Source: Anaerolineae bacterium
GTDB lineage: Bacteria; Chloroflexota; Anaerolineae; CG2-30-64-16
Length of the DNA: 33,768 bases
NCBI GenBank assembly: GCA_025454635.1
Contig: JALOOB010000045.1
Location: 1 to 33,768, forward strand
Reading direction: 5' to 3'
Below the pieces are notes generated by a model. The model worked only from the letters and a program-made list of their open reading frames with translations. It searched no databases and had not been told where the DNA came from. The position numbers and the translations under genes are program-made. This document shows positions 1 through 33,768 of the stretch, one piece after another (the first letter of the stretch is position 1; each line of letters opens with the position of its first letter).

Positions 1-1
1 C

Positions 2-412
2 GGCAAGGCGATCCCCAAGAAGGCGCCCGACTTCTACATCGGCGCGGTCGAAAACCCGTTCGCGCCGCCGTATGATTTCCGACCCTACCGCCTCGCGAAG
101 AAGATCGTGGCGGGCGCGCAGTTCATCCAGACGCAGCTCATCTTCAACGTGCCGCGCTTCCGCGAGTTCATGGCGAAGGTCGTCGACCTCGGCCTGGCTG
201 AGCAGTGCGCCATTTTTGCCGGCGTGGGTCCCACAAAGTCGCAGAAGGTGGCCGAGTACATGAAGAACGAGGTCGCCGGAATGGACGTGCCGGAGTGGGT
301 GCTCAAGCGGATGGAGGGGTTGTCGAAGGAAGACCAGCAGAAGGCGGGCCTGGATATCTGCATGGAGATCGCCCGTGAGGTCATGGAGATTGGCCGGCCG
401 CGGTCCCCATGA
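2..412 (+). CDS. MetF-like methylenetetrahydrofolate reductase, 3' part, frameshifted C-terminus
   Basis: The reading frame is open from the window edge, so the 5' part is missing. The visible protein has PDFYIGAVENPFAPP, AGAQFIQTQLIFN and an IFAGVGP segment. These resemble the last third of MetF-family proteins, flavoenzymes that interconvert methylene- and methyl-tetrahydrofolate in one-carbon metabolism. The frame stops at 410-412 after EVMEIGRPRSP. A different frame (391-492) continues with WPAAVPMIVQ and then GLGLYPRPVI, ending at TAG 490-492. From memory of the family, the end should read roughly EI..GVAGVHIMAI..W..AVP.IV..AGLLPRP. The second frame therefore looks like the displaced true C-terminus, and a segment of about 12 residues plus the frame has been lost at 389-391. 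This could be a real lesion or an assembly error. The family call is fairly sure; the exact substrate is not. Confidence 0.75.
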   Translation, partial: GKAIPKKAPDFYIGAVENPFAPPYDFRPYRLAKKIVAGAQFIQTQLIFNVPRFREFMAKVVDLGLAEQCAIFAGVGPTKSQKVAEYMKNEVAGMDVPEWVLKRMEGLSKEDQQKAGLDICMEIAREVMEIGRPRSP

Positions 413-506
413 TCGTGCAGGGCTTGGGGTTATATCCCCGCCCGGTGATTGAGAGCGCCGTGGAGGCCAAGCCTGTGGCGGCGCCCGCGTAGGCGATTCG
501 GTTAGC

Positions 507-562
507 CCGCCACGAACGACACTAATTCGCGCAGTTCGGCGAATTCGTGTCATTCGTGGCGG
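507..562. repeat. Intergenic hairpin 1 (CACGAATGACACGAATT type)
   Basis: The left arm (507-529) and right arm (540-562) are complementary over 23 positions with two mismatches, around a 10-nt loop. The arms contain the short unit CACGAAYGACACKAATTCG. A run of six T follows (563-568), so this copy could act as an intrinsic terminator for the MetF-like gene. It starts 14 nt after the displaced stop at 490-492. It is one of eleven related spacer hairpins in the window. Confidence 0.85.
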
Positions 563-680
563 TTTTTTATTTCCCCTTGGGCGGGCTCGGGCGATACCTG
601 CGCCATATCATACCCCGGCAACCGAACTTGCGCGATCATTCCCAAAGACCAACCATACTAACCGCACGAAAGGAGTCACC

Positions 681-1412
681 GTGACTGAACCTAAAGAGTC
701 GTGCGTCAAACCGGCGAAGGGCGTGGTCGATCCCGAAATCACCGCCCCGCCCATCCTCGCCACACCACCCCAACAGGAGGCTCGCAAGATGCTCGCGCGC
801 GTGGGCAAACCCGCCCCTGATTTCGAGGCCACCGCCTACCTGAACGGCGGCTTCGCCAACGTCAAGCTCTCCGATTACAAGGGTCAGTGGGTCGTCCTCT
901 GCTTCTACCCCGGCGACTTCACCTTCGTCTGACCGACCGAGCTGTCGGCAGTTGCCGTCAAGCACGAAGAACTCAAGGCCCTCGGCGTGCAGATCCTTGC
1001 CATGAGCACGGACTCGCGCTTCGTCCACAAGATTTGGCAGGAAGAAGAACTGAGCAAGATGGTCCCCGGCGGGGTGCCGTTCCCCATGCTCTCGGATGGC
1101 GGCGGCAAGATCGGGGAGGCGTACGGGGTGTATGACGAAGAATCCGGCGTCGACATCCGCGGCCGCTTCATTATCGATCCTGATGGCGTGATCCAGGCGA
1201 TGGAAGTGCTGACCCCGCCTGTCGGCCGCAACGTTGCCGAGTTGATCCGTCAGGTGCAGGCGTTCCAGCACGTGCGCGCCACTGGCGAAGCGACCCCCTC
1301 CGGCTGGCAGCCGGGCAAGGTCACGCTGCAACCCGGCCCCGCGCTCGTGGGCAAGGTGTGGCAGGTGTGGAAGCCGGAAATGGCATTTGACGGGGAGAAA
1401 GTCCTCGCGTAA
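681..1412 (+). CDS. Peroxiredoxin, probable selenoprotein (Sec84 encoded by TGA 930-932)
   Basis: This is an AhpC/Prx-type thiol peroxidase of 243 residues if the TGA at 930-932 is read through. The frame upstream ends [10 protein letters not shown] and resumes [14 protein letters not shown], so TGA replaces the peroxidatic cysteine of the family motif FVCPTE. The C-terminal half ([47 protein letters not shown]) is intact and ends at TAA 1410-1412. The only cysteines are C8 and C74. No resolving cysteine follows position 84, so it would act as a 1-Cys type enzyme or use a partner thiol. The GTG start at 681 has AAAGGAG at 669-675. An alternative ATG at 789 has AGGAGG at 775-780 and gives a more typical Prx N-terminus. 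A small hairpin with a GU-containing loop (946-957) lies 13 nt after the TGA and is a candidate bacterial SECIS. A terminator follows the gene. Confidence 0.9.
946..957 (+). promoter_or_regulatory. Candidate SECIS hairpin of the first peroxiredoxin
   Basis: Directly after the in-frame TGA (930-932) the sequence can form CGGC-AGTT-GCCG at 946-957. The loop begins 18 nt after the TGA and carries GU, similar in distance to known bacterial SECIS loops. An alternative hairpin, CCGAC-CGAGCT-GTCGG, lies at 933-948 and excludes the first. The assignment rests on position and is not verified by folding. Confidence 0.4.
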
Positions 1413-1428
1413 TCAGCGCCGTTCGAAG

Positions 1429-1458
1429 CCCGGCGGGTCTCTCAGACCCGTCGGGTTT
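1429..1458 (+). terminator. Intrinsic terminator after the first selenoprotein Prx
   Basis: A 12-bp stem (1429-1440 with 1444-1455, one mismatch) closes on a CTC loop and is followed by TTTG. It begins 16 nt after the peroxiredoxin stop. Confidence 0.75.
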
Positions 1459-1459
1459 G

Positions 1460-1468
1460 TGATACAAT
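1460..1468 (+). promoter_or_regulatory. Extended -10 promoter for pgm
   Basis: TGATACAAT (TGn plus the TACAAT hexamer at 1463-1468) directly follows the terminator stem, 53 nt before the pgm start. There is no clear -35 box, and the -35 position falls inside the terminator hairpin. Confidence 0.5.
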
Positions 1469-1521
1469 CCTCCCCACATGCGCCACCATCAAGCGACCGT
1501 ATTGATCCGGGGAGGAAACCC

Positions 1522-3135
1522 ATGACCGCACCGTTCATCGACGTAGACCGCCTGCGCTCCGCCTATTACGACCTGCACCCCGAACCCGATAACCCCGGCC
1601 ACCTCGTCGCGTTCGGCACCTCCGGCCACCGGGGCAGCTCGCTCAACCAGACCTTCAACGACGACCATATCGCGGCCATCTCGCAGGCCATCGCGGAATG
1701 GCGGATGGCGCAGGGCATTGCCGGCCCCCTCTACATCGGCATGGATACCCACGCCCTTTCGGAACAGGCCATGCAGACCGCCATCGAAGTGCTCTGCGCG
1801 AACGAGGTCACGGTGATGGCGCAGGCGGGCGGCGGGTACACGCCCACCCCCGTCATTTCGCACGCGATCCTGACGCGCAACCGGGAGGGCGGGGCGCAGG
1901 CCGACGGCATTGTCATCACCCCATCGCACAATCCGCCCGCGGACGGCGGCTTCAAGTACAACCCACCCTCCGGCGGCCCTGCCGACCCCTCCATCACGAA
2001 GGTCATCCAGGAGCGGGCGAACGCGATCATTGCCGCGGGACCGGCGGCGGTGAAGCGCATGCGTTTCGAGCGCGCGCAGTCCTCCGGCTACCTTCACGGC
2101 CACGACTACGTCCGCCCGTACGTTGACGACCTGCGCAACGTGCTCGACATGGAGGCCATTCAGGGCGGCGGGCTGCGGCTCGGGGCAGACCCGATGGGCG
2201 GGAGCACCGTGGAGTATTGGGCGCCCATTGCGGAAACCTACAACCTCAACATCGAAGTCGTCAACGACGCCGTCAACCCGACCTTTGCGTTCATGCCGCT
2301 CGACCACGACGGCAAAATCCGTATGGACTGCTCCTCGCCCCATGCGATGGCGAATTTGATCGGCCTCAAGGACCGCTTCGACGTGGCTTGGGGCAACGAC
2401 CCGGACGCGGACCGCCACGGCATCGTGACGCGCAGCGCCGGCCTGCTCAACCCCAACCACTATCTCGCGGTCGCGGTGCGCTACCTTTTCACCCACCGGG
2501 CTGCCTGGGGTGATGCGGGCGTGGGCAAGACGCTGGTCTCGTCCTCGATCATCGACCGAGTGGCCGCGTCGCTCGGCCGGCGGCTGGTCGAGGTGCCCGT
2601 CGGGTTCAAGTGGTTCGTGGACGGGCTGCTCACCGGCGAGCTTGGCTTCGGCGGAGAGGAGAGCGCAGGCGCATCCTTCCTGCGCGCGGACGGCGGGCCG
2701 TGGAGCACCGATAAGGACGGCATCATCATGGACCTGCTCGCGGCCGAGATCACCGCCGCGACCGGTCGCGATCCCGGCGAGCATTACGAGCAGATCGCGG
2801 CCCGGTTCGGCAGCCCCAGCTACGCCCGGATTGACGCGCCCGCCAATGGGGCGCAGAAGAAGGCGCTCGCCAACCTCTCGCCCGATCTAATCGCGGCGAC
2901 CGAGCTTGCGGGCGAACCCATCCTCGCCCGGCTGACGAAGGCGCCCGGCAACGGCGCGTCGATTGGCGGCCTGAAAGTGGTCACCGAGAACGGCTGGTTC
3001 GCGGCGCGCCCCTCCGGCACGGAGGACGTGTACAAGATCTACGCCGAAAGCTTCAAGGGCGACGCGCACCTGGGCCAGTTGCAGGACGAAGCGCGGCAGA
3101 TAGTCAGCGCCGCGTTCGCGGCGGCCGGGGTGTAG
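1522..3135 (+). CDS. pgm: Phosphoglucomutase (alpha-D-glucose phosphate-specific)
   Basis: The enzyme interconverts glucose 1-phosphate and glucose 6-phosphate in the cytosol, linking glycolysis to glycogen and nucleotide-sugar synthesis. It has 537 residues, close to the 546 of E. coli Pgm. All catalytic signatures are present: FGTSGHRGS near the N-terminus, the phosphoserine loop TPSHNPP (Ser135), the Mg-binding loop DPDADRHG (293-300), the sugar-binding GEESAG (378-383) and the phosphate-binding RPSGTE (496-501). ATG 1522 was chosen because GGAGG (1511-1515) precedes it and it starts at the conserved N-terminus. The frame is open further upstream to 1387, but that part overlaps the terminator and promoter. 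It appears to be transcribed alone; the next spacer holds the CAGGATT repeat cluster. Confidence 0.95.
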
Positions 3136-3146
3136 GGAGGGTTGAA

Positions 3147-3300
3147 CAGGATTCGCAGGATTTTTCAGGATTTACAGGATTTTTCCATTCGTAGGCCCAG
3201 TGTGTAGACAATCCCGTAAATCCTGGGGAGCCCTGTAAATCTTGTTCAGGCGCGAGCATCCGCGCAGTTCTGTAAATCCTGGAGAATCCTGTAAATCCTG
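3147..3300. repeat. Intergenic hairpin 2: CAGGATT repeat cluster
   Basis: Four forward CAGGATT units begin at 3147, 3156, 3166 and 3175, a period of 9-10 nt. Four reverse-complement units begin at 3219, 3275, 3285 and 3294, with one variant at 3238. The forward block (3147-3181) can pair with 3270-3300, or partly with 3219-3249, so alternative folds are possible. The cluster starts 12 nt after the pgm stop and runs to 28 nt before the GNAT start, filling the spacer. Confidence 0.9.
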
Positions 3301-3328
3301 CTAGATCCGCACACCTCTTTGGAGCAGT

Positions 3329-4117
3329 ATGCATCCCGACGAACTACTTTCCCTTTTTGACCGACAGGTGCGGTTCGAGGCCGAAGACCCCCTCTCCGAC
3401 CGCCAGGAGTCGCCGGGCGTCGTTCGCATCGCCCCGCTCGACGAGGGCGCGCGCTGGGGGTGGGTCATCTGGTCCGACCTCACCGAGGCCAACGCAGACG
3501 CGGCCATTCGGGCGCAGGTCGATTACTTTGTCGCGCGCGGGCAGAACTTCGAGTGGAAGCTGTTCGCCCACGACCGACCGGCCGACCTCGGCGCGCGCCT
3601 CCTGCGCCACCGCTTTGTGGAGGGGGAGAGCGAGACGGTCATGGCCCTCGACCTGCGCGATCATGCGGACCTCGGAGGACCCGCGCCGCACGACGTCCGC
3701 AAAGTAACGGACGACGCAGCCCTGCGCGAAGTCGCCCGCCTCGAAACGACGATCTGGGGCAACCCGCACAACTGGATCGTCACCGAGTTGGGCGCGGAAC
3801 TGCTGCTCCCCGGCGAGCCGACCGTCATGTATCTCGCGTACATCGATGGGCAACCGGCGGCCGCGGCGTGGATTCGATTCTACGAAGGGACGCAATTCGC
3901 GGCCCTGTTCGGCGGCTCCACCCTGCCCGAATACCGCGAGCGAGGGCTTTACACCGCGCTCCTTCAGGTCCGCGCGGCCGAGGCGCGCCGCCGCGGCTAC
4001 CGCTTTCTCACAGTCGACGCCGGCGAGATGTCCCGCCCCATCCTGGAAAAACGCGGCTTCATCGCGCTCACCACCGCCACCGAATACAAGTATTACGTCG
4101 GGCAAAAACGGGATTAG
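3329..4117 (+). CDS. GNAT-family N-acetyltransferase
   Basis: The protein has 262 residues. The C-terminal half carries the GNAT fold: an MYLAYIDGQPAAAAWIRF strand pair, the acetyl-CoA loop region YRERGLYTALLQVRAAEARR at about 205-224 (an R/G-rich variant of RxxGxG/A), and the closing VDAGEMSRPILEKRGF. The N-terminal half has a second, weaker GNAT-like region (WKLFAHDRPADLGARLLRHRF), as in two-domain acetyltransferases. It should transfer an acetyl group from acetyl-CoA to an amine, but the substrate cannot be told. ATG 3329 is preceded by GGAG (3318-3321). The stop codon TAG (4115-4117) shares its last base with the next hairpin element. Confidence 0.85.
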   Translation: MHPDELLSLFDRQVRFEAEDPLSDRQESPGVVRIAPLDEGARWGWVIWSDLTEANADAAIRAQVDYFVARGQNFEWKLFAHDRPADLGARLLRHRFVEGESETVMALDLRDHADLGGPAPHDVRKVTDDAALREVARLETTIWGNPHNWIVTELGAELLLPGEPTVMYLAYIDGQPAAAAWIRFYEGTQFAALFGGSTLPEYRERGLYTALLQVRAAEARRRGYRFLTVDAGEMSRPILEKRGFIALTTATEYKYYVGQKRD

Positions 4118-4173
4118 CCACAGAGATCGCAGAGAACTCAGAGGCGCTCTGCGACCTCCGTGTCCTCTGTGGC
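4117..4173. repeat. Intergenic hairpin 3 (CCACAGAG type), overlaps the chrA start
   Basis: The outer stem pairs GCCACAGAG (4117-4125) with CTCTGTGGC (4165-4173). The inner stem pairs GCAGAG (4129-4134) with CTCTGC (4147-4152). The left arm repeats the unit CAGAG three times. The 3' side is followed by A6, not T, so it is not a plus-strand terminator. The first base is the last base of the GNAT stop codon. Confidence 0.8.
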
Positions 4174-5323
4174 AAAAAAGGACGTCGCCATCACACCGCT
4201 ACTCGAAGTCGCCACCCTTTTCCTCCGCCTGGGCTTCACCGCGTTCGGTGGACCGGCCGCGCACATCTCCCTCTTTCACGACGAGATCGTCCGTCGCCGC
4301 GGGTGGCTGACCGAAGAGCAATACCTCGACCTCCTCGGCGCGACCAACCTGATCCCCGGCCCGAACTCAACGGAAATGGCGATCCACCTTGGCAAGCAGC
4401 GCGCGGGGTGGCCCGGCTTCTTCGCCGCGGGCATCGGCTTCATCGCGCCCGCGATGCTGATCGTGATGGCCCTCGCTTGGGCCTACGTCCGCTTCGGCCA
4501 GTTGCCCGTCGCGCAGTCGCTCCTGCTTGCGATCCAGCCCGTCGTTATCGTCATCATCCTGCAAGCCCTGATCCTGCTCGGTAAGAAGGGGATGAAGGAC
4601 AAAGTGACCGGGGTCATTTCGGTGGCCACTTTCAGTCTCGCCCTCCTCGGCGTCAACGAACTGGCGCTGCTTTTCGGCGGTGGAGTGGTCGGCCTGGTCA
4701 TCTACCTCGGCCTCCGACGCCGGCAAGGCGCGCTTCCGGCGCTGCTACCGCTCGGCGCGCTAGGCATCGCACCCCTCCCGGCCCTTGCCACGGTCCCCTT
4801 CTCGATGAGCACGCTCTTTCTGACCTTCCTGAAGATCGGCGCAATCCTCTACGGCTCCGGCTACGTCCTGATCGCCTTCCTGCGCGCGGATTTCGTCGAG
4901 CGGCTCGGCTGGATCACTGAGACACAACTTATCGACGCGGTCGCGGTCGGCCAGATTACCCCCGGCCCGCTCTTCACCACCGCCACCTTCATCGGCTACA
5001 TCCTGGGCGGTCCGGTTGCCGCGGTCGTCGCCACGGTGGGCATCTTCCTTCCCGCGTTCATCTTCGTCGCGATCAGCAGCCCGCTCATCCCCAGGCTGCG
5101 CGCCTCACCGCTCACCGCCGCCTTTTTGGACAGCGTCATTGCCGCGTCGCTCGGCCTCATGGCCGCGGTGACGGTCCAACTCGCGATTGGCAGCTTCCGC
5201 TCCATCCTCGCGGTCGCCATTGGCCTGGTTTCGGCCCTGCTGCTCTTCCGGTTCAAGGTCAGCTCGATGTGGCTTGTCGGCGGCGCGGCCGTCGTGGGGA
5301 TCATTGCCGGACTAATCTCGTAG
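4160..5323 (+). CDS. chrA: Chromate transporter (ChrA, CHR family)
   Basis: An integral membrane protein of 387 residues with both CHR domains, the usual long form. The N-terminal domain shows LGFTAFGGPAAHI and NLIPGPNSTEMAIHLGK. The C-terminal domain shows YGSGYVLIAFL and VGQITPGPLFTTATFIGYILGG. Many hydrophobic segments (AGIGFIAPAMLIVMALAWAYV and others) fit about ten membrane helices. The family exports chromate, with sulfate as analogue. The start is uncertain: GTG 4160 and GTG 4172 are both in frame, both lie inside the right arm of hairpin 3, and there is no clear ribosome binding site. The conserved region begins about 20 codons later, so the start must be close to these. A hairpin element follows the stop by 7 nt. 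Confidence 0.92.
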   Translation: MSSVAKKDVAITPLLEVATLFLRLGFTAFGGPAAHISLFHDEIVRRRGWLTEEQYLDLLGATNLIPGPNSTEMAIHLGKQRAGWPGFFAAGIGFIAPAMLIVMALAWAYVRFGQLPVAQSLLLAIQPVVIVIILQALILLGKKGMKDKVTGVISVATFSLALLGVNELALLFGGGVVGLVIYLGLRRRQGALPALLPLGALGIAPLPALATVPFSMSTLFLTFLKIGAILYGSGYVLIAFLRADFVERLGWITETQLIDAVAVGQITPGPLFTTATFIGYILGGPVAAVVATVGIFLPAFIFVAISSPLIPRLRASPLTAAFLDSVIAASLGLMAAVTVQLAIGSFRSILAVAIGLVSALLLFRFKVSSMWLVGGAAVVGIIAGLIS

Positions 5324-5330
5324 GAGAAGC

Positions 5331-5439
5331 GGAATAGAACGCAGATGACGCAGATGGGGTGGATAGCCATGATTTTTTCAAGATCATTGTTAAAGATCAT
5401 GGTTATCTTTCCCAATCTGCGTAATCTGCGTTCTATTCC
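5331..5439. repeat. Intergenic hairpin 4 (CGCAGATGA type)
   Basis: The left arm (5331-5358) and right arm (5411-5439) match over about 28 positions with one mismatch and one bulge; each holds two CGCAGAT units. The pairing continues inward: GATAGCCATGAT (5362-5373) faces ATCATGGTTATC (5397-5408). The whole 109 nt could form one long hairpin. It begins 7 nt after the chrA stop and has no T-tract after it. Confidence 0.9.
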
Positions 5440-5479
5440 CTCTCCCTGACGCACGTCATTTTCCCCCACCGCCCACACC

Positions 5480-5488
5480 TGCTACAAT
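5480..5488 (+). promoter_or_regulatory. Extended -10 promoter for the CBS protein
   Basis: TGCTACAAT (TGn plus TACAAT at 5483-5488) lies 41 nt before the start at 5529. A weak -35 (TTTCCC, 5460-5465) is spaced by 17 nt. Confidence 0.55.
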
Positions 5489-5528
5489 ACACCCGCCTCA
5501 GTCGTCATCGGGTCAAAGGAGCCTGATC

Positions 5529-5933
5529 ATGCAACCCCACGAAATATACTCGTTGCGCGCGCGCGACGTGATGAACCGCAACTTTGTGCTCGCCTCTCCA
5601 CTCGAGACTGTCAGCGATGCGATCGCGAAGATGGCTGCCTGCGGCGACTGCCAGGTCACCATCGTGGATCGGGCGGACGAAGATGACGCGTATGGCATCG
5701 TGACCTTTCAGGAGATCGTCTACAAGGTCATCGCGAAGTCACTCTCGCCCACCCGCACGCGCGTCGGGGAGATCATGGAGAAGCCGCTCATCGTGGTCAA
5801 CCCCACCCTGCGCCTGCCGTTCGTCGCGCAGCTATTCAGCCGCTTCCACATCCAGAACGCCATCGTGATCGAGGAGCACCGGCTGGTCGGCGTGGTGTCG
5901 AGCCCGGACCTGGTCATGGCTCTGAATAAATAA
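5529..5933 (+). CDS. CBS-domain pair protein
   Basis: This 134-residue protein is made of two CBS modules and nothing else. The first starts at RARDVMNRNFVLASPLETVSDAIAKM and the second at RVGEIMEKPLIVVNPTLRLPF, closing with HRLVGVVSSPDLVMAL. Such pairs bind adenosine nucleotides and act as energy or ligand sensors for partner proteins. The first module has an acidic insertion (RADEDDAYG). ATG 5529 is preceded by AAAGGAG (5516-5522). It has its own promoter and is followed by hairpin 5. No partner can be inferred from the neighbours. Confidence 0.88.
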   Translation: MQPHEIYSLRARDVMNRNFVLASPLETVSDAIAKMAACGDCQVTIVDRADEDDAYGIVTFQEIVYKVIAKSLSPTRTRVGEIMEKPLIVVNPTLRLPFVAQLFSRFHIQNAIVIEEHRLVGVVSSPDLVMALNK

Positions 5934-5940
5934 AACGGTC

Positions 5941-6011
5941 ACCACAAAGAACCAAGGACACAAAGGTTCACGAGTTCTTTGTGAACTTTCGCTTCTTCGC
6001 TTCTTTGTGGT
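5941..6011. repeat. Intergenic hairpin 5 (CACAAAGAA type)
   Basis: The left arm (5941-5971) and right arm (5981-6011) are complementary at about 23 of 31 positions. The outer 11 bp are perfect (ACCACAAAGAA), as are the inner 5 bp (GTTCAC side). It starts 7 nt after the CBS stop and ends 20 nt before the ribosome binding site of the next gene. Confidence 0.88.
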
Positions 6012-6042
6012 AAACGCTCGCTTACACTTCAAGGAGGAAGTA

Positions 6043-7254
6043 ATGGATTTCGGTTGGTCGCAAGAAGAGACCATGTGGCGCAAGGCCGTCCACGACTTTG
6101 CCCAGAAGAAGATCGCGCCGCGTGTGCGCGAGATTGACGAGCAGGGCATCCCCCAGGACATCCTCGACGGCATGACCGAGATGGGGTTGTGGGCGCCCAC
6201 CGTCTCCGAGAAGTACGGCGGGTCCGGCCTGAACGTCACGATGGCGACGATTGCCGCGGAGGAGTTGGGCCGCGCCGACATCAGCCTTGCGCTCCCCGTC
6301 ATGTATCTTGTGCAGGCCAGTTGGGGCCACGTGTTCGAGCGCTACGCCTCCGAGGAACTCAAAGCCGAGATCCTTCCCGCGGTTACGTCTGGCAAGCTAT
6401 TCCTCGGCATCGCCTCGACCGAGCCGGGCGGTGGGTCTGACATCGAAGGCGTCACCCGCTGCGCAGGCGCGAAGCAGCCCGACGGCAGCTGGAAGCTCAA
6501 CGGCGAGAAGCTCTACATCAGCGGCATCAAGGAATCGTTGGTGATGGGCAGCGCGTATATGACCCTCGTCCGCACCGACCCCACTGCGGCCCACCGCGGT
6601 TTCACCTTCTTCTCGGTCGACCTGAAGGACAACCCGAACGTCTCGACCACGCTAATCCACAACTGGGGCCGCACGGGCATCTCGACCGGCGGCTTCACCA
6701 TGGAAGATATGCCCCTGTCCGACCGGTATCGCATCGGTGATGAGGGCAAGGGCTTCTACATGGCGATGGAAGGCTACACGTACGCGCGCGCTCTCATTGG
6801 CGCCACGTGCTGCGGCGCCGCGGAAACCGCGCTGCGCATGGGCGTGGACTACATCAAGCAGCGCAAGTCGTTCGGCAAGCCGCTCGCCGCGTACCAGGGC
6901 ATCAACTTCCCGGCCGCGGAGCGCTACGTCGACATCGAGTCGGCCCGCCTGCTCACCTACAAGGCCGCCTGGCTTGCCGATCAATACTACGGCGGCAAGA
7001 GCAAGCTCAAGCAGAAGGACCTGGCCCTGTGGGGTGCGATGGCCAAGCTGCGCGCGCCGATCATGGCCTTCGACACCTTCAACGAGGTCGCCAACTGGCT
7101 CGGCGCGATGGGCTATTCGAAGGAATACCCCATCGAGATGGGCATCCGCGGCGTGCGCAGCTACTCCATCGGCGCCGAAGGCGGGATGAACATCATGCGC
7201 ATGATCATCGCGCGCGAGCTGATCGGGAACGATTACACGAACCCGAGGAATTAA
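6043..7254 (+). CDS. Acyl-CoA dehydrogenase
   Basis: An FAD-dependent acyl-CoA dehydrogenase of 403 residues, normal for the family. It catalyses the alpha,beta-dehydrogenation of acyl-CoA and passes electrons to electron-transfer flavoprotein. Visible parts are the N-terminal helical domain (LWAPTVSEKYGGSGL), the FAD/substrate segment LGIASTEPGGGSDIEGV, the C-terminal domain GCAAET-like CCGAAETALRMGVDYIKQRKSFG, and IGAEGGMNIMRMIIARELIG, in which Glu379 sits where the catalytic base lies in short- and medium-chain enzymes. ATG 6043 has AAGGAGGA at 6031-6038. The acyl-chain specificity is not evident. It is flanked by hairpins 5 and 6, and no other beta-oxidation gene is nearby. Confidence 0.93.
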   Translation: MDFGWSQEETMWRKAVHDFAQKKIAPRVREIDEQGIPQDILDGMTEMGLWAPTVSEKYGGSGLNVTMATIAAEELGRADISLALPVMYLVQASWGHVFERYASEELKAEILPAVTSGKLFLGIASTEPGGGSDIEGVTRCAGAKQPDGSWKLNGEKLYISGIKESLVMGSAYMTLVRTDPTAAHRGFTFFSVDLKDNPNVSTTLIHNWGRTGISTGGFTMEDMPLSDRYRIGDEGKGFYMAMEGYTYARALIGATCCGAAETALRMGVDYIKQRKSFGKPLAAYQGINFPAAERYVDIESARLLTYKAAWLADQYYGGKSKLKQKDLALWGAMAKLRAPIMAFDTFNEVANWLGAMGYSKEYPIEMGIRGVRSYSIGAEGGMNIMRMIIARELIGNDYTNPRN

Positions 7255-7264
7255 GACGACGCTC

Positions 7265-7346
7265 ACCACGAAGGATCGAAGGAACGAAGGTTCACTAAGG
7301 TTTACTGACTTCTTCGTGTAACTTCGGTTCTTCGATCCTTAGTGGT
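7265..7346. repeat. Intergenic hairpin 6 (CACGAAGGA type)
   Basis: The left arm (7265-7292) and right arm (7320-7346) match with few mismatches and one bulge. The left arm holds three direct units of CGAAGG. The element starts 10 nt after the acyl-CoA dehydrogenase stop and ends 7 nt before the ribosome binding site (AGGAG, 7354-7358) of the next gene. Confidence 0.9.
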
Positions 7347-7363
7347 AAGCCGCAGGAGCCCCT

Positions 7364-8026
7364 TTGTCCCAACTCGACCGCCGCTTCCAGATCGCCTTTG
7401 ACAAGGCGCGCGCCGACTGGTCACAGGCCGACCTCCGCCGCGCGGTCGCGCTTTCCGGCAGCGACCTTTCTGCCGACGGCGATTCGCTCGCCGCCATCGT
7501 TTCCTACTTTGGCAAGGCGCACCGCGTCCCGCACCCCGCGGGCGACGTCCTCAACCTCGCCACGGGCAAGGTCGCGCATGCGTCTATCGCTATCGTGCTC
7601 TGGCACTACCTCCTGACCGCCGACGGGACGGCGCCGGCCGACCGCTGGCTGACCTTTCGCGAGCTGCCTTCTGGTCTGTTTTACGCCCAGGCGTTCGCCG
7701 TTCATGCGGAGCAACTGTTGGCCGACACCTTCGGCAGCGACGCTGCCGGCTTCCGCAAGGCCGCCGAGGCATTAGGCGGCCGGTCGCTCGCGTCCGCCCC
7801 CGGGGCCGGACTCGCTCAGGGCGCGTCGTTGGCGCCCCCGGACGCCGCTTATCGCTTCCAGGCGTTCCCCCGCCTTGCGATGGCCGTCCAGCTTTGGGAG
7901 GGCGACGACGAGTTTCCCGGCCGCGCGCAGGTGCTCTTTGACGCGGCTGCCGGGAATTATCTTCCCACCGAGGACCTTTCCGGCGTCGGTGACTGGTTAG
8001 CGCACAAACTCAAGTTCGCTCGTTAA
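7364..8026 (+). CDS. DUF3786-domain protein
   Basis: A 220-residue soluble protein recognised by its C-terminal pattern: WLTFRELPSGLFYAQAF, then AAEALGG, FQAFPRLAMAVQLWEGDDEFPG, VLFDAAAGNYLPTEDL and a final LAHKL. These match the DUF3786 family, whose biochemical role is not established. No cysteine is present, so metal binding through thiols is unlikely. The start is TTG 7364, supported by AGGAG at 7354-7358 with 5 nt spacing and by the absence of a better start. It sits between two hairpin elements, downstream of an acyl-CoA dehydrogenase. Confidence 0.82.
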   Translation: MSQLDRRFQIAFDKARADWSQADLRRAVALSGSDLSADGDSLAAIVSYFGKAHRVPHPAGDVLNLATGKVAHASIAIVLWHYLLTADGTAPADRWLTFRELPSGLFYAQAFAVHAEQLLADTFGSDAAGFRKAAEALGGRSLASAPGAGLAQGASLAPPDAAYRFQAFPRLAMAVQLWEGDDEFPGRAQVLFDAAAGNYLPTEDLSGVGDWLAHKLKFAR

Positions 8027-8031
8027 CGCGG

Positions 8032-8105
8032 ACCACCAAGCATCAAAGAACCGAAGCCTCACAAAGAAACTTAATGTAACTTTCGGTTCTTTGATCCCTC
8101 GTGGT
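8032..8105. repeat. Intergenic hairpin 7 (CATCAAAGAACCGAAG type)
   Basis: The left arm (8032-8059) and right arm (8078-8105) are complementary at about 23 of 28 positions, including a perfect ATCAAAGAACCGAA block. It starts 5 nt after the DUF3786 stop. Confidence 0.88.
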
Positions 8106-8139
8106 TAGCCCACAACTCCATACCGGAAGGATCACCCCC

Positions 8140-8328
8140 ATGACCCTTGCCATCCCCGCCTTCCGCCATTTGCGGAACGCCGTCATCGCGCTTGTTATTG
8201 CGTTGACGATCACATTAGCGCCCATTGTTCGCGCAGACACCATCAAGTTCGTCCGCAGCGTCTTCGGCTTCGCTGATATCGGCGCCCGTCAGCCGGCTGC
8301 TGTCGTCAAGGCCGATTTGACGCATTAG
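8140..8328 (+). CDS. Small exported peptide, function unknown
   Basis: A 62-residue frame starting at ATG 8140 with CGGAAGG at 8124-8130. It has a clear signal-peptide layout: basic N-region (RHLRN), hydrophobic core AVIALVIALTITLAPIV, and a likely cleavage after VRA, leaving about 30 residues (DTIKFVRSVFGFADIGARQ and onward). No family is recognised. The gene lies between hairpin 7 and the Prx-glutaredoxin gene, 61 nt upstream of the latter, on the same strand. It may be cotranscribed with it. The call rests on the ribosome binding site and signal peptide only. Confidence 0.5.
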   Translation: MTLAIPAFRHLRNAVIALVIALTITLAPIVRADTIKFVRSVFGFADIGARQPAAVVKADLTH

Positions 8329-8389
8329 CAACTCTAGTGACAATAGAGCCAGCGGACTAATCACTCGTTAGCAGCAAAGGAGAGAGTCG

Positions 8390-9157
8390 ATGGCAGTAGA
8401 AGTCGGACAGGTCGCGCCCGAGTTCACCTTGCGAAGCCATCAGGGCGTCGAGGTGAGCTTGAGCGATTACCGGGGCCGCAACGTCGTCCTCGTGTTCTTC
8501 CCGCTCGCCTGGACCCCCGTCTGAACGTCGCAGATCCCGTCCTATCAGGCCGAATACGCCAAGTTCGACGGGATGAAGGCCCAGGTCTTGGGCCTAAGCG
8601 TGGACAGTTCGGATTGCCTGCGGGCGTGGGCCGACAGCCTCGGCGGGATCAAGTATCCGCTGCTGGCAGATTTCTTCCCTCACGGTCAGGTGTCGCAGCT
8701 TTACGGCGTGCTTCGAGGCGAGGGATTTTCTGAGAGGTCGATCTTCATTATCGACAAGGAGGGGATCGTCAGGTACGTGGACGTCCACGCGATTGGCGAT
8801 CAACCCGATAACAACGAAATCTTCAAGGTGCTCGCCGAGCTGGAGCCGGAAGGCGCAGCGCAGGTGGCCGAGCAGGAGAAACAACTCGAGAAGCAGGCGT
8901 GGGAGCAGCCCCGTCCGGCCGAGGATCTCGTGATGTACTGCACCCCGTGGTGCAGCGACTGCCGCGAAGCGCGCGCCTGGCTGAAGGAGAAGGGCATCCC
9001 GTTCAAGGAGATCGACATCTCGAAGGATCGGGTCGCGGCCAAGCGCGTGTATGCCTGGTGCGGCGGCCACGAGACCACCCCGACGTTCGACTACAAGGGG
9101 CAAATCATCGTGGAGGATCTGGCGCAGCTTAAGGCGGCCATGGGCGTGCCCGCGTAG
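8390..9157 (+). CDS. Peroxiredoxin-glutaredoxin fusion, probable selenoprotein (Sec45 encoded by TGA 8522-8524)
   Basis: If TGA 8522-8524 is read through, this is a 255-residue fusion. The Prx domain (1-150) resembles the BCP/AhpE type: VAPEFTLRSHQG, FFPLAWTPV, then TGA where the family has the peroxidatic Cys (TPVCTSEI), then TSQIPSY, PLLADFFPHGQVSQLYGV and FIIDKEGIVRYV. A charged linker (about 155-176) leads to a glutaredoxin domain: LVMYCTPWCSDCREA with the CSDC redox pair at 188-191, IPFKEIDISKD and TTPTFDYKG. The fused glutaredoxin could reduce the selenenic acid in cis. ATG 8390 has AAAGGAGAG at 8376-8384. Without read-through only 44 residues would be made. The gene ends convergent with queA. 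This is the second selenoprotein candidate of the window. Confidence 0.92.
8536..8572 (+). promoter_or_regulatory. Candidate SECIS structure of the Prx-glutaredoxin gene
   Basis: A stem CCCGTC (8536-8541) with GACGGG (8567-8572) encloses a small GGC/GCC stem (8548-8550, 8558-8560). It begins 12 nt after the TGA. Bacterial SECIS elements lie in the coding sequence just after the Sec codon. The fold is drawn by eye and is only a candidate. Confidence 0.35.
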
Positions 9158-9194
9158 GGGCAATCTGCGGGGTCGCCCCGCATTGGACAACCAA

Positions 9195-9244
9195 AAACCT
9201 CCCGGGTCGCCTGAGCTTTGCCCAGATCGCAACTCGGGAGGTTT
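9195..9244 (-). terminator. Terminator between the convergent Prx-Grx and queA genes
   Basis: AAACCTCCCG (9195-9204) pairs with CGGGAGGTTT (9235-9244). Read on the minus strand the stem ends in TTTTTGG, fitting a terminator for queA. On the plus strand only GGTTTGCG follows, which is weaker. It lies within the 92-nt convergent spacer. Confidence 0.7.
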
Positions 9245-9249
9245 GCGTC

Positions 9250-10320
9250 TCATAAGAGCAACATCGCATCCCCGAAGCTGTAAAACCGGTACCTCTCCTG
9301 GATTGCCTCGGCATACGCCCGCTCCATCAGCCCCTTGCCCGCGAACGCCGCCACCAGCATCAGCAGCGTCGACTTCGGCAGGTGGAAATTCGTCACCATG
9401 ACGTCCACTGCGCGGAACGGGTGACCCGGCTTGATGAACAGGTCCGTCTCCCCCTCGAACGCGGCCACTCGCTGCCACCCGCAGACCGCGCCTTCCGGCA
9501 CGTCGTCGCACGGGCGGTATCCCAGCGCAATCTTCGCGCCGCTCTCCAGCGTGCGCACCACGGTCGTCCCGATGGCGACGACCCGGCCCCCGGCCAGCGC
9601 CGTCTCGTTCAAGAGCTTCGCCGTCTCGGCTGGCAGCTCCGCCCACTCCCGGTGGATGCGGTGCTCCTCGATGTTCTCGGCCTGCACCGGACGGAACGTG
9701 TCCAGCCCGATGTGCAACGTCACCGTGGCAAAGCGCACGCCCCCCTCGCGCAGCCGCATCAGCAGCTCCGGTGTGAAGTGCAGCCCGGCAGTCGACGAGG
9801 CTACGGACCCCTCGATGCGGCTGTATACGGTCTGGTAGCGTTCTGCATCGGTCAGCGGCTCGTGGATGTACGGTGGCAGCGGCGTCTCGCCCACGTCCCA
9901 CAGCCACTCGCGCACGGGCGGATCGAACGCGATGACGCGGCCGCCTCCGTCCGTCTCGCTCACGACGGTTGCGGTGATGTCCCACCCGTCGCGCGCGATC
10001 TTCGCCCGCACGCCGGGCCGCATCCCCTTCCCTCCGACGAGGCACTGCCACGCGCCGTTCGCGACCGGCTTCAGCAGGAAGATTTCGACCGACCCGCCCG
10101 TCTCCTTCGCGCCATGCAGCCGCGCCGGAATCGTCCGGCTGTCGTTTCCCACGAGCAGGTCGCCCGGCCGCAAATACTCGCGGATGTCCGCAAACCGGCG
10201 GTGCGCCAGCGTTCCCGCCTTCCGCTCCACCACCAGCAGCCGCGACGCGTCTCTCGGCTCGACCGGCGTCTGCGCGATCAGCTCGGGCGGCAGCTCATAA
10301 TCGAAATCGCTCGTCTTCAT
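9250..10320 (-). CDS. queA: tRNA preQ1(34) S-adenosylmethionine ribosyltransferase-isomerase QueA
   Basis: QueA transfers and isomerises the ribosyl part of S-adenosylmethionine to preQ1 in the tRNA wobble position, giving epoxyqueuosine. The protein has 356 residues, as usual. Family segments are FDYELPPELIAQTPVEPRDASRLL at the N-terminus, DLLVGNDSRTIPARLHG, YQTVYSRIEGSVASSTAGLHFT, THVTLHIGLDTF-like ATVTLHIGLDTFRPV, and TNFHLPKSTLLMLVAAFAG near the C-terminus. ATG 10320 starts the conserved region; a longer frame to 10356 runs into a hairpin element. The ribosome binding site is weak. It follows ruvB on the minus strand, a neighbour pairing seen in many bacteria, separated here by hairpin 8. 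Confidence 0.97.
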   Translation of the reverse strand: MKTSDFDYELPPELIAQTPVEPRDASRLLVVERKAGTLAHRRFADIREYLRPGDLLVGNDSRTIPARLHGAKETGGSVEIFLLKPVANGAWQCLVGGKGMRPGVRAKIARDGWDITATVVSETDGGGRVIAFDPPVREWLWDVGETPLPPYIHEPLTDAERYQTVYSRIEGSVASSTAGLHFTPELLMRLREGGVRFATVTLHIGLDTFRPVQAENIEEHRIHREWAELPAETAKLLNETALAGGRVVAIGTTVVRTLESGAKIALGYRPCDDVPEGAVCGWQRVAAFEGETDLFIKPGHPFRAVDVMVTNFHLPKSTLLMLVAAFAGKGLMERAYAEAIQERYRFYSFGDAMLLL

Positions 10321-10332
10321 AACAACGGCCTT

Positions 10333-10404
10333 CACAACAAAGACGCAAAGACGCAATGGCGTAAAGAAACCTTCGTGTCTCCGTGTCTTTGTGTCTTTAT
10401 GTTA
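10333..10404. repeat. Intergenic hairpin 8 (AAAGACGCAAAGACGC type)
   Basis: The left arm (10333-10356) and right arm (10379-10404) pair imperfectly. The left arm repeats AAAGACGC; the right arm repeats GTGTCT three times. On the minus strand it begins 1 nt after the ruvB stop (10406) and fills the ruvB-queA spacer. Confidence 0.8.
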
Positions 10405-10405
10405 C

Positions 10406-11443
10406 TCAGTTTCCTTCCTGGCCGAATAAGCCGGGCTGCTCGCCTGACTCCGGGTACGCCTCGCCCAGGTGCTCGTATGCCTTGCGCGTCGCTACCCGAC
10501 CCCGCGGCGTGCGTTCGAGGAAGCCGAGTTGCAGCAGATACGGCTCGACCACGTCCATGATCGTGTCCGGCTCTTCGCTCAAGGCGGCCGCAATCGTCTC
10601 CAGACCCACCGGTCCACCGCGAAAATCCCGGATGATCCGCCCGAGCACCGCCCGGTCCAGCGCGTCCAGCCCGAGGTCGTCGATGTCGAGCAGCGCCAGC
10701 GCCTCTGTGGCCGAATCAGCGGTGATGACCCCCTCCGTGCGCACCTGCGCGAAGTCGCGCGCGCGCCTGAGCAGTCGCAGCGCCACCCGCGGCGTCCCCC
10801 TTCCGCGGCGGGCGATCTCGTGGATGCCCTCCGGCGTGGCCTGCACTTGCAGCAGCCCTGCCGCCCGGTGGACGATGCCCTCCATCGCGGGCAGGTCGTA
10901 GAAGTCGAACCGGTACACGGCGCCGAACCGGGCGCGCAGGGGCGCAGTCATCAGCGCCAGCCGGGTCGTTGCGCCGATCAGCGTGAAGCGCGGCAGCTTG
11001 AGCCGGATATTGCGCGCGCTCGGCCCCTTGCCCACAACGATGTCCAGCGCGAAGTCCTCCATCGCCGGGTAGAGCACCTCTTCCACCGCCCGCCCGAGCC
11101 GGTGCACCTCATCGATGAACAGGATGTCGCCCTGCCGCAGGTTCGTGAGGATGGCTGCCAGATCACCCGCCCTTTCGATCGCCGGCCCCGCGCTCACCTT
11201 CATCCCCACGCCCATCTCGTGGCTCAACACCCAGGCCAGCGACGTCTTGCCCAGCCCCGGCGGCCCGTAAAAGAGCACGTGATCCAGCGGCTCGCCGCGC
11301 GCGCGCGCCGCCTGGATCAGGATCGCCAGGTTCTCCCGCAGCCGGTCCTGCCCCAGCATCTCGTTCAGCCGCTGCGGCCGCAGCGCCGCGTCGACCACCA
11401 CCTCTTCGGGCCGCCCCTGCGGCGAAATCGTTCGATCAGACAT
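10406..11443 (-). CDS. ruvB: Holliday junction branch migration helicase RuvB
   Basis: RuvB is the AAA+ ATPase that drives branch migration with RuvA during recombinational repair. The protein has 345 residues, standard length. Walker A is GPPGLGKTS (60-68) and Walker B is [11 protein letters not shown] (106-116). The sensor segment [21 protein letters not shown] and the C-terminal winged-helix region ([17 protein letters not shown]) are present. The N-terminal [12 protein letters not shown] matches the family. Start ATG 11443 was chosen at the conserved N-terminus, since a longer frame continues through the divergent promoter region. It is divergent from the DksA/TraR gene. ruvA and ruvC are not adjacent. 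Confidence 0.97.
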
Positions 11444-11477
11444 AGTCGTCTTTCTGCGATACGGATGTTCGACGGGT

Positions 11478-11483
11478 ATTATA
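11478..11483 (-). promoter_or_regulatory. -10 box of ruvB
   Basis: On the minus strand, TATAAT (11483 to 11478) lies 34 nt before the ruvB start. The -35 is poor. It shares a 126-nt spacer with the divergent DksA/TraR promoter. Confidence 0.5.
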
Positions 11484-11499
11484 CACCAAGTTCGCGTCG

Positions 11500-11528
11500 T
11501 TGACGGGTTGCGTAATCTATGGTATAAA
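11500..11528 (+). promoter_or_regulatory. Promoter of the DksA/TraR-type gene
   Basis: TTGACG (11500-11505), a 17-nt spacer and TATAAA (11523-11528) with an upstream TGG extension make a near-consensus housekeeping promoter. Confidence 0.8.
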
Positions 11529-11569
11529 AGGCCAGCCTTTTTCCGGGCCGTATAAGGAGTTCCTTTCAT

Positions 11570-11956
11570 ATGTCGACACGACCCCAAATCATCGCTCGTG
11601 AGCGCCGCAAGCTGGTCGAAGAGCAGGAGCGCATCGCCGGCGAACTGGAGCGTTTGCGCGAGGCCATCCAGATCGAGGTGGACGTCGATGCCGAAGAGGG
11701 CGACCCCGACCTGATCGAGCGCGAGAAAAACGTCGCGCTGCTCAGCCAGCTCGAAGGTCGCCTTGCCCGCGTCCAGGCCGCGATCCGCTCAATCGACAAG
11801 GGCCGTTACGGCACCTGCGAACGCTGTGGCAAGGAGATCCCGACGGAGCGGCTGGAAGTTCGCCCCGATGCGACCCTCTGCCTCACCTGCCAGGTCGAGG
11901 TCGAGAAGCTCATCAAGCGGGGGCAGATGCCTCGCGACCAGCAAGAACTCGAGTAA
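11570..11956 (+). CDS. DksA/TraR family C4 zinc finger protein
   Basis: A 128-residue protein with a long charged coiled-coil N-terminal part ([20 protein letters not shown] and onward) and a C-terminal C4 zinc finger: CERCGKEI (C83, C86) and CLTCQ (C104, C107), with [22 protein letters not shown] in between. Proteins of this family bind the RNA polymerase secondary channel and alter transcription, sometimes with ppGpp. The acidic DxxD pair at the coiled-coil tip of true DksA cannot be assigned with certainty; [10 protein letters not shown] (38-47) may be the tip. ATG 11570 is preceded by AAGGAG (11555-11560). The promoter is strong and a T-tract terminator follows, so it is likely monocistronic. 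Confidence 0.9.
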
Positions 11957-12009
11957 CGTATGAACGCGCCTTACGACGGGCCGGACATCGTCCTCCGGCC
12001 CGCTTTGTG

Positions 12010-12054
12010 ACGGGTTGGGTTGCCCCGCTCAGGGGAAGCCCGACCCGTTTTTTT
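12010..12054 (+). terminator. Terminator after the DksA/TraR-type gene
   Basis: A G/C-rich stem (ACGGGTTGGGTT at 12010-12021 with AAGCCCGACCCGT at 12036-12048, including G-U pairs) carries an inner CCCC/GGGG helix and ends in seven T (12048-12054). A second hairpin just upstream pairs GGGCCGGA (11978-11985) with TCCGGCCC (11994-12001). Confidence 0.85.
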
Positions 12055-12063
12055 ATGCTGTCT

Positions 12064-12124
12064 TGTAGCGCAAGTTGCCAACTTGCGCGAGCCGTAATGC
12101 GCAAGTTTGGCAACTTGCGCTACA
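12064..12124. repeat. Intergenic hairpin 9 (nested GCGCAAGTTG palindrome)
   Basis: The left arm (12064-12088) and right arm (12099-12124) are perfect complements apart from one bulged base. Each arm is itself a palindrome (GCGCAAGTTG facing CAACTTGCGC), so the element can fold as one long hairpin or as two short ones. It ends 8 nt before the upp ribosome binding site and may lie in the upp leader. Confidence 0.9.
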
Positions 12125-12145
12125 TCGCACCTGGGAGGAAACCCT

Positions 12146-12784
12146 GTGGCCGATCTGCCTGCCAACTTGCGCATCTCGAACCACCCGCTCATCCAGCACA
12201 AGCTCTCGATCCTGCGCGATAAGCGCATCGAGCCGAAGAAGTTCCGCGAGCTGATTCGCGAGATCTCCATCCTGCTTGCCTACGAGGCCACCGCAGACCT
12301 GCGCCTCACCGACAAAGAGGTCGAGACGCCTCTCGCTACGGCCCATTGCCGCGCGGTCGTCGAGACCATCGGGCTGGTGCCTGTTCTGCGCGCCGGCCTC
12401 GGCATGGTCGAAGGCATTTGGGAGATGATGCCGGGCGCGGAGGTGTGGCACATCGGCCTGTTCCGCGACGAGCGCACGCTGCGCCCGGTCCAGTACTATA
12501 ACAAGCTACCCATCAACCCGACCGTGCAGGTGTGTCTCATCCTCGACCCGATGCTTGCCACGGGCGGCTCGGCCACCGCCACCGTCGACATTCTCAAGCA
12601 TTGGGGCGCGGAGCGCATCAAGTATGTCGGCATCATCGGCGCGCCGGAAGGGGTCAACCGGCTCCACACTGCCCACCCGGATGTGCCCATCCACCTGGCC
12701 GCGCTCGACGAAAGGCTCAACGAGATCGGCTACATTGTGCCGGGCCTGGGCGACGCAGGCGACCGGCAGTTCGGCACCGGCTGA
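12146..12784 (+). CDS. upp: Uracil phosphoribosyltransferase
   Basis: Upp converts uracil and PRPP to UMP in pyrimidine salvage. The protein has 212 residues, typical for bacteria. Recognisable segments are [13 protein letters not shown] near the N-terminus, [12 protein letters not shown], the PRPP-binding loop [10 protein letters not shown] (134-143) and the uracil-binding C-terminus [17 protein letters not shown]. The start GTG 12146 has GGGAGG at 12133-12138 and begins at the conserved N-terminus; a longer frame would include hairpin 9. Its TGA overlaps the ATG of the downstream deaminase (ATGA-type junction), so the two are translationally coupled. Both serve pyrimidine nucleotide supply. 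Confidence 0.97.
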
Positions 12785-13257
12785 TGGACGCGCATTCCCC
12801 GCGACCGTCCTGGGACGACTACTTCATGGGCATTACGTTTCAGGTGGCGCTGCGCAGCACGTGCGACCGCGCGCATGTCGGCTCGACCATCGTGCGTGAT
12901 CGCCGCATCCTGACGACGGGTTACAACGGCGCGCCCGCAGGCTTGCCCCATTGCGACGAGATCGGCCACCTGATGATCGGCGGCCACTGCGTCCGCACGC
13001 TCCACGCCGAGCAGAACGCGATTATCCAGGCCGCGCTGCACGGCGTCAGCGCGGCGGGCGCGACCATCTACGTGACGCACCAGCCCTGCCTGACCTGCGC
13101 CAAGATGATCATTAACGCGGGCATCAAGCGCGTCGTCTACGCCGGGCACTATCCCGACGAGAACGCCGTCGCCTTCCTGCGCGATGCGGGCGTGGAACTG
13201 CAACACTGGTCCGCGCCCATCCATGATGAAGTGACTGACAACGAAAGCCCGAACTAA
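12784..13257 (+). CDS. Deoxycytidylate (dCMP) deaminase, ComEB type
   Basis: A zinc-dependent deaminase of 157 residues that would turn dCMP into dUMP for thymidylate synthesis. The zinc and catalytic site is complete: HAEQNAI (His74, catalytic Glu76) and PCLTC (Cys102, Cys105). Upstream, [28 protein letters not shown] is the conserved nucleotide-binding region of this family. The start ATG overlaps the upp stop codon by one base. The stop is followed without any gap by hairpin 10. Assignment to dCMP rather than another cytidine compound is by similarity. Confidence 0.93.
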
Positions 13258-13317
13258 AACACAGAGGCACGAAGATACACGGCGCTTCGTGTCCTTGAGT
13301 CTTCGTGCCTCTGTGTT
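13258..13317. repeat. Intergenic hairpin 10 (CACAGAGGCACGAAG type)
   Basis: AACACAGAGGCACGAAG (13258-13274) and its exact reverse complement (13301-13317) form a perfect 17-bp stem. An inner ACACG/CGTGT helix follows. The element starts at the base after the deaminase stop codon and has no T-tract (GTGTTGATCG follows). Confidence 0.95.
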
Positions 13318-13350
13318 GATCGTCGCATTCACCTGCACGCGAATTGAGCT

Positions 13351-14658
13351 ATGACCGACATTCTCCGTTTTCCTGATGGTTTCCGCTGGGGCGCCGCGAC
13401 GGCCGCGCACCAGAACGAAGGCGACAACTGCGCCAACAACTGGCATATGTGGGAGCAGCAGCCCGGCCGCATTTACCAGGGGCAGCGTTGCGAGAAGGCC
13501 ACCGGCTGGTGGGATCTCGACCTCGCCGCCGCGGACTTCGACCGCGCGGCCGAGATGGGGCTGAACGCGCTCCGCCTCTCCGTCGAGTGGAGCCGCATCG
13601 AGCCCGCGCCCGGCGAGTACAGCCGGGAGGCGCTGGGGCAGTATGCGCGCATGATCCGCCTGCTGCGCGACCGCGGCCTCGAGCCGATGGTCACCCTGCA
13701 TCATTTCACCGACCCGGTCTGGCTGAACGACCTCGGCGGCTGGGAGAATCCGCTCATCGGCGACTACTTCTCACGTTTCACCGAGAAGGTAGTGGACGCG
13801 CTGGGCGACCAGGTCACGCTCTGGTGCACGATCAACGAGCCGATCGTTTACGCCTTCTACGGCTTCAGCCAGGGGCTCTTCCCCCCCGGCGGCACGAGCT
13901 TGCCTCGCGCGGTGACCGTGCTGCGCAACATGCTGCTCGCCCACGGCCGCGCGTACCGGACGATTCACCGGCTGCAGAACGATGCCGTCGCCGGCCTCGC
14001 GCACCACATGCGCTACTTCCTGCCCGGCAACCCCCGCAACCCGTTGGACCGCCGCGTGACGGCCTTCCTCGACCAGGTGGCGAACAAGGCCACGCTCGAC
14101 GCGGTGACGAAGGGCAAGCTCGGCCCGCTCGTCGGCGTGGGCCAGATCATCCCCCAGCTTATCGACACGAGCGATTACATCGGGCTGAACTACTACTCCA
14201 CCGCGCGCATCAGCTTCGACGCGACGCAACCGGGGATGCTCTTTGCCAGGCAATACCACGACCCGGCCTACGCCAACTGCGAGTGCACGTCCGACGGTCA
14301 GCCGTTCTGCGAAATCAACCCGCCGGGAATGTACCTCGCGCTCAAGTCGCTCCAGCCTTACGGCAAGCCGGTCTATATCACCGAGAACGGCCTGCCAGAC
14401 AAGGAGGACAAGCAGCGGCCCTACGTGCTGACGACGTACCTGTCGGAGGTGTGGAAGGCGATCCGGCTGGTGGACAACTTCGAGTGGGCCGAGGGGTGGA
14501 ACCTGCGCTTTGGCCTGATCGAACTCGACCCCCTCACGGGCGAGCGCACGCCGCGCACCAGCGCGGCCATCTATGGCCGCATCGCCCAGACGAACGGCGT
14601 CCCCCGCACGCTGCTCGAGCAGTGGGCGCCGGGAGACGTGGGGAAGTACTTCGAGTAG
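13351..14658 (+). CDS. Glycoside hydrolase family 1 enzyme (beta-glycosidase-like), possible internal deletion
   Basis: A 435-residue GH1 protein. Both catalytic glutamates are visible: acid/base Glu163 in TINEP and nucleophile Glu345 in ITENG. Other GH1 marks are FRWGAATAAHQNEG, LSVEWSRIEP, TLHHFTDPVWL, DYIGLNYYS and DNFEWAEGW near the C-terminus. It should hydrolyse beta-linked glucosides or galactosides in the cytosol, since there is no signal peptide. Oddity: KAI (at about 14456) is followed at once by RLVDNFEW, where GH1 enzymes normally have about 12-13 more residues (DG.DVRGYF.WS) forming the last barrel strand. The loss is in frame. ATG 13351 matches the family start, but no strong ribosome binding site is seen. 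A tRNA gene follows. Confidence 0.92.
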   Translation: MTDILRFPDGFRWGAATAAHQNEGDNCANNWHMWEQQPGRIYQGQRCEKATGWWDLDLAAADFDRAAEMGLNALRLSVEWSRIEPAPGEYSREALGQYARMIRLLRDRGLEPMVTLHHFTDPVWLNDLGGWENPLIGDYFSRFTEKVVDALGDQVTLWCTINEPIVYAFYGFSQGLFPPGGTSLPRAVTVLRNMLLAHGRAYRTIHRLQNDAVAGLAHHMRYFLPGNPRNPLDRRVTAFLDQVANKATLDAVTKGKLGPLVGVGQIIPQLIDTSDYIGLNYYSTARISFDATQPGMLFARQYHDPAYANCECTSDGQPFCEINPPGMYLALKSLQPYGKPVYITENGLPDKEDKQRPYVLTTYLSEVWKAIRLVDNFEWAEGWNLRFGLIELDPLTGERTPRTSAAIYGRIAQTNGVPRTLLEQWAPGDVGKYFE

Positions 14659-14666
14659 GTCTCCTT

Positions 14667-14695
14667 TTGCCCGCGCGCCCCGGATATGCTATCAT
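14667..14695 (+). promoter_or_regulatory. Promoter of the tRNA-Lys gene
   Basis: TTGCCC (14667-14672), a 17-nt spacer and TATCAT (14690-14695) with a TGC extension lie just after the GH1 stop and about 40 nt before the tRNA. Confidence 0.7.
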
Positions 14696-14697
14696 GC

Positions 14698-14725
14698 GTC
14701 TGAGCAGCCGGACGGCTACTCAGAC
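14698..14725 (+). other. Leader hairpin in front of tRNA-Lys
   Basis: GTCTGAGCAGCCG (14698-14710) pairs with CGGCTACTCAGAC (14713-14725), 13 bp with one mismatch and a two-base loop. It sits at the expected transcription start and ends 8 nt before the mature tRNA 5' end. No T-tract follows, so it is not an obvious terminator of the GH1 gene. Confidence 0.75.
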
Positions 14726-14733
14726 GATATGTC

Positions 14734-14806
<73 letters not shown>

Positions 14807-14812
14807 TTTGTG

Positions 14813-14842
14813 ACGGAAGGCAAGCCGCCTTCCGTTTTCTTT
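14813..14842 (+). terminator. Terminator of tRNA-Lys
   Basis: ACGGAAGGC (14813-14821) pairs perfectly with GCCTTCCGT (14827-14835) around AAGCC and is followed by TTTCTTTTCC. Confidence 0.9.
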
Positions 14843-14859
14843 TCCTCGCGTTTTCCTAC

Positions 14860-14888
14860 TTGCATCCTCCAAAAAATACTATTACAAT
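14860..14888 (+). promoter_or_regulatory. Promoter of the giant TPR gene
   Basis: TTGCAT (14860-14865), a 17-nt A-rich spacer and TACAAT (14883-14888) lie 45 nt before the start codon. A second AT-rich candidate, GATAAT (14895-14900), follows at once. Confidence 0.6.
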
Positions 14889-14933
14889 GATATAGATAAT
14901 ACTGGTCACTCATCCGCCACCGGGAGGCACACC

Positions 14934-17900
14934 ATGCGCTCACCTACCGCACTTGCGGAGCTTGCCGCGCTCCTGCGCGCGCGCCCGCAGCACGGGGTCA
15001 ACATCGTGACGCTCCACGGCGGCCCCTCTGATTCGCGCGCAGCCCTCGCGCGGCGCGTCGTCGCCGAGGCGGACGATGCCTTCCCTGCCGGCGCGCTCTG
15101 GCTCCACGGCGGGTGCTCCGTCGTGACGCTGACCCTGCTCGCGGAGGCCGAACGGGTGTTGGGCATGGCGCCGTCCCCCGGCAGTGATCTGCCGCGCCGC
15201 GAGCGCCGGGTCCGCGAGTGTCTCAGCGGACACGCGCCGGCGCTGATCGTCCTCGACGGCGCGGCCGGGAAGGACATCCCGCAGTGGCTCAGCGAGCGCC
15301 TCCTCCCGCCTGGCGGTGCGCTGCTCCTGCTCGCCGACGATCCCGCACTGGCCGACCATCTTGCTTCGCTCTCGGTGGCGCTGGACGACCTCAATGGCGC
15401 ACGCGCAGTTCGCCTCGCGGGCCAGTCCGCTGTGTATGAGGCGCTCATGCCCGAGATGCAGTGGCGCTTCCGGTCCCTGGGCGCGTTTGCCTCCGGCCTT
15501 CTCGACCCTCGGCTCGTCGCGCGCGTCTGGGGCGACTCGGTTGATGACGCCCTCGTCGCGCTCGATCACCTCGCCGGGGCCACCCTGCTTGGCCGCGACG
15601 GTTCCGCGCACCGTCTGGAGCCGCATCTTCGGGCGATCGCGAGCGCAGCCCTTGGTGGCGCCGGCCGCGCCGGCGCGGAGCAGCGCCACTGCGATGCCGT
15701 CGTCGCCTTCGCCATCGCCTGCGAGTCGGCTTATCGCTCCGGGCAGGCTAATGCCCTTGCCGAAAGCTGGCCCCAGGTCGCGCTGGCGTGGGAGCGTCTC
15801 TCGCAGCGCGAAGATGCGGCCGCGCGCGCCTCTCTGGACGCGCTGCTTGGCGGCGCATCCTCGTCCATCGCAGCGGTCGCCCCGCCCGGGCTGCGCGCTC
15901 AGTGGCTCGCGCAGGCGCTCCGGCCCGCGATCACACCCGGTCACCGCCGCTGGGAAGCGCGCCACCTTGTCTCACTCGCCGCGGCGCAGCGCGAGCTTGG
16001 CGCGGCGGACGATGCCGCGCGCTCGGCGCGCGAAGCGGTCGCGCTCGCCGCTCAGACCGGCGACGACGCGACCCGCTTTGCCGCCCAGGCGCAGCTTGGC
16101 ATGGCCCTCGTCGCGACAGGCCGCGCATCCGATGCGCTCGGGCCGCTGTCGACCGCCGTCGCATCCGAACCGCTGCAGGGCGATCCCCGCCTGCTGCGCG
16201 AGGTCGCCCGCGCGCTTGCGGACGCGCACGCGCATCTGCGCCGTCCGGCAGACGCCGCAGATGCGCTCGCCGTCTCAGTGCGCGCCTCGCGTCAGCTTGG
16301 CGATCCACAGGGCGAGTTGGCCGATCGGGAGCATCTGGCCGAACTGCTTGCCGCGCAGCCGGGCACGCGCTTCGGCGCGGGCGCGCCGGCCGCCGAAGCC
16401 TACCGGCAGGCGCTTCTCTTCGCGGAGCGGCTCGGGGAAGCCGAGGCCGAGCAGCGTATCGCGGTCCGCCTCGGAGACCTGCGCGCGGACGAGCGGCCGG
16501 AAGAAGCGCTGACCTATTACCTCCGCAGCCTGGCGCTGACCCGGCCCGGCGCGGACGAAGCCGCAGCCGCGGGCCTCCTATGCCGCATCGGGTGGGCGCG
16601 CAACGAGATGGGACAGCCGGACGCGGCCCTCGAGGCATTCGAGCGGGCGGTCATCCTCGCCGGCGACGAGCGGCCCAACGAGGCGCACCGTCGCGTGCGG
16701 CTTTCAGCGCGGATCGGCGTGTCTGACGCGCTTGCCCTGTCGGGCCAGCCCGCCGCGGCCGCGCTCGCCGCGCTCGCCGCGCTGCCGCTGGCGCGCGAGC
16801 TGGGCGACGAGGAAGCGCAGTTGTCCCTCCTAACGCGCGTCGGGGAAGCGCACCTTGCGGCGAAGGAACACGAACCTGCCGCGGGCTGTTTCGTCCCCGC
16901 GCTCGCCATCGCGGGGCGGCTGGGTCGCAAGTCGGAGCGCCTCCACCTGCTGACTGCGCTCGCGCAGGCGCGCCTGGCCCTTGGGTTGCAGGGGGTGGCG
17001 GTCGAGTGTCTCGTCGAGGCAGTTCCGCTCGCGCGCGAACTGGATCGCCCGGCCATTGAGCTTGCTGCCTTGCGCCAGCTGGGCCAGGCGCACTCGGAAA
17101 CGGGGCGGGCGCTCGAAGCGGGCATCTGCTATGAGCAGGCGCTGCGCGTGTGCGAGCGCCTCGGCGACGAAGCCGCCGAGGCCGACATTCTCGTCCGTCT
17201 CGCGGCCTGCCAGCTTGCGCTTTCCCGGCCCCAGGCGGCCGCGTTTGACCTCCGCACGGCCCTGCTGCTGCGCAACGGGAGCGCTACGAAGGACGAGCGG
17301 CTCGCGGTGACGCTTCGGCTCGCGGAGGCCGAACGACGGTCGGGCAACATCGCAGGGGCCATCCGTTCTGCCGACGTCGCGCTCGCGTTGAGCCGCGAGT
17401 TGGGCGATCCCGCCGGCGAGCTTGCCGCGCTGCTGCAACTTGGCGCGGACTACGACGATCAGGGCGAGCGCGATGCCGCGCGCGACGCGTACAGCCACGC
17501 GCTCCAATTGGGTCGCCGCATCGGTGACCGCGAAGCCGAGGCGCCCGTCCTGCGCCGCTTGGGCGATTTCTACCTTGAGACTGGCGACGTCGCGACCGCG
17601 CTGACGTGTTACCGGGAAGCGCTGCCGATGTACGCCTCGCTGGGTGATCCCGGCGCGGAGGGTGCGCTGCGTTACGACCTTGCCGAGTTGGACCTGGCCG
17701 GCGGGAGGTTGGACGACGCCCATGACGGATACCGGGCCGCGCTCGCATGCGCGCGGCAGGTGCGCGACGCGGTGGCGGAGGCTGCCGCGCTGCGCCAGAT
17801 GGCCGCGATCGACCGCGCGTGCGGCCGCGAGGTCGACGCGGCGCATTGGCTGCAGCAAGCCGGCGCGCCGCTGAAGCGCGCGGGCCTGACCGAAGATGAG

Positions 17901-20900
17901 TTGGCGGTGGCGATGGAGCTTGCTGCGCTCTACCTGCGGCTTGAGCGGCCCGCGGAGGCCGCGGAGGCGCACGCTGCCGCCGCGCTGCTTGCTGAAGCGG
18001 TCGGCAACCTCGACGCGCTCGTCGAGGCGCGCGTCAATCTCGGCCGCGCGGCCCTGCAAGGCGGCCGGCCCGCGGAGGCATGCGCGGCGTTTGCCGCGGC
18101 CTTCGAAGCCGCGCGCGCGGGGGGCGCAGGCGATCAGTTCGCGATGCTGGTGGAGCTCGGCGGAAGCCAGCTTGCGACGGGCCGGTGGAGCGCGGCAGTC
18201 GACACGTTCGGCGACGCGCTGGCGACGGCTCGCCAATCCGGCGACGAGCGCCGCGAGTTGCTCGCCCTCACCCGGTTAGGCGAGGCGTGCGTGGGCGCGG
18301 GCGAGGCCGCTTCCGGCGTCGCCTATTTCGAGCGCGCGCTGCCCGTGGCCCGCTCCATCGGTGACCCGGACGCGGAAATGGCGGCCCTGCTCGGACTGTC
18401 CGCCGCGCTCTCCGAGCGCAGCCGGGTGGCCGGCGCAGCCGAGGCCGCGGAGGCCGCGCGCGCGCTGGCCGAGGAACGCGGCCGGCGGGATATCGAGGGC
18501 GCCGCGCTGCTGCGCTCCGCGGAGGCGCGCGCGGCCAACGGTCAGGCCGGTCAGGCGTTGCTGGCATATCAACAAGCGCTCCCACTGCTGCGCGAGGCGG
18601 CAGATCACCAGACCGCGGCCGACGTGTTGCTGGCGCAGGGCGACGCGCTCCTCCAGATGGGCGACGATGAGCAGGCTGCCGCATCGTATCGTGAGTCGCT
18701 GTCGCTCGCCGACCGGCTCAACGACAGGCGGCGACAGGCGGCTGCGCTGCGGCGACTCGGCAAGATGGCCGAGGAAGCCGCGGACCCCCGCACCGCGGCC
18801 GAGCGGTTCGAGGCGCTCCTGTCTGCCGCGCGCGCGCTCGACGACCGGGAGATGATTCGCGCAGCCTTGGTCGGCGCGGCGCGCAACCTGCGCTGCGCAG
18901 GCGACTCCGCGGCGGCGATTCCGTTGTACCGCGATGCGTGGGCCCTCTTCGCGGACGACGGCGACCGGGCGGGCGAGGCGGAGGTGTTGCTGGCCTGGGG
19001 CGACGCGCGCATGGACCTCGCGGAGGCCGAAGAAGCGGCCGCGTGCTACGGGCAGGCCGTCGCGCTGGCGCAGGAAGAAGGTTGGGGCGACCGGTCGGTC
19101 GAGGCGCGGGCGCAGGCGGGCCTGGGCGCGTCGCAGCTCGCGCTCGGTCAGCCGCAGGAGGCGCTCGCGCTGTACGAGAAGGCGCTGCTCCTGGCGCCGT
19201 CCGGCGATGCGGGCGAGACGAGGGCAGCCGCGCTGCTCGGCGCGGGCAACTGCTATCGCGCGCTCGGTCAGGCGGACGCCGCGCTGGACGCGTTCCGCAG
19301 CGCGGCCGCGGCCGCGCGCGCATCCGGCGCGGCCGCAATTGTCTCGCGCGCATCGCTCGAACTCGGCAAGGCGGCCCATGCCGCGGGCGACCGCGAGCAG
19401 GCGCGCGCGTGCCTTGTCGATGCGCTCGCCGCGGCCAACGAAGCGCGCGATCCTCGACTATACGGCGTGGCGCGCATCGCTGCAGCCGACCTCGATGCCG
19501 CGATGGACCTGCCGTCCGCCCTGCTGGGCTACCGGGAGGCGCTCGCCGCTTTGGAGAACACGTCCGATACCGCCGCCATCGCCCGCGCCCGCCTTGCGCT
19601 CGGCGCCGCGCAGCTCTCTTTGGGCGACGGAAAGGCGGCCATCGAAACCTACCGCGCGGTGCTGGACGGGGTCGAGGGACGCGGGCAGCCGGCCGCCGAG
19701 CAGGCTGCGTGGGCCGGGCTGGCGCGGAGCTACGAGGCGACCGGCGCGCAGGCCAAGTGGGCCGACGCCTGGCGCAAGGCGCTCGCGCTGGCCCGCGCGG
19801 CAGGCGACCGCCTCGCGGAACTCCTCGCGCTGCTCGGGCTCGGCGACGCGGCCCTGTCCGCCGGTAAGATGACAGCCGCGGCAAACAACTACGGCGCCGC
19901 GCTGGAGCTTAGCCGTGCGCTGGGGGATAAGCCCGCCGAGCTGCGCGCGCTCCTCGGGCTTGGCCAGATTCCCGAAGGTTCCACGCACTCACGCGCGGCG
20001 GACGCGCCTGAGCGTCTTCTCGCCGCGCTGCCCCTTGCGCGCCAGCTTGCGGATCGCAAGCGCGAAGCCGCAGCCGCGCTGGGTTTGCTCGAGTGCGCGG
20101 TCACAGATGAACAGCGTGCGGAAGCGCTCAAGTCAATGCCGCTCGCGCTGGCCGTCTCGCGGCAGGCGCGGGACCGCCGCGGCGAGCTTGCCGCGCTGCT
20201 GGCTCTCGGCGACGAGGCCGTCGCGGGGGGAGAGCGCGGCGCGGCGATCGACCACTACACGCGGGCGGTTGCGGTGGCCGGCGAACTCGACGATCAGGCT
20301 GCCTCAACGCGCGCCCGCCTCGGCCTCGGCGCGGTTTACACCGCGCTCGGCGAACTCCCGAACGCGGTCGAGCACGACCGCTGGGCCTTGGTGCTGCTGC
20401 GGCAGGCGGGCGACAAGCAAGGCGAGTTGCAGGTGCTCTCTCGGCTGGCGGACGCGGAAGCCGTAACCGGCGAGAACGTCGAGGCCGCGCGGCACTACGA
20501 CCAGGCGTTGGCGCTCGCTCGCGAGCTGGGCGACGAGCAGGCCGAGTTGGCCGCTTTACTGGGGCTTGCGCCGGTGGCGGCAAAGCTGGGTGAGCCGCGC
20601 CGCGCCGCGGATTGCTACCGCAGCGCGCTGCCGCTCAGCCGGAGCGCGCAGCAGCCCGACGCAGAGGCGCGCATCCTCATCGCGCAGGGAGATGCGTGGC
20701 TCGCCGCGGGTGAACCGGTGCAGGCGCTCGAAGGCTACCGCGCCGCACTGGCCGCGCTCCGCAGCGCAGGCGATCGGGCGGGGGAAGCTGCGCTTCTCCG
20801 AACTATTGCCGCCACATGCGCAGGCTCGGGGCGCAACGAAGATGCCGCAGCCGGCTACGAGCAGGCTCTGCCCCTGCTCGATGACGATAGGGCTGCGCGG

Positions 20901-21785
20901 CGGGATGTCCTGCAGCGGTTGGGCGACGCGTACGCTGCGCTCGGCCGACACGACGACGCGCTGCGCGTCTACGGCGAGGCGCTCGCGCTCGCGGTCTCAG
21001 ATGCCGACCATACCGCGGAAGCCGATCTTTCCGGCAAACTGAGCATGGTTCACGCCAGCCTGGGCGACACGCAGCAGGCCATCAGTTACGGCGAGCGGGC
21101 GATGGTGTCCGCGCGGGCGGCGGTCTCCTGGCCGAACCGCGCGCCGGTTCTCCGCACGCTCGGCGACGCGTACGCGGACGCGGGCGATCACGCGCAGTCG
21201 ATGGTGTGCTACCGGCAGGCCCTCTTCCTCAGCCGAGCGGTCAATGACCGGCGCACCGAAGCCAGCCTGCTCAACAGCCTCGGCAACGCGGCCGCGCACC
21301 TGGGCATGCCGAAGGACGCCATCGACTTCTACCTGAAGGCGCTCACCGTCAGCCGGGAGACGCGCGACCGCGCGCTCGAGGGCAACATCCTCAACAACCT
21401 GGGCAACGCCTACGCCGACGTCAACAACATGCAGGCCGCGACCGACTATTACCGGCAGGCGCTGGCGATCAGCCGCGCGCTAGGCGAGCGGCGTAAGGAG
21501 GCCAACCGCCTCGCCAATCTCGGCCTCGCTCTGATGGAGTTGGAGGACACCCGCCGCGCCATCGACTATTACGGCCAGGCGGTCGACCTGTTCGGGGAGT
21601 TGGGCGACCGCGCCAGCAGCGCGCGCCATTCGTGGATGCTCGGCATGCTGCTTCAGCGGAACGGCAACCTGGCCCGCGCGGCCGATGTCATGCAGATCGC
21701 AGTGGATTACGAGAAGGAAACCGGCGCGCCCGACGCGGCCGAGCACGCCGCGCAGGTCGAGCGCCTGCGGCGAACCGTAGCTTGA
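14934..21785 (+). CDS. Giant tetratricopeptide-repeat protein with a degenerate STAND/NB-ARC-like head
   Basis: This 2283-residue protein dominates the window. Residues 1-300 resemble the NTPase head of AfsR/NB-ARC (STAND) regulators in order: a VNIVTLHGG strand, FPAGALWLHGG, the Walker B-like ALIVLD (103-108), LPPGGALLLLADDPAL and the winged-helix-like RFRSLGAFASGLLD. The P-loop is degenerate (GGPSDSRAA at 29-37, no GK[ST]), so ATP hydrolysis is doubtful. From about 340 to 2270 there are roughly 45-50 TPR-type units of about 40 residues (ALPLARELGD..AE..AL..LG). The last few (about 2090-2230) match the TPR consensus best, with LLNSLGNAAAHLG and NILNNLGNAYADV. There is no signal peptide and no membrane segment. 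ATG 14934 has GGGAGG shortly upstream. It is presumably a cytosolic scaffold or sensor; the partner is unknown. It stands alone, convergent with htpG. Confidence 0.88.
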   Translation: MRSPTALAELAALLRARPQHGVNIVTLHGGPSDSRAALARRVVAEADDAFPAGALWLHGGCSVVTLTLLAEAERVLGMAPSPGSDLPRRERRVRECLSGHAPALIVLDGAAGKDIPQWLSERLLPPGGALLLLADDPALADHLASLSVALDDLNGARAVRLAGQSAVYEALMPEMQWRFRSLGAFASGLLDPRLVARVWGDSVDDALVALDHLAGATLLGRDGSAHRLEPHLRAIASAALGGAGRAGAEQRHCDAVVAFAIACESAYRSGQANALAESWPQVALAWERLSQREDAAARASLDALLGGASSSIAAVAPPGLRAQWLAQALRPAITPGHRRWEARHLVSLAAAQRELGAADDAARSAREAVALAAQTGDDATRFAAQAQLGMALVATGRASDALGPLSTAVASEPLQGDPRLLREVARALADAHAHLRRPADAADALAVSVRASRQLGDPQGELADREHLAELLAAQPGTRFGAGAPAAEAYRQALLFAERLGEAEAEQRIAVRLGDLRADERPEEALTYYLRSLALTRPGADEAAAAGLLCRIGWARNEMGQPDAALEAFERAVILAGDERPNEAHRRVRLSARIGVSDALALSGQPAAAALAALAALPLARELGDEEAQLSLLTRVGEAHLAAKEHEPAAGCFVPALAIAGRLGRKSERLHLLTALAQARLALGLQGVAVECLVEAVPLARELDRPAIELAALRQLGQAHSETGRALEAGICYEQALRVCERLGDEAAEADILVRLAACQLALSRPQAAAFDLRTALLLRNGSATKDERLAVTLRLAEAERRSGNIAGAIRSADVALALSRELGDPAGELAALLQLGADYDDQGERDAARDAYSHALQLGRRIGDREAEAPVLRRLGDFYLETGDVATALTCYREALPMYASLGDPGAEGALRYDLAELDLAGGRLDDAHDGYRAALACARQVRDAVAEAAALRQMAAIDRACGREVDAAHWLQQAGAPLKRAGLTEDELAVAMELAALYLRLERPAEAAEAHAAAALLAEAVGNLDALVEARVNLGRAALQGGRPAEACAAFAAAFEAARAGGAGDQFAMLVELGGSQLATGRWSAAVDTFGDALATARQSGDERRELLALTRLGEACVGAGEAASGVAYFERALPVARSIGDPDAEMAALLGLSAALSERSRVAGAAEAAEAARALAEERGRRDIEGAALLRSAEARAANGQAGQALLAYQQALPLLREAADHQTAADVLLAQGDALLQMGDDEQAAASYRESLSLADRLNDRRRQAAALRRLGKMAEEAADPRTAAERFEALLSAARALDDREMIRAALVGAARNLRCAGDSAAAIPLYRDAWALFADDGDRAGEAEVLLAWGDARMDLAEAEEAAACYGQAVALAQEEGWGDRSVEARAQAGLGASQLALGQPQEALALYEKALLLAPSGDAGETRAAALLGAGNCYRALGQADAALDAFRSAAAAARASGAAAIVSRASLELGKAAHAAGDREQARACLVDALAAANEARDPRLYGVARIAAADLDAAMDLPSALLGYREALAALENTSDTAAIARARLALGAAQLSLGDGKAAIETYRAVLDGVEGRGQPAAEQAAWAGLARSYEATGAQAKWADAWRKALALARAAGDRLAELLALLGLGDAALSAGKMTAAANNYGAALELSRALGDKPAELRALLGLGQIPEGSTHSRAADAPERLLAALPLARQLADRKREAAAALGLLECAVTDEQRAEALKSMPLALAVSRQARDRRGELAALLALGDEAVAGGERGAAIDHYTRAVAVAGELDDQAASTRARLGLGAVYTALGELPNAVEHDRWALVLLRQAGDKQGELQVLSRLADAEAVTGENVEAARHYDQALALARELGDEQAELAALLGLAPVAAKLGEPRRAADCYRSALPLSRSAQQPDAEARILIAQGDAWLAAGEPVQALEGYRAALAALRSAGDRAGEAALLRTIAATCAGSGRNEDAAAGYEQALPLLDDDRAARRDVLQRLGDAYAALGRHDDALRVYGEALALAVSDADHTAEADLSGKLSMVHASLGDTQQAISYGERAMVSARAAVSWPNRAPVLRTLGDAYADAGDHAQSMVCYRQALFLSRAVNDRRTEASLLNSLGNAAAHLGMPKDAIDFYLKALTVSRETRDRALEGNILNNLGNAYADVNNMQAATDYYRQALAISRALGERRKEANRLANLGLALMELEDTRRAIDYYGQAVDLFGELGDRASSARHSWMLGMLLQRNGNLARAADVMQIAVDYEKETGAPDAAEHAAQVERLRRTVA

Positions 21786-21876
21786 TTTTGCCACAGGGAC
21801 GCAGAGGAAACAGAGGTTGGCGATGAGAAGAACCTCTTTCGTCGCCTCTGAGATCTCTGCGTCCTCAGTGGCAAAA
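21786..21876. repeat. Intergenic hairpin 11 (CCACAGGGACGCAGAGG type)
   Basis: The left side (21786-21819, TTTTGCCAC then repeated CAGAGG units) pairs with 21845-21876 (CCTCTGAGATCTCTGCGTCC, then GTGGCAAAA). It starts at the base after the TPR gene stop and ends 3 nt before the htpG stop codon, filling the convergent spacer. The flanking T and A runs face each other in the stem base, the reverse of a normal terminator. Confidence 0.88.
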
Positions 21877-21879
21877 AGG

Positions 21880-23745
21880 TTACTTTAGCGCGCGTTCTAG
21901 GATCATCTGCGCGCGCGGCGCCATCTCCGCCGGATTCGGGTGCAGCCCTTCCATCAGCAGCAGCGTGTCGTACAGCAGCTCGATCCCGCCGTCCACGAGC
22001 GGCGACGCCGGCTCGCTTTGGATGCGCGCGGACAGATTGCGCACGAGCGGATGGTTGCGATTCAACTCCAGGATCTTTGGCGGCGCCTTGTAGTCTTCCT
22101 CGATCATCCGACGCACCCGCTGCATCTCGCGCTCGAAGCCGGTGTTCGTCGATACGAGCCGGGCCGCGCTGTCCACCAGCAGCTTCGATTCGCGCACCTC
22201 GGTCACGCGGTCGCCCAGCGCGAGCTTGAACCGGGCCACCACCTCCGCCCATTCGGCGTCGGCCAGCGGCTCAGTTTCCTCCTTCGCTTCCTCCGGCTCG
22301 CCCGGCAGCGTCAGGCCCGGATCGTCCACGTTTCGGAACTGCTTGCCCTCGAACTCGCGCACCGTCTGCATCATGTAGCCGTCGAACGGATCGCCGAGCA
22401 ACAACACCTCCAGCCCGCGCGCCTTGAACGGGTCCAGGTGAGGGCTTGACGCCACCGTGGCCGCGTCGCCGCCGAGCAGATAGTAGATCTCGTTCTGGTC
22501 TTCCTTCATCCGCCCGACGTACTCGCCCAGCGCGATCGCCTTGCCCTCGGACTTGGTCGACGGGAAGCGCAGCAGCGGCAGCAAGTCGTCGCGCTCTCCG
22601 CTCATCGTCGCCAGCCCCTGCTTGATGAAGATGCCCATCTCCTCCCAGAAGCCCGCGTACTCCTCCGGCTTCTCGCCGGCCAGCTCGCGCAGCTCCTTGA
22701 CCACCCGCCCCGCCAACACCTTCTGCATCGCGCGCAGCACCCGGTTGCTCTGCACGGTCTCGCGCGACACGTTCAGCGGGATGTCCTCCGAATCGACCAC
22801 GCCCTCCACGAACCGCAGGTACTCCGGCAGCAACTCCTTGTTGCGCTCCTGGATCAGCACCTTCCGCGAGTACAGCCGCAGCCCGTAATCCGAGCGCAGG
22901 CTCAACACGCCTCGGTCCAGCTTCTTGGGCACATACAGGATCGCGCGAATCTCCACCGGCGCGTCGGTAATGATGTGCGTGCGCAGCAGCGGTGGCTCAG
23001 GATCGAAGCTCAACTGCCGGTAGAAGTCGTCATACTCCTCCGCCTTGACGTCCCGCGCGGGCTTGCGCCACAGTGCCTCGCGGCGGTTGGCCGCCTCGCC
23101 CTTGACGTACACCGGGAACGAAACGTAGTCGGAGTGCTTGCGGACGATGCTCTCCAGCTTCCACGACGCAGTGAACTCGGCCGCGTCTTCCTTCAGCTTA
23201 ATCGTGATTTCCGTGCCGCGCGTTGCCTTCTCCGCCGGCGCCAGCGTGAAGCGGCTGTCGCCCGCCGACGTCCAGCTCCATGCCTCCGCGCCGGGACGGT
23301 GCGAGCGTGTGGTCACCGTGACTTCGTCCGCGACCATGAACACCGAGTAGAAGCCGACCCCGAACTGACCGATGATGTCGACAGGTTTCTGCCCCTCGCC
23401 GATCCTCTGCAGGAACGCCATCGCGCCTGAGTGCGCGATGGTGCCGAGGTTCTCGATCAGTTCCTCGCGGGTCATGCCGATGCCTGTGTCCGCCACCGTC
23501 AGCGTCCGCGCGTCCGCGTCGCTCTCGATGCGCACTGCCAGCTCTGTGTCCGGATCGAGCACGTCGCGGTTCGTCAGCATCTCGAACTGGATGCGGTGCA
23601 GTGCGTCCGATGCGTTGGAGATCAATTCGCGCAGGAAAATCTCGCGCTCGGTATAGAGCGAATGAGCGAGGATGTTGAGCAACTGCTGCACCTCGGCGCG
23701 AAACTCCAGCGTTTGCGCTTCAGCCGGCCGGGTCTCTTCTGTCAT
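21880..23745 (-). CDS. htpG: Chaperone HtpG (bacterial Hsp90)
   Basis: HtpG is the ATP-dependent dimeric Hsp90 chaperone of the cytosol. The protein has 621 residues against 624 in E. coli. The N-terminal ATPase site is complete: YTEREIFLRELISNASDA (catalytic Glu and Asn), ADTGIGMTREELIENLGTIA, and the lid region GQFGVGFYSVFMVAD. Middle-domain segments include DSEDIPLNVSRETVQ and the C-terminal part ends PRAQMILERALK. ATG 23745 was chosen over the longer frame to 23790 because GGAGG precedes it (complement of 23753-23757) and the longer version overlaps the promoter. It is divergent from the PLP enzyme gene. Confidence 0.97.
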   Translation of the reverse strand: MTEETRPAEAQTLEFRAEVQQLLNILAHSLYTEREIFLRELISNASDALHRIQFEMLTNRDVLDPDTELAVRIESDADARTLTVADTGIGMTREELIENLGTIAHSGAMAFLQRIGEGQKPVDIIGQFGVGFYSVFMVADEVTVTTRSHRPGAEAWSWTSAGDSRFTLAPAEKATRGTEITIKLKEDAAEFTASWKLESIVRKHSDYVSFPVYVKGEAANRREALWRKPARDVKAEEYDDFYRQLSFDPEPPLLRTHIITDAPVEIRAILYVPKKLDRGVLSLRSDYGLRLYSRKVLIQERNKELLPEYLRFVEGVVDSEDIPLNVSRETVQSNRVLRAMQKVLAGRVVKELRELAGEKPEEYAGFWEEMGIFIKQGLATMSGERDDLLPLLRFPSTKSEGKAIALGEYVGRMKEDQNEIYYLLGGDAATVASSPHLDPFKARGLEVLLLGDPFDGYMMQTVREFEGKQFRNVDDPGLTLPGEPEEAKEETEPLADAEWAEVVARFKLALGDRVTEVRESKLLVDSAARLVSTNTGFEREMQRVRRMIEEDYKAPPKILELNRNHPLVRNLSARIQSEPASPLVDGGIELLYDTLLLMEGLHPNPAEMAPRAQMILERALK

Positions 23746-23767
23746 GAGGTCGCCTCCAGAGTAATAA

Positions 23768-23790
23768 TTGCGCGAAGCCAAAATGCGCAA
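23768..23790. promoter_or_regulatory. Inverted repeat upstream of htpG
   Basis: TTGCGC (23768-23773) and GCGCAA (23785-23790) flank 11 nt. On the minus strand the distal half could serve as a -35, with TATTAC 18 nt further, 15-20 nt before the ribosome binding site. It may be an operator. It is not the CIRCE element. Confidence 0.4.
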
Positions 23791-23824
23791 CCAGCGTTAG
23801 TATGATGCATAAAGGCGATTAGAG

Positions 23825-23844
23825 TTGCGTTAGAATGAACGCAA
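23825..23844. promoter_or_regulatory. Operator-like palindrome upstream of the PLP gene
   Basis: A perfect 7-bp inverted repeat, TTGCGTT-N6-AACGCAA, covers a possible -10 (TAGAAT, 23831-23836). Its size and position suit a repressor site. No regulator gene is adjacent. Confidence 0.45.
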
Positions 23845-23870
23845 TCTCTTCAGGAGTCAAGCGCAGCATT

Positions 23871-25115
23871 ATGGCGGAGACCTCGCTTTACACCCTCGCC
23901 GTTCATGCGGGCGAGCATACGACGAAAACCACGCCGTTGACCGGCGCAGGCCAGGGCCGCAGCTACCACCCGGTGGTCACGCCGGTGCATCACAGCGTCG
24001 GCTATACTTACGAGGATACCGAAGACCTGGACGCCGTGTTTGCGGGCGCATCGCAAAACCCCGTCTACACGCGCTACGGCAATCCGACCGTGAGCGCCTT
24101 AGAAGCGGCCGTCGCCGCGCTGGAGGGCGGGGCCGCGGCGCTGGCCTACGGCTCCGGCATGGCCGCCATTCATGGCGCGCTGCTGGCCGCGGGCGCGCGC
24201 GCCGGCGCAACGGTCGTCGCCGCGCACGACGTCTACGGCGCAACCTATGCTCTGCTGAGCAAGTTGCTGGCTTCGCAGGGCGTGAAGACGCGCTTCGTCG
24301 ACGTGAGCGATCTTGCCGCAACCGAGGCCGCTATCAAGGAAACGCGTCCCGCCGTCGTCACCGTCGAAACGATCTCGAATCCGTTGCTAAAGGTGGCCGA
24401 CGTTGCAGCCGTGGCCGCGCTCGCTCATGGGGCCGGCGCCAAGCTCATTGTAGACAATACCTTCGCGACGCCGGTTCTGTGCCGCCCGCTCGCGCTCGGC
24501 GCGGACTTCGTCGTCCACAGCGCGACGAAGTATCTGGGCGGTCACGGCGACGTGCTCGGCGGGGTGGTCGTCGTCCGCGATGAGGCGAGCCGCGTCGAGT
24601 TGTACGAGATCAACAAGCTGCTCGGCGCGAACCTCGCGCCGCAGGAGGCGTGGCTCGCGCATCGCGGCATCAAGACCCTCCCGTTGCGGGTCGAGCGCCA
24701 GTGCCGCAACGCGGCCGTCGTGGCGCAATGGCTGGGCGAGCAGCGGAGCGTCTCGCGCGTCTACTTCCCTGGCCTGCCCTCCCATCCGCAGCATGAGCTG
24801 GCGCTGCGGCAGTTCGGCAACGCCCTGCATGGGGCCTCTATGCATGGCGCAATGGTGAGCTTCGACGCGCGGGCTGCCGGCCGCGCCGAAGTTTTCCGAT
24901 TCTTTGAAGCGCTGCGCTTGATCCAGCCCGCCACCACGTTGGGCGACGTTTACACGCTGGCGCTTTACCCGGCCATGTCGTCGCACCGCGCGCTCGACGC
25001 TGAAACCCGCGCGCGCATCGGCATCGGCGACGGGCTGATCCGCCTGTCGATCGGCATCGAGGACCCCGCGGACATTATCGCGGACCTCGATCGCGCCCTG
25101 GCCGTCCTGGCTTAG
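23871..25115 (+). CDS. Cys/Met-metabolism PLP enzyme (cystathionine gamma-synthase/lyase or methionine gamma-lyase type)
   Basis: A fold-type I PLP enzyme of the trans-sulfuration family, about 414 residues. The family marks are PVYTRYGNPT, the PLP-ring region AYGSGMAAIHGALLA, SNPLLKVADV, IVDNTFATPVLCRP and the PLP lysine in HSATKYLGGHGD (Lys220). The C-terminal TTLGDVYTLALYPAMSSH and IRLSIGIEDPADIIADL complete the domain. Family members make or cleave cystathionine, or cleave methionine. The exact activity cannot be told from sequence alone. ATG 23871 follows AGGAG at a long spacing of 14 nt. ATG 23835 is also in frame but lies inside the operator-like palindrome and has no ribosome binding site. 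Confidence 0.9.
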   Translation: MAETSLYTLAVHAGEHTTKTTPLTGAGQGRSYHPVVTPVHHSVGYTYEDTEDLDAVFAGASQNPVYTRYGNPTVSALEAAVAALEGGAAALAYGSGMAAIHGALLAAGARAGATVVAAHDVYGATYALLSKLLASQGVKTRFVDVSDLAATEAAIKETRPAVVTVETISNPLLKVADVAAVAALAHGAGAKLIVDNTFATPVLCRPLALGADFVVHSATKYLGGHGDVLGGVVVVRDEASRVELYEINKLLGANLAPQEAWLAHRGIKTLPLRVERQCRNAAVVAQWLGEQRSVSRVYFPGLPSHPQHELALRQFGNALHGASMHGAMVSFDARAAGRAEVFRFFEALRLIQPATTLGDVYTLALYPAMSSHRALDAETRARIGIGDGLIRLSIGIEDPADIIADLDRALAVLA

Positions 25116-25265
25116 GGCATGTGAAAGGACTGACAAACTGGCGCGCGTAACCGTTCATGATCCGTTCATATGCGGCGGCTATCTTGAAGCCAAAGCTGTG
25201 AAAGGGTGCACGACGAGTCATGCACGAAACTATGGTTGCGGGGCGAGGGGAAACGCGCAAGGCTT

Positions 25266-25294
25266 TTGTTGCCCCCTCGCCTCTATGGTATAAT
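25266..25294 (+). promoter_or_regulatory. Promoter of the response regulator
   Basis: TTGTTG (25266-25271), a 17-nt spacer and consensus TATAAT (25289-25294) preceded by TGG make the strongest promoter in the window, 60 nt before the start codon. Confidence 0.85.
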
Positions 25295-25354
25295 GATGCT
25301 TCGAAGAAACATCGGCCCCCTTGCCATCAGGTTGCCGAGGAGAAGCCCGAAGCC

Positions 25355-26044
25355 ATGCGGATCCTGATCGTTGACGACGACCGTCCCAGCTTGAAGATGA
25401 CGGCCTTTCTGCTGCGCGAAGAGGGCTACACCGTCTTCACAGCGGACAACGGGCAGGAAGCGCTCCGCATGATCGACGAGAAGCAGCCGGACCTGCTGGT
25501 TCTCGACGTGATGATGCCGGGGATGGACGGTTGGGAGGTGACTCGCCACCTGCGCCGCACGACCAACCTGCCGATCCTGATCCTCTCTGCCAAGGGCGAA
25601 ACAAGCGACCGCGTTTTCGGCCTTGACCTGGGCGCTGATGATTACCTGGCTAAGCCATTCGAACCGTCCGAACTGTTGGCGCGAGTGCGCGCCGTGCTGC
25701 GCCGCGCCGAGGCCTTCACATTCGGCGAGCCGCAGAGCCAGCTCACCGTCGAAGGCTTCCGCCTGGACCCGGTCAACAACTCGGTGACGCTGCCAAACAA
25801 CCGCGCCGTCGAGCTCACGCCCATCGAGTTCCGCCTGCTGCACTGCCTCATGCGGAACACCGGCCGGGTGCTCACGCACGAGCAGTTGCTCAGCACCGTG
25901 TGGGGTTACGAATACGAGGGATACTCTAATCAGGTGGCTGTCTACATTCGCCGCCTGCGATCCAAGTTGGAGCCCAACCCCGACGACCCGCGCTACATCG
26001 TCACCGCACGCGGACTGGGCTATAAGTTCGAAACTGGCGCCTGA
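25355..26044 (+). CDS. OmpR/PhoB-family response regulator
   Basis: A two-domain regulator of 229 residues. The receiver domain has the acidic pocket VDDD (7-10), the phospho-acceptor Asp51 in LLVLDVMMPGMDG, and the ILSAKGE and ADDYLAKPFEPSEL switch and lysine segments. The C-terminal winged-helix DNA-binding domain has LTPIEFRLLHCLMRNTGRVLTHEQLLSTVWG and VYIRRLRSKLE...YIVTARGLGYKF. When phosphorylated it should bind DNA and regulate transcription. No histidine kinase gene is adjacent, so it is an orphan here. ATG 25355 starts the conserved receiver and has GAGGAG 12 nt upstream; a longer in-frame start at 25220 would run through the promoter. The secreted-protein cluster begins 80 nt downstream on the same strand. 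Confidence 0.95.
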   Translation: MRILIVDDDRPSLKMTAFLLREEGYTVFTADNGQEALRMIDEKQPDLLVLDVMMPGMDGWEVTRHLRRTTNLPILILSAKGETSDRVFGLDLGADDYLAKPFEPSELLARVRAVLRRAEAFTFGEPQSQLTVEGFRLDPVNNSVTLPNNRAVELTPIEFRLLHCLMRNTGRVLTHEQLLSTVWGYEYEGYSNQVAVYIRRLRSKLEPNPDDPRYIVTARGLGYKFETGA

Positions 26045-26124
26045 TTCTCCTCTGCCGGAAGCAAGATTGCGCGTAGGGGAAGCTCAGCCGGGCGCCTACC
26101 ACGAGTTCTCGAGGTAGCGTAAGC

Positions 26125-29100
26125 ATGTTCCCTGCGCATTGGACTGCGAACCCGCATAGGGCGCGGATTTCAGTCGGTATGCTTCTCTGGCTCCTCATCG
26201 TCATAGCTGCTTTGCAAGGATCGCAAAACGCCCAGGCGTTTGCGGCCGATCAAGACACGAGCCAACCGCACCCCGGCGTGGCCCGTCCTGCAGCTCCACA
26301 GGAGATTATCTGGTCCAACTTCGCCCCAACCGGGTGGATTACGACGTCGCCGTTCAGCGTATCGGTAACCGCAAGTTCAAGCGGCGGCTTGGATACGGGC
26401 GATGCGTATTCGATCAGCACGGACGGAGGGGCAAGTTGGTCCGCATGGACCACCGCCAATCTGAGCATCGATGCGCCCGACGCGTCTACTCACAACCTGA
26501 CTGTCACAAACCTCTCGCTTCCCGACTCCGCCAGCCTCAACTACATTCGCTTCAGGGTTTTCGAGACAGGTGTTGGCGAAGCGATTAGCCCGACGCCATA
26601 CCTGATCCAGGTCGACGCCACGCCGCCCGGCGCGCCCCAGGGCCTGACCCCGAATCCTTCGAGCTGGACCAATCAGAACAGCTTCGCGGTCACCTGGACG
26701 AACCCGTACGACGTGTCGCCCATTGCAGGCGCGCGGTACAAGCTGGACAGTGTGCCTACCGGGCCAACAGACGGCACATACGTTGCCACGACCAGTTCGA
26801 TCTCGAATATCGCAGTGTCGGGCGACGGCGCTCACACGATCTACGTCTGGCTGGTAGACGGGTTTGGACGCGCGGACCATAACAACCGATCCAGCGCTGC
26901 GCTCAGACTCGACACCACGCCGCCTGAGCCGCCGTCACGCTTCTCTGGCTCGCCAGACAGCGCGTGGACCAACGTGAACAACTTCTCGGAAACGTGGAAA
27001 AACCCGAGCGATCTCTCCGGCATTACCGGCGCCTACTATAAGCTGAACATGGCTCCTACGTCGCCGCTTGACGGAAAGTTTGTCAGAACGACTGATACGA
27101 TCACGGGGATCCAGGTGCCCGGCAACGGGCAACACGATATCCATATCTGGCTCGTGGACGCGGCGGGCAATGCCGACTATACCGCTTTCGGAACCGACGC
27201 GGACGTGTTCTGGTATGACGAGACGCCGCCGGTCAGCAGCGCATCGATCACTCCGGCCACGCCGCCGGCAACGGGCTGGTATACAACCAGCGTCACAATC
27301 AGGTTTGCCGCCACGGACCAGCCGGTTGATCCAGCGTACCCACCTGTCGTTTACTACCGGCTCAACTCAGGTGAGTGGACAGCCGCCACCGAACTCAATA
27401 TCGCGGCCGAAGGGTCGCATCGTTTGCTCTACCAGGCGCGCGACAAAGCCGGGAATTCCGAGACCGCGCGTGAAATGCTGATCGGTATCGACAGGACTGC
27501 GCCGACTACGACCCTGACTGCCGACCGGGTTCCCGCCGCGTCGGGTTGGTACACCGCACCGGTCACTTACACCTTGACGGTCACAGATAGTGTTTCCGGC
27601 AACCCCAAGGGCTTCTACCGCGTGAACGAAGGGCCGTGGCAAAACCGTTCTTCGTTTACCCTGTCATCCGAAGGGACCTATCGAATCGAGTACTACGGCC
27701 AGGATGCGGCCGGCAATCGCTCCCCGTTGATGTCCACGGAGGCGCGCGTCGACATCGTCCCACCCGCGACGGGAAGAACGGTGGAAGGCACGACCGGCGA
27801 GAACGGCTGGTACACTTCCGCCGTGACCATGCGCCTCCTGCCGGTCGACACCGTGTCGGGAGTTGCGATGAGCCGCTACCGCACCAACCTGGGGGCATGG
27901 CAGACCGGGACCGAGCTTTCGCTTTCCGATGGCGTCCACGAGGCCGAGTACTACTCGATAGACGTGGCGGGGAACGCGGAGAAAACAGTGACGAGCACGC
28001 TCAAGGTTGACAGAGTCGCGCCCACTGCACCGGTCGCCCTGACGGCCAGCCCAACCGGCTGGAGCCGGACAAACGCATTTGCTGTCCAGTGGACCAGTCC
28101 TGCCGATCTCAGCCTTGTGAATGGCGCATACGTAAAGTTGAGCAATGTCATCTCTGGCACCGCGCCAAGCGGACCGCGTGACGGGACGCTCGTCAGCCAG
28201 ACCAGCCGCATCGAAAACCTTACAGTGCCGGGCGAAGGCGCTTACCGCCTCTATCTCTGGTTACGCGACACGGCAGGCAATGTCGACCACCGATCCGCGC
28301 CTGTCAACGGCCCGGTGCTTCGCTACGATGCGACGCTGCCGGTAACCTCGGCCGAATTGCAGGGGACGGAGGGGGAGCTTGGTTGGTTCCGTTCGCCAAC
28401 GCAAGTCACCTTAACGGCCACCGACACTGCTTCGGGTGTCTCTGCGTTGAACTGGCGCGTGGACGACGGCGCGTGGCAGACCATTGCTGCGGCAACCGTG
28501 AGCTTCACGATCGATGAACCCGGCGAGCATGTGGTCGAGCATTACGCGCAGGACGCGGCCGGCAATCTTGGCGCGCCCGCGCAGTCCTATGTGAAGATAG
28601 ATATGACTGCCCCCGGCGCGCCCGCGGACGTGCGCGCGTTTCCTGCCGGCTGGTCGCAAGTTAACAGCTACCGCATCGAGTGGCTGGAAATGAACGACCC
28701 TTCCGGGATATCGGGTGCATATGTGAAGTTTAATTCTCCGCCCGCGCACTCGACCGACGGCCAATTCTACGCGGGCGAGTCCGTCATCACAGATGTCGCC
28801 ACGCCGAGTGAGGGGAAGCACGCGGTCTACGTCTGGCTTCGGGACAACGCCGGCAACGCCGATCACTCGAGCGCAGTTGCCATAACCGAGGCAATGTGGT
28901 ATGATGCCACTCCGCCCATCACAGATATCTCAGTCGCTGCCACTCCGGGGTCCAACGGCTGGTACGTGGAGCCAGTGACGTTCAACATGAGTGCGGACGA
29001 CGCGACCTCCGGCGTGAAGCACATTCGCGTGCAGGTGGACGACGGTCCGTGGCAAGTGGTGGGCACGACTTATGTTCTGTGGACACAAGGGCGCCACATT

Positions 29101-30132
29101 GTTCGAATCGGCGCCGTCGATCACGCGGGCAACATTGAGACGCCGCATCAATACGAGTTTAAAGTTGACAGCATCCCGCCACTTGCGGTGATTAGTGGCC
29201 CGCACCTGTACGAGTCGCGCACACGATTTACGTTGAACTGGGGCGCGACGGACAACGCTTCCGGCGTGGATGCGTACGATGTGCAGGTGCGCCGGGGTTA
29301 CTCCGCCCCGTGGCAGGCATGGCTGCAGGGCACCCGGCTGACTTCGGCGCAGTTCGACGCCGAGCGGAGCGACACTCTCTTCTTCCGCGTCTTCGCTCGC
29401 GATTCAGCCGGCAACCGCCAAATGCTCGCGCAGGAACTTCGCGTTATGGTCGAGTCTATCGCGAACGGGGGCTTCGAAACCGGCAACTTCAGCAGTTGGG
29501 AAGCTGGCGGCGAGTTGTTCCTGGCCGTCGTGCCGACCCCCGGTCCGAACGATGCGTGGATCACGGCTGCGCGGCTGGGCGACGCGGACTACGGCCCGAG
29601 CTTGCCGCCGGTAGGTATGGTGCCTGTTGGCAGCGCCCGAATCACGCAGAGCATCCGTATCCCGGACGCCAACCAGATGCGCGAGCCAAGGCTCCAGTTC
29701 AGGTATCGCGTGCTGTCTTATGACGTGATGTTCAGTCCGCGCATGCAGCGGTACGTCGATACGCTGGAGGCGACATTGCTTGATGAGCAAGGCAATGAGA
29801 TTGCGATGCTGCTTCGCGCAGGTAATCCCGGCGCTCCGCCTGAGGAGTGGGGTGCGCTGTATGATTCAGGTTGGCAATATGCTGACCTGGACCTCCGACC
29901 CTATGCTGGCCGTTCTGTGACTCTGTCCATCGCGAACTGGAACCGCAACGACAACCTCCTCAACACCTGGAGCTTCGTCGATCAGATCCAGATTCGCGAA
30001 CTGCTGCCGACCTATCTGCCCATCGCCCAACAATCAGGAGTTCCGGGGGGCGCATCTGGCCAGTCTTCGGCGGCGCCGGCAACAGCTTCCCCCTCCGAAA
30101 GCTCGGAAGGCGATTCGGACGGTCTTCGTTGA
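26125..30132 (+). CDS. Large secreted protein with alternating Ig-like/OmpL47-like repeats
   Basis: A 1335-residue exported protein. A signal peptide (ISVGMLLWLLIVIAALQG, likely cut after QAFA near 41) is followed by an N-terminal beta domain. Residues 164-1013 hold about nine units of 85-105 residues, each opening with D.TPP or D.TAP. Two kinds alternate. Type A has WT..N.F.V.W..P.D.S.I.GAYYKL and DGT, then H.IYVWL.D.AGNADH. Type B has GWYT..VT...TATD..SGV, YRVN.G.WQ and EYY..D.AGN, like OmpL47-type domains. The order is A A B B B A B A B. A fibronectin-like unit starts at Asp1015, a lectin-like jelly-roll starts at NGGFETG (1114), and a Ser/Ala-rich tail begins near 1293. There is no sorting motif. 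It is likely a surface or extracellular adhesin-like protein, first in a four-gene run. Confidence 0.85.
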   Translation: MFPAHWTANPHRARISVGMLLWLLIVIAALQGSQNAQAFAADQDTSQPHPGVARPAAPQEIIWSNFAPTGWITTSPFSVSVTASSSGGLDTGDAYSISTDGGASWSAWTTANLSIDAPDASTHNLTVTNLSLPDSASLNYIRFRVFETGVGEAISPTPYLIQVDATPPGAPQGLTPNPSSWTNQNSFAVTWTNPYDVSPIAGARYKLDSVPTGPTDGTYVATTSSISNIAVSGDGAHTIYVWLVDGFGRADHNNRSSAALRLDTTPPEPPSRFSGSPDSAWTNVNNFSETWKNPSDLSGITGAYYKLNMAPTSPLDGKFVRTTDTITGIQVPGNGQHDIHIWLVDAAGNADYTAFGTDADVFWYDETPPVSSASITPATPPATGWYTTSVTIRFAATDQPVDPAYPPVVYYRLNSGEWTAATELNIAAEGSHRLLYQARDKAGNSETAREMLIGIDRTAPTTTLTADRVPAASGWYTAPVTYTLTVTDSVSGNPKGFYRVNEGPWQNRSSFTLSSEGTYRIEYYGQDAAGNRSPLMSTEARVDIVPPATGRTVEGTTGENGWYTSAVTMRLLPVDTVSGVAMSRYRTNLGAWQTGTELSLSDGVHEAEYYSIDVAGNAEKTVTSTLKVDRVAPTAPVALTASPTGWSRTNAFAVQWTSPADLSLVNGAYVKLSNVISGTAPSGPRDGTLVSQTSRIENLTVPGEGAYRLYLWLRDTAGNVDHRSAPVNGPVLRYDATLPVTSAELQGTEGELGWFRSPTQVTLTATDTASGVSALNWRVDDGAWQTIAAATVSFTIDEPGEHVVEHYAQDAAGNLGAPAQSYVKIDMTAPGAPADVRAFPAGWSQVNSYRIEWLEMNDPSGISGAYVKFNSPPAHSTDGQFYAGESVITDVATPSEGKHAVYVWLRDNAGNADHSSAVAITEAMWYDATPPITDISVAATPGSNGWYVEPVTFNMSADDATSGVKHIRVQVDDGPWQVVGTTYVLWTQGRHIVRIGAVDHAGNIETPHQYEFKVDSIPPLAVISGPHLYESRTRFTLNWGATDNASGVDAYDVQVRRGYSAPWQAWLQGTRLTSAQFDAERSDTLFFRVFARDSAGNRQMLAQELRVMVESIANGGFETGNFSSWEAGGELFLAVVPTPGPNDAWITAARLGDADYGPSLPPVGMVPVGSARITQSIRIPDANQMREPRLQFRYRVLSYDVMFSPRMQRYVDTLEATLLDEQGNEIAMLLRAGNPGAPPEEWGALYDSGWQYADLDLRPYAGRSVTLSIANWNRNDNLLNTWSFVDQIQIRELLPTYLPIAQQSGVPGGASGQSSAAPATASPSESSEGDSDGLR

Positions 30133-30189
30133 CCTGGAGCGCTGCGCGCTTAGTGGCCGCTTGTCCGCCGGCGCGCGGCGGAAGCTGAA

Positions 30190-32205
30190 ATGACCTCGTC
30201 GCAAGAGCCGGTAGCCGGAAGGGACATGAACGAGATTTCAGCGGACGGGCGCAAGGGTGAAATCCTTCGGCCAAAGGGCTTCAACGCGCCGACAGCCAGG
30301 CCATCCGATCCCGCATCTCCTTCCGCTCGCGGCCAGTTGGCCGAGATGTTGCGCCCCGACGAGGCGGAGGCCCTCTATCATGAGGGAATGGCCGCCTATC
30401 AACACCGGCACTGGCGCGAGGCTCTGGAACGCTTTACGCGGCTCCAGGAACTGCAACCCGCCCGTCCTGGTCTTGATGCCCTGATCGAAGAGGTCCGCTG
30501 GTTCCTGCAACTCGAGGCTGCCGCGCCCCCGGGGCGGGAACTGGCTCCGCGCAGCCCTGGCCCTGGTCTGACCCTCGCCGGCTTCCAAAAACTATTACTA
30601 TCGCATCGCGGGCTCCTGGCTGCGCTTGCGATACTTGTCGTGGCCGCGACCTTACTGGTTACCTTCCGAGCCCGGCTCCCGTTGAATTGGCTGCCCTGGC
30701 GCATCGACGCTGACCAGGAGATCGACCAGCTTTACAACGAGGGACAGGGACGTTTGGCCGTCGGCGACTATGAAGGAGCCAGGGCCATGTTCCAGAAGAT
30801 GCTCGCAATCTCGCCCGGCAACGAGGCTGCTGAGACAGGCATAAGCCTTGCGCAGCGCCAACAAAGGCTCGCCGACGCCTACGCAGCTGCAGGCGCAGCC
30901 ATTGCTGAGGAGGACTGGGATCGCGCGGGCATTGAACTCGCGAATGTCCTGGCCGTCGACCGAGATTACGCAGATGCGGAAGCGCGCGCCGAGTTCGTGA
31001 AGCAGCAGCAGCGGTTGAAAGGCTTGTACGAGGATGGCGCTCGTCTCCTCGGTTTGGGGCAGTGGCCGGAAGCGATTACCCGCTTTCAGACGGTTCGCCG
31101 TCTGGACCCCGGCTACCGAACCGAGGCGGTAAGGGCCTTCCTGCTCGCCGCCTATTCCAATGCGGCAGAGTCGCTCCTCGCGAGACGCGGTGATGACATT
31201 GAGGCAGTCACGCAGGTTGTTGGGTATTACGAGCGAGCGCTCGACGTCGATCCGCAAAACCAACTTGCGATGGATGCCTATCGCCTGAGCCGCTGGTACC
31301 TTGACGGCCTGCAGGCCATCGCAGATAACGACCGGGCCCGGGCGCGCGATGCCTTTGTCGCGCTCGAGGTTGAGGCGCCGAACTACGCGAACGGCGCCGC
31401 TCGCCGGAGACTTTACGAACTGGCTCTGGCCGAGGGGCAGGATGCCTTAGCTGCAGGGAACAACGCATTGGCGCTGGAATGGTTCGACCGCGCGCTTGGC
31501 TTTGGGGTTGCCGATGCGGGCGCAGCGCTGCGGGGCAGACAGCTGGCCCTGGCTGTTACTGCCACGCCTACCCCAACGCCGCCGCCCACCCACACGCCGT
31601 CGCCGTCACCTGCGCCCTCACCGTGGGCAATTGTGGCTGCCGGCGCTGTGAGCGCTTATGCCGGCCCGGATGACGCTTATCCCACCGTCGGGCAGTTGGC
31701 GCAGGGGAGTGAGGTCACGATCACTGGCCGGCGCCCGGACGGCTTGTGGCTCAAAGTGTGTTGCGTGGACGGCCGGGAGGGTTGGGTGGCCGCATCGCAG
31801 CTCGAAGTCAGCGGCTCGTTGGCGCTTGCGCCCGAGATCATCCCGCCGACCGCAACCGCGTTGCCAACCGTGGCGCCTGCAAGTCCCGAACCGACCGCAA
31901 CGCCCGAGCTATTCGCCTGCATTTCCGGTTATGTCCTCAATTCTGCCGGCGCTGTTGGTTTTGAGGACTGGTTGGTCACGGTGCAGGAGCCGACTGGAGC
32001 CCGTTACAACCTGAGAACGAACGCGGATGGCTTCTACCGGTTTGATGATCTGGCTGTGGGCGCCAACATTCTCAGTGTAGCTGTCGCAGATGGTTGGCGC
32101 GCAATTAGCCCGCAGAGGGTGACGGTTGAAGTGGCTGCCGCCGAATATTGCGTCGAGGTCGACTTCTGGATGAGGCCAGGTCCTCCTCCGACGCCCGTCC
32201 GCTGA
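30190..32205 (+). CDS. Membrane-anchored TPR protein with SH3b and carboxypeptidase-regulatory-like domains
   Basis: A 671-residue protein. An N-terminal cytosolic part contains one TPR-like unit (AEALYHEGMAAYQHRHWREALERF). One membrane helix follows (about 142-159, LLAALAILVVAATLLVTF). The external part has several TPR units (LYNEGQGRLAVGDYEGARAMFQKML and later ones), a Thr-Pro-rich linker (TPTPTPPPTHTPSPSP), an SH3b domain (from Trp479, AYAGPDDAYPTVGQLAQGSEVTI...GWVAASQL) and a carboxypeptidase-regulatory-like beta domain (ISGYVLNSAGAVGFEDWLVTV, NADGFYRFDDLAVG). SH3b domains often bind cell-wall or surface polymers. ATG 30190 has GGAAG just upstream. The stop lies 2 nt before the next start, so the genes are probably cotranscribed. 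Confidence 0.85.
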   Translation: MTSSQEPVAGRDMNEISADGRKGEILRPKGFNAPTARPSDPASPSARGQLAEMLRPDEAEALYHEGMAAYQHRHWREALERFTRLQELQPARPGLDALIEEVRWFLQLEAAAPPGRELAPRSPGPGLTLAGFQKLLLSHRGLLAALAILVVAATLLVTFRARLPLNWLPWRIDADQEIDQLYNEGQGRLAVGDYEGARAMFQKMLAISPGNEAAETGISLAQRQQRLADAYAAAGAAIAEEDWDRAGIELANVLAVDRDYADAEARAEFVKQQQRLKGLYEDGARLLGLGQWPEAITRFQTVRRLDPGYRTEAVRAFLLAAYSNAAESLLARRGDDIEAVTQVVGYYERALDVDPQNQLAMDAYRLSRWYLDGLQAIADNDRARARDAFVALEVEAPNYANGAARRRLYELALAEGQDALAAGNNALALEWFDRALGFGVADAGAALRGRQLALAVTATPTPTPPPTHTPSPSPAPSPWAIVAAGAVSAYAGPDDAYPTVGQLAQGSEVTITGRRPDGLWLKVCCVDGREGWVAASQLEVSGSLALAPEIIPPTATALPTVAPASPEPTATPELFACISGYVLNSAGAVGFEDWLVTVQEPTGARYNLRTNADGFYRFDDLAVGANILSVAVADGWRAISPQRVTVEVAAAEYCVEVDFWMRPGPPPTPVR

Positions 32206-32207
32206 TA

Positions 32208-33611
32208 ATGGCTGAGTATTTTGACCCTCATTGGGCATCTTCTACGTCACCCCGGCGCCGAACATTGGTGTTGAGCCTCGTGGCCGCATCCACTCTGTTC
32301 CTCTTACCGCTGCTTGCGGCGCCCCTCGTGGGGGCTCGGAACGGCGAAGGGTGGCGTTCTCTCGGCCTGCGCGGCGAGACGGTGCTGGAGCTAAGGGCGG
32401 TCAGCGACGAAAACGGCACTCAGCTCTATGCTCAAACGCTGACGGGGCTGTGGCGTAAGCCAGTTGAGGCGGCGCAGGGGAAGAACGACGAGTGGACCCG
32501 CATCGATCATGGCCTGCCGCGATCGGCACTCGGCGCGCCGCTGCTTGCCGCATGGTGTAACGTTCCGGGCGAGCCGCACCGTCTCGTTGCCCTTGCCGGC
32601 AACAGCGATTCCCGGCAGCTCTTTCGCAGCGACGACCGCGGCTCCTCCTGGCTTTCGGTCGGCCCCGCCCCCGGCCAGTCTCGTTCGCCGGCCATGACTG
32701 TTCTGCCTGGGTCAGAGCCAAGTGACGACCGCATTATCATCGCGACCCAGGCGCGTGTTCAGCGCAGTCTGGACGGCGGCTCAACCTGGTCTCCGGGCGG
32801 CGCGTGGCCTAGGGAGGGCGCTTCGGCCGAGCCGGTGCTCGAGTTCGCCGCCGAGATGACCGGGTCCGGCAGGCTGCTGGCCCTCGGAGGTTCGGGCCGC
32901 CTTTGGCTCAGCCCAAGCGGGGGCCTTTCGTGGCACGAGATCGGCGGCGATCGCGCTTATACCGCTCTGGCTGCCGCGCCATCCTTCGGCCTCGCCGTCT
33001 GGGTGGCTACTGCGGACGGGCTCTTGCGCACCAACGATGAAGGACGCAGTTGGTCGCCGCGGCCGCTCCCGAGCAAGGCCGGCGCCATCCTGGGTGGCGA
33101 GCAGATGATCCAGGCGCTGGCAGTCGATCCCGTCGTCTCCGACGTCATCTATGCGGCCGCGATAGGCGGCGGAGTGTACCGGCTGGGTAGCGGTGAGACG
33201 GCCTGGTTGTCGCTTGCCGCGCCGCCCTCGAACGTGATTTCGTTGGTGGTGGACCCGGGTGCCCGCGACGCGCTGTATGCCGCGACGGATGATGGGGTGT
33301 GGCTGCGACCCGTCGTCGCGGATCAGCCAACCGCGACCCCATCGCCCACGCCGACCCTTATTCCGTCCGCGACGCGGACGCCGTCGGCTACGATGACGCC
33401 AACCGCGACACCCAGCCCGACACCGACCGTGACGCTTACGGCCACGCCGACAGCCACGGCGACCGCGACCGCGACCGCGACGGCCAGCGCAACTGCCACA
33501 CCGACGCTTCGGCCGACCCGGCCGCCTACGAGTACGCCGACGGTCACACGTTCGGCGCCGCCGCCGCCGGGCGGGGCAACACCAACTCCAGTCGGCAACA
33601 TCCTTAGATAG
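32208..33611 (+). CDS. Exported BNR-type beta-propeller protein with a Thr-Pro stalk
   Basis: A 467-residue protein with an N-terminal export or anchor segment ([28 protein letters not shown]). The body contains repeated Asp-box (BNR-like) motifs: [30 protein letters not shown] and [10 protein letters not shown], plus a degenerate RLGSGETAW. They indicate a propeller like those of sialidase and photosystem-assembly (YCF48-type) proteins. Nothing indicates an enzyme activity. From residue 372 on it is a low-complexity TPTPT/TATAT stalk of about 95 residues with no sorting signal. ATG 32208 follows the previous stop by 2 nt; a longer frame to 32148 overlaps the upstream gene. The next gene starts 2 nt after the stop. 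Confidence 0.85.
33321..33560 (+). repeat. Thr/Pro/Ala-coding low-complexity repeat
   Basis: Short imperfect tandem units of CGACC, ACGGC and GCGAC coding for Thr-Pro and Thr-Ala. The densest part is near 33441-33500. It is a candidate length-variable region. Confidence 0.8.
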
Positions 33612-33613
33612 CG

Positions 33614-33768
33614 ATGAGCAGCATGACCGCAGACGGAACTATCGCCGTCCCCACCGCCTTCTCTGCGTCCTCCCCGGTGCGCTTGCTTCGCCGGGTAGAC
33701 GTGCCCTCGCGCTGGACGCTCCTGCTGATCGCGCTCTGGGTGCTCTACCGCACGCGTGGGCCGGGCAT
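33614..33768 (+). CDS. Partial membrane-protein gene, cut by the window end
   Basis: An open frame from ATG 33614 (a second ATG is at 33626) runs to the window edge for 51 codons. It begins [17 protein letters not shown] and reaches a hydrophobic stretch [12 protein letters not shown] preceded by basic residues ([11 protein letters not shown]), suggesting a first membrane helix with the N-terminus inside. No family can be named from this much. It starts 2 nt after the propeller gene, so it probably belongs to the same transcript. There is no clear ribosome binding site, which fits translational coupling. Confidence 0.6.

Follow-up and report, generated by a model that had tools for sequence, protein, structure and literature searches.

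LpqB is a propeller protein and a lipoprotein, and is encoded in the order mtrA-mtrB-lpqB. MtrAB-LpqB is an actinobacterial three-component system (PMC10714768, PMC5487470), and LpqB modulates the activity of MtrB (PMC5487470). A locus with a similar composition, in which an OmpR-family response regulator (RR) and a sensor histidine kinase (HK) are encoded with exported accessory proteins, was found in the window, the whole stretch of 33,768 nt of an Anaerolineae bacterium that was analysed. It differed from MtrAB-LpqB in its gene order (RR-g1-g2-g3-HK in all complete loci), in having two further exported partners, in a kinase without an extracytoplasmic domain, and in its propeller protein g3, which lacked a cysteine near the N-terminal segment (none among the N-terminal 50 residues). 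Neither regulator nor kinase reached the corresponding equivalog cut-off (RR against MtrA, 234.7 vs. 300 bits; HK against MtrB, 172 vs. 450 bits).

The likeness to WalRK-YycH/YycI lay in an RR and a PAS kinase related to the YycF/WalK models, in single-pass accessories acting on the kinase, as predicted here, and in a cell-wall theme (PMC7355866); the accessory domains and the gene order differed. Scores were below the YycF and WalK cut-offs (RR 229 vs. 340; HK 253 vs. 725), and a profile search of g1, g2 and g3 gave no match to YycH or YycI. The module is thus regarded as analogous to MtrAB-LpqB or WalRK-YycHI and as a member of neither. By its proposed role, it also resembled CpxA-CpxP and QseE-QseG, in which an exported accessory controls how active an envelope-stress kinase is (PMC4160245, PMC6075780), but these systems of diderm bacteria have one small accessory each, and the module has three. 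Propeller-type sensing in a two-component system is also present in the Bacteroides hybrid sensors (PDB 3ott, 3va6), whose chains g3 matched weakly in sequence (E 1e-4). Their propellers are inside the kinase polypeptide, whereas the propeller of the module is a separate gene.

Gene order and gene products of the locus

The RR gene (25355-26044, + strand; OmpR/PhoB family, 229 aa) was followed on the same strand by g1 (26125-30132; 1335 aa), g2 (30190-32205; 671 aa), g3 (32208-33611; 467 aa) and g4 (33614 to the window end at 33768; 51 aa, open). The last four ORFs had the coordinates given in an earlier note, which had described them as a single unnamed envelope assembly or adhesion system with no recognised enzyme role, downstream of an orphan RR. 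The 2-nt length of the last two junctions was confirmed (g2 stop ending at 32205 and g3 ATG at 32208; g3 stop ending at 33611 and g4 ATG at 33614), as was the exported or membrane-bound nature of the proteins, with hydrophobic or transmembrane (TM) segments by hydropathy in g1, g2 and g3.

Gene g4, cut by the contig end, was the start of the predicted cognate membrane sensor histidine kinase. Its last 99 nt (33670-33768) exactly matched one end of contig C239 from the same genome, which holds the remainder of the gene, and completing the gene, as the earlier note had proposed, gave a sensor histidine kinase with GAF-PAS-HisKA-HATPase domains. The absence of an enzyme role could therefore not be sustained, because the fourth gene encodes a sensor kinase, and the RR is not an orphan, because its kinase gene continues on that contig and closes the same gene run. 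The kinase also ended the gene run in two relative loci (L002 and L003), and the L002 orthologue scored 70 bits for HisKA and 112 bits for HATPase_c. The membrane domain of the kinase was conserved and compact, with about six helices, short loops and no extracytoplasmic domain. In the studied genome the reading frame of the kinase was broken twice in the MAG consensus, by either assembly errors or decay. The RR scored 115 bits for Response_reg and 102 bits for Trans_reg_C, both above gathering scores. Its start is likely at 25355, and less likely at the in-frame upstream ATG at 25220, because the relatives, with a conserved M-R-[IV]-L, begin at the position equivalent to 25355.

All five genes, for RR, Ig/OmpL47-repeat protein, TPR/SH3b protein, beta-propeller and kinase, were present in this order in 24 relatives from 12 Anaerolineae families. 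The RR and HK flanked the exported genes in every complete locus, and truncated loci agreed. Since it was complete in 24 loci, the arrangement is judged to be far beyond chance. The module proteins co-diverged (pairwise distance correlations r 0.83-0.94), most closely g2 and HK (r 0.94), and the co-divergence of RR and HK (r 0.91) together with their conserved linkage indirectly supports the predicted phosphotransfer from kinase to RR. As the fourth gene is a kinase, the locus is almost certainly a five-gene two-component signalling operon, in which three predicted exported partners are encoded between the RR and its own membrane histidine kinase. The earlier note had made its proposal depend on the conservation of gene order in relatives; with that order conserved and the proteins co-diverging, the single unnamed envelope unit was retained, but not as primarily an assembly or adhesion machine.

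The exported protein g1 had one N-terminal hydrophobic segment by hydropathy (residues 15-33) and, by profile search, Big_13 and six OmpL47-type stretches. It passed only the OmpL47 domain model NF047446 (254 vs. a cut-off of 40 bits) and was not a member of the OmpL47 equivalog NF047441 (131.6 bits, below the cut-off of 250); a tblastn search against plasmids returned generic Ig-repeat matches only. The carbohydrate-binding-like C-terminal domain (29443-30042, + strand), conserved among g1 homologues, was modelled as a CBM4/MAM-like jelly-roll (AlphaFold2 pLDDT 86), with CBM4, CBM16 and gingipain adhesin domains as the best Foldseek matches (TM-score 0.4-0.6). For this domain, neither Pfam nor an hmmsearch against PDB sequences yielded a solid match, and fold comparison was the only informative approach.

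The single-pass membrane protein g2 had the layout TPR - TM - TPR - SH3b - CarboxypepD_reg-like, with TPRs, SH3_3 and a CarboxypepD_reg-like domain under the Pfam cut-off (28.1 vs. 32.3 bits). It had one TM segment by hydropathy (30610-30666, + strand; residues 141-159, hydropathy 2.63), as did nearly all homologues, and the conserved TPR block ahead of this segment is presumed to be on the cytoplasmic side. Protein g3, a membrane-tethered Ycf48/GH74-like beta-propeller with one N-terminal TM by hydropathy (residues 20-38), had BNR/Sortilin/Ycf48-like repeats below Pfam cut-offs. Its AlphaFold model was a propeller, and the fold resembled the Ycf48-type propeller (TM-score to target 0.67-0.75); the score against the Ycf48 equivalog NF010237 (NCBIfam) was 10.6 bits, with a cut-off of 326. 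The Thr-Pro stretch of g3, earlier taken for a stalk, was a C-terminal tail and did not lie between the anchor and the propeller.

Putative operator and predicted regulon

A predicted operator/promoter was located ahead of the RR (25153-25185, + strand), composed of the direct repeat GTTCAT-N5-GTTCAT (25153-25169, 11-bp period), N10 and a -10-like TATCTT (25180-25185). The composite box TTCAT-N6-TTCAT-N10-TANNNT (25154-25185 in the window) occurred upstream of the RR exactly in 9/37 loci and with at most one mismatch in 12/37 (shuffles 0-0.02). In the OmpR/PhoB layout, motifs of 7 bp are separated by 4-bp spacers (PMC4832192), and the box of the module matched this layout, with the -10 at a fixed distance. 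Matches in 629 kb of module loci were on the same strand only (26 vs. 0 on the opposite strand). The box was about seven-fold commoner in genomes with the module than in genomes without it (54 hits in 20 genomes vs. 8 hits in 20). About a third of the module loci had no box nearby, and in several families it was downstream of the kinase instead of upstream of the RR. In the studied genome, the exact direct repeat occurred once, and the composite box had one other exact site only, ahead of a KorA-like gene, probably by chance.

Elsewhere, the box preceded exported propellers, a GT4 and priming sugar transferases. It also stood before a radical-SAM gene, in two families and at 56% identity. Exported propeller targets were found in 6/7 module-bearing family members and in 0/3 members without the module. 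The box is very probably the RR operator, as strongly inferred from these distributions, and both binding of the RR to it and the direction of regulation are predicted.

C-terminal arginine of the exported proteins

Proteins g1, g2 and g3 had no common sequence, yet all three ended in Arg, as did 37/39 g1, 29/31 g2 and 23/26 g3 homologues (89/96 in total), against 1/37 RR and 3/24 HK of the same operon (4/61 in total). All six synonymous codons were used for the terminal Arg, followed by all three stops. A by-product of ATGA overlaps or of Shine-Dalgarno sequences was rejected, because neither the codons, nor the stops, nor the distance to the following gene are constant; g1 has the Arg even though the start of g2 is often tens to hundreds of nt further.

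Other exported proteins of these genomes ended in Arg in about 10/30 cases by a crude gene call, several propeller targets also did so, and the proportion was 17% in neighbouring ORFs. Ending in Arg may thus be a more general trait of the exported proteins of these genomes. Tentatively, the terminal Arg could be a new recognition signal that needs no membrane segment, read in all three proteins by one common partner, either the kinase complex, an anchor or an enzyme that processes them, which would assemble g1, g2 and g3 into a surface sensor. In open-access papers, no description of a C-terminal arginine sorting signal was found.

Proposed mechanism and alternatives

As a whole, the locus is fairly likely to be a two-component system that regulates itself and has three exported accessories. 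Its probable task is to monitor the cell surface and to control genes for surface proteins and polysaccharides. This reading builds on features that were read from sequence: gene order and its conservation, which genes encode kinase and RR, how the proteins co-diverge, and the box, whose occurrence correlates with the module. The kinase, without an extracytoplasmic domain, is therefore unlikely to read the outside alone, and a sensory accessory role of g1, g2 and g3, with predicted contact with the kinase, is a slightly favoured hypothesis. The three proteins would signal the condition of the cell wall or matrix to the kinase: g1 as a rod of repeats that bears a carbohydrate-binding-like head, g2 as a single-pass protein that has TPRs on each side of the membrane and its SH3b on the outer one, bridging to the cytoplasmic GAF-PAS part of the kinase, and g3 as a membrane-tethered propeller and third sensing partner. 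The kinase would then phosphorylate the RR, a tandem RR dimer would bind the 11-bp direct repeat, which would take the place of the -35, and the bound RR would activate its own operon and the surface-protein and polysaccharide genes.

Possibly, although doubtfully, g1, g2 and g3 are output and not input, that is, structural or matrix proteins inside the operon that controls them, with the kinase using its six helices, GAF and PAS to sense a signal from the membrane or the cytoplasm. The GAF and PAS domains and the conserved membrane domain of the kinase agree with this, and the exported proteins may act in adhesion or in a matrix. Among the other box targets, too, are surface proteins of a similar general kind, propellers included, and exported propellers are therefore plausible outputs. 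Those targets scatter, however, whereas the three unrelated exported genes are fixed between RR and HK in 12 families. The co-divergence of the exported genes with the kinase, closest for g2, also argues for input, and the TPR block before the TM of g2, presumed cytoplasmic, would be unusual in a pure surface protein.

A phosphate-starvation system (PhoR-PhoB/PhoP-like), with a PHO box controlling surface genes, was examined because the box is PHO-like and resembles the Streptomyces coelicolor PhoP box GTTCACC-N4-GTTCACC (PMC4832192). The kinase core scored highest against the PnpS, WalK and PhoR models, but the scores were below the PhoB, PhoR and PnpS cut-offs (PhoB/PhoR: RR 215 vs. 296; HK 237.7 vs. 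334.2), a separate RR-HK pair is directly before pst-phoU in the same genome (contig C236), and the box was absent from all pst loci tested in the family, which makes this system very unlikely. Although all three exported proteins bear adhesion-like or binding-like modules, a system for envelope assembly or adhesion whose regulator is adjacent only incidentally is extremely unlikely, as the gene run closes with a sensor kinase and every complete locus has the RR on one side and the HK on the other; its surviving form, a surface structure controlled by the flanking RR-HK, is the output alternative.

Anaerolineae are abundant and mostly uncultured, and have an unusual envelope. No description of this operon or of envelope monitoring in Anaerolineae was found in open-access papers. 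As a self-regulated two-component system, the module would give Anaerolineae a signalling unit for which a candidate operator is defined and a first regulon predicted. It would also show a kinase that lacks an outside domain travelling with three exported proteins, whose common terminal arginine may indicate a new C-terminal signal.

The gene run and its sensor kinase

The window was the entire contig C289 of a metagenome-assembled genome (MAG; 4.55 Mb, 77% complete). The four open reading frames (ORF) described in the earlier note were real, with positions and 2-nt junctions correct. Domain searches of the window ORFs placed on the + strand g1 (26125-30132; six OmpL47-type domain matches and Big_13), g2 (30190-32205; TPR, SH3b and CarboxypepD_reg-like domains), g3 (32208-33611; BNR/Ycf48-like repeats and a Thr-Pro tail) and g4, cut after 51 codons at the window end. 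An OmpR/PhoB-family response regulator (RR) with a conserved start at 25355 (+ strand) lay upstream of g1. From 25000 to 33768, a search of the + strand turned up no intrinsic terminator. A 2283-aa ORF (14934-21785) was present upstream on the same contig. The position 5' of RR was occupied by a cystathionine lyase-like gene, instead of the exported M1-type peptidase found there in three family members (L041, L042 and L168).

In two relatives found by sequence, Anaerolineae MAG MO66 (locus L002) and HGW-Chloroflexi-1 (L003), the run ended in a sensor kinase (HK), with GAF, PAS, HisKA and HATPase_c domains in L002. The 51-aa g4 fragment aligned with the N-terminal part of the kinase (53% over 32 aa). 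The remainder of the own-genome kinase was located at the end of contig C239, which was identical to the final 99 nt of the window, the usual sign of a single locus split by the assembler. Completed in this way, g4 was a sensor kinase; because the kinase completes the run both in relatives and in the own genome, RR is not the orphan that it had been taken for. The C239 copy (L079, minus strand, first ~2.4 kb) contained two frame breaks in the MAG consensus, which would reflect either assembly error or decay; the relatives were open in one frame. Neither HK nor RR reached any of the curated equivalog cut-offs shown, and neither can therefore take an established name.

Conservation of the module

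Relatives of g2 were detected in 75 of the 249 genomes of the class (E <= 1e-20). The layout had been read as one system, and its gene order was conserved in relatives: complete RR-g1-g2-g3-HK occurred in the same order and on one strand at 24 loci from 12 families, a count that describes the g2 family and not all kinases of such type, since loci were picked by g2 similarity. Incomplete contigs carried the matching portion of the module, and g3 was undetectable at a single locus (L055). The g2-g3 and g3-HK gaps were mostly short and the RR-g1 and g1-g2 gaps variable (starts approximate). Protein distances were correlated pairwise among the five genes (r 0.83-0.94).

When 400 genomes taken from across the phylum were searched with profiles, only three had the module, all of the same class. 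A close g2 match was missing from three same-family genomes, of which two were 99% complete, and the module is not universal, even within its own family. Many genomes of the class gave weak g2-like matches, and among the weaker g2 matches at least some represent a paralogue; in one example (L077; own genome, C74, 5826-15775), a second RR-kinase pair lay near a distant g2 paralogue.

Candidate operator and its targets

A predicted operator/promoter box was located upstream of RR (25154-25185, + strand) and reads TTCATGATCCGTTCATATGCGGCGGCTATCTT. Its layout (7-bp motifs, 4-bp spacer) was that of OmpR/PhoB regulators, and its sequence was close to the Streptomyces coelicolor PhoP box (PMC4832192). 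The composite TTCAT-N6-TTCAT-N10-TANNNT was present upstream of RR exactly in 9/37 and with <=1 mismatch in 12/37 (shuffles 0 to 0.02), a test that was not fully independent because the motif was discovered in the same regions. Tests of strand bias and genome enrichment were closer to independent. With <=1 mismatch, 629 kb of module loci held 26 boxes on the module strand and 0 on the opposite. Among 40 genomes fixed before the box scan, from the 249-genome g2 survey and the 400-genome profile search, exact boxes numbered 54 with the module (17/20 genomes) and 8 without it (5/20 genomes); a reversed control pattern gave 1 and 1. In families f2, f18, f23 and f42 the box lay directly 3' of the kinase.

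Within the family, further boxes preceded four exported propeller genes (three genomes), another RR, a radical-SAM gene and an exported protein, PepSY-like as read from sequence. Of the seven module-bearing family members, six had target-type propellers, the exception being the incomplete own genome; the three members without the module had none. In other families, the box preceded exported proteins, GT4, a Gfo/Idh-type oxidoreductase, an HTH gene and, in two families, priming sugar transferases (PF02397). The radical-SAM gene carried the box in two families (56% identity). Some sites lay before genes with no evident connection, and chance will account for some of the sites. We strongly infer that the operon regulates itself through the box and that the regulon is directed to the surface.

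Clusters of large exported propellers with 'YLPL'-type C-terminal ends, some under the same box, were observed at L152 (G131 C15) and L154 (G193 C210). The region 3' of the kinase repeatedly contained an HTH gene, a B12-type radical-SAM gene and PMT-like membrane glycosyltransferases (L063, L064, L066, L068-L072 and L076), and in family f1 it contained GT2 and ArnT-like genes; this may point to glycosylated Thr-Pro tails.

Exported proteins and their proposed role

Hydropathy over aligned kinases indicated that the N-terminal 180 residues of HK contain about six helices with short loops, and no extracytoplasmic domain. One transmembrane segment followed the first TPR block of g2 in nearly every homologue. 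The conserved g1 end domain was a jelly-roll in the predicted structure (pLDDT 86), closest to CBM4, other carbohydrate-binding modules and gingipain adhesin domains, and g3 is a Ycf48/GH74-type propeller.

The three exported proteins are unrelated to one another, and their C-terminal residue was Arg in 37/39 g1, 29/31 g2 and 23/26 g3 homologues, against 1/37 RR and 3/24 HK; the window codons were 30127-30129 (g1), 32200-32202 (g2) and 33606-33608 (g3), all on the + strand. Against 17% of neighbouring ORFs, binomial P was 2e-15 or less for g1-g3, with sequences related and hence not independent. Each of the six Arg codons and each of the three stop codons was represented, so the constraint acts on the residue. 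In a crude gene call, roughly one in three of the remaining exported proteins also ended in R, and a wider tendency is therefore possible. A literature search for a C-terminal Arg signature found none; we know of no family with a near-invariant one and no sorting signal that matches.

Evidence for module, box and mechanism was drawn entirely from sequence, by which a conserved two-component operon including three exported proteins is established. The main rival explanation is that g1-g3 are outputs of the system. Two results speak against a phosphate-system reading of RR-HK, which is disfavoured: pst and phoU genes of the own genome are directly preceded by a PhoB/PhoR-like pair of their own (L186; C236, 2901-12844), and the tested pst loci had no box. 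Our hypothesis is that g1-g3 would read wall or matrix glycans and thereby set kinase activity, a role likened to that of LpqB, YycHI, CpxP and QseG, which set the activity of their own kinases (PMC5487470, PMC7355866, PMC4160245, PMC6075780).
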